Part shown: positions 1-64,000 of the stretch, piece after piece
How the letters are laid out: every line of letters starts with the position of its first letter
How positions within the stretch are numbered: position 1 is the stretch's first letter
Origin: Chloroflexota bacterium
GTDB taxonomy: Bacteria; Chloroflexota; UBA11872; UBA12225; JAJDUF01
Assembly (NCBI GenBank): GCA_022826725.1
Contig: JAJDUF010000004.1
Span: forward strand, 248,001 to 312,000
Length of the DNA stretch: 64,000 nt
Reading direction: 5' to 3'
Notes under the pieces: model-generated
Told to the model about the DNA's origin: nothing
The model's database searches: none
Seen by the model: only the letters and a program-made list of their open reading frames with translations
Position numbers and translations under genes: made by a program

Positions 1-52
1 CCAGCTGCGGGATGCAGCGCTGTATGGCTTCCGGTTCGACGAGGGGGAGTAG
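1..52 (+). CDS. C-terminal end of a third GH32/GH43-like propeller paralogue (5' cut by window edge)
   Basis: Only the last 16 codons and the TAG stop (50-52) are in the window. The frame reads QLRDAALYGFRFDEGE, which matches the ends of the two full-length paralogues downstream (LRDASLYAFRFTDGAD ending at 1913 and LRDASLYGFRWGDGD ending at 4951). This is seen directly. It implies a third tandem copy of the same five-bladed propeller family to the left of the window. The function is inferred only from the paralogues. Confidence 0.75.
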   Translation, partial: QLRDAALYGFRFDEGE

Positions 53-314
53 GGTTTGGCCCCCCTATGGTCCCCCCGCAGTGCGGGGGGACGAGGGTTT
101 CGGATGGCGCGGGAATGACGGAGCGGTGGGGGGAGCGGCAAGGGCGCCCGCCCACAAGGGACGCCCCTGCCGGGTGGGGTCACGTTTACCCTCACCCCGG
201 CCCTCTCCCAGGGGGAGAGGGGGTTGGATTGCGGCGCACGCGGGAATGAGGGGAGGGACGGTGGCATACTTGGTGGGCGGCGGCGACTGAACTGAGGACA
301 AGGGAGAGGGGACG
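53..314. repeat. Intergenic repeat cluster
   Basis: This gap has no gene. About 61-120 is a palindromic unit with a C-run/G-run hairpin followed by a stretch ending in cgcgggaatgacgg; the same unit returns at 1966, 3253 and 5062. About 142-170 is an inverted copy of the unit whose core is cccttgtgggc (also near 8645 and 10058). About 190-222 is a ctcacccc..ctctccc/gggagag palindrome. The ribosome-binding site of the next gene lies near 301-309. Confidence 0.7.
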
Positions 315-1913
315 ATGGAGCGACCGGTGCCGGTGGGGACGCGCGTTCAGTTGCTGGTGGACGACTACCTGATTGCGGCGAGTGAGGGCCTGGCGACGAC
401 GCTGCATCCGATGAGCAAGCTGCCGGAGCCGGTGCTGCAAGCGGCGGCGCCGTGGGAGCGGCCGGAGACGGGGGGCCTGTGGGGTATTCCCAACGCCATC
501 TACGACCCGGAGGATGGCCTGTACAAGCTCTGGTACAACAGCTTGGGCACGTATCCGGCCCGCAACCAGCAGGGAGAGCCGGTGTATAGCTGCTATGCCA
601 CGTCCACCGACGGGGTGAACTGGGAGCGGCCGGAGCTGGGGCTGTTCGCGCATGAAGGCTCCAAGGCGAACAACATCGTGGGGGCGTTCGGGGCCGCGGC
701 CCCGAACGGCGGGGTACTGGATTGCCTAGAGATGGCGGGGTTGGAGCCGCCGGAGCGGCGGTTCAAGACGTGTGGGGGGGCGGGGCGGGACGACAGCGGG
801 CAGGGGTGCCACGGGGTGAGCTTCTCGGCGGACGGCATCCACTGGGAGCGGTACGAGGGGAACCCGGTAATCCGGGGTTTCGACCGGGGCGACGTGATTA
901 CGGGCGCCAAGCTGCGGGAAGCGACGTTCCCAGAGGACATTCCGGGGCTGCCGCGGGCCAAGTATGCGCTGTTCCCGAAGGTGCTTCCCCAACTAGGGCG
1001 GTTCAAGCGGCGCTCGTTCGCGATGTGTACGTCGGAGGACGATCTGGGCGGCAATCCCTTCACGCAATGGACGGAGCCGCAGCTGGTGCTGGCACCGGAC
1101 CTGCGCGATGACGAGATGGCGGAGGCGCGGCTGGCGGCGGCCAAGTCCATCCTGCTCTTGGATCATCCGGACGATCACCGGTGCGAATTCTATGGGGTGG
1201 TGGTGTTCCGCAGTGGCGATGCTTTCCTAGGGCTGATCTGGATTTTCGACGCCTCCTACGAACTCGCGCGATTTGGCAGCAGCAATCAGTACGCCATCGT
1301 GGATGTGCAGCTCGCTGTGAGCCGCGACCTGCTGCACTGGGAGCGGCTGGGGGGCCGGCAGCCGGTGATTGCGCGGGGCGACCCGGACGCCTTCGACAGC
1401 CATATGATCTTCTACCATTCGTACCCGCTGGCGGTGGGCGATGAGTGGTGGGTGTACTACGTGGGGTTCAACGAGGGACACGCGGCGCGCTGGTGCTACG
1501 ACGAGGCGATGCGGCAGCAGTACCATGCCGACGTGAAGGCGGGGCGGAGGCACTTTCAGGCGATTGGCCTCGCCAAGGTGCGGCGCGAGGGGTTCATCTC
1601 GCGGGATGCCGGGGAGGCCGGTGGCACGCTGACGACACGGCTCGTGCAGCCGCGTGGGAGCCGGCTGGAGGTGAACGCGGCGGTGGCGGATGGGGGGTCA
1701 CTGACGGTGGAGGTGCAGGACGAGCGGGGGGCGGCGCTGCCGGGGTTCGCCGCGGCGGACTGCACGCCGGTGACGGGCGATGCGCTGCGGCACGCGGTGG
1801 CGTGGGGTGATCGACGGGGCGATGACGGGTGGACGGAGCGGCCAGTGCGGCTGCGGTTCCACCTGCGGGATGCCAGCCTCTATGCGTTCCGGTTCACGGA
1901 CGGAGCGGACTGA
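315..1913 (+). CDS. GH32/GH43-like five-bladed beta-propeller protein, copy 1
   Basis: A 532-residue predicted soluble protein with no signal peptide. The N-terminus carries LLVDDYLI and the body repeats the blade signature of aromatic-rich strands with DG(V/I)xWER (TSTDGVNWER, SADGIHWERYEG), typical of GH32/GH43/GH130-type propellers that cleave or bind sugars. The last ~110 residues look like a beta-sandwich, as in GH32 enzymes. I cannot assign a substrate or fix the catalytic acids. The start follows a gggagagggg ribosome-binding site by about 4 bases. Copy 2 (3335-4951) is clearly homologous over its whole length, and a third copy ends at position 52. The Gfo/Idh oxidoreductase between the copies suggests a sugar or polyol catabolic cluster. 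Confidence 0.75.
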   Translation: MERPVPVGTRVQLLVDDYLIAASEGLATTLHPMSKLPEPVLQAAAPWERPETGGLWGIPNAIYDPEDGLYKLWYNSLGTYPARNQQGEPVYSCYATSTDGVNWERPELGLFAHEGSKANNIVGAFGAAAPNGGVLDCLEMAGLEPPERRFKTCGGAGRDDSGQGCHGVSFSADGIHWERYEGNPVIRGFDRGDVITGAKLREATFPEDIPGLPRAKYALFPKVLPQLGRFKRRSFAMCTSEDDLGGNPFTQWTEPQLVLAPDLRDDEMAEARLAAAKSILLLDHPDDHRCEFYGVVVFRSGDAFLGLIWIFDASYELARFGSSNQYAIVDVQLAVSRDLLHWERLGGRQPVIARGDPDAFDSHMIFYHSYPLAVGDEWWVYYVGFNEGHAARWCYDEAMRQQYHADVKAGRRHFQAIGLAKVRREGFISRDAGEAGGTLTTRLVQPRGSRLEVNAAVADGGSLTVEVQDERGAALPGFAAADCTPVTGDALRHAVAWGDRRGDDGWTERPVRLRFHLRDASLYAFRFTDGAD

Positions 1914-2060
1914 CCTCACCCCCCGGCCCCCTCTCCAAATGTTGGAGAGGGGGCGTAGGGCTGGCCCCCGTATGGTCCCCCCGCAATGCGGGGGGACGGG
2001 GTGCGGCACGGCCGGCGGGACAACTGGATTGCGGGTTGGGCCGCAATGACAGGGTAGTAG
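1914..2060. repeat. Palindromic intergenic repeats
   Basis: The first unit (about 1914-1957) begins two bases after the stop codon and is a palindrome around ctctccaaatgttggagag. A second unit (about 1966-2051) has a C-run/G-run hairpin followed by attgcgg..ccgcaatgaca. The first unit may double as a terminator, but it lacks a T-run. Confidence 0.7.
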
Positions 2061-2073
2061 GGCGAGGGTGAGG

Positions 2074-3189
2074 ATGCTGCGGGCGGGGATTGTGGGGTGT
2101 GGGGGGATCAGTCGCAGCCATGCGGCGGCCTATAGCCATCTCGATGAGGTGGAGCTGGTGGCACTGTGCGACGTCAACCCGGCGGCGCTCGACGAGCGGG
2201 CGAACGAGCACGGTGTGGCCGGTCGCTACGGCGACTACGAGGAGCTGTTCGAGCGGGAACGGCTCGACATCGTGAGCGTTTGTACGCACGCGCCGTTGCA
2301 CGCGCCAGTGACGCGGGCGGCGGCGCGGGCCGGGGTCAACGTGCTGTGTGAGAAGCCGCTGGCGATTGATTTGGAGCACGCGGACCGGATGCGGGCCGCG
2401 TGCATGGCGGCGGGCGTGGAGCTGGCGGTCAGTCATCAGTTCCGGTTCACGCCGCTGTTTCGGCAGGCCAAGGAGTGGATTGCGGCGGGGCGGATCGGGG
2501 AATTGCGTTCGATCCGCGAGGTGGGCAAGGGGCGCCCGGCGGGATTCGAGCTGATGGAGATGGGTGTCCACTATTTTGATGAGTTTGAGTTCTTTCTGGA
2601 CGGTATCGAGTGGGTACACGCCCAGGTCAGCTATCAGGGCCGGGCGGTCGGCGTCGAGGACATCATGCCGAGTCGGCGGCTGTGTCCGACGGACAGGCGC
2701 GACAACGGGCTGGTGGCCGGGGACACGATGCTGGTGCATCTCTGCTCGCCGCATGGGGCCTACGGGCTGATGGAGCTGTACGTGCGGGGATCGGTGCATG
2801 ACTGGCTGATGGGGCCGCAGCTGCTCGGCAGCGAGGGGCAGCTGATGATAAAGCCGCACCGCGGCATGGACGAGCTGTGGTACTGCCCGTCGGACGTGTC
2901 GTTCGCGGCGCATACGCCGCCCTGGGAGTTGGTGGCGCGCGCCGATCGGGCGGACTGTCAGATCAACGGCACGGCGTGGCCGACGCGGCATTCGATTTGG
3001 AGCGTGCGAGATATGGTCGAGGCGGTGCGTACCGGTCGCAAACCGGAGCTGGGCGGGGGACGGGCGCTGACGTCGCTGGAGTGCGTGAGTGCGGTGTATG
3101 AATCGCATTTCACGGGCGCGCGGGTGGCGCTGCCGATGGAGGATCGGCGGCATCCGCTGGGGAAGCGGGTGGGTGGGAGTCGGACCTAA
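2074..3189 (+). CDS. Gfo/Idh/MocA family NAD(P)-dependent oxidoreductase
   Basis: Predicted 371 residues. The N-terminal Rossmann fold is marked by AGIVGCGGISRSHAAAY (GxGxxG-type nucleotide loop) and the family's CEKPLA motif, whose Lys takes part in hydride transfer in characterised members. The C-terminal alpha/beta substrate domain includes MGVHYFDEFEFF, with the His-x-x-x-Asp arrangement expected of the family. Such enzymes oxidise or reduce sugars, inositols and their derivatives at one hydroxyl. I chose ATG 2074; an in-frame GTG at 2068 is possible. It sits between two propeller paralogues, so the likely substrate is the sugar unit they release or bind (inference). Confidence 0.88.
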   Translation: MLRAGIVGCGGISRSHAAAYSHLDEVELVALCDVNPAALDERANEHGVAGRYGDYEELFERERLDIVSVCTHAPLHAPVTRAAARAGVNVLCEKPLAIDLEHADRMRAACMAAGVELAVSHQFRFTPLFRQAKEWIAAGRIGELRSIREVGKGRPAGFELMEMGVHYFDEFEFFLDGIEWVHAQVSYQGRAVGVEDIMPSRRLCPTDRRDNGLVAGDTMLVHLCSPHGAYGLMELYVRGSVHDWLMGPQLLGSEGQLMIKPHRGMDELWYCPSDVSFAAHTPPWELVARADRADCQINGTAWPTRHSIWSVRDMVEAVRTGRKPELGGGRALTSLECVSAVYESHFTGARVALPMEDRRHPLGKRVGGSRT

Positions 3190-3320
3190 CCCCCGGTGCC
3201 TTCGCGGGGATGACGGACAGGGCGGCAGAAGTGCTAAGGTGGTTGGGTGCTGGCCCCCCATGGTCCCCCCGCAGCGCGGGGGGACGTTGATTCCGGCGTG
3301 GGCGGGGAATGACGGGTTCT
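3190..3320. repeat. Palindromic intergenic repeat
   Basis: About 3253-3313 repeats the C-run/G-run hairpin plus the gattccggcg..ggggaatgacgg element seen at 61, 1966 and 5062. The remainder shows no gene. Confidence 0.65.
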
Positions 3321-3334
3321 GCAAGGGAGCGGGT

Positions 3335-4951
3335 ATGAGTAGGCGGGTGGTGGCGGTGGGGACGCGGACGCAGCTGTTTGTTGACGATTTCCTGATTGCG
3401 GAGAGCGAGGGGGTTAGCGAGCGGCTGCACGCGATGACGCGGCTGCCGGCACCGGTGCTGCAAGCCGCGGCGCCATGGGAGCGGCCGGCGGTTGGGGGGC
3501 TGTGGGGAGCGCTGAACGCGCTCTACGACGCTGACGAGGGCCGGTTTCGGATGTGGTACCAGAGCCTCGGGGCGTTCCCGGCGCTGCCGCCGGCAGACCC
3601 GGGGTACCAGTGCTACGTCGAGTCTCCTGACGGGTTGCACTGGGAGCGGCCCAACCTGGGACTGTTCGACTACGACGGCTCGACGGCCAATAACGTCATC
3701 GGCGCGAGCAGCCGGGGGTATGGGCCGGCGCATGGGATGCTGGATTGCGCTGCGATGGCGGCGGATGAGCCGCCGGAGGTGCGGTTCAAGGCGGTGGGGT
3801 GCGAGGCGCGCGATGCCGAGGGACGGATCACGCACGGCGTGTCGTTCTCGCCGGACGGTGTGCATTGGCGGCCCTATGAGGGCAACCCGGTCCTGAGCGG
3901 GCACCAGCGGGGCGATGCGTCGAGCGCCGCGATGCTGCAATTCGGTCCGACGCCGGAAGGCCCGGCCGACTTTCCGCGAGCGCGGTACGCGATCTTTCCG
4001 AAGATGCACGTCGAGATCGGGCAACAGTCGCACGACGTGCCGTGGCGGCGGCGCTGTTGGGCGGTCTGCACCTCGGTAGACGAGGCAGGGGGGGTGCCGT
4101 TCACCAAATGGACGGAGCCGATGCTGGTCTTGACGCCGGATCAGCGCGACGACGATATGGCCGTCGAGCGGTTGGAGGGGGCGCGGCCGTTGCTGCTGCG
4201 CCAGCATCCCGACGACTATCGGTGCGAGTTCTACGGCTTGGTGGTATGGCGCAGCGGCGACACGTTTCTGGGGATGCTGTGGGTGTACGACGCGGCGTTC
4301 GAGCTGAGTCGGATCGGCGGGGGCAGCGAGTACGCCATTGTCGAGGTGCAGCTGATTGCGAGCCGCAACCTGATCCAGTGGCAGCGGGTGGGCAACCGGC
4401 AGCCGGTGATTGCGCGGGGTACGCCGGGCACGTTTGATAGTCACATGATCTTCTACCACTCGCGTCCGCTGGTCGTCGGGGACGAGTGGTGGGTGTATTA
4501 CGTGGGGTTCAACGAGGGCCACGCGGCCAAGGCGCTGTACGACGAGGCGCTGCGGGAGCGGTACTGGGCCGAGATTCGAGCCGGACGGCGGCACTTCCCG
4601 GCGATTGGGTTGGCGAAGGTGCGGCGGGACGGGTTCGTCTCGCGGGACGCGGGGGCGGCGGGCGGCACGCTGACGACGCGGCTGATGCAGCCGGGTGGGA
4701 GCGGGTTGGAGGTGAACGCGACGGTGGCACCGGGTGGGGCGCTGACGGTGGCTGTGCAGGACGAGCAGGGGCGGAACCTGCCGGGGTTTGGCGCCGGCGA
4801 TTGTACGGCGGTGACGGGCGATTCGCTGCGGCACGCGGTGCGGTGGGGTGAGCGGCGGGGTGATGACCGGTGGGCAGAGCGGCCGGTGCGGCTACGGTTT
4901 CATTTGCGGGACGCGAGCCTGTATGGCTTCCGGTGGGGGGATGGGGACTGA
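3335..4951 (+). CDS. GH32/GH43-like five-bladed beta-propeller protein, copy 2
   Basis: Predicted 538 residues, homologous over its full length to the 315-1913 product (shared LFVDDFLI, LQAAAPWERP, DDYRCEFYG, FDSHMIFYHS and GDEWWVYYVGFNEGHAA). The open frame extends back to 3089, but ATG 3335 aligns with the start of copy 1 and follows a gcaagggagcggg ribosome-binding region. The upstream extension overlaps the Gfo/Idh gene and a repeat and is not coding. The blade signature SPDGVHWRPYEG and the C-terminal sandwich are conserved. Substrate and catalytic status are unknown. An intact tandem paralogue rather than a broken copy suggests retained function, possibly with diverged specificity. Confidence 0.75.
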   Translation: MSRRVVAVGTRTQLFVDDFLIAESEGVSERLHAMTRLPAPVLQAAAPWERPAVGGLWGALNALYDADEGRFRMWYQSLGAFPALPPADPGYQCYVESPDGLHWERPNLGLFDYDGSTANNVIGASSRGYGPAHGMLDCAAMAADEPPEVRFKAVGCEARDAEGRITHGVSFSPDGVHWRPYEGNPVLSGHQRGDASSAAMLQFGPTPEGPADFPRARYAIFPKMHVEIGQQSHDVPWRRRCWAVCTSVDEAGGVPFTKWTEPMLVLTPDQRDDDMAVERLEGARPLLLRQHPDDYRCEFYGLVVWRSGDTFLGMLWVYDAAFELSRIGGGSEYAIVEVQLIASRNLIQWQRVGNRQPVIARGTPGTFDSHMIFYHSRPLVVGDEWWVYYVGFNEGHAAKALYDEALRERYWAEIRAGRRHFPAIGLAKVRRDGFVSRDAGAAGGTLTTRLMQPGGSGLEVNATVAPGGALTVAVQDEQGRNLPGFGAGDCTAVTGDSLRHAVRWGERRGDDRWAERPVRLRFHLRDASLYGFRWGDGD

Positions 4952-5130
4952 CCTCACCCCCCGGCCCCCTCTCCAACATTTGGAGAGGGGGAGTAGATTT
5001 CCGCTTGCGGGGAACGGCAGCCGGCATTGCAGCGGCCGCCAGATTCCGGTGACCGGAGCTAGCCCCCCTATGGTCCCCCCGCGCGGCGGGAGGACGTAGA
5101 TTCCCGCGCAGGCGGGAATGACCGTTGGGA
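4952..5130. repeat. Palindromic intergenic repeats
   Basis: About 4952-4993 is a near-identical copy of the unit at 1914, with palindrome ctctccaacatttggagag. About 5062-5124 is a copy of the C-run/G-run unit ending in gattcccgcgcaggcgggaa. Both lie between the copy 2 stop and the FAH-domain gene. Confidence 0.7.
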
Positions 5131-5177
5131 GAGCTGGTCCGCGGCTGGGAGGCAGTTGGCGCGGGAGGGATAGGACG

Positions 5178-7106
5178 TTGAAGCTGACGACGATTGTGCG
5201 TGAGGGGCGGGATCGGGCGGCGGTGGTGGTGGACCTGGCGGTGGGGTGGGACGGGGGCGCGGCCAGGCCGGGGGGTGAGGGGGGCAGTGATCCGAACCCA
5301 CCACCGCCGGGCTACGGGCGCTACTACCTCGACGTGGGGCGGGCGCGGGACCTGCTCGCAGCGAATCAGTCGCGCCTGCTCTGGCCGGCAGGGCTGACGT
5401 TCGCGGAGACGGCGGCGCTCGGCGGGAAGGGGGAGCCGCTGCAGATGCGGCGGCTGCTGGCCGGGGGGCCGGGCGCGCTGGCGGTGCTGGGCGAACTGGT
5501 GGAGGCGGTGCGGCTGCTGGCGGAACGCGGGGACGGCATCCTGGCAGCGCCGGCGCTGGTGCCGGCGGGCGTGGCCCGGCTGCGGACGCCCGTTCCCGAT
5601 GCACCACTGTGCTACGTCCTGCACGGCAACGCGGCGACCGTCTGGTGCCGGCAATCGGAGATGGACCCCAATCTGCACGTGATGACGCGCATTCCGGCGA
5701 TGCGGATACGGACGGTGAACGCGCTGCTGGGGCATGACGAGCCGCTGTATCTGCCGGCCAGCGCCAAGCTCAGTTTTGGCAATGAGCTGGGCTTTGTGAT
5801 CGGGCAGGAGGCGCGGAACGTGCGGGCGGAGGACGCCTACCGGTACGTCGCCGGGTACGTCTGCACGAACGACTGTTACAGCAACGTGTATTCGCAGTTG
5901 GCGGCGGACGCGCCGACGCGGATCAACAGCACGATGCAGGTCGGCGATAAGGCGACGGACGGCTGCGGGCCGGTCGGGCCGTGGATTGCCACGGCCGAGG
6001 AGGTCGGTGATCCGCACGATCTGATATTGCTGACGCGGCAAGACGGGCTGCTGCGGAATCGGTCCCATTCGGGTGCGTACATCGTGGGGGTGGAGGCGGC
6101 GGTGGAGCGGCTCTCGCACCGGTTCCCGTTATTGCCGGGGACGATTATCTCGCTGGGCGCGGCCGGCTGGGACGGGATCAGCGACGAGCCGGTGGACCGG
6201 ACGGCGGGTCGCTCGGTGCTGGAGGTGGAGGCGGAGCGGATTGGGGTATTGCGGACGCCGCTGGTCTATCCGGACGCCGACGAGCAGGCCGCGCGGGAGG
6301 GCGGCAGTCCCTATCTCTTCGCGGGGACCCTTGACGGGACGACGCCGCTGGATCGCTGGGAAGCGGACGACGGTCCGACCGCGCTGACCGGCTTGCCGGC
6401 GCCGCGGGGCTTTTGGATGGTGTTCGGCAACCAGCGAGGGGCCGCAGAGCACGAGATCGAGCAGACGGATTCTCCGGCGGTGCCGGCGGCGGTGGCGTAT
6501 CCGACCACGACGCTGCGCCTGCTGCCGGCCGCGACGGGCAAGGATGGCGAGGCGGCGGTCATGGCGGTGCTGCCGGATGCGGGCGTGGTCCGGGTGACTT
6601 GTCACTTGGCGATGGTCATCGGGCCGGAGCCGGCGTATGCAGAGACGGCGGAGACGGCGGCGCAACGGGTGGCCGGCTACGCGACGTTGCTCTCCGTCCA
6701 CGACGCGGGAGTGGAGGCGCGGCTGGCGCTGCCCACGACGGACTACGAGCGGCGGTTTGCGACGTTTTTCGGGTATTGCGGGGCCGGGCACCACGCGCTG
6801 GCGCCAGCGACGGCGGTGAGCGATCTGGGGGCGCCGGGCGGGGAGGCCGGGCGGGCGGTGGTGCTGCGCGTCGGCGACCGGGAGTACGCGGCGACGACGG
6901 CTGTATATCGGCACACGCCGGGGGCAGTGGTAGAGCATCTCAGTCGGGCGCTGACGCTGCTGCCGGGCGACGTGATCGGACTTGGCCCGCTCGGACCGGC
7001 GGTCGAGCTGCCGGCGGAGGAACTGGCTGACGGGGTGGTGGTCAAGGCGGAGGTCGAGGGGCTGGCGGCGGTGGACGTGCAGGTGCGGCGGGCGGCGGCC
7101 TCATAG
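5178..7106 (+). CDS. Double fumarylacetoacetate hydrolase (FAH)-domain protein
   Basis: Predicted 642 residues from a TTG start at 5178, which follows a gggaggga ribosome-binding site; the frame is open upstream to 5118, but that start lies in a repeat. Residues ~140-350 form a recognisable FAH domain, with NELGFVIGQEARNV (metal-ligand region), VAGYVCTND and the end motif LLPGTIISLGAAGW. Residues ~400-640 repeat the fold in diverged form and end LLPGDVIGLGPLG. FAH-family enzymes hydrolyse or decarboxylate beta-diketo acids or dehydrate 2-keto-3-deoxy sugar acids, using a divalent metal. The family is usually 200-330 residues, so this is an internal duplication or fusion. It follows the sugar-oxidation genes, so a sugar-acid role is plausible. 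Confidence 0.72.
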   Translation: MKLTTIVREGRDRAAVVVDLAVGWDGGAARPGGEGGSDPNPPPPGYGRYYLDVGRARDLLAANQSRLLWPAGLTFAETAALGGKGEPLQMRRLLAGGPGALAVLGELVEAVRLLAERGDGILAAPALVPAGVARLRTPVPDAPLCYVLHGNAATVWCRQSEMDPNLHVMTRIPAMRIRTVNALLGHDEPLYLPASAKLSFGNELGFVIGQEARNVRAEDAYRYVAGYVCTNDCYSNVYSQLAADAPTRINSTMQVGDKATDGCGPVGPWIATAEEVGDPHDLILLTRQDGLLRNRSHSGAYIVGVEAAVERLSHRFPLLPGTIISLGAAGWDGISDEPVDRTAGRSVLEVEAERIGVLRTPLVYPDADEQAAREGGSPYLFAGTLDGTTPLDRWEADDGPTALTGLPAPRGFWMVFGNQRGAAEHEIEQTDSPAVPAAVAYPTTTLRLLPAATGKDGEAAVMAVLPDAGVVRVTCHLAMVIGPEPAYAETAETAAQRVAGYATLLSVHDAGVEARLALPTTDYERRFATFFGYCGAGHHALAPATAVSDLGAPGGEAGRAVVLRVGDREYAATTAVYRHTPGAVVEHLSRALTLLPGDVIGLGPLGPAVELPAEELADGVVVKAEVEGLAAVDVQVRRAAAS

Positions 7107-7135
7107 GGGTAGTTTTTTGTGTAGGGGCGTTTTGG

Positions 7136-7230
7136 ACCTACCCCCCGGCCCCTTCCCTGGAGGGAAGGGGAGTCCGCGCGGTGACATGCAGCCCCTTCCC
7201 TTTAGGGTGGGGGGTGGGGGTAGGTCCGCC
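7136..7230. repeat. Palindromic intergenic repeats (ccccttccct family)
   Basis: About 7139-7172 is a unit with ccccttccctggagggaagggg. About 7190-7228 is a second, less symmetric unit of the same family. They separate the FAH gene from the aminotransferase gene. Confidence 0.65.
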
Positions 7231-7316
7231 TCCTGCCGGCGCTATTCAGGTAATATCTTGGCGTAGCCGCGTGGGTACGCACAAGTACACAGCATCGGGA
7301 GTGAGGAGAGATAGCG

Positions 7317-8600
7317 ATGGTAGTAGCGACGATGGAGCGCCCGGCGATTGCCGGCGGGACACCGGTACGGACGGCGCCGCTGGCCTCGATTGGGGATTCC
7401 AGCGGGCGAGACGTGGGCGATGAGGAGTTGGCCCAGCTGACCGAGGTGATCCGTTCCGGCGCACTCAACCGGAATAACGGGACCAAGGTCCAGGCGCTGG
7501 AGGCGGCGTGGGCCGAGCGGCACGGGGTCCGCTTTGCCACGGCCGCGACTTCCGGCACTGCCGCCATCCACGTGGCCTTGGGCGCGCTCCATTTGGAGCC
7601 GGGCGATGAGGTCATCACCACGCCGATCACCGACTGGGGCACGGTGGGGCCGATCCTGGCGCAGAACTGCGTGCCCGTGTTCGCCGACATTGACCCGCGC
7701 ACCTACTGCCTCGACCCGGAGCAGGCGGCGGCGGCAATCACGCCCCGCACCCGCGCGATCATCGCGGTCCATCTGATGGGCCAGCCGTGCAATATGGATG
7801 CCTTCCTCGACCTGTCCCGGCGGCACAACCTCTATCTGATCGAAGACTGCGCGCAGGCGCACTTTGCGACCTGGCGTGGTCAGGTGGTCGGCTCCATTGG
7901 CGACATCGGCTGCTTTTCCCTACAGCAGTCCAAGGTCATCACGACCGGCGATGGCGGCATGACAACCACCGACGACCCGGAGCTGGGGATGGGCTTGGCG
8001 TTCTTCCAGGACAAGGGCTGGTCACGCGGCCGGGTCATACAGGGTATGCGCGTCTACAAACGCTTCGGCCTGAACTATCGCATGACGGAGCTACAAGGGG
8101 CAGTGGCGCTGGCGCAGTTGGCCAAGGGCGACCGCCTGGCCGCGCATAGGCGGAAGATCGCCGCCCATATCACGGCCGGCATCGCCGACGTGCCCGGCGT
8201 CCATCCGCCCTACGTCGCGCCGCAGGCCGTCTCGTCCTATTGGCACTACATGCCGACCATTGACCCCGACGTCTTGGGAGTCGGCGGCGCCGAGTTCGCC
8301 AAAGCCTTGAGTGCCGAGGGGATCGGTACCGGCGCCGGGTACGCGGCCGCGCTCTACTTGCAGGACATGTTCCAGCGCAAGCAGGTCTTTGGCACCAGCC
8401 ATTTCCCCTTCGACTACGGCGACCGAAACCTGGATGACGTGGACTACTCGCCCGGCCTGTGTCCGGTGTCCGAGAAGCTGGCCGACAGCACGCGCAGTAA
8501 CAGTATGCGCCTGCCCTGCCACGAAGGGATCACCGAGGCCGACGCCGACGACATGGTGAAAGCCATCACCAAAGTCGCCCACTACTTCGCCGAGCGCTAA
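7317..8600 (+). CDS. DegT/DnrJ/EryC1/StrS-type PLP aminotransferase
   Basis: Predicted 427 residues, the family's usual size or slightly longer. The fold-type I PLP enzyme signature is clear: SGTAAIHVAL near residue 79 (cofactor phosphate), LIEDCAQAH at ~174-182, and SLQQSKVITTGDGG with the Schiff-base Lys at about 206. Members transaminate keto-sugars using glutamate or glutamine, or act as sugar dehydratases, often in deoxy-amino-sugar or AHBA-type pathways. The start follows gtgaggagagatagcg. No nucleotide-sugar gene is adjacent, so the substrate is unclear; the neighbouring cluster hints at an amino-sugar derivative. Confidence 0.88.
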   Translation: MVVATMERPAIAGGTPVRTAPLASIGDSSGRDVGDEELAQLTEVIRSGALNRNNGTKVQALEAAWAERHGVRFATAATSGTAAIHVALGALHLEPGDEVITTPITDWGTVGPILAQNCVPVFADIDPRTYCLDPEQAAAAITPRTRAIIAVHLMGQPCNMDAFLDLSRRHNLYLIEDCAQAHFATWRGQVVGSIGDIGCFSLQQSKVITTGDGGMTTTDDPELGMGLAFFQDKGWSRGRVIQGMRVYKRFGLNYRMTELQGAVALAQLAKGDRLAAHRRKIAAHITAGIADVPGVHPPYVAPQAVSSYWHYMPTIDPDVLGVGGAEFAKALSAEGIGTGAGYAAALYLQDMFQRKQVFGTSHFPFDYGDRNLDDVDYSPGLCPVSEKLADSTRSNSMRLPCHEGITEADADDMVKAITKVAHYFAER

Positions 8601-8635
8601 ACAGCGAGTCTCACCCCCTGACTGGGGTGGGTACG

Positions 8636-8760
8636 GACCAATTCGTAGGGGCGTCCCTTGTGGGCACCTTGGCTGCTCCCCCCGCCGCTCCGTCATTGCG
8701 GCGCAAGCCGCAATCTATCCTGGCCATCCCTCCATCCCGAAAATCCTGATGCAGACAAAA
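8636..8760. repeat. Intergenic repeat block
   Basis: This convergent gap holds a copy of the gcgtcccttgtgggcacc unit near 8645-8668 and a cgtcattgcgg..ccgcaat palindrome at about 8691-8712. It continues with ctatcctgg..atcctgatgcagac, which recurs at about 30806-30841. No gene is visible. Confidence 0.6.
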
Positions 8761-8791
8761 ACTACCCTTGTGATGGGATATACCATGGCCC

Positions 8792-9985
8792 TCACCCGCC
8801 CAACAGCGCGCCGCTACGCCGTAGCGTGGCGACCTCCTCGGCGGTCAGGCCCAGTAGCTCATGCAGCACGGTCTCGGCGTCCGCACCATAGGCCGGGGCA
8901 GGGCCGCGGAGTGAATCATCGTAGCCGCTGGCCTTGATCGGGTTGCCGGGCACCGGTAGCCGCCCCACGCCCGGCTGCTCAAGCTCCTGGATCATCCGCC
9001 GCGCCAGCAGGTGCTCGTCCTGGAGCAGGTCGCTGATCCGCGCCACACGCGACGCGGGGATGCCGGCCGCCTCCAGGACGGCGAGCCATGCGTCCGTCGT
9101 GCGCCGTCGAAAGGTGCCGGAGAGCGTGTCCGTCAGCGACCGCACATGGTCGGTGCGGAGCGCGTTGGTGGCGTAGTCGGGGTGATTGAGCAGGTCCTGG
9201 CGCTCGATGGCCTTACACAGGCGCTCCCACAGCACCTCATTGCCGGCGGCGACGACGATCTCGCCGTCGGACGTAGGGAAGGAAGCGAACGGAGTGATCG
9301 CCGGGTGCCGGCTGCCCAGCGGCTGCGGGTCCTCGCCGGTGGACCAGGCCCGCGCCAGCGCGTTTTCGACGACCGTCACTACCGCGTCCTGCATTGCCAG
9401 GTCGAGGTAGCAGCCCTGCCCCGACCGCGCGCGGCGGTACAGCGCACTGACGGTGCCGATGACCGCGTAGAGCGCCGGAATCAGATCGCCGACCGACGCG
9501 CCCACGCGCACCGGCGGGCCGCCTTCCGGTCCGGTCAAACCCATCAGCCCGGACGCGGCCTGGATGATGACGTCGTAGGCGCCGTGCGATGATCGGGGCC
9601 CGAACTGCCCAAAGCCCGAGAGGCTGCAATAGACGAGCCGGGGATTGCGGGCGCTGAGGGTGGCATAGCCCAGACCCAGCCGCTCCAGCGTGCCCGGCCG
9701 GAAGTTCTCCAGCAGCACGTCGGCGCGGTCCGTCAGCCGCCGCGCCAGGTCGAGACCCTGGGGCTGCTTCAGATCGAGCGCCAGCCCGGCCTTGCCCTGG
9801 TTGACGCCAATGAAATAGAGCGAATGCTCGCCGGCGAATGGACCGAAGCCGCGGGCCTCATCACCGCCGGGTGGCTCGATCTTGATGACGCGGGCGCCCA
9901 ACTGCGCCAGCAGCATGGCCGTGAAGGGGCCGGCCAAGACCCGCGAGAAGTCGAGCACCACGACGCCATCGAGCAGCCGGGCCAT
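8792..9985 (-). CDS. CaiB/BaiF (type III) CoA-transferase
   Basis: Predicted 397 residues, the standard family length. The N-terminus reads GVVVLDFSRVLAGPFTAMLL, followed by IKIEPPGGDEARGFGPF, VNQGKAGLALDL and LLENFRPG, all hallmarks of formyl-CoA/carnitine CoA-transferases. AMQDAV near residue 200 holds the Asp that forms the acyl anhydride and CoA thioester intermediates in characterised members. The enzyme moves CoA between carboxylic acids, activating a substrate for catabolism. It is convergent with the aminotransferase gene and has no obvious partner (enoyl-CoA hydratase or acyl-CoA dehydrogenase) nearby, so the substrate is unknown. Confidence 0.92.
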   Translation of the reverse strand: MARLLDGVVVLDFSRVLAGPFTAMLLAQLGARVIKIEPPGGDEARGFGPFAGEHSLYFIGVNQGKAGLALDLKQPQGLDLARRLTDRADVLLENFRPGTLERLGLGYATLSARNPRLVYCSLSGFGQFGPRSSHGAYDVIIQAASGLMGLTGPEGGPPVRVGASVGDLIPALYAVIGTVSALYRRARSGQGCYLDLAMQDAVVTVVENALARAWSTGEDPQPLGSRHPAITPFASFPTSDGEIVVAAGNEVLWERLCKAIERQDLLNHPDYATNALRTDHVRSLTDTLSGTFRRRTTDAWLAVLEAAGIPASRVARISDLLQDEHLLARRMIQELEQPGVGRLPVPGNPIKASGYDDSLRGPAPAYGADAETVLHELLGLTAEEVATLRRSGALLGG

Positions 9986-10039
9986 ATCGCCAGCAGTATA
10001 GTCGTTACAGCGCTACTGCCCCAGGCCGGGAGCGTCCGG

Positions 10040-10085
10040 CCATATATAGGGTGGTGTCCCTTGTGGGCACCCTACGGCGTCAATG
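10040..10085. repeat. Short intergenic repeat (cccttgtgggc family)
   Basis: The stretch near 10055-10077 repeats the gtcccttgtgggcacc core seen near 8650 and, inverted, near 150. It lies between two minus-strand genes. Confidence 0.45.
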
Positions 10086-10172
10086 CGGCAACGAGGCGCC
10101 GCCGCGGGCTGGTGTTACGCCAACCCACGACAGCGCCTCGGGTCAACCATGTGCGATCAGTCGCTCGCGGTG

Positions 10173-11600
10173 CTAGAGGGCGAGGCTCTCGTCGAGGAGG
10201 ACCTGGGACTCGCGCTGGGCCTGCTCCAATGCCTCGCGCGGCCCCGCTTCACCGGCCCACACGCGGCGCAGCTGCGTGGTCAGGATGCCGTAGCACGGCC
10301 AGTACTTCGGATAGTTGGGGTAGGGATCGAAGAACGGGTTGACCTCGATGAATGGCCAGTACTCCGTGTCGCCGGAGAACTCATTGATGTACTCCTGGGA
10401 CTCGGTCACTGCCCGCGAGGCCAGCGGCACGTTCGTCTCCCGGGCAAAGATGAACTGGCCATCACGTCCCGCGCCCCACATGGCGGCCAACGCTGCGGCG
10501 TGCTGGGCATCTTCGTCCTCGTGCTTGTAGACGTTGAAGGCATAGGCGGCGCCGGTGGTATAGGGCGTGCCGGCCGTGTTCTTCGGGCCAATAGGGAACT
10601 TCGTCGTGGCGAAGGAAATGTTGTCCTTCTTGTAGAGCGTCAGGCGCGCCGGTACTGCAAACTGGAAGACCACTTTCTGCTCAGGGAGCAGCTCCTTGTA
10701 GCCGCCGCCACCGGACCCATCGTGGGGCTTCTGCAGATTCTTCTGCACCAAGCCCAACTCCCATTCGAGCGCTTCGAGGCCCTCAGGCGAGGTGAGCGTC
10801 ACCTTCGTCACCTCATCATTGGTGAACTTTCCGCCGTTGCTGCCGAACCACATCATCCAGTGGGCCGTGACCCACGCGCTGTTGTAGCCCCAGATGTCGG
10901 GCGGCTTGGCCGCCTGCTGCGCCATGCCCAGGAACTCGTCGAATGTCCAGCCTTCTTTGGGTTCCCCCAGACCGGCCGCCTGGAGCAGCGCCGGGCTGTA
11001 GTACATGTTGAAGTAGCTGTTGTAGGCCGGGATGCCGTAGAGGAAGTCCTTCCACGTGTTCGACCTCAGGAGCTGCGGATAGATCGTCTGGCGGATTTCG
11101 CCCCATTCCTTCTCCGCCTTCAACTGCTCGTCAATGTTCACCAAGCCCCCGGTGGAGTTGAGGTCACTGCCGTTGAAGTTGTAGGAAACGGAGATGTTCG
11201 GCGGGGCACCGGCCGCAATGGACGTCTTGAACTTGTCCAGGCTCACGGCTTGGGCGTTCTGACCGATGAGCAACTTGTAGCGGCCATCGCCCTGCTCCTC
11301 CCAGGCCTTCATCACGGCCGTAATGCCGATCTGCTCGGGGTGCGAGGGCCGGGACTTGTTCCAATACTCCACGAGTACCTGAGACATACCGACCGCTCCG
11401 GCGGCACCCTGCGCGCCCTGCTGGCCGGTAGCGCCCTTCGGTCCTTCCGGCCCGGCCGGCCCGGCTGGTCCGCGGGCCTCTTCGGGTGATCCGACGACGC
11501 GCACCGTCGGCTCACCGCAGGCGGCGAGCACCACCCCCGCTGCCCCAGCCAACATTGTCAACGACGTGCGCCGCGTCACCGCTCTGCTCGTCTGCACCAT
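10173..11600 (-). CDS. ABC sugar-type substrate-binding lipoprotein with collagen-like linker
   Basis: Predicted 475 residues. ATG at 11600 has a near-perfect ribosome-binding site (taaggaggtttgcc); the frame extends to 11660 but without such a site. A twin-Arg-like N-terminus (TRRTSLTML) leads to a lipobox LAAC with Cys at ~28, so the protein should be anchored outside the membrane. Residues ~44-71 are nine uninterrupted Gly-X-Y triplets (GPAGPAGPEGPKGATG onward), a collagen-like spacer. The rest is an extracellular solute-binding protein family 1-type domain (VEYWNKSRPSHPEQ, GYNSAWVTAHWMMWFGSNGG). No permease or ATPase genes are adjacent, so it is an orphan binding protein here. Confidence 0.85.
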   Translation of the reverse strand: MVQTSRAVTRRTSLTMLAGAAGVVLAACGEPTVRVVGSPEEARGPAGPAGPEGPKGATGQQGAQGAAGAVGMSQVLVEYWNKSRPSHPEQIGITAVMKAWEEQGDGRYKLLIGQNAQAVSLDKFKTSIAAGAPPNISVSYNFNGSDLNSTGGLVNIDEQLKAEKEWGEIRQTIYPQLLRSNTWKDFLYGIPAYNSYFNMYYSPALLQAAGLGEPKEGWTFDEFLGMAQQAAKPPDIWGYNSAWVTAHWMMWFGSNGGKFTNDEVTKVTLTSPEGLEALEWELGLVQKNLQKPHDGSGGGGYKELLPEQKVVFQFAVPARLTLYKKDNISFATTKFPIGPKNTAGTPYTTGAAYAFNVYKHEDEDAQHAAALAAMWGAGRDGQFIFARETNVPLASRAVTESQEYINEFSGDTEYWPFIEVNPFFDPYPNYPKYWPCYGILTTQLRRVWAGEAGPREALEQAQRESQVLLDESLAL

Positions 11601-11771
11601 GGCAAACCTCCTTAGATAGTGGTAGCTGGCACCCTCCGTGCCTGGCGAGGCCGCCTCCACTCTAATGAGGATCGGCGGCTACAACAGTGCCTATAGTAGC
11701 GTGATCTGCCGGCTAATGCCAGTACCAAAGAACTAAGCCGTCGGGGCGCGAAGTACCGCGCTCAGGCGCTC

Positions 11772-11808
11772 GCTGATAGCTGACGGCTGAAGGCTAGGAG
11801 CTATCAGC
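11772..11808. repeat. Heptameric repeat run with inverted arms
   Basis: A run of degenerate 7-base units (gctgata, gctgacg, gctgaag, gctagga, gctatca) whose ends form a 10-base inverted repeat (gctgatagct at 11772-11781, agctatcagc at 11799-11808). It lies just downstream of the Gfo/Idh stop (minus strand) and could fold as a terminator-like hairpin. Related runs are at 32338 and 32585. Confidence 0.6.
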
Positions 11809-11810
11809 GA

Positions 11811-12920
11811 CTACCGCGAGGGAATGTACATCGTGCGATTTTCTACCGGGAACCCGATACGACGGCCGTCTTCCAGGTGCGATTGGGCCAGGGCAAACAA
11901 AATCTCGGTCCCGCGGTGAGTACGCTCGATATTCGCGGACGTGGCCTCCGGCGTGTCCGCCGCGATGGCCGCGACCAACTCACGGATGGCAATGACCGTA
12001 TCGCTCTCGTCCTCGAACGCAGGGAAGGGCAGCGGCTCCGAGCGGAAGATGCCCGCCTCGGCAATGCGGCGAGCCTCGTAGCTGCTGTTGTTGTCCGAGG
12101 CCTGCGCCAGCCCGGTGGTGCCGACGAGCGTGAATTGGTACCAGCGTCCGCCGTTGGCCCAGATCGTGGCGTCGGTACCGTCCGTAAAGCGAATGTAGGC
12201 GGCGGCGAGTCGCGGGTCGCTCCCGCTGACACTCTGCCCGCACCAGCGGTTGGCGGCCGCGTCGTAGTAGCCATCCGTGTGCTCCCCGTCCGGCCCGGTT
12301 TCGGTGTGAATATAGCCCTGGGCAAACTCCGGCTCCGGGTCGCCGAGCAGATGCATGGCCGTATCCACCATATGGCTTTGGCCGTGCATCAGGCCGCCCA
12401 TGCCGCAGTTGATAATCACGCCGCGCACCTCACCTAGCTCACCGTTGGCGCCCATGTCGCGCATCTTGCGATAGCCAGGCCGGTACCGGCGCCCAGCCCC
12501 GTAGTTGAACGCGACCCGGTGCCGCCGGCAGGCCGCGCGCATGGCGTCCGCCTCGGCCAACGAGCCACACAGGGCCTTCTCCACGTAGATGCCGCGGGCG
12601 CCGTGCTCGGCGGCGAAAATGGCGATTTCCGCGTGCAGCCCGGCCCAGGTGGTCACACTCACCAGATCGGGCTGCTCCCGCTCGATCATTTGGCGGTAGT
12701 CGGTGTAGCGTCCCGGGATGTCGTAGCGATTACAGAATCGGTGCAGCTTGTCCTCCAGCGGGTCGGCGGCCGCGACCACCACGCAGCCGGGCACCGCCTG
12801 GTAGGCGCTGGCGTGCCCCCACGGCTTGAGCCAGGCGCGGTCGCCAGGGCCACGCTCGTCGTCTATCGGGCCGGCTTTCCGCCCGGCACCTACGATCACC
12901 GCTCGATATTCGCGTGTCAC
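11811..12920 (-). CDS. Gfo/Idh/MocA family oxidoreductase
   Basis: Predicted 369 residues from GTG 12920, which has a strong ribosome-binding site (ggaggaggtaatc); the frame runs on to 13004 but without support. The Rossmann loop reads AVIVGAGRKAG and is followed by a loop longer than usual. The usual EKP motif reads VEKALCGS, with Ala in place of Pro, and the lysine is kept. MVDTAMHLLGDPEPEF gives the downstream His region. It is probably a sugar or polyol dehydrogenase of the GFO/IDH type. It is followed, in transcription order, by the orphan sugar-binding lipoprotein and preceded by a SelA-like enzyme, which suggests a carbohydrate-use operon. Confidence 0.85.
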   Translation of the reverse strand: MTREYRAVIVGAGRKAGPIDDERGPGDRAWLKPWGHASAYQAVPGCVVVAAADPLEDKLHRFCNRYDIPGRYTDYRQMIEREQPDLVSVTTWAGLHAEIAIFAAEHGARGIYVEKALCGSLAEADAMRAACRRHRVAFNYGAGRRYRPGYRKMRDMGANGELGEVRGVIINCGMGGLMHGQSHMVDTAMHLLGDPEPEFAQGYIHTETGPDGEHTDGYYDAAANRWCGQSVSGSDPRLAAAYIRFTDGTDATIWANGGRWYQFTLVGTTGLAQASDNNSSYEARRIAEAGIFRSEPLPFPAFEDESDTVIAIRELVAAIAADTPEATSANIERTHRGTEILFALAQSHLEDGRRIGFPVENRTMYIPSR

Positions 12921-13012
12921 GATTACCTCCTCCGGTTGGGCTATGCGCGCACCACCGCGATTATGCGCTAAATCTCGCCGCGCCGCACAGTCGGTGCCCA
13001 CCAAGGATGCTC

Positions 13013-14212
13013 CTACGGCGGCGTCAGCACCTCGCGCAGCCGCCGCACGACGGTCGTCATCTCATCGGCGGTATCCAGGTTGAACGGATTGAGCAAGAGG
13101 CTGCCCTGGGGGGCCATCCCCTGCCCGACCGCGATGATCGGGTCGCCGGCGGCCAGCGCATTGACCGCGGCGATGGCGGTGATGCCGAGCCGGGGTTCGT
13201 CCAGGTCCAGGCGCACGCTCGGAAACCGCTCCTCCGGCCCGTCGAGTGCGGTCACCGTGACGTGACGCAGACCGGCCAAGTCGCTCGCCAAGCGGCGCGC
13301 TCTTGCCACCAAGCGTTGCCGCTCGGCGTCGTGATCGAGCGCCAGATAGCGTTGCAGCGCCGTGACGAGGCCAACGACCTCCTCGCGCCCCACTTTCGCC
13401 ACCCGTCCGATCCCCTGTCCGGGCGGGCCGGCGACCACGCCCTGCTCCAGCAGGTGCCGCCATGTCCACGTCTCGGGGAGCACGTCCATATCCTGATGCT
13501 GCAACGCCACCGAGCGGATGAGGTCGGCTCGGCCGGCCAGAATGCCGGAGGCCTGCGGTCCGCGCAGGGCCTTGCCGCCGGAGAACGTCACGAGGTCGGC
13601 GCCCTCGGTGATGAAGCGGCGCAGGTTTTCCGGTGGCGGCAGCGCGGCGGCGGCGTCTACGAGCACCGGCACGTCGTGGTCGTGGGCAATCTGCGTGACG
13701 GTGGTTAGCGGCAGTGCGTCGGGCGCCGCCATCACCGGCCACAGCACGCACGCGGTGCGGCGCGTGATCGCGGCGGCAAGCTCCCACGGCTCGGTCGGCC
13801 GCGGCGTGGGATGTCCCAGGCCGCCGACCTCCACCAGCCTGATGCCCACCGTGCGGACCGCGTGGTCGTAGCTGTTGCGGTGGACGCGCTGCACGACCAC
13901 CTCGTTCTTCAGGCCGCGCGTGTCCGGCAGGCGATCCATTGCCGCGGGGTCCAGCCCGGCCACGCACGCCGCCGTGCCCAGTAACAGCCCGGCAGCTGCC
14001 CCGGCGGTGACGTAGCCATCCTCGGCGCCGGTCGCCGCGGCGATGAACCGCCCGGCCGCCACTTGCAAGTCTTCGATCCGCACGAAGCTCTGGGACGCCG
14101 CGGCCATGGCGGCGAGGACCTCCGGTGGCATCCGCGAGCCGCCGAGCCGGGTGAGTGTGCCGGCGGCATTGATGACCGTACATACCCCGAGGTCGTCGTA
14201 AACAGCGCTCAT
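13013..14212 (-). CDS. SelA-like / D-glucosaminate-6-phosphate ammonia-lyase-like PLP enzyme, copy 1
   Basis: Predicted 399 residues; ATG 14212 follows ggcaggagacaacc. A fold-type I PLP protein with TVINAAGTLTRLGGSRMPPEV near the start, AGAAAGLLLGTAA, LVDAAAALPPPENL and TFSGGKALRGPQASG, where Lys ~214 is the Schiff-base lysine. This set of motifs is shared by selenocysteine synthase SelA and by DgaE-type ammonia-lyases. It lacks the extended N-terminal domain of true SelA (~460 residues), so an amino-sugar-acid or amino-acid lyase is more likely. A paralogue with the same motifs is at 22213-23391. Given its position beside a Gfo/Idh gene, I favour a catabolic lyase. Confidence 0.72.
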   Translation of the reverse strand: MSAVYDDLGVCTVINAAGTLTRLGGSRMPPEVLAAMAAASQSFVRIEDLQVAAGRFIAAATGAEDGYVTAGAAAGLLLGTAACVAGLDPAAMDRLPDTRGLKNEVVVQRVHRNSYDHAVRTVGIRLVEVGGLGHPTPRPTEPWELAAAITRRTACVLWPVMAAPDALPLTTVTQIAHDHDVPVLVDAAAALPPPENLRRFITEGADLVTFSGGKALRGPQASGILAGRADLIRSVALQHQDMDVLPETWTWRHLLEQGVVAGPPGQGIGRVAKVGREEVVGLVTALQRYLALDHDAERQRLVARARRLASDLAGLRHVTVTALDGPEERFPSVRLDLDEPRLGITAIAAVNALAAGDPIIAVGQGMAPQGSLLLNPFNLDTADEMTTVVRRLREVLTPP

Positions 14213-14283
14213 GGTTGTCTCCTGCCAACCTGCCATGCCTCGCCCCGCTTGTCTCCACACTGTAGGGACGTGAGGTGCTTCGC

Positions 14284-14659
14284 TCATGGTCCAAGCGATG
14301 GGTCTATGGGTGATGAGTGGTGTGCTCGATTCAGTTCGAAGAAGGCCCGCCGTTCATCCTGATAGAAGGCAAGCAGGTCATTGTAGTGCTTGCGGAGGAT
14401 GGACGCTATTTCTGTTGTCGAACAATTCCCGCAACGGATCCAAATGACTTGTGGTGGATGTCCAAATGCGGAGCTAAGTTGTCGGAAGTCGGAGTCCTTT
14501 GAAGCGATCACGAAATCGTGGTCCCTAGCGTATGCCCAGACCGTGGTATCGTCGGCAGATTCAAGCCCGATGTCTCTAAACGTGGATGGAGCCTGGATAG
14601 AGGTCTCGCAATATCTCCTTCAGTCGTGGAGATAGGTTCTGATCAAACAGTAGTCTCAT
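14284..14659 (-). pseudogene. Frameshifted DUF5615 (PIN-like) toxin
   Basis: From ATG 14659 the frame reads MRLLFDQNLSPRLKEIL and continues to ..GSIHV, then hits TAG. Removing one T from the run at 14578-14580 restores the frame: RDIGLESADDTTVWAYARD, then VIASKDSDF, PPQVIWIRCGNCSTTEI and on to the stop at 14284. This is the full DUF5615 fold (PIN-like nuclease with acidic residues in FDQN, SADD and SKDSDF). The start overlaps the DUF433 stop as ATGA, the usual antitoxin-toxin coupling. As written the toxin is broken at about one quarter of its length. A sequencing error, natural inactivation and slippage all remain possible. Confidence 0.75.
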
Positions 14660-14889
14660 ACCGGAGGGAGCGATGCCACCCGATGTTCTTGGGCGGCGGC
14701 GAAGGCCAAGCACGCCCGAATGTCCTCTGGCCTCAAGTCAGGAAAATCGGCCAGGATTTCGTCCTCGGACATACCCGCCTCCAGGTACTCCAGGACGTCG
14801 TAGACCGTGAGGCGCAGGCCACGAATGCACGGCTGCCCCCCGCGCTTGCCCGGCTCGACGGTGATAATGTTGCTGTAGTCCGGTGACAT
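14656..14889 (-). CDS. DUF433 antitoxin-like protein
   Basis: Predicted 77 residues from ATG 14889 (ctggggaagctcgc upstream). It carries the DUF433 signature GGQPCIRGLRLTVYDVLEYL, then MSEDEILADFPDLRPEDIRA, which forms a small winged-helix/HTH-type fold. DUF433 proteins are typically encoded directly before DUF5615 PIN-like toxins and are thought to neutralise them and repress the operon. Here the stop codon overlaps the toxin start by 4 bases. It is intact although the toxin is frameshifted. Confidence 0.88.
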   Translation of the reverse strand: MSPDYSNIITVEPGKRGGQPCIRGLRLTVYDVLEYLEAGMSEDEILADFPDLRPEDIRACLAFAAAQEHRVASLPPV

Positions 14890-14960
14890 GCGAGCTTCCC
14901 CAGTTGGTCCCACTATACATCATATAGTTAGTGACCATCATGCCGGGGCTGCTACCGCCT

Positions 14961-14992
14961 CGGCCCTTCTCCACACATACGGAGAAGGGCCG
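14961..14992. terminator. Perfect 12-bp hairpin, probable terminator
   Basis: cggcccttctcc (14961-14972) and ggagaagggccg (14981-14992) are perfect inverted arms around an 8-base loop. It lies just downstream of the molybdoenzyme gene (minus strand) and upstream of the DUF433 promoter region, so it probably ends molybdoenzyme transcription. A strong T-run is not visible. Confidence 0.6.
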
Positions 14993-15010
14993 ACGGTGAT
15001 CCCCACCGCC

Positions 15011-16063
15011 TTAGCGAGCGTTGACGGTGATCTGCTGCACGCCGTTGTTGCCGTAGCCCAGGCGGTTCCACGGTACGTCGAGCGGCTGCACGTTGCCCGC
15101 TGCGTCCGTCCCGCGGACGAGCAGCGTGGCGGCGCCGGCGGCGCCCGGTGTCCACTCCAGCGACCACTCGCACCAGGCCCACTGCCCCGGCGCTGCCGTC
15201 AACTCGGCATCCTGCCAGCTTGCGCCGCCGTCGGTACTGACGGCCACGCGGCTCACCGCGCCCTCGCCGGACCAGGCGTACCCGCGCACGGTGATGGGAG
15301 CGCCGGCAGTCACGGTGTCGCCGTCGGCCGGTTGCGCGAAGGTTGCTTTCACCCGCATGGTCCTGACCGGCGTGGACTCCTGTCCGGGTACCTCATAGAT
15401 GTACTTGGTCTTTTGGAAGAATCCGCCATACGGCCGGTCGAGCACCTGTAGCTTGGCCAACCACTTCACCGAGGCCATCCCGTACCACCCGGGCACGATC
15501 AGCCGCGCGGGAAACCCGTGCTCGTCGGGCAAGGGCTGACCGTTCATCTCGTAGGCGAGGAGCGTATCGGGATCGAGTGCCTTGGCGAGCGGCAGGCTAC
15601 GCTCGAAGGGAATCTCCCGACCTAACGACTTCTCGTGACCGCGATCCGTCCCCTCGCCGAGCACCTCTTGCGCGTCGGACCGCAGGCCGGCCTCATGCAG
15701 TACGGTTGCCAGCGAGACGCCGCGCCACTCCGCCGTACTGACGGCGCCACAGCGGAACTGAATGCCGTCGGCCGGCGGGTCCAGGGCGGTGCGGTTGTTG
15801 CCGGCGCATTCCAGGGTGGCGATCACGGTATGAGACGGCAGCGCCCGTAGCTCGTCCAGCGTCAGGGCCAGCGGCCGTTCGACCGCGCCCTCGACGGACA
15901 GTTGCCAGCCCTCGGCCGCCAGCACCGGCGTTGGGAGGAAATGGCTACGGGTATAGAAGGCGCCGGGTGGCGTTTGCCAGCCCACTTGTGCCGTCAGCGG
16001 GGTCTCACAGCCCTCCGGATGTCCGGGGACCGGTACTCGTTGGGGGGTAGCCGTAGCACTCAC
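15011..16063 (-). CDS. Sulfite oxidase-family molybdenum cofactor oxidoreductase
   Basis: Predicted 350 residues from GTG 16063 (gagaaaggacaaag upstream). Residues ~45-220 are the oxidoreductase molybdopterin-binding domain; IATLECAGNNR holds the Mo-coordinating Cys at about 86. PARLIVPGWYGMASVKWL is the conserved SUOX block. Residues ~245-345 are the Mo-co dimerisation (Ig-like) domain, with ITVRGYAWSGEGAVSRVAVS. There is no heme domain and no Tat signal at the chosen start, so location is uncertain. The family oxidises sulfite or reduces other oxyanions or S-oxides. It is a stand-alone gene. The sulfatases in this window could supply sulfur oxyanions, but no direct link is shown. Confidence 0.88.
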   Translation of the reverse strand: MSATATPQRVPVPGHPEGCETPLTAQVGWQTPPGAFYTRSHFLPTPVLAAEGWQLSVEGAVERPLALTLDELRALPSHTVIATLECAGNNRTALDPPADGIQFRCGAVSTAEWRGVSLATVLHEAGLRSDAQEVLGEGTDRGHEKSLGREIPFERSLPLAKALDPDTLLAYEMNGQPLPDEHGFPARLIVPGWYGMASVKWLAKLQVLDRPYGGFFQKTKYIYEVPGQESTPVRTMRVKATFAQPADGDTVTAGAPITVRGYAWSGEGAVSRVAVSTDGGASWQDAELTAAPGQWAWCEWSLEWTPGAAGAATLLVRGTDAAGNVQPLDVPWNRLGYGNNGVQQITVNAR

Positions 16064-16241
16064 CGGTTCTTTGTCCTTTCTCCATTGCTCGCGCCCGTGA
16101 CTATACCGGCGCTGCTCCGGCCGCACCACCAACGCCGCCGGGCCGGCACGGCGCACAAGCTGGCACCATTGTAGCGCCCGTCCGGGAGTTTTCCCGGCGG
16201 CGGCCGGTTAATGTTCGCGGACCGTTCTGCATGATGACGAC

Positions 16242-16979
16242 GTGGGCGATATGGCGGTAGACCCATCCGAGCAGATTGTGGCCTTTCGGACGGCCTTTCG
16301 CGCCGAGGGCACCGCAGAGCGCGCCGCCGGGCAGAAAGCCTATCTCAAGAGCGAGTTGGCGTTTCAAGGCGTGACCGTTCCCTTCATACGGAAGACGGCC
16401 AAGGCCTTTCGCCGCGAGCGCCGCGATCTCGGCCGCGACGACCTGTTGACCCTGACGGCCGGGCTGTGGGCTACTTCCTACCACGACCTGCGGTCACTCG
16501 CCATTGCGCTGCTGGAGTTGTATGCAGACCTCCTCTTGGCCGCCGATATGGCGGTCATGCGGGACCTGCTCAAGCGCTGCCATACGTGGGACCATGTAGA
16601 CTGGCTCTCGATCAAGGTCGCCGGACGCCTCGTGGAACGCCACACTCAGGCCAAGCGGTCATTGCCTGGGTGGGCCGATGATGAGCGCTTCTGGCTACGC
16701 CGGGCCGCGCTGCTCGCGCTGCTTGACCCGCTGCGCGCCGGGCGCGGCGATTTCGGGCTGTTTGCCCGGCTGGCCGCCGGCATGGTGGAGGAGAAGGAGT
16801 TCTTCATCCGCAAGGCGATTGGCTGGGTGCTGCGGGAGGTCGCCAAGCAGCGACCGGATCTGACGTATGCATTCCTGGCCGAGCACATCGAGCGGGTGTC
16901 GGGGCTGACGTTGCGCGAGGGGGCCAAGTACCTGCCGGCGGCGCAACAGGCGGCGCTGCGGGAACGCTACCGGGCGTAG
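16242..16979 (+). CDS. AlkD-like DNA alkylation repair protein (HEAT-like)
   Basis: Predicted 245 residues, the expected size. An all-alpha HEAT-like repeat protein of the AlkC/AlkD superfamily: VTVPFIRKTAKAF, LWATSYHDLRSLAIALLELY, TWDHVDWLSIKVAGRLV and EKEFFIRKAIGWVLREVAK are strongly family-like. AlkD glycosylases excise N3- and N7-alkylated purines by an unusual non-flipping mechanism; the Trp, Asp and Arg of TWDHVDW and FWLRRAA correspond to the catalytic cleft region. The start is uncertain: GTG 16242 or ATG 16251. It is divergent from the molybdoenzyme gene. Confidence 0.88.
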   Translation: MGDMAVDPSEQIVAFRTAFRAEGTAERAAGQKAYLKSELAFQGVTVPFIRKTAKAFRRERRDLGRDDLLTLTAGLWATSYHDLRSLAIALLELYADLLLAADMAVMRDLLKRCHTWDHVDWLSIKVAGRLVERHTQAKRSLPGWADDERFWLRRAALLALLDPLRAGRGDFGLFARLAAGMVEEKEFFIRKAIGWVLREVAKQRPDLTYAFLAEHIERVSGLTLREGAKYLPAAQQAALRERYRA

Positions 16980-17035
16980 CTGTGCCAGCGCCGGTGACGG
17001 CAGAAACACATGATCTAGCACCGCAGGGAGGCCGG

Positions 17036-18178
17036 ATGAAGATTTCCGATATAGAGGTGATTGAGTTCCGTACCTGGAAAACGGGGCACGGGACCCGCTG
17101 GGGCTATGGCGTGGAGGGCAAGCGCCGTCCGTCCAGGAATGCGATCACCAAGATTAGTACCGACGACGGTGCTGCCGGATACGCGCTCGGCGGGAACCGG
17201 GCCGTGATGGAGCAACTCATCAAGCCCTTGCTACTCGGCGAGGATCCGCTGGACCGCGAAAAACTCTGGAACTGGCTGGACCAGTTGACCAGCCGGGGGC
17301 CGAAGCTGGCGGAGCGCGACATGGGGCTGGTGGACTGTGCGCTCTGGGACTTGGCGGGGCGGGTGACCGGGTTGCCGATCAACAAGCTGCTCGGCGGCGC
17401 GCGCGACAAGGTGAAGGCCTATGCCAGCACGGCGCCGAACCTGGGGCCGCCGGAGGTCTATGTCGAGCACGCACTCGCCTGCAAACAGCGCGGCTACAAG
17501 GCGTACAAGATTCACGCCTATATCTGCTGGAACCCACACACCGCACAACCGGCCCCCCAGCTACCCGGTTTTCCACGGGAGGACCTTGAGGTCTGTCGGG
17601 CCGTCCGCGAGGCAGTGGGCGACGATATGGTCCTGATGCTCGATCCCTACGGGGTGTACACGCTGGAAGAGGCGCTCTGGGTCGGACGCGAGCTGGAGAA
17701 GCTGAACTTCTACTGGCTGGAGCACCCGATGATCGAGACGCGAATGGAGCCGTATCGTCGCCTCGCGCGGGAGCTATCCATCGCGATCTGCTCGCCGGAG
17801 CACGCGCCCGGCGGCCTGTTCAGCCGGGCCGAGTGGCTGTTGCAGGGCGCGGCCGATATGCTGCGGACCGACATCTACTACGGCGGCATTACCGGCTGCT
17901 GGAAGCTCATCAACGTCTGTCAGGCGTTCGGGCTGCAATGCGAGTTGCACATGAGTGGCTGGGCACACGCCCAGCTTCTCGGGGCGGCGCCGGCCTCCAC
18001 CTGCGAGTATTACGAGCGCGGGCTACTCAGTCCTGGCAAAGACGACCCGCAAGCCGTACCCTATCTGCGAGGCATTCCCGACCCACTGGATGATGAAGGC
18101 AACGTGGTGATTTCCCAGCGGCCGGGATTGGGGTTGGACATAGACTGGGACTACATCACCGAGCACCGGATCAGGTAG
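17036..18178 (+). CDS. Mandelate racemase/muconate lactonizing (enolase-superfamily) dehydratase-like
   Basis: Predicted 380 residues; ATG 17036 sits behind agggaggccgg. An N-terminal capping domain is followed by a TIM barrel with metal ligands at the classic spacing, Asp ~203 (LMLDPYG), Glu ~229 (WLEHPM) and Glu ~255 (CSPEHAPGG). GYKAYKIHAY supplies the second-strand base position, here K-x-H rather than K-x-K. Members abstract the alpha-proton of a carboxylate; a sugar-acid dehydratase (gluconate/galactonate type) is plausible. It precedes a PhyH dioxygenase by 67 bases on the same strand and probably shares its operon. Confidence 0.88.
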   Translation: MKISDIEVIEFRTWKTGHGTRWGYGVEGKRRPSRNAITKISTDDGAAGYALGGNRAVMEQLIKPLLLGEDPLDREKLWNWLDQLTSRGPKLAERDMGLVDCALWDLAGRVTGLPINKLLGGARDKVKAYASTAPNLGPPEVYVEHALACKQRGYKAYKIHAYICWNPHTAQPAPQLPGFPREDLEVCRAVREAVGDDMVLMLDPYGVYTLEEALWVGRELEKLNFYWLEHPMIETRMEPYRRLARELSIAICSPEHAPGGLFSRAEWLLQGAADMLRTDIYYGGITGCWKLINVCQAFGLQCELHMSGWAHAQLLGAAPASTCEYYERGLLSPGKDDPQAVPYLRGIPDPLDDEGNVVISQRPGLGLDIDWDYITEHRIR

Positions 18179-18245
18179 TGCTGCGGCTGTGTCCGAGGGT
18201 ACGGATGGGGGCATACCCACGTCACCCTCGGAGGGAGGCGAAAGG

Positions 18246-19115
18246 ATGCTAACGGACGAGCAAGTCAAGTTCTATCACGAGAACGGCTACTTGGGCCTGG
18301 AGAACGTCGTGCCGCTGGCGCAGATCGAGGAAGCGCGCCGCGTCGTTGAGGAGCTGGTCGAGCAGTCACGCACCGTCACCGAGCACACGGCTGTCTACGA
18401 CCTAGAGCCGGAGCACACGGCGGAGCGTCCGCTCCTCCGCCGCATCAAGTCCCCGACCAACGTCCACCCGTTCTTCGATCAGCTCATGCGCTCCGATGCC
18501 ATTCTCGACTGTCTGGAGCCGCTAATCGGGCCGAACATTCGCTTTCAGGGCGACAAGCTCAATATGAAGACGGCGGCGATTGGGAGTCCGGTCGAGTGGC
18601 ACCAGGACGTTGCCTTCTACCCGCACACGAATGACGACCTGCTCGCCGTCGGCGTGGCGCTCGACGATTGCACGCTGGAGAACGGCTGCTTGCTCGTCAT
18701 TCCAGGCTCGCACCGTGGCCCCACCCTGGACCACCACCAGGAGGGCTACTTTGTCGGTGCGATCTCACCCAGCCGCGAGGACGTAGACCTCACGCAGGCG
18801 GTCCCGGTCGAGGTGCGGGCCGGCGGCATTTCTATTCACCACGTCGCCGCGCTGCACGGGTCGGCGCCGAACACCTCGTCACAGCCGCGCCGCTTGTTGC
18901 TGTATCAGTACGCGGCCGCCGATGCCTGGCCGCTGAGTGGGACACCGGACTACGCAGCGTTCGACGGCATGATGGTGCGTGGCGAGCCGACGAGGGAGTT
19001 CCGCCAACTCCCGCATGCCGCAGTGCGTATCCCCTCGCCGCCGCCGCCGCGCGTCGGATCGATCTTCGAGCTTCAGACCCAGCTCAAAGAGACGGTGTTC
19101 GCCGACCGCAAGTGA
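18246..19115 (+). CDS. Phytanoyl-CoA dioxygenase (PhyH) family protein, copy 1
   Basis: Predicted 289 residues; ATG 18246 follows ggagggaggcgaaagg. A double-stranded beta-helix Fe(II)/2-oxoglutarate oxygenase: VEWHQDVAFYPHTNDDLL holds the HxD pair (His ~119, Asp ~121) and HHVAALHGSAPN holds the distal His (~204). GCLLVIPGSHRGP is the typical PhyH block. Enzymes of this family hydroxylate diverse small molecules, not only phytanoyl-CoA. It follows the enolase-superfamily gene. A related enzyme is encoded at 61865-62872. Confidence 0.9.
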   Translation: MLTDEQVKFYHENGYLGLENVVPLAQIEEARRVVEELVEQSRTVTEHTAVYDLEPEHTAERPLLRRIKSPTNVHPFFDQLMRSDAILDCLEPLIGPNIRFQGDKLNMKTAAIGSPVEWHQDVAFYPHTNDDLLAVGVALDDCTLENGCLLVIPGSHRGPTLDHHQEGYFVGAISPSREDVDLTQAVPVEVRAGGISIHHVAALHGSAPNTSSQPRRLLLYQYAAADAWPLSGTPDYAAFDGMMVRGEPTREFRQLPHAAVRIPSPPPPRVGSIFELQTQLKETVFADRK

Positions 19116-19164
19116 GACCGCGACTTAATCCGCCTTCTACTCTCCGCCGGCCATTCCATGGCTC

Positions 19165-19890
19165 TCAGCGCAGGAAATCCTTCAGCGCGGATAGCCGGGG
19201 GATGATGCGGTCCGGTTGCACGTTGGCCGTCTTCGGGAGGCCGGCACCGGCGCCATCAATCCAGATGGAGAAGATGCCCAGTCGCTGCGGCGTCGCCACC
19301 TCCCACTCGAGGTTGTCGCCTACTATCCACGCCTCGGAAGGAGACGTGTCGAGTTGCTCGATGGCGTGCAGGTACACCCGTTCGTCCGGTTTGCCAACTC
19401 CGAACTCTTCCTCGATCAGGATATAGTCGAAGCAGGACTCCAAACCGAACCGTTCGATCTTACCCCGTTGCATGGCGGATGTCCCGTTCGTGACCAGAGC
19501 CATGCGGATGCCCTGTGCCCGGACGTAGGTCAGCGTCTCGATAGCTCCAGGGAAGGGTCTGACCACGAGTTCACGCTGCACCGAGTAGGCATCGGCGATC
19601 TCATCGGCCATCGCCGGAGCCGCGACGCCCAGCAGGTCAAAGGTGCCCCTGACCACCTCCCGGCGAGCGAGCGGGAGGTCTAGGCGGCCTCGACGATGAC
19701 GCTCGGGATCCCCCCAGTACCATTCTCGATACTCATTGAGTGCTGCCATAAACCGCTCGACGTCTAGTCCAGCCAAGCTGCCAGTAAACTCTGCGACCAC
19801 CAAGCGCCACACTCGGGCGGCACTGCCGTCGTACTCCAGGATGGTGTCGTCCAAGTCGAACAATATCGCCCTTGGCCTAGGCCTGCTCAT
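19165..19890 (-). CDS. HAD-superfamily phosphatase, copy 1
   Basis: Predicted 241 residues. Motif I is AILFDLDDTILEYDG (nucleophile Asp ~12, acid Asp ~14), motif II is MALVTNGT, and motifs III/IV are VGKPDERVY and WIVGDNLEWEV. The alpha-helical C1 cap between motifs I and II matches the YjjG/haloacid-dehalogenase-like subfamily acting on small phosphomonoesters. ATG 19890 was chosen because MSRPRPRAILFD fits the family; the frame runs to 19950. It is convergent with the PhyH gene, only 49 bases away. A second HAD gene is at 44791. Confidence 0.87.
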   Translation of the reverse strand: MSRPRPRAILFDLDDTILEYDGSAARVWRLVVAEFTGSLAGLDVERFMAALNEYREWYWGDPERHRRGRLDLPLARREVVRGTFDLLGVAAPAMADEIADAYSVQRELVVRPFPGAIETLTYVRAQGIRMALVTNGTSAMQRGKIERFGLESCFDYILIEEEFGVGKPDERVYLHAIEQLDTSPSEAWIVGDNLEWEVATPQRLGIFSIWIDGAGAGLPKTANVQPDRIIPRLSALKDFLR

Positions 19891-19990
19891 CGGTGCGCTG
19901 CACCTCACTTGGCTCGGATGGGGATGGCTTGGAAACACCGGGGACGCCATTTACCAAAGCATCTCCCGTCTCCTGATTATCAAGTAGACC

Positions 19991-20045
19991 ATGTGGACGA
20001 ACAGCGAGCAGTACTGCCGGTCAGCGTTAGCTGTCCGGTATGGCG
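19991..20045. repeat. Duplicated 3' flank, copy A
   Basis: The ~55 bases after the stop of the 20046-20993 gene are almost identical to 21029-21082 after its paralogue (shared gtactgccggtcagcgttag and ctgtccggtatggc). The duplication that made the two genes therefore included downstream sequence. Confidence 0.75.
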
Positions 20046-20993
20046 CTACCCTGCCCGCCTGCCGGGCCAGGACCAGTGGATCAGGTCGTCGCTCCAGGCC
20101 AGCGCTAGGCTGGACTCGCCGTGCGTCTCCTGCTCCCGCACCCCCTCTTCCGTCGAGCCGTGGTAAAACATCACGTACTTACCCACGCCCGGCTCGGCGC
20201 GCAAGTCCAGCACGTGCCCGGCCGAGAGGCGGCCCCGCGCCCACGGCCAGTCTTTGCTCTGTCCCAGCGTCCATATGCCCAAGTCGCGCCATTGGAGGAG
20301 GTCCTTCGAGCGTTTGATCCCGACGCCGTTACGTGGGGCATGGATCAGCACGTACTCGTCGGCCTCCCGGTCCACAAGCACGCAGACGTTCTCGCCGGCG
20401 ACCACCTTGTCGTAGTAGGTCCAGGTCTCGAAGTCGTAGGTATAGGACAAGCCCATGCCGTTCTGCTTGAAGCCGCACCACCACTTGTGGGGATGATCCT
20501 TGTCAGGGAAGAAATAGGCATCAATCATGCGCCCCATTTCGCTGACCGGCACGTGCGGGCCTTTGACGCGCAGCAGCTCCGGCTCGTCCCAGTGCTCCAG
20601 GTCCTCGCTGGCCATCTTGAAGATGCGCGCGTTCTGGTTCGCGTGCGGATCATCCACTGGACGGGGATACGTTTGGGTGCCGAGCAACCACTGGTCACCG
20701 TAGCGAATGACGTTGCCGGGACTGGAGTAGTTGAGATTGAGGTCGCGTGGTGTAAACAACTGCGGCTCGGTCCAGGTGACGAGATCGGTGCTTTTGGTGA
20801 CGGCAAGCTGATAGTAGACCCGCCGCCCGGGCTCGCGCCGCACCTGGCCGTAGAACACGCGGAAGACGCCCTCGTGGTAGTGACCGGCCGGGTCGCGGTG
20901 GCCGATGTGCCGATTGCCCCACAGAAAGACGGAGTGGGGAATGGCGTCCCAGTCAATAGCGGTGTTGGGCGGCTTGGCTTTTTCCTGTGTCAT
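20046..20993 (-). CDS. GH43/GH130-like beta-propeller glycosidase-like protein, copy A
   Basis: Predicted 315 residues with no signal peptide. Aromatic strand repeats with SxDLxxW signatures mark a five-bladed propeller: VTKSTDLVTWTEP, SEDLEHWDEPE, YDFETWTYYDKV, KRSKDLLQWRDLG and WSDDLIHWSWPG, one per blade. Acidic residues in MGRMIDAYFFPDKDHPHKWWC lie where GH43/GH130 catalytic acids occur, but I cannot fix them. Probable role: hydrolysis or phosphorolysis of a glycan, cytoplasmic as written. It is a tandem duplicate of the 21083-22051 gene with high identity. Confidence 0.78.
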   Translation of the reverse strand: MTQEKAKPPNTAIDWDAIPHSVFLWGNRHIGHRDPAGHYHEGVFRVFYGQVRREPGRRVYYQLAVTKSTDLVTWTEPQLFTPRDLNLNYSSPGNVIRYGDQWLLGTQTYPRPVDDPHANQNARIFKMASEDLEHWDEPELLRVKGPHVPVSEMGRMIDAYFFPDKDHPHKWWCGFKQNGMGLSYTYDFETWTYYDKVVAGENVCVLVDREADEYVLIHAPRNGVGIKRSKDLLQWRDLGIWTLGQSKDWPWARGRLSAGHVLDLRAEPGVGKYVMFYHGSTEEGVREQETHGESSLALAWSDDLIHWSWPGRRAG

Positions 20994-21028
20994 CGGTGTT
21001 CTCCCTTATAGATGTAGGCGCGGCGCCG

Positions 21029-21082
21029 CGTGGACGAATTGCGAACAGTACTGCCGGTCAGCGTTAGCTGTCCGGTATGGCA
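21029..21082. repeat. Duplicated 3' flank, copy B
   Basis: This is the second copy of the segment described at 19991-20045. It lies between the two propeller genes and so also forms part of the upstream region of copy A. Confidence 0.75.
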
Positions 21083-22051
21083 CTACCCCGCCCGCCTGCC
21101 GGGCCAGGACCAGTGCATCAGGTCGTCGCTCCAGGCTACGGCCAGGCTCGCCTCGCCATGTATCTCCTGCTCACGCACGCCTTCTTCAGTATCGCCATGG
21201 TAAAACAACACATACTTCCCCACGCTCGGCTCTCCGCGCAGGTCCAAAACGTGACCAGCCGTTAGGCGCCCTTGCGCCCACTGCCACTCCTTACTCCGAG
21301 ATCGCGCCAGGCTCTGGCCGAGCGTCCACACCCCGAGATCGCGCCAGTTGAGCAAGTCCTTCGAGCGCTTGATACCGATGCCATTGCGGGGAGCGTGGAT
21401 CAAGACGTACTCATCGGCCTCGCGGTCGATGAGCACACAGGCATTCTCGCCAGCCGGAACCTTGTCGTAGTAGGTCCACGTCTCGAAGTCGTAGGTGTAC
21501 GACATCCCCGCACCGCTCTGCTTGAAGAAGCACCACCACTTAAGCGGGTGGTCCTTGTCCGGCACAAAGCAGGGGTCGATCATGCGACCCATCTCGCTGA
21601 CGGGGACCTCGGGACCTTTGACACGCAGCAACTCTGGCTCGCCCCACTGTTCCAGATCATCGCTGGCCATCTTGAAGATGCGCGCGTTCTGGTTTGCGCC
21701 CGGATCGTCTACCGGACGGGGATACGTCTGGGTACCGAGCAGCCACTCGTCGCCGTAGCGGATGACGTTGCCGGGACTGGAATAGTTGAGATTGAGGTCC
21801 TCTGGCGTAAATGGCTCAGGCTCGGTCCAAGTGACGAGATCGGTGCTCTTCGTCACGGCAAGCTGACAGTAGTAGCGCTCCCCCGGTTCTCGCCGCACGT
21901 GGCTGTAGAACACTCGAAAGACACCCTCGTGATAGTGCCCAGCAGGGTCGCGATGGGCGACATGCCGATTGCCCCACACGAAGACGGGGTGTGGGATCGC
22001 GTCCCAGTCAATGGCAGTCTTGGGTTTCTTGCCTCTTGCCTTCGCCAACAT
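21083..22051 (-). CDS. GH43/GH130-like beta-propeller glycosidase-like protein, copy B
   Basis: Predicted 322 residues, nearly collinear with copy A. It shares KTAIDWDAIPH, GNRH, DPAGHYHEGVFRVFY, LNLNYSSPGNVIRYGD and HGE(A/S)SLA. A small insertion (LARSRSKEWQWAQGR against KDWPWARGR) is the main difference. The two copies have drifted mostly at surface-type positions, suggesting both are expressed. The start at ATG 22051 is followed by a Lys/Arg-rich stretch. Neighbours to the left are the HAD gene and to the right a divergent SelA-like gene. Confidence 0.78.
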   Translation of the reverse strand: MLAKARGKKPKTAIDWDAIPHPVFVWGNRHVAHRDPAGHYHEGVFRVFYSHVRREPGERYYCQLAVTKSTDLVTWTEPEPFTPEDLNLNYSSPGNVIRYGDEWLLGTQTYPRPVDDPGANQNARIFKMASDDLEQWGEPELLRVKGPEVPVSEMGRMIDPCFVPDKDHPLKWWCFFKQSGAGMSYTYDFETWTYYDKVPAGENACVLIDREADEYVLIHAPRNGIGIKRSKDLLNWRDLGVWTLGQSLARSRSKEWQWAQGRLTAGHVLDLRGEPSVGKYVLFYHGDTEEGVREQEIHGEASLAVAWSDDLMHWSWPGRRAG

Positions 22052-22212
22052 GATTCTCCCCGATTCTAGGGATAGGCACGACGCCAGCAGTGCCGATTTG
22101 TTTCGAGCCGCGGGAGATCGGCTGCGCCGCTATGATAGGGGGAACCCGGCGCATCGGCAACAGGCGGCCGGGCGCCGGCGTAACCGCTGCAATCCCGATG
22201 GAGGTGCTCACT

Positions 22213-23391
22213 ATGCTCACCCTCGACGACATGATCCGCGATCCCTACGGCGCTCTTGGCGTCAGGAAGGTCATCAACGCGACCTGCCACACGACGCGGG
22301 TTGGCGGCACGCTGATACCGGATGAGGTATTGGATGCGATGCGTGCCGCCGCCGAGTGGCACGTGGACATGGAAGAGCTGCAACGGGCGGCCGGGCGGGT
22401 CATCGCGCACTACACCCATGCCGAGAGCGGCTATATCGTGTCGGGGTGCGCCGCGGCGCTGTTGGTCGGTACGGCCGCGATCCTCACCGGCACCGATCCG
22501 GTCAAGATGCAGCAGCTTCCGCACCTCGCCGGCACCGGCATGAAGGATCGTGTGATTGCCCAGCGCTTTCCGCGCCAAACCGCACCGGACGGCCGCGAGT
22601 ACATCCACTACGGCTACGCGCACGCGCTCAAGACGACCGGGGTGCAGTTCGATGAGATAGGGAACGGCGGGCCGGCCAACCGGGACGAGCTGGCAGCCGC
22701 CTTCGGACCGCAGACGGCGCTCGTCTATTGGGGCACCGGGCAGCTACCGGGGGAGCTGACGGTGCGGGAGGTCGTGGAGGTGGCGGACGCCCACCAGGTA
22801 CCGGTGCTCGTGGACAACTCCAACCACCTACCACCCAAGGAAAACCTCTGGCGCTACATCGAGGACGGGGCCGCGCTCGTGGCCTTCTCCGGCGGCAAAG
22901 GGCTACAAGGGCCGCAAGGATCGGGCATTCTGGCTGGCCGCGCCGACTTGATGGCGGCCGTCGCCATGCAGGCGTCGCCGACGCAGGGGATCGGCCGCGT
23001 GTGCAAGGTGAGTAAGGAAGAGGTGGTCGCGCAGGTGGCGGCGCTCATCTGGTGGGCGGAACAGGATGACGAGGCGCGCCTGGCCGAGCATCACCGCAAG
23101 ACGCAGAAGCTCGTGGACCTGTCCCAGGGACTGAAAGGCGCGAGCGCAGAGCTGCACTTCCCGGACCGCATCGGGCGGCCATTCTCCTCGATGTACCTCG
23201 TCGTGCAGCCGGAGAGCGGCCACACGATGGACGGCGTGATCGAGCAGTTGCACGCTGGCGATCCGCCGGTAGCGGTCAATGGCGGCGACGATCCGGCGCA
23301 CCCGGCGGCCATCCGCTTTGACGTGCGCATGTGTGCAGATTGGGAGATCAAGGCCATCAGCCGGCGGCTGCATGAGATTTTCGGCTCGTAG
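22213..23391 (+). CDS. SelA-like / ammonia-lyase-like PLP enzyme, copy 2
   Basis: Predicted 392 residues. ATG 22213 is preceded at 6 bases by ggaggtg; an earlier in-frame ATG at 22198 contains that site and is less likely. Same architecture as 13013-14212: KVINATCHTTRVGGTLIPDEV, YIVSGCAAALLVGTAAI, PVLVDNSNHLPPKENLWRYI and AFSGGKGLQGPQGSG, with the PLP Lys at ~229. It lacks the N-terminal domain of bona fide SelA. Probably a lyase for an amino acid or amino-sugar acid. It is divergent from the propeller glycosidase-like pair. Confidence 0.75.
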   Translation: MLTLDDMIRDPYGALGVRKVINATCHTTRVGGTLIPDEVLDAMRAAAEWHVDMEELQRAAGRVIAHYTHAESGYIVSGCAAALLVGTAAILTGTDPVKMQQLPHLAGTGMKDRVIAQRFPRQTAPDGREYIHYGYAHALKTTGVQFDEIGNGGPANRDELAAAFGPQTALVYWGTGQLPGELTVREVVEVADAHQVPVLVDNSNHLPPKENLWRYIEDGAALVAFSGGKGLQGPQGSGILAGRADLMAAVAMQASPTQGIGRVCKVSKEEVVAQVAALIWWAEQDDEARLAEHHRKTQKLVDLSQGLKGASAELHFPDRIGRPFSSMYLVVQPESGHTMDGVIEQLHAGDPPVAVNGGDDPAHPAAIRFDVRMCADWEIKAISRRLHEIFGS

Positions 23392-23414
23392 GAGCGCGCT
23401 GAGCCGCGTCCCGC

Positions 23415-23545
23415 CCCCGTCATTCCCGCGAGAGCGGGAATCTAGACTCCCCTTCCCGGCCAGGGAAGGGGCCGGGGGTTAGGGCCACTCCCCTCTCTAT
23501 CGCTCCGCGATGGAGCGGGTGCCGGGGGTGAGGTACGGCTGAGGC
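23415..23545. repeat. Intergenic repeat block overlapping a 3' coding end
   Basis: cgtcattcccgcg..cgggaatct at about 23418-23445, ccccttcccggccagggaagggg at about 23450-23472 and ctcccctctctatcgctccgcgatggagcgg at about 23486-23520 are three units in a row. The last codons of the minus-strand gene ending at 23442 read into them (RTSPPAPAPSRSDREG and onward). Confidence 0.65.
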
Positions 23546-24320
23546 GTTGGGCGACGGCGAGCACGGCGCGCACCGAGTTGTGACTCAGCTCAAGGCGTTG
23601 GAGCCACATCTCCGGCCGCTCATATACCTGCTTGCGCCATTGCGCCTCGCCGCCGGCTTGCGCGATTTCCGCCCGATAATAGTCGGCGGTCTCGAACGAG
23701 AGGCCCTCCGTGGCCCGGTAGCGGACCCGGCCGGGCGCGAGACACTGCACGATGGCCGGCCATTCGGCGTCGGTCGCGTTCGTCGGCTCATCCGAGTGCT
23801 GGGCAATCAGCGCCGCGCCGTGGGCCGTGGCCCCACACGACCCGGCCCCCACGTCGGCCGGCTGCCCGAACCAGGCCGAGAAGGCGTGGTTGGTCACGGT
23901 TTCCGTCGCCTGCTGCACGCGCGGATGCGTCGCAAAGGCGGCCGCCGTCCGGCCCAGGATCAGGTAGTCGAACGTGCATGGCGCCGTGAGCTGGTCGAGC
24001 ACCGCGTGTAGCTCGGCCGGCGCCACCCGGAGCCAATGGAGCAGCCGGTCGAAGTCGCAGTAGTGGACGGTATCAGCGCCGGCTTGCACGGCGTCGAGGA
24101 TGGCCTGCCGCCGGCCAACGCCAATGCGACTATCGGCCCCGGTACTGACCGCGGCGTCCGCCTCTCGCAACAGCGCAATCAGCCGTCCGTCCGTCTGGGG
24201 CGTGGCGACGACGTGGGCGCTGCAATACAGCCGCCGCAGTGTAGCTTCCGCAGCGCGGGCCGGCGCCACCATCCGGCCCTCGGGATCGTGCAAGGTTGCC
24301 GCAAAGGCCGGCCGCTTCAC
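23442..24320 (-). CDS. Possible GT-A-like glycosyltransferase, uncharacterised
   Basis: Predicted 292 residues. GTG 24320 overlaps the DUF418 stop as GTGA, indicating translational coupling; the longer frame to 24479 lies inside the upstream gene. VHYCDFDRLLHWL holds a D-x-D element, with GADSRIGVGRRQAI before it and LGRTAAAFATHP after it. The layout resembles a nucleotide-diphospho-sugar transferase fold, but I do not recognise a named family. The last ~30 residues (from about RTSPPAP) are translated from intergenic repeats and may be a neutral extension caused by repeat insertion. Function is unassigned. Confidence 0.55.
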   Translation of the reverse strand: MKRPAFAATLHDPEGRMVAPARAAEATLRRLYCSAHVVATPQTDGRLIALLREADAAVSTGADSRIGVGRRQAILDAVQAGADTVHYCDFDRLLHWLRVAPAELHAVLDQLTAPCTFDYLILGRTAAAFATHPRVQQATETVTNHAFSAWFGQPADVGAGSCGATAHGAALIAQHSDEPTNATDAEWPAIVQCLAPGRVRYRATEGLSFETADYYRAEIAQAGGEAQWRKQVYERPEMWLQRLELSHNSVRAVLAVAQRLSRTSPPAPAPSRSDREGSGPNPRPLPWPGRGV

Positions 24321-25552
24321 GGCCCTTGCCCTCGCCAAGCCAGGACCCTCCACCCCGGCGCATAGGTCAACGCCCGCCACAGCCATTCGCACGGCCCAAA
24401 CCGAAACCGCGCCAGCCACAGCGGCGCCACCGCCAACTGCACCACCCCAATGCCCACCACAATCAACACTTGGTGCCAACGCTCCACCGAGCCGTACAGT
24501 CCGAGGCCATGACCGTAGAAGATGGTCGTGCAGATGACGGTATGCAGCAGGTAGTTGGTCAGTGCGGTCCGTCCGACGGCGGCGAGTCTGCCCTCAATGC
24601 GCCCGAACCAACCGCGCTGCGTCGCCAGCATCACCAGCCCGATATACCCGCTACTCACAAAGATGCTCCCCCAGTAGTTAAGTTGAAACCCCACTCCGAA
24701 CAGCGAATACGTCGGCGCGAAACCGTTCGCATAGTTGGTCCAGGCACTCAACGTGGCCAACGGGAGGCCGATGCTCAGACCGATCAGTACCATTCCCGCA
24801 TAGAAACGCCCACTACGCTGTGCCGTCAGAACACCCCACTTGTACCCGGCCATGCCGAGCAGCATCAGCCCAGCCGCTCGCCAGAACGCCCAAAAGAGCA
24901 ACCCTCCCGTAAGTCCTTCGATCTCGCCCGGCACCCGCGCCGACATCTGCTCCAGCCAACCGCCACGATAGGCCGCCAACTCCTCGTTAATCTTGCTCGC
25001 GCTTGGCGACCAGTCGGAACGCACCGCAGCGACTGCATCCTCTGGAGACAGTGGCCCCAACAGGGTCAGCGCCGCCGGCACCAAGAGCAACACCAGTCCG
25101 AGGATGACCAGGCGGCGCGGCCGCATGTTCCGAAACCGGAACACGACAAACCCGGCCAATGCATACGGCACCAGAATGTCACCGTTCCACAGCAGAAAAC
25201 CGTGCGCCAGGCCAAACAGCAATAGCCAGACGTTGCGGCGGTAGTGAATGCCGCGCGCCGATTGCCCCCGCGCTTCCAGCCGCTCCGCCAAGAGCAAAAT
25301 ACTCGCGCCGAACAGCGGCGAGAAGATCGTCATGAACTTCTGGTCGGCAAAGATGTGGCTCAAGCTCCAGACCGCGAGGTTGATACCGGTCAGGTCGCCA
25401 TAGGCGAGGGGGTTGAAAGTGATGAACTGTACCGGCATGGCAAAGAGCTGGATATTCATCACCAGGATGCCGAGCAAGGCAAAGCCGCGCAGCACGTCCA
25501 GCGCCACGATCCGCTGCCCCGGCGCCACTGGACTGGGCTGCGCCGCGTTCAC
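24317..25552 (-). CDS. DUF418 (YeiB-like) multi-pass membrane protein
   Basis: Predicted 411 residues; GTG 25552 follows aggaggaaagc. The N-terminal RIVALDVLRGFALLGILVMN is the DUF418/YeiB hallmark. About ten hydrophobic segments follow, and the C-terminal DUF418 domain contains AVGRTALTNYLLHTVI and RFGPCEWLWRALTY. The family is related in layout to acyltransferase-3/HpaM-type membrane proteins, and its biochemical role is not settled. Its 4-base overlap with the downstream GT-like gene suggests a joint function at the envelope, perhaps modification of an extracellular glycan (inference). Confidence 0.88.
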   Translation of the reverse strand: MNAAQPSPVAPGQRIVALDVLRGFALLGILVMNIQLFAMPVQFITFNPLAYGDLTGINLAVWSLSHIFADQKFMTIFSPLFGASILLLAERLEARGQSARGIHYRRNVWLLLFGLAHGFLLWNGDILVPYALAGFVVFRFRNMRPRRLVILGLVLLLVPAALTLLGPLSPEDAVAAVRSDWSPSASKINEELAAYRGGWLEQMSARVPGEIEGLTGGLLFWAFWRAAGLMLLGMAGYKWGVLTAQRSGRFYAGMVLIGLSIGLPLATLSAWTNYANGFAPTYSLFGVGFQLNYWGSIFVSSGYIGLVMLATQRGWFGRIEGRLAAVGRTALTNYLLHTVICTTIFYGHGLGLYGSVERWHQVLIVVGIGVVQLAVAPLWLARFRFGPCEWLWRALTYAPGWRVLAWRGQGP

Positions 25553-25594
25553 GCTTTCCTCCTAGAGGCCCCTGCAAGAATCGTCATCCCACCC

Positions 25595-25730
25595 ACGCGC
25601 GAACGCCCGTCCCCCCGTTGCGCGGGGGGGCCATAGGGGGCCGACTGGTTGGGTAGGTGTTCATTTGTACAGCTACATACCGCTTCCCGGACCTCGTCAT
25701 TCCCGCGGAAGCGGGAATCCAAGTCCGGTC
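25595..25730. repeat. Intergenic repeat block
   Basis: About 25605-25640 is a C-run/G-run hairpin unit (inverse of the 61-120 type). About 25696-25722 is cgtcattcccgcggaagcgggaatcc. It lies between the GNAT and DUF418 genes. Confidence 0.6.
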
Positions 25731-26666
25731 CTAGAGCCGCTTCGCAAACTGGTACAGCACCCGGCTAACCGTGGCCTGTACTGTCTTGGCGTAGAACGCG
25801 ATGGGACCCACGCTGTAGATTTCACCCTGCTCAAAACCGTCGGCCCGCAGATCTCGCAAGCACCGCTTGAGCAGCACCGCTCCCACACGGCGTCCCCGGG
25901 CGCGTTCCGCCACGCCCATCGGGCCAAGCACCCCCCACCGCGCCACGTGTGTCGCGCCAAACCCGAGGAAAGCGCCACTCGCCGCCTCTTCCGCCACCTG
26001 CACGGACGCCGGCGGGTTATCCAGACCGAGCGTCGCCAGATAGGCCCAGCGCCGCCCCAGGTGCGACCCCGGCGCCGGATACGCCAGCTCCCGCGCCACG
26101 CCCTCATGCAGCCAGTCGCGGTCCGCCGCCGTCGCCCGCCGAAACCGTATGCCGGCCGCGGCGGCAGCAGCCTCTGCGGTCGCGGTTTCCAGATCGGTCC
26201 GCGCCAGGTCAACCACCATGTCCTGCGTCACACCGGTCCGTTCGTACCCGCGCGCCGCCAAGAAGCACAGTGCCGCCGTGTAGCGCACGTCCAAACCCTG
26301 CGTGATCCGATTGTTGCCCGCGGCCATCGCCACCGCGTGCCCGGCCCCCGTATCCCGCAGCCGCCCTTCCAGCTTGTCGAACAGGCGCGTGGCAATCCCC
26401 CGCTGTCGCCATTCCGGTGCGACGGCGAACAGTTTGACCCCTGCCGGGCATTGCAGTTGCTCGTTCGCCGACGCCCCGGCTACAAACCCCATCACCTGCC
26501 CGTCGGCAGCGGCAACAAGATTCAGCGCCGGGTCGAAATCGGGGTCCCGCAGGATGCGGTCGGCAAAGACCAGGTCGTCCATGCGGTCATACGGCAGGCA
26601 GCCTGCCAGCAACCGCACGACCGGCCCTCGATCCCCCTCCTCATACGCCCGAATAGCCACCACCAC
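25731..26666 (-). CDS. Tandem GNAT-domain N-acetyltransferase
   Basis: Predicted 311 residues with two GNAT domains. The first (residues ~1-155) carries VKLFAVAPEWRQRGIATRLF, the acetyl-CoA P-loop (Q/R-x-x-G-x-G/A type). The second (~165-311) carries GPMGVAERARGRRVGAVLL. Tandem GNATs often pair one catalytic and one degenerate copy; the first P-loop (RQRGIATRLF) looks more canonical. The substrate is unknown. It starts 18 bases after the sulfatase stop on the same strand, so it is probably co-transcribed with the sulfatases. Confidence 0.85.
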   Translation of the reverse strand: MVVAIRAYEEGDRGPVVRLLAGCLPYDRMDDLVFADRILRDPDFDPALNLVAAADGQVMGFVAGASANEQLQCPAGVKLFAVAPEWRQRGIATRLFDKLEGRLRDTGAGHAVAMAAGNNRITQGLDVRYTAALCFLAARGYERTGVTQDMVVDLARTDLETATAEAAAAAAGIRFRRATAADRDWLHEGVARELAYPAPGSHLGRRWAYLATLGLDNPPASVQVAEEAASGAFLGFGATHVARWGVLGPMGVAERARGRRVGAVLLKRCLRDLRADGFEQGEIYSVGPIAFYAKTVQATVSRVLYQFAKRL

Positions 26667-26684
26667 AATCTCCGCCCCACCGCG

Positions 26685-28199
26685 TTAGCGCCCCTTCCCT
26701 GGCAGGGAAGGGGCCGGGGGTGAGGTCCGCCCCCACGGTCCACCAGGCACTTTGGGCACCTCGCGGTCCGACACCGGCACCTCCGGCCAAGTATCGCCCG
26801 TCCGCTCCAGCCACGCCGCCAGCGCCGCCCGCAGCTGCTCCCGCGCCTCCGCCGCTGCCGGGTCCTCGCTGAGGTTGTGCCGCTCCAACGGGTCCGCGCG
26901 CAGGTCATAGAGTTCGTCATCGCCGCCGTCGGTCGCCACGTACTTCCAGTCCTCGGTCCGCCACGCTCGCAGCGGCGCCGGTCGCTCTCCCCAGTTGGAC
27001 GAGTGGAATTCCAGCGCAATCCCGTTATGCACCGGCTCGTCACCGCCGCGCGCCAGCGCGCCGATGTCCACACCTTGCAGCTCGCCCGGTACCGGCGCAC
27101 CGCACCAATTGAGAATAGTCGGCACCAGGTCCACGTGTGTCACCAACCGGTCCGTGCAATGCGCCGCCGCCAGCCCTCCCGGCGGGCGGATCAGCAGCGG
27201 AATGTTCATCAACTCCTCGTACAGCACCGCTCCCTTGGCCAGCAGACTGTGGCTGCCCAGCATCTCCCCATGATCGGACGTGAAGATAAACAGCGTCTCG
27301 TCAAACTGATCCGTCTCGATGAGCGCCGCCAGGATTACCCCGACGAGGTGGTCCACGTAGCTCACCGCCCCGTAGTACCCGGCCCACATCGCCCGCAGGT
27401 CGTCATCGTCAAACGGGTCGGACGGCTTCAACTGCCAGTCCGCGCGGTTTCGTAGCAGCCGCGGCCCCACGTTGTCGTGGCGCGTCTCCGGCAGCGGCAT
27501 GTCCGCCGGATCGTACATCCGGTCGAACGGGCGCGGGCTGACGAACGACGGATGCGGCTCGTGGCAGGAATACACCAGGCAGAACGGTCGTTCGTCCGTT
27601 GCCATCCCGTGAATAAATCGCGCCGCCGCCCGCGCGTCGAGCATTGATGGGTGGTAGGCCAGCGGCAACAGTGAAGGGCCGATCTTCGTCCGACGATCGA
27701 ACTGCGCCGGGTCCGCATCGTGGCCGCCCTGCTTGCCACCGATGGTGACGCCGATCCGCTCCGTAAAGCGCAATATGTCGTTTTGTTCCGGCCCGTCCAC
27801 GTCGTAGTCGCTCGCGCGCGTGACGAAGTCCCGAAAACCCCGCCGATCAGCGCCAGTGCCGAGATGCCACTTGCCGGTATAGGCGCAGGCGTAGCCCCGC
27901 GGTTGCAGGTAGTCGGCCAGCACGCGCACGTCCGGCGACAGGTGCAGCTCGTTCGAGATGGGACGCTCTTGATGGTTGGAGACCATGCCCGTCGTGTGCG
28001 GATACAACCCGGACAACAGCGACGCCCGCGCCGGCGAGCACATCGGCGTGACACAGTAGGCCCGGCGGAAAAGCGTCCCTTGCGCCGCCAGCCATTCCAG
28101 GTGCGGCGTCGAAACGTCCGCCGTCCGCACGCCCGGCATCGTATCCGCCCGCTGCTGGTCGCTGATAATCAGCACCACGTTGGGTGCGCGTTCTGCCAT
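26685..28199 (-). CDS. Type I sulfatase, copy A
   Basis: Predicted 504 residues; ATG 28199 follows aaggagagcagcg. An alkaline-phosphatase-fold sulfatase with NVVLIISDQQRADTMPG (metal Asp ~14) and the formylglycine motif Cys54-Ser-Pro-Ala-Arg58 within MCSPARASLLSGLYPH. FIFTSDHGEMLGSH gives the further metal ligands. It hydrolyses sulfate esters, probably of glycans. There is no signal peptide at this start, so it is cytoplasmic as written. The C-terminal tail (RTSPPAPSLPGKGR) is read from a repeat. Its close paralogue is at 28331-29803. No formylglycine-generating enzyme gene is in the window. Confidence 0.92.
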   Translation of the reverse strand: MAERAPNVVLIISDQQRADTMPGVRTADVSTPHLEWLAAQGTLFRRAYCVTPMCSPARASLLSGLYPHTTGMVSNHQERPISNELHLSPDVRVLADYLQPRGYACAYTGKWHLGTGADRRGFRDFVTRASDYDVDGPEQNDILRFTERIGVTIGGKQGGHDADPAQFDRRTKIGPSLLPLAYHPSMLDARAAARFIHGMATDERPFCLVYSCHEPHPSFVSPRPFDRMYDPADMPLPETRHDNVGPRLLRNRADWQLKPSDPFDDDDLRAMWAGYYGAVSYVDHLVGVILAALIETDQFDETLFIFTSDHGEMLGSHSLLAKGAVLYEELMNIPLLIRPPGGLAAAHCTDRLVTHVDLVPTILNWCGAPVPGELQGVDIGALARGGDEPVHNGIALEFHSSNWGERPAPLRAWRTEDWKYVATDGGDDELYDLRADPLERHNLSEDPAAAEAREQLRAALAAWLERTGDTWPEVPVSDREVPKVPGGPWGRTSPPAPSLPGKGR

Positions 28200-28330
28200 C
28201 GCTGCTCTCCTTCCCACCTAGCCGCCTCGACCGTCCCGCCCCATCCGTCATTGCAGCGGAAGCCGCAATCCGCGTCCCCCTGCCTAGCAGGGGGACCATT
28301 AGGGGGGCCAACTCCCGTTCCCTCCTCGCC
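28200..28330. repeat. Intergenic repeat block
   Basis: cgtcattgcagcggaagccgcaatcc at about 28246-28272 is followed by the ccccctgc..gcagggggaccattagggggg unit at about 28277-28310. It separates the two tandem sulfatase genes. Confidence 0.6.
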
Positions 28331-29803
28331 TCAGCCCCACCGACGATCTGGCCCATGGGGCAACTCACGGGCGGGCCGGGGCACTTCCGGCCAGGCATCG
28401 CCCGTCCGCTCTAGCCACGCTGCCAGTCCCGTCCGCATCCTCTCCCGCGCGCCTACCGCTGCCGGGTCCTCGCTGAGGTTGTGCCGCTCCAGCGGGTCCT
28501 CCCTCAGATCGTACAGTTCGTCGGCACCGCCGATCGTCTCCACATACTTCCAGTTCTCCGTGCGCCAGCCCCGCAAGGGCGTTGGCCGCTGGCCCCAATT
28601 GCAGGAGTGGTATTCCAGGGCGATGCCGTCGCGTACACGCTCGTTGCCACCCCTCGCGAGCGCGCCGATGTCCGCACCCTGCAACTCCCCCGGCACCGGC
28701 GCGCCGCACCAGTTGAGAATAGTCGGCACCAGGTCCACGTGCGTCACCAGCCGGCCGGTGCATTGCGCCGCCGTCAGACCTCCCGGCGGGCGGATCAGTA
28801 GCGGTATGTTGACGAGTTCTTCGTACAGCGCCGCTCCCTTGTAAAGCAATCCATGGCTGCCCAGCATCTCGCCATGATCCGACGTGAAGATGAACAGCGT
28901 CTCGTCAAACTGATCCGTTTCGATGAGCGCCGCCAGGATCACCCCTACCAGGTGGTCCACGTAGCTCACGGCCCCGTAGTACCCGGCCCACATGGCCCGC
29001 AGGTCGTCATCGTCGAGCGCGTCGGCCGACTTCAGTTGTCTGTCGTCGCGGTTCCGCAGCAGCCGCGGCCCCACATTGTCGCGGTGGGTCTCCGGCAGCG
29101 GCATGGCGGCCGGATCGTACATCCGGTCGAACGGGCGCGGGCTGACAAACTCCGGATGCGGCTCGTGGCACGAATACACCAGGCAAAACGGCCGCTTGTC
29201 GTCCGCCATCCCCTGAATGAAGCGCGCCGCTGCCCGGGCATTGAGCATTGAAGGGTGATAGGCCAGCGGCAATAGTGATGAGCCTACCCTGGTGCGAGCG
29301 CAGAAGCGCGCCGGATCGGCGTCATGGCCGGCCCGCTTTCCGCCCAGTGTGACGCCGACCCGATCAGCGAAGCGGAGAATGTCGTTCTGCTCGGGACCGT
29401 CCACGTCGTAGTCGCTGATACGGGTGATGAAGTCTCGAAAGCCCCGCCGATCACCGCCCGTTCCCAGATGCCACTTGCCGGTATAGGCGCAGGCATACCC
29501 CAACGGTTGCAGGTAATCGGCCAAGAGGCGCACATCTGGTGCTAGGTGCATTTCGTTCGAGATTGGCCGTTCCTGGTGGTTGGCAACCATGCCCGACGTG
29601 TGCGGATACAGCCCGGACAGCAGCGCAGCCCGCGCCGGCGAGCAGATCGGTGTGACACAATAGGCATTGCGGAAGAGCGTTCCCTGCGCGGCCAGCCACT
29701 CCAGGTGCGGCGTGGAAACATCGGCGGCCCGCACTCCGGGCATCGTGTCGGCGCGTTGCTCATCGCTGATGATCAGCACCACGTTCGGCCCGCTCTCAGG
29801 CAT
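28331..29803 (-). CDS. Type I sulfatase, copy B
   Basis: Predicted 490 residues; ATG 29803 lies behind gaggagggggacgaag. It is collinear with copy A from the first residues onward. The formylglycine motif is again Cys54-Ser-Pro-Ala-Arg58 (ICSPARAALLSGLYPH), with FIFTSDHGEMLGSHGLL and HVDLVPTILNWCGAPVPGE. Differences are scattered, so this is a real tandem duplication with divergence. It is probably active on a related sulfated sugar. Copies B and A and the GNAT gene form a minus-strand unit interrupted by one repeat block. Confidence 0.92.
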   Translation of the reverse strand: MPESGPNVVLIISDEQRADTMPGVRAADVSTPHLEWLAAQGTLFRNAYCVTPICSPARAALLSGLYPHTSGMVANHQERPISNEMHLAPDVRLLADYLQPLGYACAYTGKWHLGTGGDRRGFRDFITRISDYDVDGPEQNDILRFADRVGVTLGGKRAGHDADPARFCARTRVGSSLLPLAYHPSMLNARAAARFIQGMADDKRPFCLVYSCHEPHPEFVSPRPFDRMYDPAAMPLPETHRDNVGPRLLRNRDDRQLKSADALDDDDLRAMWAGYYGAVSYVDHLVGVILAALIETDQFDETLFIFTSDHGEMLGSHGLLYKGAALYEELVNIPLLIRPPGGLTAAQCTGRLVTHVDLVPTILNWCGAPVPGELQGADIGALARGGNERVRDGIALEYHSCNWGQRPTPLRGWRTENWKYVETIGGADELYDLREDPLERHNLSEDPAAVGARERMRTGLAAWLERTGDAWPEVPRPARELPHGPDRRWG

Positions 29804-29854
29804 CTTCGTCCCCCTCCTCATCCGCCCCTGCTCTATCCCTCAATTCTCGTGGTC

Positions 29855-29940
29855 TGGTCCGTCATTCCCGCGCCAGCGGGAATCCACGTCCCCCTGCACA
29901 GCGAGGTGACCATAGGGGGGCCGGGGGGTGAGGTATGGCC
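29855..29940. repeat. Intergenic repeat block
   Basis: cgtcattcccgcgccagcgggaatcc (about 29861-29886) is followed by a ccccctgc..gaccataggggggccgggggg unit. It is the same pair of units, in the same order, as at 28246-28310. Confidence 0.65.
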
Positions 29941-30090
29941 GTGCTGTCCGGTCCGTGCCGGCGGGCCGTTCCGCGCTTATCATACCGGCAAGGCCGCTGC
30001 CCCTGTCCGAACATCGCCAAACGCCGGCCGGAACGGGTACACTGACGGCAGGTGCGCTAACTCCCAACAGTACGACAAGGAGTGAGGTCA

Positions 30091-30753
30091 ATGTTGAGAT
30101 TTGCCGAAGAGATCATGCTTCTCCTGCTCCACGACGAAAACGGGGATTTCGCGCCCGTTTCCGAACTGTCCTTGCAGTGTGCCCTCGCCGGCGCCGTCCT
30201 GATGGACTTGGCCTTGGAGAACCGCATTGACACCGATACCGAACGGCTCATCCTGCTCGGCAGCACCCCGACCGGAGACGATCTACTCGACCCCACCCTC
30301 GCCAATATCGCCGAATCGACCCCCGTCGGCGAGTCCAGCCACGACGCCCGCTATTGGGTCGAGTATGTCGCCGAGTATGCCTACGAGATTCGCGCCCGCG
30401 CCCTCGACCGTCTCATCAAGGCCGGCATTCTCCAGCAGCGGGATGATCGCTTCCTGTGGGTGTTCCGCGCGCGGCGCTATCCCATCGTTGACGGTAAGGC
30501 CGAGCGAGAAGTCAAACTGCGGATCATGGGCGTGCTGTTCAGCGACGAAATCCCCGACCCGCGCGACATTGTCATCATCGCCCTCGCGGACGTCTGCGGC
30601 CTGTTCAGAGAGATCCTCTCCAGGCGCGAGCTAAACCTCGCCACCGCCCGCATTGACCAGGTGCGGAAGCTGGACTTGATCGGCCAGGCCGTCTCGCAAG
30701 CCGTCTGGGACATCGAGGCCTCCCTGGCCGTCGCCATGCCCCCCATGATGTAG
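30091..30753 (+). CDS. GOLPH3/GPP34-family phosphoprotein
   Basis: Predicted 220 residues; ATG 30091 is 9 bases after aaggag, while the alternative GTG at 30082 is too close to that site. It carries EEIMLLLLHDENGDF near the N-terminus, then ALAGAVLMDLALENRIDTD, RLIKAGILQQRDDRFLWVFRARRYPIVD and IVIIALADVCGLF. This is the all-alpha fold of the GPP34 family, whose eukaryotic member GOLPH3 binds PI4P at the Golgi. In bacteria the family is common in actinobacteria and some Chloroflexota; its role there is not established, though peripheral membrane association is expected. It is a stand-alone gene flanked by repeats. Confidence 0.9.
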   Translation: MLRFAEEIMLLLLHDENGDFAPVSELSLQCALAGAVLMDLALENRIDTDTERLILLGSTPTGDDLLDPTLANIAESTPVGESSHDARYWVEYVAEYAYEIRARALDRLIKAGILQQRDDRFLWVFRARRYPIVDGKAEREVKLRIMGVLFSDEIPDPRDIVIIALADVCGLFREILSRRELNLATARIDQVRKLDLIGQAVSQAVWDIEASLAVAMPPMM

Positions 30754-30774
30754 CACCCCGCGCCTCAGGAGCCC

Positions 30775-30905
30775 CCCCAGAACCGTCATTCCCGCGCCAC
30801 CGGGAATCTATCCTGCTCATCCTTGCATCCTGATGCAGACCAGCATCGGACCGGCGCTGCCATCCCGCCCCTTCCCTGCCAGGGCAGGGGCCGGGTGACA
30901 GATCA
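30775..30905. repeat. Intergenic repeat block
   Basis: cgtcattcccgcg..cgggaatctatcctg (about 30785-30814) continues into atcctgatgcagac, as at 8707-8756. It is followed by ccccttccctgccagggcaggggccggg (about 30868-30896). It lies downstream of the GOLPH3-like gene. Confidence 0.6.
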
Positions 30906-30983
30906 AAGACGCACCACACCTGGCACTATCCGTGCGGCTATGGCCAGTCAGCTGTTAGGTCCAACCCACCCCGGCCACCGGGG

Positions 30984-32249
30984 CTATCCGAACGCAACGC
31001 GGCCGGTTGCGGCGCGGTAGCTGCGGTCGAACTCGGCGCTGCCGTCGTCGGCACGCTGCTCCAAGCGCGAGCCGGACACGAAACGGGGCAGGTTGCCGTG
31101 CTCGACTTCTCGGTGCAGGTCGCCCTCGTCGCCGGCCACCATGCCGGTGTGGTCGGGCATCCCGTCGGCCGAGGCCCAGGTCATCACATAGAGCTGCCGG
31201 GCGCGCGGCTTGGCCTGGTCGAAGCTGTCCAGGCGGTACTTCGCCAAGGCATCTTCGTCCACCTCGACGCCCAACCCCGGCTCCTGGGACACGCGCACGT
31301 AACCCGCCACGACCTCCAGCGGCTCGGCGAGCAGATCATCGCTGTAGATGTGCATGCAGGTGACCGCCGGCCATTGGGCGTGGGTGCAGACGGCGCCGAG
31401 TTGCATGGCCCAGGCCGTCGTCAACCCGGTGCCGACCAACTGGAGCCAGAACGGCTTGTTGGCTTGGGCGGCGATGGTGGCCTGATCGAGGACGCTCTTC
31501 ACGTCACCGCCGATGACAAAGCCGTCGCACACGTCGTCAGCCAGTGCCGTCATAATGGGCGGGCTGCCGAAGTGCATGGCGATGGGAAACCTGACCTGGG
31601 AGCGGATCTGGCGGTTGCCGGCCACGTCTCCCTGCGGAATCGGTGTCTCCACGATCTTGACGTTGGGAAACTGCTCCAGCTCACGGAGGTGCAGCACCGC
31701 GGTCCCGGCGTTGGCCAGCGTGCTGTTGTAATCGAGATCAATGTCGAGCTGCGGCGCGACCTGCGTGACCGCCTCGATCTGCGTGAGGACATCGCGCCAG
31801 GACCGCCCTTTGAGCTTGATCGAGGTGTAGCCGCGGCTCACGGCAAGCTGCGCCTCGGTGGCCCACTCGTCGGGGGCCATGTCCAGGCACCACCAAGAAA
31901 TCGGCGCCGCCTCCCGGACGGCAGGCCCGAGGAGGCGGGAGCAGGGTACACCAGCCGCTTTACCGGCCACGTCCCAGAGCGCCATCTGGAGACCGGCGCC
32001 ATGCGACCGGTCCCACAGCAAGTCGAACGGGTTGCATCCCTGGAGCGCCGCCGCCAACTCGGCGGCGCTGCGTCCCCAGGTGTACTCGGCAATCGTCTCG
32101 CCGTAGCCCACGTGACCGGAATCGGTGGTCACACGCCAGACCTCGATCAGCGACCAGTCGCCGCCGAGGCGCTGCATGTGGGTGGCATGGCGGGGGGAAA
32201 ACGGGACCTGCAAGGGGATCAACTCGACATCCGTGATGCGTACACTCAT
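30984..32249 (-). CDS. Mandelate racemase/muconate lactonizing enzyme family protein with unusual metal site
   Basis: Predicted 421 residues; ATG 32249 is behind cttggaggtgagag. The capping domain (VELIPLQVPFSPRHATHMQR) is followed by a barrel with the base motif Lys145-x-Lys147 (SIKLKG) and ligands Asp ~173 (DLDYN) and Glu ~201 (IVETPIP). The third ligand position, about 25 residues on, reads IAMHFGS, giving His ~226 rather than Glu or Asp. That could mean altered metal binding or loss of activity; an alignment is needed to place it. About 45 extra residues at the C-terminus follow the usual domain end. The substrate is a carboxylic acid of unknown identity. Confidence 0.85.
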   Translation of the reverse strand: MSVRITDVELIPLQVPFSPRHATHMQRLGGDWSLIEVWRVTTDSGHVGYGETIAEYTWGRSAAELAAALQGCNPFDLLWDRSHGAGLQMALWDVAGKAAGVPCSRLLGPAVREAAPISWWCLDMAPDEWATEAQLAVSRGYTSIKLKGRSWRDVLTQIEAVTQVAPQLDIDLDYNSTLANAGTAVLHLRELEQFPNVKIVETPIPQGDVAGNRQIRSQVRFPIAMHFGSPPIMTALADDVCDGFVIGGDVKSVLDQATIAAQANKPFWLQLVGTGLTTAWAMQLGAVCTHAQWPAVTCMHIYSDDLLAEPLEVVAGYVRVSQEPGLGVEVDEDALAKYRLDSFDQAKPRARQLYVMTWASADGMPDHTGMVAGDEGDLHREVEHGNLPRFVSGSRLEQRADDGSAEFDRSYRAATGRVAFG

Positions 32250-32337
32250 CTCTCACCTCCAAGGTGACGCGCTCGGCGGCCGCCTCCGCACCGTACAACT
32301 CGCCGCCGGGAACGTACACCGGCCAACCATACCTGAA

Positions 32338-32363
32338 TCAGCGATCAGCGATCAGCGATCAGC
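32338..32363. repeat. Tandem heptamer repeat
   Basis: The unit tcagcga is repeated three times and a partial fourth (tcagc) follows. It is related to the heptamer run at 11772 and at 32585-32612. It lies upstream of a short ORF. Confidence 0.75.
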
Positions 32364-32374
32364 CGGCAGCTATC

Positions 32375-32497
32375 ATGTTCGAGGAGTTGTGTGCCATCGT
32401 CGAAGAGGTGGTCGCGCTGTACCGAAAGGACGGACGGCCGTTGCCGCCACCGACGGCAGGACACGACTACGTCAATAAGCTCCAGCGCGTCGCATAG
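32375..32497 (+). CDS. Short ORF, possible remnant of an antitoxin-like gene
   Basis: The 40-residue frame from ATG 32375 reads MFEELCAIVEEVVALYRKDG and ends PPPTAGHDYVNKLQRVA. The helix followed by a Pro-rich tail vaguely recalls the end of HicB-type antitoxins, but this is too short to assign. The upstream part of the frame is heptamer repeat. There is no clear ribosome-binding site. It could be a gene fragment or chance. Confidence 0.25.
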   Translation: MFEELCAIVEEVVALYRKDGRPLPPPTAGHDYVNKLQRVA

Positions 32498-32507
32498 CTC
32501 CGCGCTC

Positions 32508-32613
32508 CCGGCCCCCTATGGCCCCCCGCTGCGGCGGGGGACGGAGACCGGGTTGCGGCGCAAGCCGCAATGACGATTACTCCTGCTGATAGCTGACGGC
32601 TGACGGCTAGGCG
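32508..32613. repeat. Intergenic repeat block
   Basis: The C-run/G-run hairpin (about 32513-32545) and ttgcggcgcaagccgcaatgacg (about 32552-32574) are followed by heptamers gctgata, gctgacg, gctgacg, gctaggc at 32585-32612. It is upstream of the threonine aldolase gene. Confidence 0.6.
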
Positions 32614-32712
32614 CGGTACAATCGGCGCAACGCCGTGGTGGCGCGGAAGGCGCCAGCCCAGATACCCGGCCTGCCGGCAACGGCGGCGGGTGAGGAAGGG
32701 AGCAACGGACCA

Positions 32713-33771
32713 ATGCCGGCTCGTGTAGTGGACCTACGTAGCGACACCGTGACCCACCCCACGCCCGCGATGCGCGCGGCGATGGCCAGCGCCGAGGTGG
32801 GCGATGACGGGCATGGGGAGGACCCGACCGTTAAGCGATTGGAGGCGCTGGCGGCCGAGCGGCTGGGCAAGGAAGCGGCCGTCCTGGTATCGAGCGGGAC
32901 GATGGGCAATCTCGCCGGCGCACTCACCCAGACGGAGCCTGGCGATACCATGATCGTGGGCGCTTATTGCCATCCCTCGCTCAAGGGAGCGGCCGGTATC
33001 GCCGTGTACGGCGGGGTCAAGCCCTACGAGATACCCACCGAGCGCGGGCGGATGAACCCTGATGACGTGCGGGCGGCAATCCGGTCCGTGCGCGAGAGCG
33101 AGGACGGACAACCGACGTTGCTCTGCCTGGAGAACACGCACAACCAGCAGAACGGCGTCCCACTCGACCCGGCGGCGGTCGGGAGCGCGAGCGCGGTCGC
33201 GCACGAGCACGGGCTGCGCGTCCACGTGGACGGCGCTCGCCTGTTCAATGCCGCCGTCGCGCTGGACGTGCCGGCCAGCGACCTCGTTGCCGACGTGGAT
33301 TCGGTTTCGTTCTGCCTCTCGAAGGGTCTCTCGTGCCCGGTCGGATCGTTGCTGTGTGGCGACGCGGACTTTGTCGAGCGCGCCCGTGGCGTCCGCAAGC
33401 TACTCGGTGGCACGATGCGCCAGTCCGGGGTGATCGCGGCCGCCGGCATCGTGGCGCTGGACCAGATGATTGACCGGCTGGCGGAGGATCACGCGAACGG
33501 CCGGCGCTTGGCCGAGGGAATCGCCGCGCTGCCGGGCCTGTCCACCAACCCAGACGACGTGCCAACCAACCTCGTCTTTGCCGACCTCGACCCGGCCATG
33601 TTCAACGGCGACGAGTTCAGCGCCCGCCTGGCCGCGGAAGGCGTGCTGGTCGGCGGCGGCCAACGGCCGCGGTTCGTCACCCACTACGGCATCACGGCGG
33701 ATGACGTTGATTTCGCGCTCGCCGCCATCGGCCGCGTGACGGCGGACACGCGGACCGCTGCGGCCGCGTAG
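32713..33771 (+). CDS. ltaE: Low-specificity L-threonine aldolase-type PLP lyase
   Basis: Predicted 352 residues. ATG 32713 gives VVDLRSDTVTHPTPAMRAAM, the family N-terminus; the frame extends back to 32635 but without homology. VLVSSGTMGNLAGAL binds the PLP phosphate, LCLENTHNQQNG and VHVDGARLFNAAV contact the cofactor, and SFCLSKGLSCPVGS holds the Schiff-base Lys ~204. It cleaves beta-hydroxy-amino acids (threonine, allo-threonine) to glycine and an aldehyde. It ends just before a decayed VOC gene and the AT-richer block. The family assignment is firm; the exact stereospecificity is not. Confidence 0.92.
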   Translation: MPARVVDLRSDTVTHPTPAMRAAMASAEVGDDGHGEDPTVKRLEALAAERLGKEAAVLVSSGTMGNLAGALTQTEPGDTMIVGAYCHPSLKGAAGIAVYGGVKPYEIPTERGRMNPDDVRAAIRSVRESEDGQPTLLCLENTHNQQNGVPLDPAAVGSASAVAHEHGLRVHVDGARLFNAAVALDVPASDLVADVDSVSFCLSKGLSCPVGSLLCGDADFVERARGVRKLLGGTMRQSGVIAAAGIVALDQMIDRLAEDHANGRRLAEGIAALPGLSTNPDDVPTNLVFADLDPAMFNGDEFSARLAAEGVLVGGGQRPRFVTHYGITADDVDFALAAIGRVTADTRTAAAA

Positions 33772-33785
33772 CGTTGGCTGCGACG

Positions 33786-33884
33786 CGGAAGTACGAGGCT
33801 GGTCCGATTACGCAACCCTGGGGACCACGGGACTTCCGTACCAAAGACTGCGACGGGCACGTACCGTGCCTTGCCCAGGAGCTA
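33786..33884 (+). pseudogene. Remnant of a VOC (glyoxalase/bleomycin-resistance) protein C-terminus
   Basis: In one frame this stretch reads RKYEAGPITQPWGPRDFR, then TKDCDGHVPCLAQE. It closely follows the end of VOC-superfamily proteins, where QPWG-x-R-x-F-x-x-x-D-P-D-G-H-x-L leads the last beta-strands. No upstream domain half is present, because the aldolase gene ends 14 bases earlier, and the frame runs on without a family-like stop. It is therefore a gene fragment at the edge of the AT-richer block that begins at 33946. Confidence 0.6.
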
Positions 33885-33945
33885 GGGGGGTGTTCTACTG
33901 CGCTGATCTGGCAGATTCCGCTGGCCTCACCATTCGCCACCGAGT

Positions 33946-36426
33946 CTACTGGATGTGAAGATCGTCTCGAAGCGCTCTTCGAAGTTCGGCGACGATCTGG
34001 TCAGGTGACTGGTCGAGATGCACACTCCCTTTAGCCCCCACATCGATCCAGCCACGACCAACCACCGTACTTACTGCTGATAGTGCAGCTTCCAACCTCT
34101 CAAGACTGAGCTTGTTCAACGTCTCAGATCTCTCCCTCGCTGCAAACAAACTTGGTGGTGCTCCCGTATCGCCCTTGAGTTCATCGAGAACTTGCAGTAG
34201 GTGGGGTATCGGGACAAATTGATCGGGTTGCTCAAGATCATCTTCTAAGCCTTCAACCCAAGACTTAGTTTCATATGCTGTGTATTTCCTCTCGAACAAT
34301 TCGCGTAGCTTAACAAGCGTGATACCATGCTTAAGGTGAAGTTCGACCAATTTTCGCAGAGTGCCGGTCTGTAAGAGAGTTATTTCTTCATTCCTCGCAC
34401 TTCTATTCACTGAAGAGGAAGTATCGTCCTCACCTTGGTAAGCCTTGGCAACGACGAAGGCGTAATCTGCACGCTCATCCTCTTTGAATTGTTTGATTCG
34501 ACTGAATGGAATATCATTGGCGGCGACTCGCTCCGATGAAGTAGTCTTCGCGTCAAATACAGCACGATAATCCGCGCCCATGCTACCACGCAATCCGAGT
34601 CTGGCGTCAACGATGCCGTCATGACCGCCGGGGCGTCCACGTCTTGTGTAGCGCAAGCCCAGTGCTTCAAATGCGTAGCCGGTTGCCTTTTCCATCGCCG
34701 TTGCATCTTGATCATCAATCTCCAGCAAGCGAATAGCTTCAGTTGCGACTACAGGACCCTGCCCGGTGAGTGCCCGTAAGAGGCGATCTCGAGCCTGGAG
34801 TAGTTCGATCACCACTCTACTAGGTAGATTACAATCTCGAAGGAGCGGCTCAGACAGGACTTCCGCTTGTGCAAAGGGGGTGACTTGGGCATGGTCTGCA
34901 TTACCACCAAGTAACCGAGCAGCGAATGGATGCTCGTCATTCACAATTAGAAGACGAGCTTCTGGCTGATATTCCGCGAGTGGCGCATATGGACCCAGAG
35001 ATCGGTACTCAACTTTTTCGAATAGACCATTGTCGAAGGCAATATCCAACTTTTGTTGCCACTCGTCGCGCGAGACATCATCATCGAAAGCAGGTTTCTG
35101 AATGTAATAAAAGTCGTCGTCTTTCCCTGAAACCTGGCTTCTGACCATATCAATAAGCGGAAGTCTGATGAGGCTAGAAGGAGTGTCTTCTAGCAACCGC
35201 TCAAGATCAATGCCTTCCAGGTCCCGATCCATCTGCCTCTGATAGATACTTCGGCATTCATTGAATTTTAGGTGGAGATACTCACGTAGAAGCTCTACTG
35301 ATGCATCTTCCCGGACCCCCTCCCGAGAGGACTGTAAGTAGTCCCTGAGACCATCTGCATGCACAGTCATAGTAAAGCGTGACCATGCCGCGTGATTCAG
35401 TGCATCAAGACCAAAGAGTTCATCGGTCAGATTAATGACGCGACCACGCACCCGAATAAAGAACCCGTGGCTGCGGCCCACCTGAGAGGACTTACCTCCC
35501 GTTAGCCGCTCTCGGTAAACACGTGCATCCCCTCTTATCAATCCGATGCCGGGAATCGTGATCCCACCATTCTCAATGGATACACCTCGTTCTGCAAGAA
35601 CCTCTGCTGAGACATCTCGCGGGGCTCCGACGATTAGCGTAGCGATAGGCTCTAGACTGGCCCTAGACGATTCAACACGTTCGCCGTTGAGGTGAATTGC
35701 AAAGTCTGATGTCAATGGCAACCCGGTGCTAAACACCCATCTCAGAGTGCCAATGCGGAGTTTACCCGCAAGATCCCGGAAGTCACTCAACGCTGCGGCA
35801 GTCCATGACTCAGCAGCAGTATCACCAAACAGCATCTCCCATGCATCAGAGTCACGCTCTCGGACTTCACTAACTAGCTGTTGGGCCTGGTACTCACTAA
35901 TCCTTCGAAGATCGAGGGTGAGGGGGCTCTGTGCATCCCACTCGCGATTTTGTACTGTGCGAAAGTCCATAGATACGTAGGCGTACTGACCTGCAGTCTT
36001 GCTAATATGGGTAAGCCTCCAAGCCAGAACATATGCAGCTAGCTTTCCAATGCCGAACTGCCCTATAGGCTTTCTCCCTCGGTGAAGCGCTATATCATCT
36101 TCCACCTTCGGGGATCGAGCTACCTGCCACAGCGTATCTAAACCTTCGTTGTCCATTCCACAGCCATCGTCGATTACCCAGAGAGATGACTCAGTCGAGT
36201 TCTGTTCCTCCACTGGCAAGAGAATATGTACTCGGATGGCTCCCGCATCGTAGGAATTCGATACCAATTCCTCAATAGCCTTGTGAGGACTCTGGTACAG
36301 ACCCTCTGAGAAAAGCCGTATGATGTCAAAGTTAATCTTGACATTGATTTCTCTAGCGACCTCACCGATGCCACCAACTAGCTGACTCAGATGTGGCTGT
36401 GGGGCACCAGAGTTCTCAGCTGACAT
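33946..36426 (-). CDS. GHKL ATPase fused to a PD-(D/E)XK-like nuclease domain, copy 1 (no methyltransferase)
   Basis: Predicted 826 residues; ATG 36426 follows ggggaggcagactatgt. Residues ~30-200 form a GHKL (Hsp90/MutL/MORC) ATP-binding domain: N-box EELVSNSYD (Glu ~52, Asn ~57), DDGCGMD (~86-92) and GQFGIGKLAAY (~122-132). A middle region follows with GRSHGFFIRVRGRVI and SREGVRED, the S5-like part in such ATPases. Near the C-terminus GGHDGIVDARLG (Asp ~603) and VFDAKTT (Asp ~625, Lys ~627) form a PD-(D/E)XK-type nuclease signature, followed by a helical tail. It has the same layout and length as 41219-43720. Codon use is markedly more AT-rich than its neighbours, suggesting acquisition by transfer. 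Likely role: ATP-dependent DNA cleavage in defence. Confidence 0.8.
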   Translation of the reverse strand: MSAENSGAPQPHLSQLVGGIGEVAREINVKINFDIIRLFSEGLYQSPHKAIEELVSNSYDAGAIRVHILLPVEEQNSTESSLWVIDDGCGMDNEGLDTLWQVARSPKVEDDIALHRGRKPIGQFGIGKLAAYVLAWRLTHISKTAGQYAYVSMDFRTVQNREWDAQSPLTLDLRRISEYQAQQLVSEVRERDSDAWEMLFGDTAAESWTAAALSDFRDLAGKLRIGTLRWVFSTGLPLTSDFAIHLNGERVESSRASLEPIATLIVGAPRDVSAEVLAERGVSIENGGITIPGIGLIRGDARVYRERLTGGKSSQVGRSHGFFIRVRGRVINLTDELFGLDALNHAAWSRFTMTVHADGLRDYLQSSREGVREDASVELLREYLHLKFNECRSIYQRQMDRDLEGIDLERLLEDTPSSLIRLPLIDMVRSQVSGKDDDFYYIQKPAFDDDVSRDEWQQKLDIAFDNGLFEKVEYRSLGPYAPLAEYQPEARLLIVNDEHPFAARLLGGNADHAQVTPFAQAEVLSEPLLRDCNLPSRVVIELLQARDRLLRALTGQGPVVATEAIRLLEIDDQDATAMEKATGYAFEALGLRYTRRGRPGGHDGIVDARLGLRGSMGADYRAVFDAKTTSSERVAANDIPFSRIKQFKEDERADYAFVVAKAYQGEDDTSSSVNRSARNEEITLLQTGTLRKLVELHLKHGITLVKLRELFERKYTAYETKSWVEGLEDDLEQPDQFVPIPHLLQVLDELKGDTGAPPSLFAARERSETLNKLSLERLEAALSAVSTVVGRGWIDVGAKGSVHLDQSPDQIVAELRRALRDDLHIQ

Positions 36427-36505
36427 ACATAGTCTGCCTCCCCAGGCCATAGTACAACATCAGCGCACATAGCGCTCGTGCCGCCTCTGCTCCACTATCC
36501 ACTGA

Positions 36506-38188
36506 CTAGGCTGGGGCCGGGACGCTGCGCCGGCCGCGCAGCGGCACTTCCTTCAGGAACAGTGTGGCGACAAACGCGAGTCCGATGACGCCGGCACTGA
36601 CGAGGAACACGTCGGAGATCGCCGCCGTGAGCGCGCTCCGCACGCTGTCGAGCACCTGTTCGAGCAAGGCCGCGCCATTTGGCCCCAAGCGTGCGAACGC
36701 GGCCGCGAGGGTGGCCGTGGCGCTCGGATCAACCAGCATTTGGGGGCTTTCCTGCAGCCGACCGAGCAGCTCTGGGGGCACGGCACCGGCGACCTGCCGC
36801 GGCACGGCGTCGGCGAGGGCGGCAGCGAAACGGTTAGTCATCACCGAGCCGAGCACGGCGAGGCCGAGCGTGCCGCCGATAGAGCGATAGAACTGGGTTG
36901 CCGAGGTCGCCACGCCGACGATGCGATAGGGCACGGCGTTCTGCACGGCAATGGTGTAGCCAGGGAACGTGACGCCTAGCCCTACGCCCATCACGACGAT
37001 ATTGACTACGGCTTGCACGTAGCCGGTATCAACGGTCATGCGCGAGGCGAGCGCGATCCCGGTGCCCATGATCGCGGTCCCGATCAGCCCTTGCAGACGA
37101 TAGTGTCCGCCCAGCCGGGACAAGGTCTGACCGGAAACCGCCGCCCCGAAGACCATCCCGAGCATCATTGGGGTCAAGAAGGCGCCGCTGTTGGTGGCCG
37201 AGGCGCCGAGCACGCCTTGGAAGAACAGCGGCACAAAGATGATGCCACCGAACATCCCGAACCCGGTCAGGAAGATGGCGAGCAGCGCCAGGGTGACGGT
37301 GCGGTTGCGGTAGATCGAGAAGGGCATGATCGGCTCCGCGACCCGCCGCTCCACTATGACAAACAGGGTCCCCGCCACGAGGGCAAAGACCAGGAAACCG
37401 AGGACCTGCACCGAGAGCCACCCGTACTCCGTTGTTCCCCAGGACAGGCCGATGAGCAGCGGCACGACGGTTGCGATCAGGAGTACCATGCCCAGGTAGT
37501 CAATCTGACGTTTGCCGCTGTCACGGCCCGTATTTGGAAAGTAGATGATGAACAACACAATGATCGGAATACCCAGCGGCAGATTGATGTAGAAAATCCA
37601 GTGCCAGGAGAGGGTATCGGTCAGAAAGCCGCCGAGCGTCGGCCCGACCACGGAGGCGACGCCAAACACGGCGGCGACCAACCCCTGGTATTTTCCTCGC
37701 TCTGCCGGCGGAAACAAGTCGGCAATGGAGACGAAAGCGTTGGCAAAGATGACGCCGCCGCCTAGCCCCTGGAGGGCGCGGAAGGCGATCAGCTGGTTCA
37801 TCGTCTGGCTCAGGCCGGCGAGCACCGAGCCAAGCAGAAAGACGACCAAGCCGGCGAGATAGAAATACTTCCGGCCGTAGATGTCGGTCAGCCGGCCGAC
37901 AATGGGCACGGCCGTCGTCGAGGCCACCAGGTACGCGGTCGCAATCCACGTAAAGCGGTCGAGACCACCGAGGTCGGCGACGATGCGCGGCAAGGCTGTG
38001 CTGACTACCGTCTGGTCCAGCGCGGCGAGGAACATCCCCACCATCACCCCGGCCATCGTGAGCACGACCTGGCGGCGGGGCAGCGGGACGAACTCGTCGT
38101 CGGCGTCCACCGCCGCGCCCGCGGAGCGGGGGATGGGACCGGCCGGTGTGGACTCCGGCCGGCTGGGGGCGTCAGCGATGTTACTCAT
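36506..38188 (-). CDS. DHA2 (EmrB/QacA) family MFS drug/metabolite exporter
   Basis: Predicted 560 residues from ATG 38188 (aaaggtgaag upstream); an open frame extends to 38413. About 14 hydrophobic helices are expected. Family motifs are clear: motif A-like GRLTDIYGRKYFYLAGL, motif D1-like LDQTVVSTALPRIVADLGG, motif C-like LVAAVFGVASVVGPTLGGFL and NLPLGIPIIVLF. The N-terminal ~45 residues are a hydrophilic tail. It exports amphiphilic compounds by proton antiport. The gene is GC-rich, unlike the ATPase-nuclease gene 80 bases downstream, so it is part of the native chromosome or of a different acquisition. Confidence 0.9.
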   Translation of the reverse strand: MSNIADAPSRPESTPAGPIPRSAGAAVDADDEFVPLPRRQVVLTMAGVMVGMFLAALDQTVVSTALPRIVADLGGLDRFTWIATAYLVASTTAVPIVGRLTDIYGRKYFYLAGLVVFLLGSVLAGLSQTMNQLIAFRALQGLGGGVIFANAFVSIADLFPPAERGKYQGLVAAVFGVASVVGPTLGGFLTDTLSWHWIFYINLPLGIPIIVLFIIYFPNTGRDSGKRQIDYLGMVLLIATVVPLLIGLSWGTTEYGWLSVQVLGFLVFALVAGTLFVIVERRVAEPIMPFSIYRNRTVTLALLAIFLTGFGMFGGIIFVPLFFQGVLGASATNSGAFLTPMMLGMVFGAAVSGQTLSRLGGHYRLQGLIGTAIMGTGIALASRMTVDTGYVQAVVNIVVMGVGLGVTFPGYTIAVQNAVPYRIVGVATSATQFYRSIGGTLGLAVLGSVMTNRFAAALADAVPRQVAGAVPPELLGRLQESPQMLVDPSATATLAAAFARLGPNGAALLEQVLDSVRSALTAAISDVFLVSAGVIGLAFVATLFLKEVPLRGRRSVPAPA

Positions 38189-38554
38189 GGGCGGCGCTTC
38201 ACCTTTCGGCAGAGTTGAGGCGGGTGGCGAGGAGGAAAGTCGTCGTCGGAAGCGGATGACACCAGTCACCACTACAGGGATTGTAGCCAATATCGCGGCC
38301 GCCGGTCCCCGGCAGCAGCGCACGAGAAGACGTGAGCGCCTCGCCGCAACCGACCGGAACAGAGCATCCCACCCCCTACTACTTTCGACAGCCGGGCGTC
38401 GGCATGGTAGCATCGCTCATCGTGCCGGCCGCAGCGCGAGCGCCAGCGGGAGGCGGCATGACCCACCCGGCCTTAGCCCTCGGGGGCTGCGCCGAGGAAG
38501 CAGTCCGCACAACGCGGTGGTTGAGGGCCATAGATTCTGTATCAGGGGTAAGGC
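38189..38554. other. Divergent intergenic region
   Basis: This is the 366-base gap between the divergent MFS and M23 genes. It should hold both promoters. I see no convincing gene, RNA or repeat in it; short frames on both strands have no recognisable content. Confidence 0.5.
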
Positions 38555-39685
38555 TTGTCGGAGCTACTGACGAGGACACCGCGACCGGTCCGTACACGGG
38601 CGCGCGCGCCTGACCCTGAGGCGCCGCTCGCCGGACAGGCGCTATCACCCACCTCCTTACCCCGCGACGCCGTCCACCACTCCCCCGGACACCGACCGGC
38701 GACACCGCGCAACGGCCTCGCCGCAGCGTGGGCCAGCGCCGGGCAAGGGTTACCGGCGAGCCGCGCCGGACGGTCGGAGCAGCTGCTCCACCTTGGCCCT
38801 CACCTCGCGGTGCTGACCATTGTGCTCCTGGTGGTGAGCTTTGGCCGTATCCAGCCGCCATCGTCGCTGGAGCGAGCGTCCAATCAACCGCTAGATCAAC
38901 CGCTGCTCACCGCTGCCGATAGCCCGGCCGAGAGCCTCGCCTTACCCAAATATCAAGTGCGGGAGGTCGAAAGTGGCTCCCAGTCGAGCGGGGAGATGCG
39001 GACCTACATCGTCCAGCAAGGCGACAGCGTCTCGGCCATCGCCGCGCGCTACGGCATGGAGATGTGGCCCCTACTCTGGACGAACGAGCTAGAAGCGGAT
39101 CAAACGATCCGCCCCGGGGACACGCTCCGCATTCCGCCCGTGCCGGGCACCGGGCGCACGGTCAAGGAGGGGGACACGCTCGAATCTCTTGCCAAGAAGT
39201 TCGACGTGGACCCGGAAGTCATCGTCATCGCCAACGAGCTGCAACCGGGCGCCCAACTCGTGGTCGGGACATATCTGTTCGTGCCGGGCGGCCAACTCCC
39301 CATCCCGGAGCGTACCCCCGGGCTTGCAACCGGGCTGCTCCGCTGGCCGGCGCGCGGCTGGATTTCAGCTTATTTCACGGTCAGGCATCCCGCCATTGAC
39401 ATCGCTGCCAACCATGGGGTGCCGATCTACGCCGCCGACGGAGGCGTGGTGCGGAGCGCCTTCTGGAACGGGAACTATGGCAATCAAGTGGTGATTAACC
39501 ATCGCAACGGCTTTGAGACGAGGTACAGCCACCTGTCGAGTTTCGAAGTCGGAGCAGGGCAACTCGTGGCGAAGGGCAGCGTCATCGGCTACAACGGGAG
39601 CACCGGGTACTCCACCGGACCACACCTGCACTTCGAGGTCATCCGCAACGGGTACTTCGTCGACCCGCTCGATTTCTTGCGCTAG
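38555..39685 (+). CDS. Membrane-anchored M23 peptidase with two LysM domains
   Basis: Predicted 376 residues from a TTG start at 38555 (ggggtaaggc upstream); the start is the least certain part. Residues ~83-97 are one membrane helix (LAVLTIVLLVVSFG), so the rest lies outside. LysM1 at ~150-194 (TYIVQQGDSVSAIAARYGM) and LysM2 at ~201-244 (TVKEGDTLESLAKKFDVDP) bind peptidoglycan. The LytM/M23 metalloendopeptidase domain at ~262-376 has zinc ligands His ~278, Asp ~282 and His ~359 (GPHLHFEV), and His ~326 in YSHLSS. Active-site residues are all present, so it should cut cell-wall peptides rather than act only as an activator. Confidence 0.9.
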   Translation: MSELLTRTPRPVRTRARAPDPEAPLAGQALSPTSLPRDAVHHSPGHRPATPRNGLAAAWASAGQGLPASRAGRSEQLLHLGPHLAVLTIVLLVVSFGRIQPPSSLERASNQPLDQPLLTAADSPAESLALPKYQVREVESGSQSSGEMRTYIVQQGDSVSAIAARYGMEMWPLLWTNELEADQTIRPGDTLRIPPVPGTGRTVKEGDTLESLAKKFDVDPEVIVIANELQPGAQLVVGTYLFVPGGQLPIPERTPGLATGLLRWPARGWISAYFTVRHPAIDIAANHGVPIYAADGGVVRSAFWNGNYGNQVVINHRNGFETRYSHLSSFEVGAGQLVAKGSVIGYNGSTGYSTGPHLHFEVIRNGYFVDPLDFLR

Positions 39686-39817
39686 GGGCTATGCCTCACC
39701 CCCAGCTCGCCCGCTCCCCGGCTTCTCTTCCCTCCTGAAGCTGCAGTTGACTATGAGTGCTGGCACATGGCCGCGGCTCTCGTTCTAGGTTATACTCAAC
39801 TACCTTACTCACTTGGG

Positions 39818-39855
39818 GGGCCTGAGGCGCACTAGGGACCGCCACTGAATGACAT
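39818..39855 (+). pseudogene. Decayed 5' half of a tRNA-Ala(GGC) gene
   Basis: These 38 bases match the first 38 bases of the intact tRNA-Ala at 47696 in 32 positions: the whole acceptor 5' strand gggcctg, most of the D arm and the anticodon stem/loop 5' side (actgaatgacat). A tatact box lies 21 bases upstream, and the preceding ggccgcggc also resembles the region before the intact tRNA. No T arm or matching acceptor 3' strand follows, and the anticodon stem cannot close. The methyltransferase gene begins 18 bases later. Such relics often mark the end of inserted elements. Confidence 0.65.
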
Positions 39856-39872
39856 CGGGCTGCGAGGTGTCC

Positions 39873-41228
39873 ATGAGTTCCAAAAGGCTTCTTCATCCTG
39901 AAAGGCAGCTAGCGTACGAGAGCGGTCCTTTCGACCGCCTAACTCACTATCTCTTCAGATATCCAGCGAAATTCCATCCTCCAGTAGTCAAGACATTAAT
40001 CTCCGAATACTCACAGCGCGGTGATCGTCTCTTGGATCCGTTCTGTGGGAGCGGCTCCATGCTCGTAGAAGCTGCGGTCGCAGGGCGGCACGCGGTCGGG
40101 CTTGATCTGGACCCAGTCGCGGCGTTCGTGTCCCGCGTCAAGACTCATCTCTTCGACGTCCACCAGCTATCCGCTTCTATAAACCTACTCTCAGACCAAT
40201 TGCATCCCTTGCGGCGCCCGGATCAAGAATACCTCGACCGCTCTTTCCGCGATATTACGTTAGAGGAGTTGGAATCAACCATCGCCGATGAAGATCTCTG
40301 GATCCCCGCAATCCCCAACCTCTTTCACTGGTTTCGTAAATACGTGATACTAGACATGGCACGTGTTCATCGAGTCATCTCCGACCTTCAGATACCACCG
40401 TCCCATAAAGACTTTCTGCTGCTCTGTTTCGCTTCGATAATTCGTGCGTCATCCAATGCGGATCCGGTCCCTGTTTCAGGTCTCGAGGTCACTTCACACA
40501 TGAAGCGGAAGGAGGCGGAAGGAAGAATTATCAATCCATATGCACTGCTTGATCGCTCAATTGCTAAGGCAGTTCCTGGTGTTACTTCCTTTTCGATCAA
40601 AGCTGATCGGCAGATCACAGTATCAGTGCATCAAGGCACTGCACTCCAAGTATCCACGCATCTTCGTAGAGCTTTCGATGCTATCATTACCTCCCCTCCA
40701 TATCATAATGCCGTCGACTACTATCGTCGTCACCAACTGGAGATGTTCTGGCTAGGATTCACAAGAACGCAAGCCGATCGCCTTGCCTTGAAACAAGAGT
40801 ATCTCGGGAGACAATCGGTATCGCGCAACGATCCCATCCTAAAGCAACAGCGCCTTCTAGGCACCCTAGTCTCTGACTGGGATTCCCGGATAAGGAAAGA
40901 GTCTGACCAAAGAGCGAACTCCTTCCTCCATTACTGTCTTTCGATGAAACAAGTGTTCTTGCAATTTGAGCCACTTCTTCGAAATGGGAGTCCCGCTGTC
41001 ATCGTAATTGGGAATAGTAAGTGGAATGGCACTGAGATACCCACAGTTGAAATTCTCATGGAACTGGCCAGACCACAATTCGAAATTAGTTCCTACTTCT
41101 GGTATCCGGTCAAGAATCGCTATATGTCGTATACTAGGCGCAATGGTGCTAGCATAGACAAAGAACATGTTCTCGTTATGCGCCACACACATGCATCACG
41201 TATAGGGAATGGAAATCCATGGTCCTAG
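39873..41228 (+). CDS. Site-specific DNA methyltransferase (probable N4-cytosine or N6-adenine)
   Basis: Predicted 451 residues from ATG 39873, five bases after gaggtg-like sequence; the in-frame ATG at 39849 falls inside the tRNA relic and is less likely. AdoMet motif I is LLDPFCGSGSMLVEA (~53-67), followed by HAVGLDLDP. Catalytic motif IV is ITSPPY (TSPPY at ~273-277), then HNAVDYYRRHQLEMFWLG. The order I-IV, with ~210 residues between for target recognition, is unlike the usual beta-class order. TSPPY is most often seen in N4-cytosine enzymes. The last 10 bases overlap the ATPase-nuclease gene, so the two should be translated together. AT-richer than the flanking genes. It likely protects self DNA. 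Confidence 0.85.
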   Translation: MSSKRLLHPERQLAYESGPFDRLTHYLFRYPAKFHPPVVKTLISEYSQRGDRLLDPFCGSGSMLVEAAVAGRHAVGLDLDPVAAFVSRVKTHLFDVHQLSASINLLSDQLHPLRRPDQEYLDRSFRDITLEELESTIADEDLWIPAIPNLFHWFRKYVILDMARVHRVISDLQIPPSHKDFLLLCFASIIRASSNADPVPVSGLEVTSHMKRKEAEGRIINPYALLDRSIAKAVPGVTSFSIKADRQITVSVHQGTALQVSTHLRRAFDAIITSPPYHNAVDYYRRHQLEMFWLGFTRTQADRLALKQEYLGRQSVSRNDPILKQQRLLGTLVSDWDSRIRKESDQRANSFLHYCLSMKQVFLQFEPLLRNGSPAVIVIGNSKWNGTEIPTVEILMELARPQFEISSYFWYPVKNRYMSYTRRNGASIDKEHVLVMRHTHASRIGNGNPWS

Positions 41229-43720
41229 AGAACCAGACCTTCTCGGATTCCCTGGCCTTGCTAGGCGAGGACACAGGCAACCCCATTACGGTTAGGCTGT
41301 CTAACGAAATCGTGACGTTGCTGTCATCACAACTGTACCAGTCACCCCTTAAGGCAATTGAAGAACTCGTAGTGAACTCGTATGACGCAAATGCCAAGCA
41401 GTGTAGGTTATTTGTCACTGATCCCAGCAGCGATCTACAGGCCATACTAGTATACGACGACGGCATCGGTATGGACACCGACGGCCTCTCGGATCTCTGG
41501 CTGGTTGCGCGGAGCAAGAAGAGGGAGGCAGCCTATCAGCGTCGCATTCAACGCAAGCAAATTGGTAAGTTCGGAATCGGCAAGCTTGCCACGTATGCAG
41601 TCGCCAATCTGGTGACCTACGTTTCCCGCGCAGGCGACGATATCCTCGCAGTCAGCACAGATTTTCGCCAATTCCAAGAGGACTCTCAGGGCTCCTCACC
41701 CATTAGCCTGCCAGTTACTAGGATTAGCTCATTCGATAGTCTCAAGAAGTCCGAAGTATTCTGCTCTTCCTGCAAAGCTGCAGGCGTCGCCGTTGACTCG
41801 CTGATGGACCGTAATCACAAGTCCTGGACAATTGTTCTCTTGGAGAGTATGAAACCTCGAACCATTCACGTCGGAAGGCTGCGATGGGTACTCAGAACAG
41901 CAATGCCTCTACAGCCAGAATTCCGCCTTTTTCTTAATCGACGTGAAGTCCTTAGTTCGAAGGAGAACGCTAGTATCCTTGTCCAATTTGGTGTCGCTGA
42001 GTTGCCATCCAAGCGGCTAGATTCCGTCAATGACAAGACTCAAGAAGACTGGCGTCCTCACGGTGGCTCCTTAAAGTCATCATCATTCCCTGAAGGAGTG
42101 CAGGGTACAGTCATAGTCACCAGAGAGTCACTGCACGTTGGGAAAAGCATGGACCTCGGTCGCAGTCACGGCTTCTTCGTTAAGGTACGACGCAGATTGA
42201 TTAATGCAGAGGATCCACTGTTCGGACTATCTCCACTTTCCTACCAAACCTTCAACCGTTTCCGAGCCGATGTAACGGTTGATGAACTCGATGAAGCGAT
42301 AACAGCACCGAGGGAAGGAATAGGAGAATCCTCTCTAAAGGACAAATTACTTCCCCTACTAGAAGAACTATTCTACGAAGCTAGGGAAAGATATGAAAAA
42401 CAAATTAGAGATGGTGATGAACAAATCAAGAGAAAGAAGGAGGATGAGCGCACTTACGTTCCCACCCGGATGCTTGAGCATCCGATTGCCGACGTGCTAT
42501 CTGCTCCATCCTCCGGCCCTCAACAAGGTGCTGAGGGGGACGAGAGTTGGTTTTATCTTGATGTTAAAGAAGATCAGGAGATCACTTCCTTAGTGCAATC
42601 ACTATACTCACAGAATCGAAGAAAACGATATACTTTTAGCTATACCAGAAGGGGAAAGTCGGCTCGTTTAGTTCAATTCGATCCGGAGCAATCTGCCTTC
42701 TACCTAAACGCGGATCATGATCTTGTGCTTGAATATCATGGAGACTCAAGGTCCCGGGCTCTCTTAGAGGACGTGGCTACCGCTGAAGCGGTATTGGAAG
42801 TTTACCTTAGGGAACATGGTGTGCCTCCACACGTCGTGGGACAGGTGCTTGAAAAAAGAGACTCCCTACTGCGAGGTCTAGCTAACGAGCGCCTATTCTC
42901 TCTCGCTGCCATCAGTGAGTCACTAAAGGATAGCGCAAGCGATGAACATGATCTCGAGGTTGCTCTCGTTGCTGCAAGTCGAGCACTCGGCTTTGTCACC
43001 AAGCACGTCGGCGGTGCCGGTGAACCTGACGGAATTGGGAGATTTACAGATCACCCTGATGGTGAGCAAAAGATCACATTGGAAGCTAAGTCATCTGGAG
43101 GGATACCATCACTCGCGCATCTAGACTTCGCCGGCCTCCACGAGCATGTGACTAAACATGAAGCTGCCGGTTGTCTGCTCTTGGCCCCCAGGTATCCTGG
43201 TGTTCCCTCGGGCGAGAATTCGGCTGTTTCTCGTCGAGCCAAGGAAACCCGAGTCTCCTGTTGGACAGTGGATCAACTCGCACGAGTTGTGGCCGCAGCG
43301 GAAAGTCGCCACATTGGGGCCCAGCAAGTTCTGGATGTGGTACTCAAGCAGTTTGCTCCGGCCGATGTATCAACTGCGGTCGAGAAGCTGCTAGGTGAGC
43401 CGCGTTGGGAGCAACCCTCTCTATATTCAGCAATCCTACAGGCCCTTAAGCGGTTGGAGAATCGCCTACGAGACCAACCACGAACCGTTCTTCTTATAGC
43501 TGCGGAAGTCTCCGGGCAGCCGAATTTCGCCAACATTCTCGGACGTGAAATCAAAGATGCTCTTGCTAACTTGGCTGCGGCCAGTCAAGGAGCGTTACTA
43601 CTTAGGGACGACCGTGTCATTGTCAATACTTCGCTCGAAGAACTCGACCGAAGGCTAGTAGGAATGACCGGGGATGGAGCCGAACCTCGCAGAGGAGGAA
43701 CACTCCGAAGCACACCATAG
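41219..43720 (+). CDS. GHKL ATPase fused to a PD-(D/E)XK-like nuclease domain, copy 2 (methyltransferase-linked)
   Basis: Predicted 833 residues; ATG 41219 overlaps the methyltransferase stop. GHKL ATPase domain: YQSPLKAIEELVVNSYDANA (N-box Glu ~48, Asn ~53), DDGIGMD (~80-86), GKFGIGKLATY (~116-126). Middle part: GRSHGFFVKVRRRLINAEDPLFGL and APREGIGESS, collinear with copy 1. A charged coiled-coil-like stretch (EQIKRKKEDER, ~400-415) follows. EPDGIGRF (Asp ~604) and ITLEAKSSGG (Glu ~622, Lys ~624) make the nuclease signature, almost at the same residue number as in copy 1. The C-terminal ~130 residues may be a partner- or DNA-binding domain. Related GHKL ATPases occur in restriction-modification operons. 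The sequence is more AT-rich than the host background. Confidence 0.82.
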   Translation: MVLENQTFSDSLALLGEDTGNPITVRLSNEIVTLLSSQLYQSPLKAIEELVVNSYDANAKQCRLFVTDPSSDLQAILVYDDGIGMDTDGLSDLWLVARSKKREAAYQRRIQRKQIGKFGIGKLATYAVANLVTYVSRAGDDILAVSTDFRQFQEDSQGSSPISLPVTRISSFDSLKKSEVFCSSCKAAGVAVDSLMDRNHKSWTIVLLESMKPRTIHVGRLRWVLRTAMPLQPEFRLFLNRREVLSSKENASILVQFGVAELPSKRLDSVNDKTQEDWRPHGGSLKSSSFPEGVQGTVIVTRESLHVGKSMDLGRSHGFFVKVRRRLINAEDPLFGLSPLSYQTFNRFRADVTVDELDEAITAPREGIGESSLKDKLLPLLEELFYEARERYEKQIRDGDEQIKRKKEDERTYVPTRMLEHPIADVLSAPSSGPQQGAEGDESWFYLDVKEDQEITSLVQSLYSQNRRKRYTFSYTRRGKSARLVQFDPEQSAFYLNADHDLVLEYHGDSRSRALLEDVATAEAVLEVYLREHGVPPHVVGQVLEKRDSLLRGLANERLFSLAAISESLKDSASDEHDLEVALVAASRALGFVTKHVGGAGEPDGIGRFTDHPDGEQKITLEAKSSGGIPSLAHLDFAGLHEHVTKHEAAGCLLLAPRYPGVPSGENSAVSRRAKETRVSCWTVDQLARVVAAAESRHIGAQQVLDVVLKQFAPADVSTAVEKLLGEPRWEQPSLYSAILQALKRLENRLRDQPRTVLLIAAEVSGQPNFANILGREIKDALANLAAASQGALLLRDDRVIVNTSLEELDRRLVGMTGDGAEPRRGGTLRSTP

Positions 43721-43777
43721 CGCCTGCCGCAGTCAGATGACGCGCTCCGTCAGCAGGCCACGCCTCGCCCGCCGCCC

Positions 43778-44692
43778 CTACGCCTCTACCGGCGGCGGGA
43801 GGTATTGCTTGGGGACTTTGGCGATGTAGGAGAAGGTCGGGTTGACGAACGCCGTCACGCGGGCTTCGAGCACCTGGCCGAGGAACAGATACGCTTCGCC
43901 ACGGTCGAACCCGTAGCCCTCTTCCAGCCACAAGATCATCGCTTCCAGCGCAGCACGGAAGGCGTCCTCGGCCGGGCGGGCACAGGCGACGGTCATGATG
44001 TGGGTCGCATTCTCCAGCCGCGGCCCGGACATAGTTGCCGGCTGGGGGCCAAGCTCGCAGCGGAGGCGCACGAGAGCACTCGACTCGATTCCCCCGGCGC
44101 CGCAGATTTCGCCATCGCCCTGCCGCGCGTGCATGTCGCCGATGTGGAGTAGCGCCCCCGGCACATATACGGGCAGTTGCACGGTGCAGCCGGTCGTGAC
44201 CTCTTGCACGTCCATGTTGCCGCCCCAGTAGCCGGCCCAGCTGTGCGTGTAGCGCTCATACTCCGGGGCCACACCGACAAAGCCGAGCATCGGCGCGGTC
44301 GGGAAGCGCAGCCCATCGCACCACTCGATGAACCCGTCCTCGATCCGCACGATCTTGGCGTGCTCGCCGATGCCGCTGCCACCCAGCCACGCCGGCATCG
44401 CGCCGTTGGCGCCGCGGAAGCGGGTGAAGCCGATGGGGTCAATGTCGAACTCGCCGATGTGGACGGAGAGCATGTCGCCAGGCTGCGCCCCCTCGACATA
44501 AATGCACCCGCTCGACGGATTGCCCCCGCGCAGCCGGCGGCGCAAGGCCTCGCCGTCGGGATGGTCGTCGAGCCACGGCCCGCCGTTCATTTGGGTTTGC
44601 ACCTCGAACTCTTCGCCCGGTTGCACCCGCATCGTTGGCGCGTTCTCCGCCCCGATCTCGAAGTAGAGCACGTCGGTCGTCGCACGTTGCAT
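43778..44692 (-). CDS. Acetamidase/formamidase family protein
   Basis: Predicted 304 residues, the family's typical length. LYFEIGAENAPTMRVQPGEEF starts the beta-rich fold. NPSSGCIYVEGAQPGDMLSVHI, LHIGDMHARQGDGEICGAGGIE (metal/catalytic region with His, Asp, Glu and Cys) and THIMTVACARPAEDAFRAAL match FmdA/AmdA amidases. It hydrolyses short-chain amides (formamide, acetamide) to ammonium and carboxylate. GC content returns to the background here, 57 bases after the AT-richer ATPase-nuclease gene. The downstream HAD gene on the same strand starts 850 bases away and is separate. Confidence 0.92.
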   Translation of the reverse strand: MQRATTDVLYFEIGAENAPTMRVQPGEEFEVQTQMNGGPWLDDHPDGEALRRRLRGGNPSSGCIYVEGAQPGDMLSVHIGEFDIDPIGFTRFRGANGAMPAWLGGSGIGEHAKIVRIEDGFIEWCDGLRFPTAPMLGFVGVAPEYERYTHSWAGYWGGNMDVQEVTTGCTVQLPVYVPGALLHIGDMHARQGDGEICGAGGIESSALVRLRCELGPQPATMSGPRLENATHIMTVACARPAEDAFRAALEAMILWLEEGYGFDRGEAYLFLGQVLEARVTAFVNPTFSYIAKVPKQYLPPPVEA

Positions 44693-44790
44693 CGGTCGGT
44701 CCCTCCTTACCCTTGGTTGCAGACCCTAGAGTACACGGGAGATAGCCTGGCAAGAGAGGCAAGCTCACCGGCGAGAACGGTCGTTTGCCT

Positions 44791-45543
44791 CTACGTGGAG
44801 TCGGCTAGACCATCGAGCGCCAGCAGCTCCTCCAGCCGGTTAACCTCGTACAGTGTACCCCGCGACGGTGGCAGCTCCGTCGGGCGCACTGCGCCGGCGG
44901 GGTTGAACCAGGCCACGTCCAACCCGGCGCGTAGTCCTCCGAGCACATCGTTCTCCCAGGCATCTCCCACGTACAAGGCTGCCACTGGCGCAACGCGCAG
45001 GGCGGCGAGGGCTGCGCGGAAGATACGCGGATCGGGCTTTGCATAGCCATGCTCGCCGGACACGATGACGGCGGCCGGCTCGAAATAGGCTTCAACCGCC
45101 AGGACAGACAGCTTTCTGCGTTGCTCACTGGCAAGACCGTTCGTGATGACTCCGAGGGATAGCCCGCGCTGCTCTTGCAGGGTACGTAGCGTTGGCCCGA
45201 GGTCCGGCCGAGGCTGGACTGTAGCGACGAGGAGTGCATTGTAGCGCTCAAGGAAGGACTGGACGGCTTGCTCGGACGGGTCCCAGCCATGCACTGCCGC
45301 CGTCAGCACGTAGTTGAGACGCCGCGCCGTGAACACGTCCAGGTAGCCACGGTCGAATTCGGCAAAGAGAACCCGACCGTAGTGGCTGAAGGTTGCCACA
45401 GCCGCAGCCAAATCCTGGTCATCGCTGGTAGGGAAACGTCCCAGATGCTCGGCTATCGTCCGGCGGGTGGTCTGCTCCCAGCAAGACCGCCAATCGTACA
45501 TGGTGCCGTCGAGGTCGAAAAACACGGCCTGCCAGCGTGCCAT
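44791..45543 (-). CDS. HAD-superfamily phosphatase, copy 2
   Basis: Predicted 250 residues; ATG 45543 is behind aaacaggaacctca. Motif I is VFFDLDGTMYDW (Asp ~10, Asp ~12), motif II LGVITNGLA, motif III GYAKPDPRIF and motif IV ALYVGDAWENDVLGG. An alpha-helical C1 cap occupies ~18-95. It probably dephosphorylates a small metabolite such as a sugar or nucleotide monophosphate. It is similar in subfamily to the 19165 HAD but not a recent duplicate. It is divergent from the NCS2 permease gene. Confidence 0.88.
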   Translation of the reverse strand: MARWQAVFFDLDGTMYDWRSCWEQTTRRTIAEHLGRFPTSDDQDLAAAVATFSHYGRVLFAEFDRGYLDVFTARRLNYVLTAAVHGWDPSEQAVQSFLERYNALLVATVQPRPDLGPTLRTLQEQRGLSLGVITNGLASEQRRKLSVLAVEAYFEPAAVIVSGEHGYAKPDPRIFRAALAALRVAPVAALYVGDAWENDVLGGLRAGLDVAWFNPAGAVRPTELPPSRGTLYEVNRLEELLALDGLADST

Positions 45544-45721
45544 TGAGGTTCCTGTTTCCGGTCCGCGATGCGGAGGCGTCTGCTCGGCTGCGCTCCAGGG
45601 GGTGTGTCGCACAACACTATAGCCGGCAGCCTCTGGCACGCGGAGGCCGACCACCGGCGCGGTTGTGGTATTGTGTACGGTGCCTTGCGGCCTACCATCC
45701 CATCGGATCCGGGAGGCGACG

Positions 45722-47476
45722 TTGGCGGCCACAGCTACCCAGCACCCGCGCTACGAGGCGCACGAAAATCCGCCTTTCCTGGTGGCGCTCGGATACGGCT
45801 TGCAGTTCAGCCTGATCGCCTCCGCCACCCTGCTGGTCACGCCGGTGATCGTGGCGCAAGCGTCGGGCCGGGGCGACTCCTACCTGGTGTGGATGGTCTT
45901 TGCCTCGCTCGTGGTCGTCGGCGTGTCCACGTTGCTGCAGGTACGGCGGCTGGGGACGGTTGGCGCTGGCGCCGTGCTGCCCATGTTCACGGCGGCGTTC
46001 TCCATCCCCTTCTGTATCACGGCGGTGGTGGACGGGGGACCGGCAACGCTGACGACGCTGGTGCTCGTCACGGCGGTCACCCAGCTCGCCATCTCGAAGT
46101 GGCTGTTCATCCTGCGGCGGATCGTCACGCCAACGGTGGGGGGCACGGTGATGATGATCCTGTCCATCACGCTGGCTTCCGTCGTGTTCGGGCTGTTGGA
46201 CCGGGCAGCGGAGGTCGAGCCGGTAGCAGCGCCGCTGACCGCGCTGGCGACCTTGGTCGTCGTCGCCGCGCTCACCCTGCGCGGCTCGGCGGTATTGCGG
46301 CTGTGGGGGCCGGTGATCGGGATTGTCGTGGGCTGCGTCGTGGCCGCCGTGCTGGGCATCTACGATATCGAGCCGCTGCTGCGGGCACCCTGGGTGGGGC
46401 TGCCCAGCGAGTGGCCGGGGTTGGGCCTCGACTTCGGCCTCCCCTTCTGGACCCTTCTGCCGGCGTTTCTGTTCCTCGGGGTGATTATCTCCATTCAGAC
46501 GAACGGCGCCGCCATTGCCATGCAGCGGGCCTCCTGGCGTCAGGACCGAGCCGTGGACTTTCGGGAGGTGCAGGGAGCCTTGGCAGGATCGGGGGTGACC
46601 AATCTGCTGGCCAGTGTTGCCGGGGCAGTGCCGAACATCATCAATCCGGGCATCGTTTCGTTCACGCAAATCACCGGTGTCGCGTCGCGCCGAGTGGGCT
46701 ACTGCATCGGCGGCCTGTTCATCGCCATGGCGTTGCTGCCCAAAGTGTCCGGGCTACTCAGTACTATCCCCGGGCCGGTCATGACAGGGTACCTGATCCT
46801 GGTGACCGGTACGCTATTCGTTGACGGCGCGCAGACGGTGATCCAGACCGAGCAGAACAAGCAGAAAGTGGTCGTGGCGGGGGTGTGTTTTTGGATTGGC
46901 GCGGCGTTCCAGTTTGGGCTGTTCCACCTGCCGAACCTCGGGCCGGTATGGGGCACACTGCTCAAGAGCGGCGTCACCACCGGCGGCCTCGCGGCGATAG
47001 TGATGATCCTCTACTTGGAGCTCACCAACCCGCGGCGAATGCGCTTTCAGTCCCGGCTCCACATTGACGCCTTGCCGGAGCTCAACGAGTTTATCGCCAC
47101 GTTCGCCACGCGCCGCGGCTGGGATACGGCGATGCAGGAGCGGTTGAGCGCAGTGGCAGAAGAGACACTCCTGACGCTGGCCCCACTGGATCTGGAACTG
47201 GACCTGGACGCAGAGGAGGCGCCCCGGGACGAACGGCGCTTGGTCGTGGTGGCATCCAGCGATGGACCGGTGGCGGACTTGGAGTTCATCGGCAGCGGGA
47301 GCGAGGAGAACATCGAGGATCAAGTCCGCCAACTCCAGCAATACGACACGGAAACACCGGCCGAGCATGAACTCTCGCTGCGGCTGCTGCGGAGCTATAC
47401 CTCGTCCGTCAAGCACCAGCAGTATCACGATACGGACATCATCACGGTTCGCGTGGACCCACCTGAGACGCCATAG
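45722..47476 (+). CDS. NCS2 (uracil/xanthine-type) permease fused to a C-terminal RsbW-like ATPase-fold domain
   Basis: Predicted 584 residues from TTG 45722, 5 bases after gggaggc; the open frame starts at 45665. Residues ~15-440 form a nucleobase-cation symporter-2 membrane domain: LQVRRLGTVGAGAVLPMFTAAF, IISIQTNGAAIAMQRASW and VAGAVPNIINPGIVSFTQITGV resemble the signature region of purine/pyrimidine permeases. Residues ~455-584 are hydrophilic: FIATFATRRGWDTAMQERL, AVAEETLLTL and ELSLRLLRSYTSSVKHQQYH, then DIITVRV. These resemble an anti-sigma/RsbW-type HATPase domain, but its glycine boxes look weak. This suggests regulated transport. The family fusion is unusual to me. Confidence 0.82.
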   Translation: MAATATQHPRYEAHENPPFLVALGYGLQFSLIASATLLVTPVIVAQASGRGDSYLVWMVFASLVVVGVSTLLQVRRLGTVGAGAVLPMFTAAFSIPFCITAVVDGGPATLTTLVLVTAVTQLAISKWLFILRRIVTPTVGGTVMMILSITLASVVFGLLDRAAEVEPVAAPLTALATLVVVAALTLRGSAVLRLWGPVIGIVVGCVVAAVLGIYDIEPLLRAPWVGLPSEWPGLGLDFGLPFWTLLPAFLFLGVIISIQTNGAAIAMQRASWRQDRAVDFREVQGALAGSGVTNLLASVAGAVPNIINPGIVSFTQITGVASRRVGYCIGGLFIAMALLPKVSGLLSTIPGPVMTGYLILVTGTLFVDGAQTVIQTEQNKQKVVVAGVCFWIGAAFQFGLFHLPNLGPVWGTLLKSGVTTGGLAAIVMILYLELTNPRRMRFQSRLHIDALPELNEFIATFATRRGWDTAMQERLSAVAEETLLTLAPLDLELDLDAEEAPRDERRLVVVASSDGPVADLEFIGSGSEENIEDQVRQLQQYDTETPAEHELSLRLLRSYTSSVKHQQYHDTDIITVRVDPPETP

Positions 47477-47483
47477 CGGGACT

Positions 47484-47625
47484 CACCCCCGGCCCCTTCC
47501 CTGACCGGGAAGGGGTGTCCGCGCGGCGATAGGCCGCCGTGAGGAAGGAGGTGTTTCCCTCACCCCGGCCCTCTCCCAGGGGTGTATACGGGGAGAGGGG
47601 GCTGGGTTCTCGCTTTCGAGGGAGG
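47484..47625. repeat. Intergenic repeat block
   Basis: ctcacccccggccccttccctgaccgggaagggg (about 47484-47517) and ctcaccccggccctctcccagg..ggggagaggggg (about 47559-47602) are two units of the same broad family as at 190 and 7139. They lie between the permease stop and the tRNA gene. Confidence 0.65.
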
Positions 47626-47695
47626 GGCGGAGAGGCGGAAGGGGGCAGTGACAGGTGGCCGCGGCGCTGATCGTCGGCTATACTTGCCTAAAGAC

Positions 47696-47768
47696 GGGCC
47701 TGTGGCGCAGTTGGGAGCGCGACTGAATGGCATTCAGTAGGTCGGGGGTTCGAATCCCCCCAGGTCCA
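47696..47768 (+). tRNA. tRNA-Ala (anticodon GGC)
   Basis: The 73 bases fold into a full cloverleaf: acceptor gggcctg/caggtcc with the G3-U70 wobble that defines alanine tRNAs, D stem gcgc/gcgc, anticodon stem actga/tcagt with loop atggcat (anticodon GGC at 47724+5 to +7), T stem ggggg/ccccc with loop ttcgaat, and discriminator A at 47768. The CCA end is not fully encoded. A tatact -10-like box at 47679-47684 lies 11 bases upstream. A degraded half copy is at 39818-39855. Confidence 0.95.
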
Positions 47769-47893
47769 CCTAACTGGACAAACTCCAGAACCCTCACCTT
47801 GAGGTTCGCTCTGGAGTTGTAACTCGGCCCGCGCTCTAGGCCCAGTATGGCCAACCCATCCGAAGACCTCAGCCGCCTGGTCGAGCCACCAAG

Positions 47894-48565
47894 CTAGCCG
47901 CCGAGTGGCCGAGTACCCTGCTCTAGCCCTCGCCAGTTGAAGAGGAGCCGTTCTCTGCAGCGCCACAGTAGCAGCCCATCCAGGTAGCCGGGCCACCCGA
48001 CATCGTCTACCGTCAGCCCGTACAGATAAGCAACCAGGACTGCCAGGATGGCATCGTGGGTCACGTAGATGTTGAGGTGTCCGCGACGGCGGAGGTCGCT
48101 GGCAGCTAGTCCCAAGAGCAACTCAATGCCCTCGGCGGTCGGTCTCATGCCAGCAGGAGTCGCGACCTGGGTGAGTTGGCGCTTCACTATCTCCAATATG
48201 TCGATTTCCAGGAACAACGCCCCGCTGACCGTCTCATCCACGACAAAGGGACCGGGATCGCCTAATCGCCAATCCAGGGCGACCTCTTCGGGGCAGCCGC
48301 CGCCGCGCAGGAGCGCCTGCGCCGTCGACACGCACCGCGGTACCGGGCTAGTGGTGACCTCTAGCTGTTGCCGTTGGTCAGACAGCATCGCTCCAAGTCG
48401 CTCCGCCGAGGCGACTCCGTCGGGTGTCAGGGGCACGTCGACGCCGAATGTCCCGGGCGGAATAGCCTCCCGTTCGGCATGTCTCAGCATGAGTGCCGCG
48501 TCAGCTTGCCCTGGTATGTCGCTGAGTTGTGCAGTGATCCAGGAGACGCCGCCGGGATCGTTCAT
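47894..48565 (-). CDS. Histidine phosphatase superfamily protein
   Basis: Predicted 223 residues; ATG 48565 overlaps the upstream stop as ATGA. LMLRHAERE carries the catalytic His ~29 (RHA instead of the usual RHG). TSPVPRCVSTAQALL is the second phosphate-pocket block, and IYVTHDAILAVLV gives the distal His. The family includes phosphoglycerate mutases, SixA and sugar phosphatases. It is the last gene of a four-gene chain (glycosyltransferase, radical SAM, WG/methyltransferase, phosphatase), so it may remove a phosphate during the same biosynthesis. Its own product is unknown. Confidence 0.85.
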   Translation of the reverse strand: MNDPGGVSWITAQLSDIPGQADAALMLRHAEREAIPPGTFGVDVPLTPDGVASAERLGAMLSDQRQQLEVTTSPVPRCVSTAQALLRGGGCPEEVALDWRLGDPGPFVVDETVSGALFLEIDILEIVKRQLTQVATPAGMRPTAEGIELLLGLAASDLRRRGHLNIYVTHDAILAVLVAYLYGLTVDDVGWPGYLDGLLLWRCRERLLFNWRGLEQGTRPLGG

Positions 48566-50253
48566 ATGGCCCTCGCCCGGATAACTGAGCTCACGGACGC
48601 CGTCTCGATCACGTCGAGCAGGTCAAATCCAGCCTGGGCAAGGAGGTTTCTGTACTGCGCCGCCGTGCGCTCAGCACCCCGGATCATGACGAGCATGTTC
48701 AGGTCCAGCAGGCCACCATCGCCGGTCGAGTCGTCCAGGATCATTTCGATCGTGTAGAGAGTCGCGCCCCTGGGCATCGCATCACGGGCGCGCTGCAGTA
48801 TGCGTACCGCGTCGCTGTCCGGCCAGTCGTGGATTACTCTGGCCAGAACGACGGCATCCGACGCCACGGGCCATTCCTGGAAGAGATCTCCTGCCACGAA
48901 CCGGCATCGCGTGGCAAGGTCTGCAGGCGCTCTGGCCGCTTTGACCACCTCCGGTCTATCCATGACGGTTGCCCGTAAGCCAGGACAGGTACGCAGTAGC
49001 GCGAACGCCAACTCGCCGGTGCCGCCGCCCGCATCCAGAATGCTGTCGTGAGCAGTGAAGTCCACCGCGTTGGCAAGCTCTCGGTAATCGTGCCTGGCAT
49101 ACGACGACATGGCCGCATGGTAGGCCTGCAAATCGGCGGGCCGGCGCGCTATCCAGTCGAAGAAGTCCGCTCCTCGCTGTTTCTCGAAGGCGGACTCTCC
49201 GCTCCGCAGTGATTGTGCAACCCCCGCCCACGCTTCATAGGCCTCGCTGCCCCAGTGCCGGGCCGCATCCGCCAGTGAGAGCGCGTGGCTCCGCTTGAGG
49301 AATGATCCGCGCTGGGTTGGGTGATAGACGCCCTTCTCATCCCTCAGCACGAGCCCCAACTCCATGAGCGCTCTCAGCAGTCTGGCGCCAACCGATTTGT
49401 GCAGCCGAGTCCTGCGCTCGATCTCTTGCGCGGGTGCGGGCAGGCACTCGAAGACACCCAACTCCACGGCAGCATAGATCGTTTGGGTCCGCCAGAGACC
49501 GACCATATCACCCGACAACCCTTCGAGCTGCGATTGTGACGCCCTTCGGAGCTCCAGTTGGGTTTGCCCCGACTCATCTATCACCAGTAGCGATCCGTCG
49601 AAGCCCTCGACGCGAGCTTGCCCGTTGTAGAACGGCTCGACATTCTTGAACCGCTCTCCGTACAGCGGCTTCCCCAACATGTCCACGTGGTGCCAGCCAC
49701 CGGAGTCGCAGGCGCGGGCGTGCCGCTTGTGAAACACGTCGAGGTCCTGGAACCATCGGCCGTGGAGCGGAGTGCCGGAACGGTCTACATGGGTGTGTTT
49801 GCCGTCGTCCCGCTGGACCACGGCGTGACCGTCCCTGAAGTCTCCGGCGTACCGATAGCGCACTCCATATGCCGCTGAGCCGTCGCCTCTAATGTGGTAG
49901 TAGCCACCGCCGGGTAGCCGGATAGGGCAGCGGCCTTCCTGAAAGTTGCCGCACCACGCATAGCACTCCCCGTAGAGCGGACTGCCATCGCTGAGGACAT
50001 GGAACCATCCGTCCTCCGAATGAACCGCTGCCCGGCCCTCATAGAAACCGAACGTGCGTATATGCCGCGATGCGTAGGCCGCCAGCCCGTCGGGCGTGAT
50101 GTGATACGCGCCGGAGACATCTTGGACGGGGGCGAGCCCCGGCTCATGGAACTTCAGCACCTCGTCGAATCTCGACTGATAGGCCGGCCGTCCTTGATGG
50201 ATATGGTGGGATGCGTCTGCGGATACCTTGTATTCCCGCCACTGGTCAATCAT
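48562..50253 (-). CDS. WG-repeat domain fused to a SAM-dependent O-methyltransferase
   Basis: Predicted 563 residues; ATG 50253 overlaps the radical SAM stop by 4 bases. Residues ~1-235 are about seven WG-like repeats (for example YASRHIRTFGFYEGRAAV, YGVRYRYAGDFRDGHAVV, YGERFKNVEPFYNGQARV), expected to form a binding module. Residues ~245-340 are a winged-helix dimerisation domain (LWRTQTIYAAVELGVFECL). Residues ~345-563 are a class I methyltransferase with DAGGGTGELAFAL (~407) and ARVIHDWPDSDAVRIL, like hydroxyneurosporene or plant-type O-methyltransferases. The WG part may bind a peptide or polymer substrate (inference). The coupling to a radical SAM/SPASM gene hints at a modification pathway. 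Confidence 0.85.
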   Translation of the reverse strand: MIDQWREYKVSADASHHIHQGRPAYQSRFDEVLKFHEPGLAPVQDVSGAYHITPDGLAAYASRHIRTFGFYEGRAAVHSEDGWFHVLSDGSPLYGECYAWCGNFQEGRCPIRLPGGGYYHIRGDGSAAYGVRYRYAGDFRDGHAVVQRDDGKHTHVDRSGTPLHGRWFQDLDVFHKRHARACDSGGWHHVDMLGKPLYGERFKNVEPFYNGQARVEGFDGSLLVIDESGQTQLELRRASQSQLEGLSGDMVGLWRTQTIYAAVELGVFECLPAPAQEIERRTRLHKSVGARLLRALMELGLVLRDEKGVYHPTQRGSFLKRSHALSLADAARHWGSEAYEAWAGVAQSLRSGESAFEKQRGADFFDWIARRPADLQAYHAAMSSYARHDYRELANAVDFTAHDSILDAGGGTGELAFALLRTCPGLRATVMDRPEVVKAARAPADLATRCRFVAGDLFQEWPVASDAVVLARVIHDWPDSDAVRILQRARDAMPRGATLYTIEMILDDSTGDGGLLDLNMLVMIRGAERTAAQYRNLLAQAGFDLLDVIETASVSSVIRARAI

Positions 50254-51338
50254 GAGTCTGCTGGCCGCCTCATATTACAGCCCTGGCAGAGCGTATTCTG
50301 CAGGTAGTTGGCCTGGAGGTCCTTGTACTCCCGGCTCTCCCAGATGTCGTACAGGCTCGCGCGGTTGACGTTCCCGAAATAGCCGAGCGTCCGGCGCAGC
50401 GCGTCCGGCGCGCAGCAGGGGTTGAACCTGCCGTCGGAAGCCACCCACGCCTCCTGTCCCAGAAACGGGCAGACACCGCCAGGGGCAATGTCGCCCACAT
50501 CGTCCACATCGAGCCGGAAGATGTTCTCCAGCAGCACGCGGTCGCCTCTCGGCAGCCGGTGCTGCTCAACCAGTTCATGTGCGGCATCCACGACGGCGTT
50601 CCAGCGGGCGATGGCCTCCTGGCTTCTCCGCATCGACTGGCGTCGTATCTCGCTGAAGTGGACCCATAGATGGTGTCCCTTCACCCGATCCACACCCAGA
50701 TCGGCAGCCAGCTTCACGATGTCGGGCAGTTCGTTTACGTTGATCTCCATGAACGTGAGTTGGAACGTGACGCGGCACCGGTTCCCGCCACGTGCCGCGT
50801 GCGAGTCTCTGACCGCGATGAACGTCCGCAGGTTGTCGAGCACGGTCTCCCAGTTCGACCCGAGCATGACGTTCTCCTGGGTCGCTTTCGTCGCGCCGTT
50901 CCAGGAAACCTTCACGTCGGACGTCACGGGTACGATCCGCTCCGCCCATGCTCTGGCCCCCCTCCTCGGAAACGTCCCGTTGGTCGTCAGATTGAGCTTG
51001 ACTCCGTACTCCGCGCAGAGGCCCAAAATCTCGTCGAAGTGCCGGTAGAGGAGCGGCTCGCCCATCGTCGAAGGTATGATCTCACGCAGGCCCCTACCTT
51101 TGGATTCCTCCATCACCCGGCGAATCAGGTCGATACCCATGAGACGCTTGGGACGCCCCGCCTTCCGCCGGTCGCTCTGAGTCGTGCTGTAGGGCGAGTG
51201 GTCTTCGCACATGATGCAGTGGAGGTTGCAATCGTCGGGATTGGTATCGAACGTGATCCGCCACGGGCCTGGCCGCGCCCTCGTTGCGGCTGGACCTGCC
51301 TGGTGATGTGTCCGCTGTTCGACTGCGACTGCGCTCAT
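50250..51338 (-). CDS. Radical SAM/SPASM domain protein
   Basis: Predicted 362 residues; ATG 51338 overlaps the glycosyltransferase stop as ATGA. The radical SAM cluster motif is Cys37-x3-Cys41-x2-Cys44 (CNLHCIMC). STMGEPLLYRHFDEIL is the GGE-like SAM-binding stretch, and LNLTTNGTFPRRG follows. The C-terminal SPASM region has CPFLGQEAWVASDGRFNPCC and CQGCNMR, binding an auxiliary Fe-S cluster. SPASM enzymes often modify peptides or carbohydrates. No small precursor peptide gene is obvious on either side, so I cannot say whether this is a RiPP pathway. It is coupled with a GT4 and the WG methyltransferase. Confidence 0.9.
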   Translation of the reverse strand: MSAVAVEQRTHHQAGPAATRARPGPWRITFDTNPDDCNLHCIMCEDHSPYSTTQSDRRKAGRPKRLMGIDLIRRVMEESKGRGLREIIPSTMGEPLLYRHFDEILGLCAEYGVKLNLTTNGTFPRRGARAWAERIVPVTSDVKVSWNGATKATQENVMLGSNWETVLDNLRTFIAVRDSHAARGGNRCRVTFQLTFMEINVNELPDIVKLAADLGVDRVKGHHLWVHFSEIRRQSMRRSQEAIARWNAVVDAAHELVEQHRLPRGDRVLLENIFRLDVDDVGDIAPGGVCPFLGQEAWVASDGRFNPCCAPDALRRTLGYFGNVNRASLYDIWESREYKDLQANYLQNTLCQGCNMRRPADS

Positions 51339-52645
51339 TGTCCCTCGGCTCTGTCTATCAGGTTGTGGTAGATGCTCTCTACTGCTAGGGCGTGCTCCCC
51401 CATGTCCGGGACGTTCCCGTCCTCCGACTGCACGTAGCCCCGACTTCCCAATCGCCTCGCCAACTGCGGGTCATCGGCCAGTCTCTGCATCTGCCGAGCG
51501 AGGGAACGGGTATCGCGATGGGCAAAGAGTAGGCCGTTTCGCTCGTGATGGACGTACTCGGCCATTCCTCCGTAGTCGGCGGTTATCACGGGGACCCTGG
51601 CCTGCAGCGCCTCGTGGATGACGAGGGGCGAGTTCTCCGCCCAGATCGAAGGCACGACAATGGCGTCGCAGCGGTTGAACACGTCAGGCACGATATCCTC
51701 ATTCCGGTACTCGCCCATCCACTTGACGCGGTCACCCGCACCGTCGGGCAGGGTTCGCACCAGTGCCTTCAGTCCCTCGGTCTCGACACCCCAGTCGCGG
51801 CCCCAGATGCGGAGCCGCGGGCCGCCGGACACGCTGCCAAACGACTCTATGAGTTGATTCACTCCCTTCGCCGGTATGTGTGTCCCGATGTACCCGAACG
51901 TAAACGGCTCACCCCCCGTTCTGCTGCGTCCCTCCATACGTTGCCGGTGAAAGCCGTAATCGAGATACGTGAGCTTGCCTTCCGGGATGCCGAAGTCATC
52001 CCGGAAGCGCCGCAGCAGATACTTCGACGGTGCAATGAACACATCGACGGCAGCACAGACCTCCCGGACATGCCCCATCCGCCGGCCCACCCATTCCGTC
52101 CAGTAGGCGGCGTCCGCCTCGTATTCCCGCTCGTTGCCGGAGAAATACCGCACGTAGCAACGCACGGCGCATTTTCTGTCGTCCTGCCCGTCGCAGACCG
52201 GCCAGACGTCCGCTGGGTCTTGGGGATACATCTGAATGAACTGACCCCTCGGACACATCAGCCAATAGTCGTGCAGGGTGAACACCACCGGAATCCGCCG
52301 CTGTCTCGCCTCGAACACGAGCGAGGTGGACAGATGGTGGAGGTGTCCGATATGGAGCACTTCCGGGCGAATGTCGTCTAACAGGCCGGCGAAAGCCTTG
52401 TCTACGGCGGCGTGCCGGTACCCGTCCGCTGCCCGCGCCATGTTCACGACGTGCAGGGTGATGCGAGGATCGGAAGAGTCCGTCTCGCGCTGTGTCGCGT
52501 ACTCGGCGAGGAATATATCCTGCTGCCTCGTGAAGACGTGTACCTCATGACGTTCGGCGAGCGCTTGGGCCAAGCCTTGGGTATAGACTTCAGAGCCTGC
52601 GTTGTAGCGCATCGGATAGCCATGGATCACTTGGAGTATCTTCAT
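51335..52645 (-). CDS. GT4-type glycosyltransferase
   Basis: Predicted 436 residues; ATG 52645 follows aaggtggagtgcagt. MKILQVIHGYPMRYNAGSEVY gives the GT-B N-terminal domain with the glycine-containing acceptor loop. FTFGYIGTHIPAKGVNQLIE and WAENSPLVIHEALQARVPVI (the E-x7-E type donor site) lie in the C-terminal domain. YWLMCPRGQFIQM and a Cys-rich insertion (CDGQDDRKCAVRC) are noticeable. It transfers an NDP-sugar to an unknown acceptor in the cytoplasm. It is the first gene of the four-gene chain; no own promoter is identified. Confidence 0.88.
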   Translation of the reverse strand: MKILQVIHGYPMRYNAGSEVYTQGLAQALAERHEVHVFTRQQDIFLAEYATQRETDSSDPRITLHVVNMARAADGYRHAAVDKAFAGLLDDIRPEVLHIGHLHHLSTSLVFEARQRRIPVVFTLHDYWLMCPRGQFIQMYPQDPADVWPVCDGQDDRKCAVRCYVRYFSGNEREYEADAAYWTEWVGRRMGHVREVCAAVDVFIAPSKYLLRRFRDDFGIPEGKLTYLDYGFHRQRMEGRSRTGGEPFTFGYIGTHIPAKGVNQLIESFGSVSGGPRLRIWGRDWGVETEGLKALVRTLPDGAGDRVKWMGEYRNEDIVPDVFNRCDAIVVPSIWAENSPLVIHEALQARVPVITADYGGMAEYVHHERNGLLFAHRDTRSLARQMQRLADDPQLARRLGSRGYVQSEDGNVPDMGEHALAVESIYHNLIDRAEGQ

Positions 52646-52864
52646 ACTGCACTCCACCTTGCCATCGCTCTGGACTACCGCCAACCAGTGAGCCGGACGA
52701 ATCCTGTGTTGGGCCATCAGAATTCGGGGCCTGGCATCTCCCCATGCGAAGAATCGCCGCTATCGTCCTCGGTCTTAGGCCGGTGCGCCCGCTACCCGGC
52801 CAACCACGGATTCGTTACCTCAACCCCATAGCCGGCAAAGTCATCCACATCCCTTGTGAGGCGG

Positions 52865-54427
52865 TCAGGGCCCCGTGTACAACTCCGTGTCCGGGTGGAA
52901 CTGGAACCATCCGAACCAGAACGACATGTGCGTAGGTATCCGCGGGAGCTGCTCCGACTCGTCTGCCGTGTTGACCAGAAACCTCTCGGTCACCTGCCAG
53001 GTTCCCCCGTCGGCGTCCGCTATCACGGACGGAACGCCGAGGTGAACGCCGCCATCGTTCGGCACCAGCTTGAACGACCTCCCGCCACGATAGTAGGCCC
53101 TCGCACCCTCGCTTACGGCCGACCCCAGCACCACTATCGCCTCGCCGCCCACCACGTCGTTTACGATGCGGTGCTCCCGCAGCGCTGCGGAGGAGTAGGC
53201 CTTGTAGCTGTCGTTCAGCCGGACCCCTAGCACGATGTCCTTTGCTGCCACCCGGTCGTCCCGGTCAGGGACCGGGAACATCGTCTCCGGCGCGTTGAAG
53301 TAGGCGTAGTAGATAGCCCGCGGGTCCTCCTCCGGCACGTAGAATCCGGCGGGATACAGGCCCGTCTCCTGCTCCAGCACCGTCGTGTCGGGATGCAGCG
53401 CCAGCCATTCCACCCACGTCGTGAGCATGACCGGGAAGAAGTCAAGCTCTATCCCCGAATCCCACAACGGCCCGATGACCGGCTCGCCTGTGAGCTGATT
53501 CCAGAGCGAGTTGGTCAGCCGGTCGTACATGACCTTGTTGCTGCGGTACAGCAGCCCCGACGTGCCGAAAGTGGTTGGTTCTCCGTTGATCTTGGCGGAA
53601 TACACGATTCCGGTACCGCAGAGCGTTCAGTAGGCCAGGGCGATTGGCTCACCTCCCACCACGTCGTTGACCATCTCGTGCGCGTTCACGATGCGGAGCG
53701 GGTACGCCCGGTGCTCTCCATTAATAGACACGCCGAACACCCGGTCGCTCGGCCGCAGGTAGTCTTGGGCGCCCGCCGGAACGACCGGGGGGTTCTGCAG
53801 GTCCGGAATCCCGTCGGGACGGACGCCTCCCCACGCAAGCTCGACTACGTTTATCCGCGAGCCTTGCGCTGCCGGAGCCAAGAACTCACCGAACCTGGCG
53901 TCAATCAGGCTCATGAACGCGCTCTTCCACTGCACGTACCCGGCGGGGGGGCGGTATTCGTCGGCATTCCGGCCCAGCCACTCCATCCACTTGTTCCAGG
54001 CATCCAAGTCCTGACCAAACTCCTGACCCGTTAGCGCCGCGAGCGCCTTGTTGGTCTCTATCACCAACTCCCGGTTCCCGAAGAAGCGGAACATCTCGAT
54101 CAGCAGCGGGACCATGGATTTGTCATTGTTGGCGACGGCGAGTGAGATGGCCTGGTGCGTGTCGTCAGGGATGTGATCACGGCCCGAGTAGAGCAGGTAC
54201 ATATTTCCGGTGGAGTCGTAGCCCGTTGCGGTAGTCGGCGCCCGTGCCGCCGTCCGCTCGGGCGTTTCGGCTGGGGTCAGCGCAGCCGTCGCAGTCTGTG
54301 GGGGTGAAGCCGGCGGTGCGCCCTCGCCCGCCGGGCCGGCCGGCTCGCCCGTAAGTGAGCACGCCACGGCAGCCGCCGCGATAACCCCGGCCACCAATGC
54401 TCCGAAATGACGCAAGCGCCTACTCAC
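52865..54427 (-). CDS. DUF3179 domain selenoprotein candidate (in-frame TGA read as Sec)
   Basis: One 520-residue frame from GTG 54427 (aggagg 6 bases upstream) to 52865, interrupted only by TGA at 53627-53629 (residue 267). Upstream: a signal/lipobox-like ALVAGVIAAAAVACS and DUF3179 start blocks (RAYPLRIVNAHEMVNDVVGG). The TGA stands between GEPIALAY and TLCGTGIVYS, exactly where DUF3179 proteins have the first Cys of Y-C-P-L-C-G. The frame then continues through FGTSGLLYRSNKVMYDRLT, SLWNQLTGEP and a second similar half. Readthrough is supported by the hairpin at 53594-53617. The redox-type U-x-x-C suggests a thiol-redox role outside the membrane. A pseudogene is the alternative. Confidence 0.8.
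53594..53617 (-). promoter_or_regulatory. SECIS-like hairpin after the in-frame TGA
   Basis: On the minus strand, 14 bases after TGA, cggaat and attccg form a 6-bp perfect stem (53612-53596) around loop cgtgt. Two further G-C pairs (53617-53616 with 53595-53594) extend it across a 3-base bulge. The loop begins 20 bases after the TGA and has G as its second base, both within the pattern usual for bacterial SECIS elements recognised by SelB. Confidence 0.6.
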
Positions 54428-54603
54428 AGGAGTCCTCCTACCCGAGACCGGCCGGCTTCTCCCATGGTTGTACCACCTGTGATGTTCCCCCGACAAGGGT
54501 AAGGACGAGGTGAGAGGCGATGATACCCGGGTAGGGATGCGAGGATTCAATCGGTTTGAGCCATGCTAGGATTCAGACGGGCAGCTCCACGTAGGAGGCA
54601 GCA

Positions 54604-55131
54604 ATGCGTAACGTTTGGCTACTCGGCGGACTGGCAACGGTGCTCACGACCGTCGCGCTGGCCATCGTACTCAGCGCCTTTTTCTCCTCTTCCGATGACG
54701 ATAGCGTTGACTTGGTGGATCGGGAGCAATTCACGGTAGACCTGGTGCAGCAGGCGTTGGAACGTTATGACCGAGACGGTCGATATGACACACTCAAATA
54801 CTACAATTCCGCGGAAAGCGCAAGCGGGGAATGGTACATCTTTATCCTCGATGCCGAGGGCACGGTGGTCGCCCATATCAACCAAAGCCTGCTCGGCCGC
54901 GGTGTGAAGGAGGGCTTGGGCGTGGATGCAACCGGCTACCGGTTCGGCGAAGTGATGCTGGGCACGACCGAGGACGGCCTATGGGTGGACTACGTCTTCT
55001 TCAATCCGAAAACCGGCAAGCAGGATGTCAAGCACTCCTGGGTAGTCAGGCACGACGGGTTGATCTTCGGCTCCGGGTGGTATGAAGGTGATGAAGCACT
55101 ATGGCCCGACTTCCAGCTCCGGCTGGTATAA
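54604..55131 (+). CDS. Membrane-anchored single-Cache-domain protein
   Basis: Predicted 175 residues. An N-terminal helix (VWLLGGLATVLTTVALAIVLSAFF in parts) anchors it. The remainder is an extracytoplasmic Cache-type domain: TVDLVQQALERYDRDGRYDTLKYYN, then GEWYIFILDAEGTVVAHIN and GLWVDYVFFNPKTGKQDVKHSW, then a flavour of ligand-binding PAS/Cache proteins. It lacks a kinase, cyclase or chemotaxis output domain, so it probably acts as a binding or regulatory subunit. It sits 51 bases before the betaine-type ABC ATPase gene on the same strand and may be a sensor for the same solute (inference). Confidence 0.75.
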   Translation: MRNVWLLGGLATVLTTVALAIVLSAFFSSSDDDSVDLVDREQFTVDLVQQALERYDRDGRYDTLKYYNSAESASGEWYIFILDAEGTVVAHINQSLLGRGVKEGLGVDATGYRFGEVMLGTTEDGLWVDYVFFNPKTGKQDVKHSWVVRHDGLIFGSGWYEGDEALWPDFQLRLV

Positions 55132-55182
55132 CTAGGGCTGGGGACGCTGACGTAAGCTCAACCTCCGTCGGCAGGGAGCGCT

Positions 55183-56376
55183 ATGGTTGCTCAGATCAAG
55201 GTCGCCGGCCTCTGGAAGATATTTGGTGCTAGGCCGGAGCGCGCGCTGCAACCGGAGTACGCTGCCAAGAGCCGCGCGGAGATTCAGGCGGAACTGGGCT
55301 TGGTGGTGGGGCTGCGGGACGTGTCCTTCAGCGTGGACCGCGGCCAGATTTTCGTCGTCATGGGGCTGTCCGGCAGCGGCAAGTCAACGCTGGTGCGCTG
55401 CCTCATCAGGCTTACCGAAGCCACCAAGGGGCAGGTTTATTTCGATGGCGAGGACATTTGCACCTACTCGTCCGCCCAACTCACGCAGTTCCGCCGGCAG
55501 AAGATCGCGATGGTCTTCCAGCACTTCGGCCTGCTGCCGCACCGCCGGGTGCTGGACAACGTGGCCTATGGGCTGGAAATACAAGGCATGGGCAAGGCGG
55601 CGCGCTACCGGGCGGCGACAGAGGCCATCGAGACGGTGGGACTGAAGGGCTGGGAGCACTACTATCCCCGGGAGATGAGCGGTGGCATGCAGCAGCGCGT
55701 CGGGATTGCCAGGGCGCTGGCGGTCAATCCCGACGTGCTACTCATGGACGAGCCGTTCAGCGGCCTCGATCCGCTCATCCGTAGAGAGATACAGGACGAG
55801 CTGCTCTCGCTACAGACGGCGCTGCACAAGACCATCGTGTTCATTACGCACGATCTGAACGAGGCGCTGAAGCTGGGCGACCGCATCGCCATCATGCGCG
55901 ACGGGCAGATTATTCAGGAAGGTTCACCGGAGGAGATTGTCACGCTGCCGAGCGATGACTACGTGACCGAGTTCGTCCAGGACGTGTCCAGGTCCAAGGT
56001 CATTCAGGCGCAGGCCATCATGCAGGAGCCGAGCCTGGTGGTGTATGAACGGCAAGGCCCCCGCGTGGCGCTACACACCATGCAGAGTCACAGCGTTGGC
56101 GCGGCGTTCCTGATCGGGCGCGACTTCACCCTGCGGGGAATCATCACACAGGAGCAGGCCGCGGCCCTCTCCTCCCAGCACCAGGAGTCGCTGGAAGACG
56201 CACCGATCACTCCGGCGATGACCACAACCCCCGAAACCTATATCGAGGAGATTATCCCGCTCGCGGCGCAGACCGAATATCCGATTGCGGTGGTTGCCGA
56301 GAACGGGAGCCTGTTGGGCGAGATTCGCCGGGGGGTCCTGCTGACCGGTCTGTCGGCGGGCAGTGAGGAGGGCTAA
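55183..56376 (+). CDS. proV: Glycine betaine/L-proline-type ABC transporter ATP-binding protein
   Basis: Predicted 397 residues, matching ProV/OpuAA length. Walker A GLSGSGKST is at 61-69, signature MSGGMQQRVGIARAL from 165, Walker B LLMDEPFSGLD with the catalytic Glu at ~190, and the switch His in FITHDLNEALKLGDR. An N-terminal stretch before the fold (WKIFGARPERALQ) is characteristic of the betaine subfamily. The C-terminal ~120 residues resemble a pair of CBS motifs, which in OpuA sense ionic strength. It powers uptake of glycine betaine, proline or related osmolytes. The permease gene follows after one base. Confidence 0.93.
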   Translation: MVAQIKVAGLWKIFGARPERALQPEYAAKSRAEIQAELGLVVGLRDVSFSVDRGQIFVVMGLSGSGKSTLVRCLIRLTEATKGQVYFDGEDICTYSSAQLTQFRRQKIAMVFQHFGLLPHRRVLDNVAYGLEIQGMGKAARYRAATEAIETVGLKGWEHYYPREMSGGMQQRVGIARALAVNPDVLLMDEPFSGLDPLIRREIQDELLSLQTALHKTIVFITHDLNEALKLGDRIAIMRDGQIIQEGSPEEIVTLPSDDYVTEFVQDVSRSKVIQAQAIMQEPSLVVYERQGPRVALHTMQSHSVGAAFLIGRDFTLRGIITQEQAAALSSQHQESLEDAPITPAMTTTPETYIEEIIPLAAQTEYPIAVVAENGSLLGEIRRGVLLTGLSAGSEEG

Positions 56377-56377
56377 C

Positions 56378-57442
56378 ATGGCGCAGGCCGAAGACGCGCA
56401 ATCCAGTACGGCACCCCCCTCGCCGCGCACTATGCTCGGCACCGCCCGGCCGCTCTACCGTTGGCTGGCCGGGTTGGCGGTGGTGGTCATCGTGCTGCTG
56501 GCCAGCCTGTTGCTGTGGGGCACGGCGATGGAGTTCCCCACCACGGTGTCCAGCTCGACAATCCAAACCTCCGGTGGCGGTACCGTCACGCTGGAGAAAA
56601 CGGTCCGTGAGGTCACGGGCCGGGCCATTGACGACGCGGTCGGGTGGGTCACGAAAGAGGGGAGCTGGCTGTTCGAAAGCCTGAGTACGGCCGTGACCTA
56701 TGCGCTGGTATACATCGAGAACGTCCTGAAATGGGTGCCCTGGCCCGCTATCGTGGTCGGTCTCGCGCTGCTCTCGTTTGCGGTGGGGCGCTGGCAGCTG
56801 CTGGCCTTCACCTCCTTTGCGCTACTCTTCGTCGGCTTCATGGACCTGTGGGAAAACACCATAGACACGATTGCGCTCATGGTGGTGGCGGTGACGATCT
56901 CGGTACTGATCGGCCTGCCCCTGGGTGTGTTGGCCGCCCGCAGCCAACTGGCCGACAACCTGATGCGCCCACTCCTGGACGGAATGCAAACCATGCCCAG
57001 TTTCGTCTACCTGCTGCCGGGCATTCTGTTCTTCGGCTTGGGCAAACCGGCCGGCATCTTCGCCACCATCATTTACGCAGTTCCGCCGGTCATCCGATTG
57101 ACCAATTTGGGCATCCGGCAGGTACCCGTCGAAACGGTTGAAGCCGCCCGCTCGTTCGGCGCGTCATCCCGGCAGATACTGACCACCGTTCAGATTCCGA
57201 TGGCCTTGCCCACCATCATGGCCGGCATCAACCAGACGACACTGATGGCGCTGGCCATGGTGACGATTGCCAGCATGGTGGCCGCCGGCGGTCTGGGCGA
57301 TAACGTGCTGCGGGCGCTGCAAAAGAACCAGCCGGGGAACGGGGCCATCGCCGGACTGGCGATTGTCTTCCTCGCCATCATCATGGATCGCCTTACGCAG
57401 GCGGTGGCCCGTAAGCGCCAGGAAGCCCTGAGGGTCGGCTAG
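56378..57442 (+). CDS. proW: Glycine betaine/L-proline-type ABC transporter permease
   Basis: Predicted 354 residues; ATG 56378 begins one base after the ATPase gene ends, with gaggagggctaac in front (an in-frame GTG at 56363 is less likely). One N-terminal helix and a ~60-residue extracytoplasmic region are followed by the BPD_transp_1 membrane domain. VEAARSFGASSRQILTTVQIPMALPTIMAGI is the EAA loop that contacts the ATPase (fourteen of its residues are near-invariant in the family). About seven to eight helices in all. Forms the channel of the osmolyte importer. Confidence 0.92.
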   Translation: MAQAEDAQSSTAPPSPRTMLGTARPLYRWLAGLAVVVIVLLASLLLWGTAMEFPTTVSSSTIQTSGGGTVTLEKTVREVTGRAIDDAVGWVTKEGSWLFESLSTAVTYALVYIENVLKWVPWPAIVVGLALLSFAVGRWQLLAFTSFALLFVGFMDLWENTIDTIALMVVAVTISVLIGLPLGVLAARSQLADNLMRPLLDGMQTMPSFVYLLPGILFFGLGKPAGIFATIIYAVPPVIRLTNLGIRQVPVETVEAARSFGASSRQILTTVQIPMALPTIMAGINQTTLMALAMVTIASMVAAGGLGDNVLRALQKNQPGNGAIAGLAIVFLAIIMDRLTQAVARKRQEALRVG

Positions 57443-57525
57443 TGGCAAACGACTCTTGACAACTTCCATCAATTCTGCTGTGCTTAACAAGCGTACAGTC
57501 TGTTCTTTATAGGGGAGGTCTACGT

Positions 57526-58593
57526 ATGCGAACGACGTACCGGCTGTTCGCCCTGTTTGTGGTGTTGCTGGCGACGCTCTCCCTCACGGCCTGTGGGGAA
57601 CCGGAGACTGTCGAGGTAACAAAAGAAGTCGTAGTCGAGGTGACGCCTGTCCCCGCCCCCAAGGAGAAGATCGTTTTCAGCGATCTGAACTGGACGAGCG
57701 CCCAGGTCCAGAACCGCATCGCACAGTACCTCGTCGAAAAGGGCTACGGCTATCCGACGGAGGTCGTCTTTGGGGCGACGCTGCCGCTGTTCCAGGGCCT
57801 GCGCCGGGGCGATAGCCACGTCACCATGGAAATCTGGCTGCCGAACCAGGACGAAGCCTGGATGGAAGCACAAGCAGCCGGTGAAGTGGTTTCCATCGGT
57901 CTAAGCCTGGGCAAAGATTGGCAGTCCGCGTTCGTCATCCCGAAATACCTCCAGGAGCAATATCCGGACCTGGACAGTATCGAGGACCTGAAGGACGAGA
58001 AGTTCAAGAAGCTGTTTGAGACCGCCGAAACGGGCGGCAAAGCGCGCCTGGTGTCCTGTGTCATCGGCTGGGCTTGCGAGGAAGTGAACGCCAAGCAGAT
58101 CGAGGGCTACGGACTAGCGGATCACGTGCATGTGGTCAACCCTGGGGATGGCGCGGCGGCGAACGCCGACCTCTACGGCGCTTACGAGAAGCAGGAGCCG
58201 TGGCTTGGCTACCAGTGGGGCACCAATGACCCGGCCCTGGTCCTGGACCTGGTCCGGCTCGAAGAACCGGAGTATAGCGACGAGTGCTGGTTCACGACCA
58301 AGGCGTGCGCCTATGAAGACGCCACCATCCTGATCGCCGTACATCCGGAGCTGCTGACCAGGGCTGACGACGTGGTAGACATGCTGCGGGCGTGGGAATT
58401 CGACATCAGCACCTATAAGGCGGTCGCCGCCTGGCAAAGCGAAAACCCGGATGCCGACGCCAACGACGCCGCCCTCTGGTGGTTGAACAGCAACGCCGAC
58501 ACCTGGAAAGCCTGGGTGACCCCGGAGGCCGCTGCCGCCATCTCGGCCGCTCTCGCTGCCAACGAAACCCCCGCCGGCTGGCCGAAAGAATAA
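57526..58593 (+). CDS. proX: Glycine betaine/proline-type ABC transporter substrate-binding lipoprotein
   Basis: Predicted 355 residues with signal peptide LFVVLLATLSLTAC, lipobox Cys ~23, then a Val/Glu linker (VEVTKEVVVEVTP) typical of Chloroflexota lipoproteins. The OpuAC-type domain begins IVFSDLNWTSAQVQNRIAQYL; aromatic residues in HVTMEIWLPNQDEAWM, PWLGYQWGT and CWFTTKA are the likely Trp-cage for the quaternary ammonium. Start ATG 57526 follows aggggaggtctacgt. A possible promoter (ttgaca at 57456, poorly defined -10) lies in the 83-base gap, so the binding protein might be made in excess of the membrane parts. Confidence 0.92.
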   Translation: MRTTYRLFALFVVLLATLSLTACGEPETVEVTKEVVVEVTPVPAPKEKIVFSDLNWTSAQVQNRIAQYLVEKGYGYPTEVVFGATLPLFQGLRRGDSHVTMEIWLPNQDEAWMEAQAAGEVVSIGLSLGKDWQSAFVIPKYLQEQYPDLDSIEDLKDEKFKKLFETAETGGKARLVSCVIGWACEEVNAKQIEGYGLADHVHVVNPGDGAAANADLYGAYEKQEPWLGYQWGTNDPALVLDLVRLEEPEYSDECWFTTKACAYEDATILIAVHPELLTRADDVVDMLRAWEFDISTYKAVAAWQSENPDADANDAALWWLNSNADTWKAWVTPEAAAAISAALAANETPAGWPKE

Positions 58594-58620
58594 GACCGGC
58601 CACCGCGCCATCAACCGGCT

Positions 58621-58662
58621 CACCTGCCGTCAACCCCGCGCACGCGGGGTTGACGGCAGGTG
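58621..58662. terminator. Perfect 20-bp hairpin terminator after proX
   Basis: Arms 58621-58640 and 58643-58662 are perfectly complementary over 20 bases with only two bases between (cacctgccgt..aaccccgcg and its inverse), followed by gtatttta. It lies 27 bases after the proX stop and between two converging genes, so it is likely a bidirectional terminator. Confidence 0.85.
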
Positions 58663-58712
58663 GTATTTTAAGCGCCATGGCGGCGCGGTCAGGGCTGCCC
58701 CGGAGCGCCTCA

Positions 58713-59180
58713 TCACCGACCCAACAACGGATTCACGCCCCTGACATTTATCCCATAGTCATAGACCAGATCGCCTCCGGTCATCCCGGACAGAACCAAT
58801 CCCACCATTCCAACCAAAATAACGACCAGATACAGCGGCGTTGTGCCGGCATCCGCTCCTCTTCTGCGAGAAAACCAGCGCCAGCCTGTCAGCACGATGA
58901 AGAACGCGGTCACGGCAAAGCTCCAAAGTTGATGCACCTCGATGACGCCATGCAACTCGGTTTCTTCATAAGGGAAATGAGAGATGAGGCCGGTTACGCT
59001 GGCAATGATCGCACCGAGTGTGCCAATCCACAGCAGCAACCAGGATGTATGTTGCAGGTGGACACTGGACTTGATGCGTAGTGCAACACTCGCCCCAGCG
59101 CTTACGACCAGGAGCGCGATTGGGAAATGAACAGTGATCGCGTGTAAATCATCAAGCGTGTCGGCCAATAGCTCCAACAT
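58713..59180 (-). CDS. DUF2231-type small membrane protein
   Basis: Predicted 155 residues from ATG 59180; the frame is open to 59246, but ATG 59180 gives MLELLADTLDDLHAITVHFP, the expected start. Four hydrophobic segments follow, with HAITVHFPIALLVVSAG at the front (conserved His pair of DUF2231), GVIEVHQLWSFAV in the middle and TGGDLVYDYGINVRGV at the end. DUF2231 proteins are found near respiratory and heme/metal proteins; the histidines may bind a metal or heme (inference). Converges with the ABC transporter. Confidence 0.82.
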   Translation of the reverse strand: MLELLADTLDDLHAITVHFPIALLVVSAGASVALRIKSSVHLQHTSWLLLWIGTLGAIIASVTGLISHFPYEETELHGVIEVHQLWSFAVTAFFIVLTGWRWFSRRRGADAGTTPLYLVVILVGMVGLVLSGMTGGDLVYDYGINVRGVNPLLGR

Positions 59181-59317
59181 TTTTTCCGTCTCTCCATGGG
59201 CCAGGCACTGCGGGAGTACTCCCCACTGAAATATGCTTGGCCCCAAGGGGCAGGAATGTTACACCGACACCTACCCAATTCGCCGGCTCGCACACGGTCC
59301 GGGGGCCACCGCCTTCT

Positions 59318-60064
59318 TTAGATGTCCAGCACTCGTTCCGCCGGCAGGTGGGTAAGCCGGTCGTCGAGGCTATCGTGGAGGCGGTAGTGCAGCAGCCACT
59401 CTCCGGCCTGGGGATCGGGCGTCTCGGTAGCTACCTCCGCTACCGTCGTCAGCGTCGCTGCCGGCCAGTCCGGGTCACCATGGAGCAGGGTGAGCGCCCA
59501 CGCGGCGAGCACCGTGGCCTCGTCCCCTTGCACGTAGAGACACACCCGGTCGGCCGCAAACCAGCCGGGGTGAAACGTCGCTAGTAGCAGCGTCGGGTAG
59601 CCGGCGGCGTTGGGCCACTCCACTACCCGGGTACGCCGGCCGACCGGCAGATCGCGGATCGTGGCGATGTCTACGGCCGGGAAGGCGACGCCGAGCACCA
59701 TCAGGCCGATCTCGTAGAGCGCCTGCGGCTCGGTGCCGGCCAGGGGCTGGGCGCGCAGCCACCCCAAAAGCTGGTGCCAGGCTGCGGGGACGACCCCGGC
59801 CACGGCGTCGCAGGCGCCCGGCGCAGCAAAATACGGGAACAGCCGCGGCCAGCGCGCCGTCACGTCACTCAGCGTCGCGGCCAAGACTTCCGGCCCGGGT
59901 AGGTCAGCGCCGGTGGACCGGCGGCGCTGATCGGCGGCACCGAGCCGCCGTGGTACGGATCCGGTCGCTTCCAGCCACAGCAGCGTATAGAGGGCAAACG
60001 CGGCGTGGCGGGCCAACTCGCGGTCCGGGGATAGCGCCCCGGTCAGGTCGGGTCCACTCTCCAT
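59318..60064 (-). CDS. Hypothetical protein, Ala/Leu-rich, function unknown
   Basis: Predicted 248 residues from ATG 60064. I do not recognise a family. It appears largely alpha-helical in its first ~140 residues (ARHAAFALYTLLWLEATG, AAWHQLLGWLRAQPL). It ends in a more beta-like part with VVEWPNAAGYPTLLLATFHPG and CLYVQGDEATVLAAWALTLLHG. No signal peptide and no metal-binding motif are evident. Codon use matches GC-rich neighbours, and the frame is long with no equally long competing plus-strand frame, so I regard it as real. It stands alone between DUF2231 and a divergent GNAT gene. Confidence 0.6.
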   Translation of the reverse strand: MESGPDLTGALSPDRELARHAAFALYTLLWLEATGSVPRRLGAADQRRRSTGADLPGPEVLAATLSDVTARWPRLFPYFAAPGACDAVAGVVPAAWHQLLGWLRAQPLAGTEPQALYEIGLMVLGVAFPAVDIATIRDLPVGRRTRVVEWPNAAGYPTLLLATFHPGWFAADRVCLYVQGDEATVLAAWALTLLHGDPDWPAATLTTVAEVATETPDPQAGEWLLHYRLHDSLDDRLTHLPAERVLDI

Positions 60065-60099
60065 GTACCGGCGAGTGTAGCACGCTCGCGCGTCTGCGC

Positions 60100-60190
60100 C
60101 CCTCGGCTGGCCTGGTAGAATGCCCGCGGCGGGAGCGGGATGACTGCCTCACCGTAAGCGGGAATGACGACTTTTGGCAAATGTCTCCGT
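60100..60190. repeat. Weak intergenic repeat
   Basis: gcccgcggcgggagcgggatgactg (about 60122-60146) and accgtaagcgggaatgacg (about 60151-60169) resemble degraded members of the cgggaatgacgg family. It lies in the divergent gap before the GNAT gene. Confidence 0.4.
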
Positions 60191-60211
60191 AGTGGGAATG
60201 GCGAGGAGACG

Positions 60212-60820
60212 ATGGCTCAATCACAGGACAGCGTAGGTAGTACTGCGCCGGCCGCCGACGTAGCGGCAACCGATCTGGCGCGCATCGTCATCCGCAGCCT
60301 GCGGTTGGAGGATCAGGCCGCCGTGGAGGCCATCACGGCCGAGGCGTTCCGGGGGGTATCCATTGATGAAGTCATCGAGCAGCGGTTCGGGCCGCTGCGC
60401 CCGCGCTCCTGGCAGACGATCAAGAGCACGGCGGTCGGCGCGGAGGTGCGCGAGCAGGCCGCGACGTGCTTTGTGGCCGAGCTGGACGGCGAGGTGATCG
60501 GCTACATTACGACCGCGGTATCCCAGGACACGAGCACGGGGCGTATCCCCAATATCGGCATTGCGCGCGGCTACCGTGGCTTGGGGCTGGGCACGCGGCT
60601 GATCGAGTACGCGCTGGCCTATTTCCGGCAGCAGGGTCTGCGGATCGCGCGGATCGAGACGCTGGTGCAGAATAGCGTTGGTGACTACCTCTATCGGAAG
60701 CTGGGATTCCAGGAGATTGCCCGTCAAATCCACTTCGCCCAGTCGCTGGTGGATACGGAGCCAAGCTCCGCCGCCGGCTCGCGTCAGGAGCCGCATCATA
60801 CACACGAGGTCATGCCATGA
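60212..60820 (+). CDS. GNAT family N-acetyltransferase
   Basis: Predicted 202 residues; ATG 60212 is behind ggcgaggagacg, while the frame back to 60164 lies in repeat sequence. IVIRSLRLEDQAAVEAITAEAF starts the fold. IPNIGIARGYRGLGLGTRLIEYAL is the acetyl-CoA P-loop (Gly-rich). RIETLVQNSVGDYLYRKLGFQEI is the C-terminal GNAT block. Substrate unknown. Its stop overlaps the start of the sugar isomerase/epimerase gene (ATGA), so they are translated together. Confidence 0.9.
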   Translation: MAQSQDSVGSTAPAADVAATDLARIVIRSLRLEDQAAVEAITAEAFRGVSIDEVIEQRFGPLRPRSWQTIKSTAVGAEVREQAATCFVAELDGEVIGYITTAVSQDTSTGRIPNIGIARGYRGLGLGTRLIEYALAYFRQQGLRIARIETLVQNSVGDYLYRKLGFQEIARQIHFAQSLVDTEPSSAAGSRQEPHHTHEVMP

Positions 60821-61656
60821 GATTTGCTTGCTGCAACGAACTCCTTGAAGACTGGCCGCTGGAGCGGCAGTTCCGTTTCTTGCGCGACGTGGGCTACGAG
60901 GGTATCGAGGTGGCCGCCTTCACGCTGGCACCACGGATCACCGACATCACGACCGGGCAACGCGCCGCGGTGCGCCGGTTGGCGGCCGACGTGGGCGTGG
61001 AAATCACCGGCCTGCACTTCCTGCTCGCGCGAACGGAGGGTCTGTACCCCACGTCGCCCGATGCGGCGGTGCGCCGGCGCACCGCGGACTATCTGCGCGC
61101 GCTCGTGGACTGCTGCGCCGACATTGACGGCCGGTTCATGGTGTTCGGGTCGCCGCAGCAGCGCAACCTGCCGGAGGGAGTGAGCACCGAGGACGGCCGC
61201 CGCGCGCTCATGGAGGTGCTGCACGCGGCGCTGCCGGCTGCGGCGGACGCCGGCGTCACGATCTGCCTCGAACCGCTCCCGCCGCCGCAGTCGAACTTTG
61301 TCCGCACGACGGATGAGGCGATCAGCATTATCGCGGAGGTCAATCATCCGCACCTGCGGCTCATTCTCGACGGGCGCAGTCTGGCGGCTCAAGTGCAAAC
61401 GCAGCAGCAGAGTCTGGCCGAGATTATCCGCACCACGGCAGGGTACACGGCCTACTGCCAGGCCAACGACGCCAACAGTGGTGGTCCCGGCGCCGGCGAC
61501 ACCGACTTCGTGGAGATATTCGGCGCCTTGCACGAGATCGGGTACGATGGCTGGATGTCGGTCGAGGCGTTCGACTTCAGCCCCGGCCCGGAGAACGTGG
61601 CCCGCGATAGTCTGGCGTACATGCAGCGGGCACATGCGGCCGCCGTAGCAGGGTAA
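60817..61656 (+). CDS. Sugar phosphate isomerase/epimerase-like TIM barrel (AP endonuclease 2 fold)
   Basis: Predicted 279 residues. A xylose-isomerase-like barrel: FLRDVGYEGIEVAAFTL, ITGLHFLLA, FGSPQQRNLP, ICLEPLPPPQSNFVRTTDEAI, LRLILDGRSLAAQVQ and IGYDGWMSVEAFDF carry conserved acids and His at strand ends that bind divalent metal (Glu of CLEPL, Asp of LILDGR, Glu of SVEAF). These enzymes isomerise or epimerise free or phosphorylated sugars or cyclitols. Overlaps the GNAT gene by 4 bases and is followed by a PhyH gene 209 bases on. Confidence 0.88.
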   Translation: MRFACCNELLEDWPLERQFRFLRDVGYEGIEVAAFTLAPRITDITTGQRAAVRRLAADVGVEITGLHFLLARTEGLYPTSPDAAVRRRTADYLRALVDCCADIDGRFMVFGSPQQRNLPEGVSTEDGRRALMEVLHAALPAAADAGVTICLEPLPPPQSNFVRTTDEAISIIAEVNHPHLRLILDGRSLAAQVQTQQQSLAEIIRTTAGYTAYCQANDANSGGPGAGDTDFVEIFGALHEIGYDGWMSVEAFDFSPGPENVARDSLAYMQRAHAAAVAG

Positions 61657-61864
61657 AAAGAATGCCGCTCCGACGAATTGGCGAGGGACACTACCCCGGC
61701 GACTCGTTCGAGGGGAAGGATAGGCGGACCGGCTGGACGACACGGGGCAACGCAGTTTGCGTCGGCAAAACACGTGACCTGACGGCCGTAATGGTGTACT
61801 ATCATCGTTTGGCGGGAGGCGGCAATTGTTCTCAGGCCGCCTGGTGTCATGACGGAGGAGTAGG

Positions 61865-62872
61865 ATGGGATCGCTGACACAAGCGCAGGTTGACAGCTTC
61901 AACGAACAGGGATACCTAGTCGTCGAGGACGTGCTGGACCCCGAGGCCGTCCTCGATCCGGTCATTCAGGAGTATCACGGAGTGCTCGATAGGCTCGCCG
62001 ACCACCTCTACAAGCAGGGGGACATTGCCTCGCGCTACGAAGAGCTCCCCTTCAGTGAGCGCATCACGCGCATTTCTGCCGAGACCGGCAAGAACCACCA
62101 GCAGTTCTACGACTTCTCGCTGCCGTTCAGCGGCGTCAAGCGCGATACGCCGTTCTGGACCGGCCCGGCCGTGTTCAACGCTTTCGTCTACGAGCCGCTG
62201 CTCGATGTCATCGAATCGCTCATCGGCCCGGAGATTTACTCGAATCCGGTCCAGCACGTGCGGATCAAGCCGCCGGAGCAGTACCTCCCCAAGAACGAGC
62301 ACGGGGACGCGGTCATCGGCATGACGGCCTGGCACCAGGATCATGGTGTGGTGACGCCGGAGGCCGACGACACCAAGATGCTCACCGTCTGGTTCCCGCT
62401 GCTTGATGCGCCGATTGAAAAAGGCCCGCTGCGGGTCGTACCCGGTAGCCACAGGGGTGATCTCCTCACGCATTGCCTGAACTACATGGGCAACAAACTC
62501 ACGCCGGCGGCCGGCCGCCAGATTCCGGAGAAGCTCTTCGCGGCCGATATTGCCAAGCCGATTCCCTTGGACCGTGGAAGCGTGGTCTTCTTGCACAAGC
62601 GGATGGTCCATTCCTCGCTGCCCAACGTCAGCGAGGAGGTCCGCTGGAGCTTCGATCTGCGCTACAACCCCACGGGCGAGCCGACCGGCCGCCACCTGTT
62701 CCCCGGCTTTGTCGCGCGGAGCCGCGCCAATCCCGAGACGGAACTGCGCGACCCCGAACGCTGGACCCAGATGTGGCTGGACGCCCGCGAGCGGATGTCC
62801 CAGATCAACCAAGACGGGCAAAACGACGTGCAGTTCGGTCGCTGGGGCGACGATCACCCCGACTGCGCCTGA
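61865..62872 (+). CDS. Phytanoyl-CoA dioxygenase (PhyH) family protein, copy 2
   Basis: Predicted 335 residues; ATG 61865 follows gacggaggagtagg. An Fe(II)/2-oxoglutarate oxygenase: TAWHQDHGVVTPEADDTKML holds His ~157 and Asp ~159, and HKRMVHSSLPN holds the distal His ~249. GPLRVVPGSHRGDLL and RWSFDLRYNPTGEPTGR complete the fold, with Arg for 2-oxoglutarate. It is more distant from copy 1 than a recent duplicate. It lies in a plus-strand group with sugar isomerase/epimerase and DUF6807 genes, which suggests a role in oxidising a sugar-linked small molecule. Confidence 0.9.
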   Translation: MGSLTQAQVDSFNEQGYLVVEDVLDPEAVLDPVIQEYHGVLDRLADHLYKQGDIASRYEELPFSERITRISAETGKNHQQFYDFSLPFSGVKRDTPFWTGPAVFNAFVYEPLLDVIESLIGPEIYSNPVQHVRIKPPEQYLPKNEHGDAVIGMTAWHQDHGVVTPEADDTKMLTVWFPLLDAPIEKGPLRVVPGSHRGDLLTHCLNYMGNKLTPAAGRQIPEKLFAADIAKPIPLDRGSVVFLHKRMVHSSLPNVSEEVRWSFDLRYNPTGEPTGRHLFPGFVARSRANPETELRDPERWTQMWLDARERMSQINQDGQNDVQFGRWGDDHPDCA

Positions 62873-62875
62873 GCG

Positions 62876-62935
62876 GGACTCACTCCCCTAGCCCCCACCC
62901 TAGCCCTCCCCCGCTGCGGTGGGGGAGGGGATATG
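62876..62935. repeat. Palindromic intergenic repeat
   Basis: ctcactcccctagccccc (about 62880-62897) is followed by ccctcccccgctgcggtgggggaggg, a near-perfect hairpin. It is another member of the ctcacccc/ggggag family. Confidence 0.6.
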
Positions 62936-62976
62936 TTGTCCCTCTGCGGGGCGGGGGCCACACGAGGTAGATACCG

Positions 62977-64000
62977 ATGACCGCAACTACTGTCGTCGTA
63001 CACGCCGGCTTTCACCGCCGGCACAACTGCCCCGTGGTGGCCACGCTCCCGGCAGCAGTTGCCGAGGGGGCCGTGGCTCTCCGCGATGAAAGCGGCCGGC
63101 TGACGCCCTGTCAGGTGGAGCCGGCGGCCGAGCCGGGACAGGTGCAACTGGCATGGCTGCTCGACGACCTCCCGGCCGGCGAGTCCCGCCGTTACACCGT
63201 CGTTACCGCTGGCGCCGCACCTGCAGGAGCCGGCGGCGTGACGCTGACCGACCGGAACGGAACGCATTTGGACATCGCGGTCGGCGGCGACCGATTTACT
63301 TCCTACCACTACGCCGAGGTGCCGGCGCGGCCCTACTTCCATCCCGTCGTCGGACCGGGTGGTGCGCTGGTGACGCGCGGGTTCCCGATGGAGCCGGACG
63401 TGCCGGGCGAAACGCACGACCATCCGCACCACCGGGGCCTCTATTTCGCACACGGCGAGGTCAACGAAACCAACAACTGGAGCGAGGTCCCCGGGCACGC
63501 CACGATGCAGCACCGCGGCTTCGAGCAGTTGACCTCCGGCCCGGTGCAGGGGAGCTTCACGCAGGCGCTGGACTGGCTCGATACGGAGGGCGCGGTGGTA
63601 CTGACCGAGCAGCGCACCGTGACCGTCTACCACACGTCCGACGACGAGCGGCTGCTCGATGCGGCGCTCGCGTTCCGGGCCAGCACCGGCGCGGTGCTCT
63701 TCGGCGACACCAAAGAAGGCGGCCTCATCTCCGTGCGGGTGGCGACCAGCATGGACGCCAAGGAGGCGGGGCGCATCGAGAACGCCGCCGGGGGCATCCA
63801 AGAGGCGGAGACGTGGGGCAAGCGGGCACAGTGGTGCGACTATTCCGGCCCGGTCGCCGGCCAGACGCTCGGCATCTGCCTGATGGACCATCCCGACAAC
63901 CCCCGCCATCCGACGCACTGGCACGTCCGCAACTACGGGCTGATGACGGCCAACCCGTTCGGCCGCCGCGACTACACGCGCGACCCGGCGCAGCGTGGCG
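62977..64000 (+). CDS. DUF6807 (PmoA-like) family protein, 3' end beyond the window
   Basis: Starts at ATG 62977 with gaggtagataccg nearby; 341 codons are in the window with no stop. The frame reads VHAGFHRRHNCPVVATLP, TDRNGTHLDIAVGGDRFTSY, GFPMEPDVPGETHDHPHHRG and LYFAHGEVNETNNW, then KEGGLISVRVATSM and DHPDNPRHPTHWHVRNYGL. The HDHPHHRG and THWHVR histidine-rich blocks are the hallmark of this family, which is named after methane oxygenase PmoA only by old annotation and is now believed to be unrelated to it. Common beside Gfo/Idh and sugar genes in Planctomycetes and Chloroflexota. Function unproven. Confidence 0.82.
   Translation, partial: MTATTVVVHAGFHRRHNCPVVATLPAAVAEGAVALRDESGRLTPCQVEPAAEPGQVQLAWLLDDLPAGESRRYTVVTAGAAPAGAGGVTLTDRNGTHLDIAVGGDRFTSYHYAEVPARPYFHPVVGPGGALVTRGFPMEPDVPGETHDHPHHRGLYFAHGEVNETNNWSEVPGHATMQHRGFEQLTSGPVQGSFTQALDWLDTEGAVVLTEQRTVTVYHTSDDERLLDAALAFRASTGAVLFGDTKEGGLISVRVATSMDAKEAGRIENAAGGIQEAETWGKRAQWCDYSGPVAGQTLGICLMDHPDNPRHPTHWHVRNYGLMTANPFGRRDYTRDPAQRG

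What the first reader, a model, noticed from the sequence alone, without database searches (positions are those of the whole stretch)
39873..43720. Compact methyltransferase + GHKL-ATPase/PD-(D/E)XK nuclease module, likely an atypical restriction/anti-phage system
A DNA methyltransferase with motif I DPFCGSG and motif IV TSPPY overlaps by 10 bases a gene for an 833-residue protein combining a complete GHKL ATP-binding site (Glu48, Asn53, DDGIGMD, GKFGIGK) with a C-terminal D..E-x-K nuclease-like motif. GHKL ATPases of the MutL/MORC type are known from restriction-modification operons, but a two-gene unit in which modification enzyme and one ATPase-nuclease polypeptide suffice is, to me, not a standard named system. 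It is AT-richer than its neighbours and lies in no metabolic context. The ATPase clamp may gate a nuclease that acts on unmodified DNA (inference).
Basis: partly seen in the sequence, partly recalled or inferred. Interest (0 to 1): 0.92.

Follow-up and report, generated by a model that had tools for sequence, protein, structure and literature searches.

The report
Clamp-gated FokI-type restriction pair
Two overlapping bacterial genes, a DNA methyltransferase and a large protein that joins a MORC/Hsp90-type ATP-binding domain to a predicted FokI-like DNA-cutting domain, recur side by side across bacteria and archaea and likely form a two-gene restriction system in which an ATP-driven clamp would control cutting of unmethylated foreign DNA.

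The parts
39849..41228 (+). DNA methyltransferase of N4/N6 type (PF01555), 459 aa; whether m4C or m6A is undecided (TSPPY is most typical of m4C enzymes: recalled)
40035..40055 (+). motif I DPFCGSG (SAM binding), residues 63-69
   Evidence: position
40689..40703 (+). motif IV TSPPY (catalytic), residues 281-285
   Evidence: position
41219..43720 (+). GHKL ATPase / FokI-type nuclease fusion (G1), 833 aa; its first 10 bases overlap the methyltransferase gene
41276..41953 (+). GHKL ATP-binding domain, about residues 20-245
41954..42430 (+). S5/transducer-like domain and long helix, about residues 246-404, with K309 present in 121 of 121 sequences
42899..43381 (+). FokI/HindIII-type PD-(D/E)XK nuclease domain, residues 561-721; E580, P603-D604, E622-x-K624
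43409..43684 (+). predicted winged-helix domain, residues 731-822
33946..36450 (-). second, orphan GHKL/nuclease paralogue (G2), 834 aa, with its ATP-site and E-HDG-DxK motifs present and no methyltransferase beside it
39719..43786 (.). cassette MTase+G1 absent from same-genus genome G287, which has 106 bases in its place (BLAST boundaries)
33777..36509 (.). cassette G2 alone, absent from G287, which has 16 bases in its place (BLAST boundaries)

Best explanation
The pair is likely a two-gene restriction-modification system: the methyltransferase would mark host DNA, and the single restriction protein is predicted to be an ATP-operated GHKL clamp that carries a FokI-type nuclease and a winged-helix DNA-binding domain. 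Shown here: the two genes overlap; the ATP site and the nuclease active site are conserved across the family; the nuclease domain models as FokI/HindIII-like; the gene lies near a methyltransferase in most of the loci examined. Inferred: ATP binding dimerises the GHKL heads around DNA, as in MutL and MORC proteins; this brings two FokI-type cleavage domains, which cut as dimers in FokI (recalled), onto one DNA; the winged helix and middle domain read the site; methylation of that site blocks cutting. The orphan paralogue G2 would be a second nuclease tolerated because a methyltransferase already in the cell covers its site, either the one in the neighbouring cassette or a resident orphan enzyme.
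Confidence: 0.72

Rival explanations
1. Sensing module: the nuclease is switched on by a phage cue, as proposed for Shedu-type proteins, and the methyltransferase merely keeps self DNA exempt or acts as an antitoxin-like regulator.
For: VcSduA, a GHKL-PD-(D/E)XK protein described without a methyltransferase, protects against phage (PMC12137116, passages). Members without a methyltransferase exist, G2 included.
Against: 71 of 80 loci keep a methyltransferase through changes of side, strand and enzyme family, which is what self/non-self marking needs.
Confidence: 0.15
2. MutL-like repair or strand-discrimination function in which methylation marks the parental strand.
For: Iyer et al. suggest a role of this sort for versions in non-restriction contexts (PMC2292703, text parts 1-3); the GHKL part resembles MORC2/SMCHD1 and hits the NCBIfam MutL models weakly.
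Confidence: 0.06
3. Fossil or inactive pair: the genes are remnants of a mobile island and do nothing now.
For: The genome is a draft with 5.34% estimated contamination; no expression data; G2 has lost or never had a partner.
Against: Both frames are open at full length with all catalytic residues present; full-length homologues of up to 67% identity exist.
Confidence: 0.05

Closest known systems
paraMORC3 (Iyer, Abhiman, Aravind 2008, PMC2292703)
   Same: GHKL-S5 ATPase with a C-terminal restriction-fold domain carrying E-D-ExK, in restriction-modification neighbourhoods or alone
   Different: paraMORC3 was described with helicase, methylase and Vsr neighbours, RecB-like nuclease hits and standalone genes; here the usual unit is MTase + fusion, with a FokI/Mrr-type nuclease and a C-terminal winged helix. 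Sequence alignment to the 2008 members was not possible (the figure is not held)
VcSduA, GHKL-Shedu protein (PMC12137116)
   Same: GHKL ATPase fused to a PD-(D/E)XK nuclease; ATPase and nuclease mutants lose anti-phage activity in the published work (passages)
   Different: VcSduA carries DUF4263 (SduA_C) and is described as a single protein; no SduA_C hit in the 40 nuclease domains tested here, and a nearby methyltransferase is the rule
BbrUII/HgiDII restriction family (NF050001)
   Same: GHKL-S5 head aligns locally over profile columns 22-406 (hhalign probability 99.7); C-terminal D..ExK; an m5C methyltransferase directly beside the gene in 8 of 11 retrieved loci, one gene away in L136, none seen in L127 and L134 (by eye)
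   Different: window protein scores 61 bits versus cut-off 550; these proteins are about 550-680 aa; those over the cut-off have a different C-terminal nuclease, two of four with weak sub-threshold SduA_C similarity; m5C rather than N4/N6 partners
FokI (type IIS)
   Different: FokI's own recognition domains (recalled) are replaced by an ATPase clamp, a middle domain and one probable winged helix
MORC2 / SMCHD1 / MutL
   Same: GHKL plus transducer architecture (MutL by NCBIfam)
   Different: none of these carries a FokI-type nuclease (recalled)

Membership tests
Type II restriction-modification system | DNA methyltransferase and nuclease encoded together | tested here: met
   10-base overlap in the window; within 1.5 kb in 71 of 80 loci after hand correction
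Type II restriction-modification system | nuclease with an intact catalytic motif | tested here: met
   E580, D604, E622, K624 each in 120 of 121 sequences, the other a gap; model
Type II restriction-modification system | cuts a defined unmethylated site and is blocked by its methylation | not testable with these tools
   needs biochemistry; indirect co-variation test inconclusive
paraMORC3 | GHKL motifs plus S5 domain with a conserved basic residue | tested here: met
   K309 in 121 of 121; GHKL/transducer matches
paraMORC3 | C-terminal restriction-fold domain with E-D-ExK | tested here: met
paraMORC3 | sequence relation to the 2008 members | not tested
   alignment figure not held; text parts 1-3 of 4 read
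Shedu (SduA_C / DUF4263) | SduA_C domain | tested here: not met
   no SduA_C hit for the window protein at E 0.1 nor among the families matched by the 40 nuclease domains at E 1; a remote relation below HMM reach is not excluded
BbrUII/HgiDII NF050001 | score over the curated cut-off of 550 bits | tested here: not met
   61.4 bits, residues 31-157 only
BbrUII/HgiDII NF050001 | m5C methyltransferase partner | tested here: not met
   the window's partner is PF01555 N6_N4_Mtase. C5 enzymes were looked for only among the ten neighbour proteins, where L080 has one
FokI-type nuclease domain | cleavage-domain fold | tested here: met
   supported weakly by sequence
MORC proper | GhXhhpXXRhl motif in the S5 domain | tested here: not met
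   nearest stretch GFFVKVRRRLI, residues 318-328, departs at two of the defined positions (by eye; motif)

The most novel reading that the evidence does not exclude
An unnamed, widespread class of ATP-dependent two-gene restriction in which a MORC/MutL-type clamp licenses pairing of FokI-type nuclease domains, and in which methyltransferases of at least three families are interchangeable. In this genome one methyltransferase would shield the host from two divergent clamp-nucleases, one of them an orphan placed 3.4 kb away, so that nuclease cassettes can spread alone into hosts that already carry a compatible mark.
Probability: 0.3. Interest if true: 0.8.

Novelty: new variant of a known kind. 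Interest (0 to 1): 0.62.

Why it matters
If right, a GHKL clamp replaces the recognition part of a FokI-type enzyme and decides when two cleavage domains meet. That makes a simple testable system for how MORC/MutL clamps respond to DNA methylation, an open question for eukaryotic MORC and SMCHD1 proteins. It would also give a function to a family whose named members in the listed hits are called only 'hypothetical protein', 'ATP-binding protein' or 'HSP90-like ATPase', and could supply new methylation-coupled nucleases.

Tried and rejected
Viral or plasmid origin: viral contigs gave 2 weak N-terminal relatives from 5 candidate stretches (single-protein query, close relatives only); phages 1 of 50,697 records with G1; plasmids 1 of 72,556 records with G1 and 1 with G2, N-terminal part only. 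Target-site duplications at the cassette ends: none convincing, so the insertion mechanism is unknown.

Co-variation of methyltransferase and nuclease segments over 41 non-redundant of 49 pairs: partial r 0.12-0.13 for the nuclease (9 and 7 of 1000 permutations reach it), none for transducer, middle or winged helix; too weak to place specificity.

Partner exchange: on a quick tree of 51 methyltransferases (L011 is not a row) the AU test rejects one clade for the partners of G1-type nucleases, 6 rows against 45, p 0.0039; the group was chosen after seeing scores, and long branches are present. L028 (Kribbella) has a methyltransferase 60% identical to that of L005, whose nuclease lies in the other deep clade.

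Orphan G2: an orphan methyltransferase on contig C19 is 94% identical in the congener that lacks G2, and 33% identical to the one beside G2's nearest genomic relative, so it was there independently of G2; whether it protects is unknown. On the tree G2 is a long branch whose place is unsure.

Known defence models: the window protein meets PADLOC REase_II models only over its ATPase part (46 and 28 bits); 3 of 40 nuclease domains meet another REase_II model, best E 4e-4.

The first neighbourhood script read the wrong record as the window, so its queries were empty; diagnosed, redone. Rows dropped: 80 of 117 relatives were returned; 5 of 80 nuclease rows under 640 aa left out of the tree; 10 of 80 left out of the motif table; 1 of 120 nuclease hits has no contig length. 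Shedu chains are absent from the 50 rows shown by VIA, which excludes nothing.

Literature: searches showed no paper on a GHKL-FokI-MTase pair in their listings; many subscription papers, among them the Shedu classification paper PMC11805627, are not held. PMC2292703 was read in text parts 1-3 of 4; PMC12137116, PMC8011034 and PMC5867850 as passages; the rest as listings.

Full report
What is there. ORF 39849-41228 (+) encodes a 459-aa N4/N6-type DNA methyltransferase (PF01555, E 4e-14) and overlaps by 10 bases ORF 41219-43720 (+), 833 aa, with HATPase_c_3 (E 3e-18). A second intact protein of the same family, G2, lies at 33946-36450 (-), 29% identical over 750 columns. A search of the whole draft genome finds only these two copies at E 1e-3. 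G2 has no methyltransferase beside it.

Conservation. In 25 homologues of 48-67% identity to the window protein, the ATP site (E48, N53, D80, G82, G84, G116, G121, K122) and the nuclease motif (E580, P603, D604, G605, E622, K624) are invariant. In 121 sequences E580, D604, E622 and K624 are each present in 120 with one gap, and K309 of the transducer in 121. Across 72 rows that include both deep clades and G2: K at 624 in 72, E or D at 622 in 72, D at 604 in 67 and E in 5, E at 580 in 70 and Q in 2 (10 of 80 loci left out as short or split).

Linkage to a methyltransferase. A scan of one genome per species gave 117 relatives, of which the best 80 were returned. By script, 70 of 80 have a methyltransferase within 1.5 kb, 56 of 80 at 50 bases or less; among genes four or more places away the rate is 7 of 447. 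By hand: L018 is removed (its hit is an HsdM-like gene beside an HsdS); L064 (split gene) and L080 (a C5 methyltransferase) are added, giving 71 of 80. Of the other nine, L017, L051 and L077 end at or near a contig end, L009 and L055 have a transposase beside them, and L014, L018, L031 and L062 are unexplained. Clustering at 90, 70, 60 and 50% identity leaves 64/74, 50/58, 39/45 and 21/25 clusters with the link (script labels, before hand correction). On a tree of 77 rows the side or strand of the methyltransferase changes 14 times and presence/absence 9 times (quick tree, 5 of 80 loci left out, script labels). Metagenome hits support it indirectly: 26 contig lengths are shared between 119 nuclease and 120 methyltransferase hits, 0.5 expected by jittering.

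Partner exchange. By script most partners belong to one N4/N6 family (65 of 80) and four to a second one; L080 has a C5 enzyme. Kribbella L028 has a methyltransferase 60% identical to that of Herbidospora L005, although their nucleases lie in different deep clades; an AU test rejects one clade for partners of G1-type nucleases (p 0.0039, group chosen after seeing scores). So the window's type of methyltransferase occurs with nucleases of both clades, which is why it could also shield the host from G2. This last step is inference.

Mechanism. The ATP-driven dimer of the GHKL heads, known for MutL and MORC proteins (recalled), would bring two FokI-type domains together; FokI cuts as a dimer (recalled). 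That makes the clamp a natural gate. The winged helix may read the site. None of this was shown here, and a test for where specificity lies was inconclusive.

What is known. Iyer et al. 2008 (PMC2292703, text parts 1-3 of 4) described paraMORC3: GHKL-S5 with a C-terminal restriction-fold domain with E-D-ExK, some in restriction neighbourhoods, some alone. VcSduA, a GHKL-DUF4263 protein whose architecture that paper's authors' paraMORC3 label covers, blocks phages and needs both active sites (PMC12137116, passages). NCBIfam's BbrUII/HgiDII family has the same GHKL head (local hhalign over profile columns 22-406) but a different C-terminal part; of 11 loci retrieved with its model (4 over the cut-off), 8 have an m5C methyltransferase directly beside the gene, one (L136) has it one gene away, and L127 and L134 show none, judged by eye. 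M.HgiDII is reported as an m5C enzyme for GTCGAC (PMC5867850, passage). The window protein reaches 61 of the required 550 bits, and SduA_C is not among the families matched by the 40 nuclease domains tested. So the kind is known, and this is a distinct variant: FokI/Mrr-type nuclease, probable winged helix, N4/N6 methyltransferase, found in bacteria and in archaeal MAGs (L039, L042, L052), no name found in the searches listed under Tried and rejected.

Noticed in passing
33946-36450 (-): Orphan paralogue G2 of the GHKL-nuclease, alone between a threonine-aldolase-like gene and an MFS-transporter-like gene (both named by eye); its nearest genomic relative (44%, G221) does have a methyltransferase right after it.
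   Followed up: partly
L114:6705-7979 and L115:6966-8441 (own genome, contigs C19 and C6): Two solitary methyltransferases related to the window's; the C19 one is 94% identical in the congener without the cassettes.
   Followed up: partly
L037:10450-12675: A 741-aa protein with HATPase_c_3 at the N-terminus and HATPase_c at the C-terminus follows the methyltransferase-GHKL pair in Flavobacterium sp. WG47, resembling the HEF_HK kinases of PMC8011034 (paper seen as passages).
   Followed up: no
[not shown]
   Followed up: partly
26685-28217 and 28331-29821 (-): Two adjacent, very similar sulfatase-like genes (tandem duplicates, by eye).
   Followed up: no
47696-47770 (+): Single tRNA-Ala (ggc) about 4 kb downstream of the pair.
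   Followed up: no
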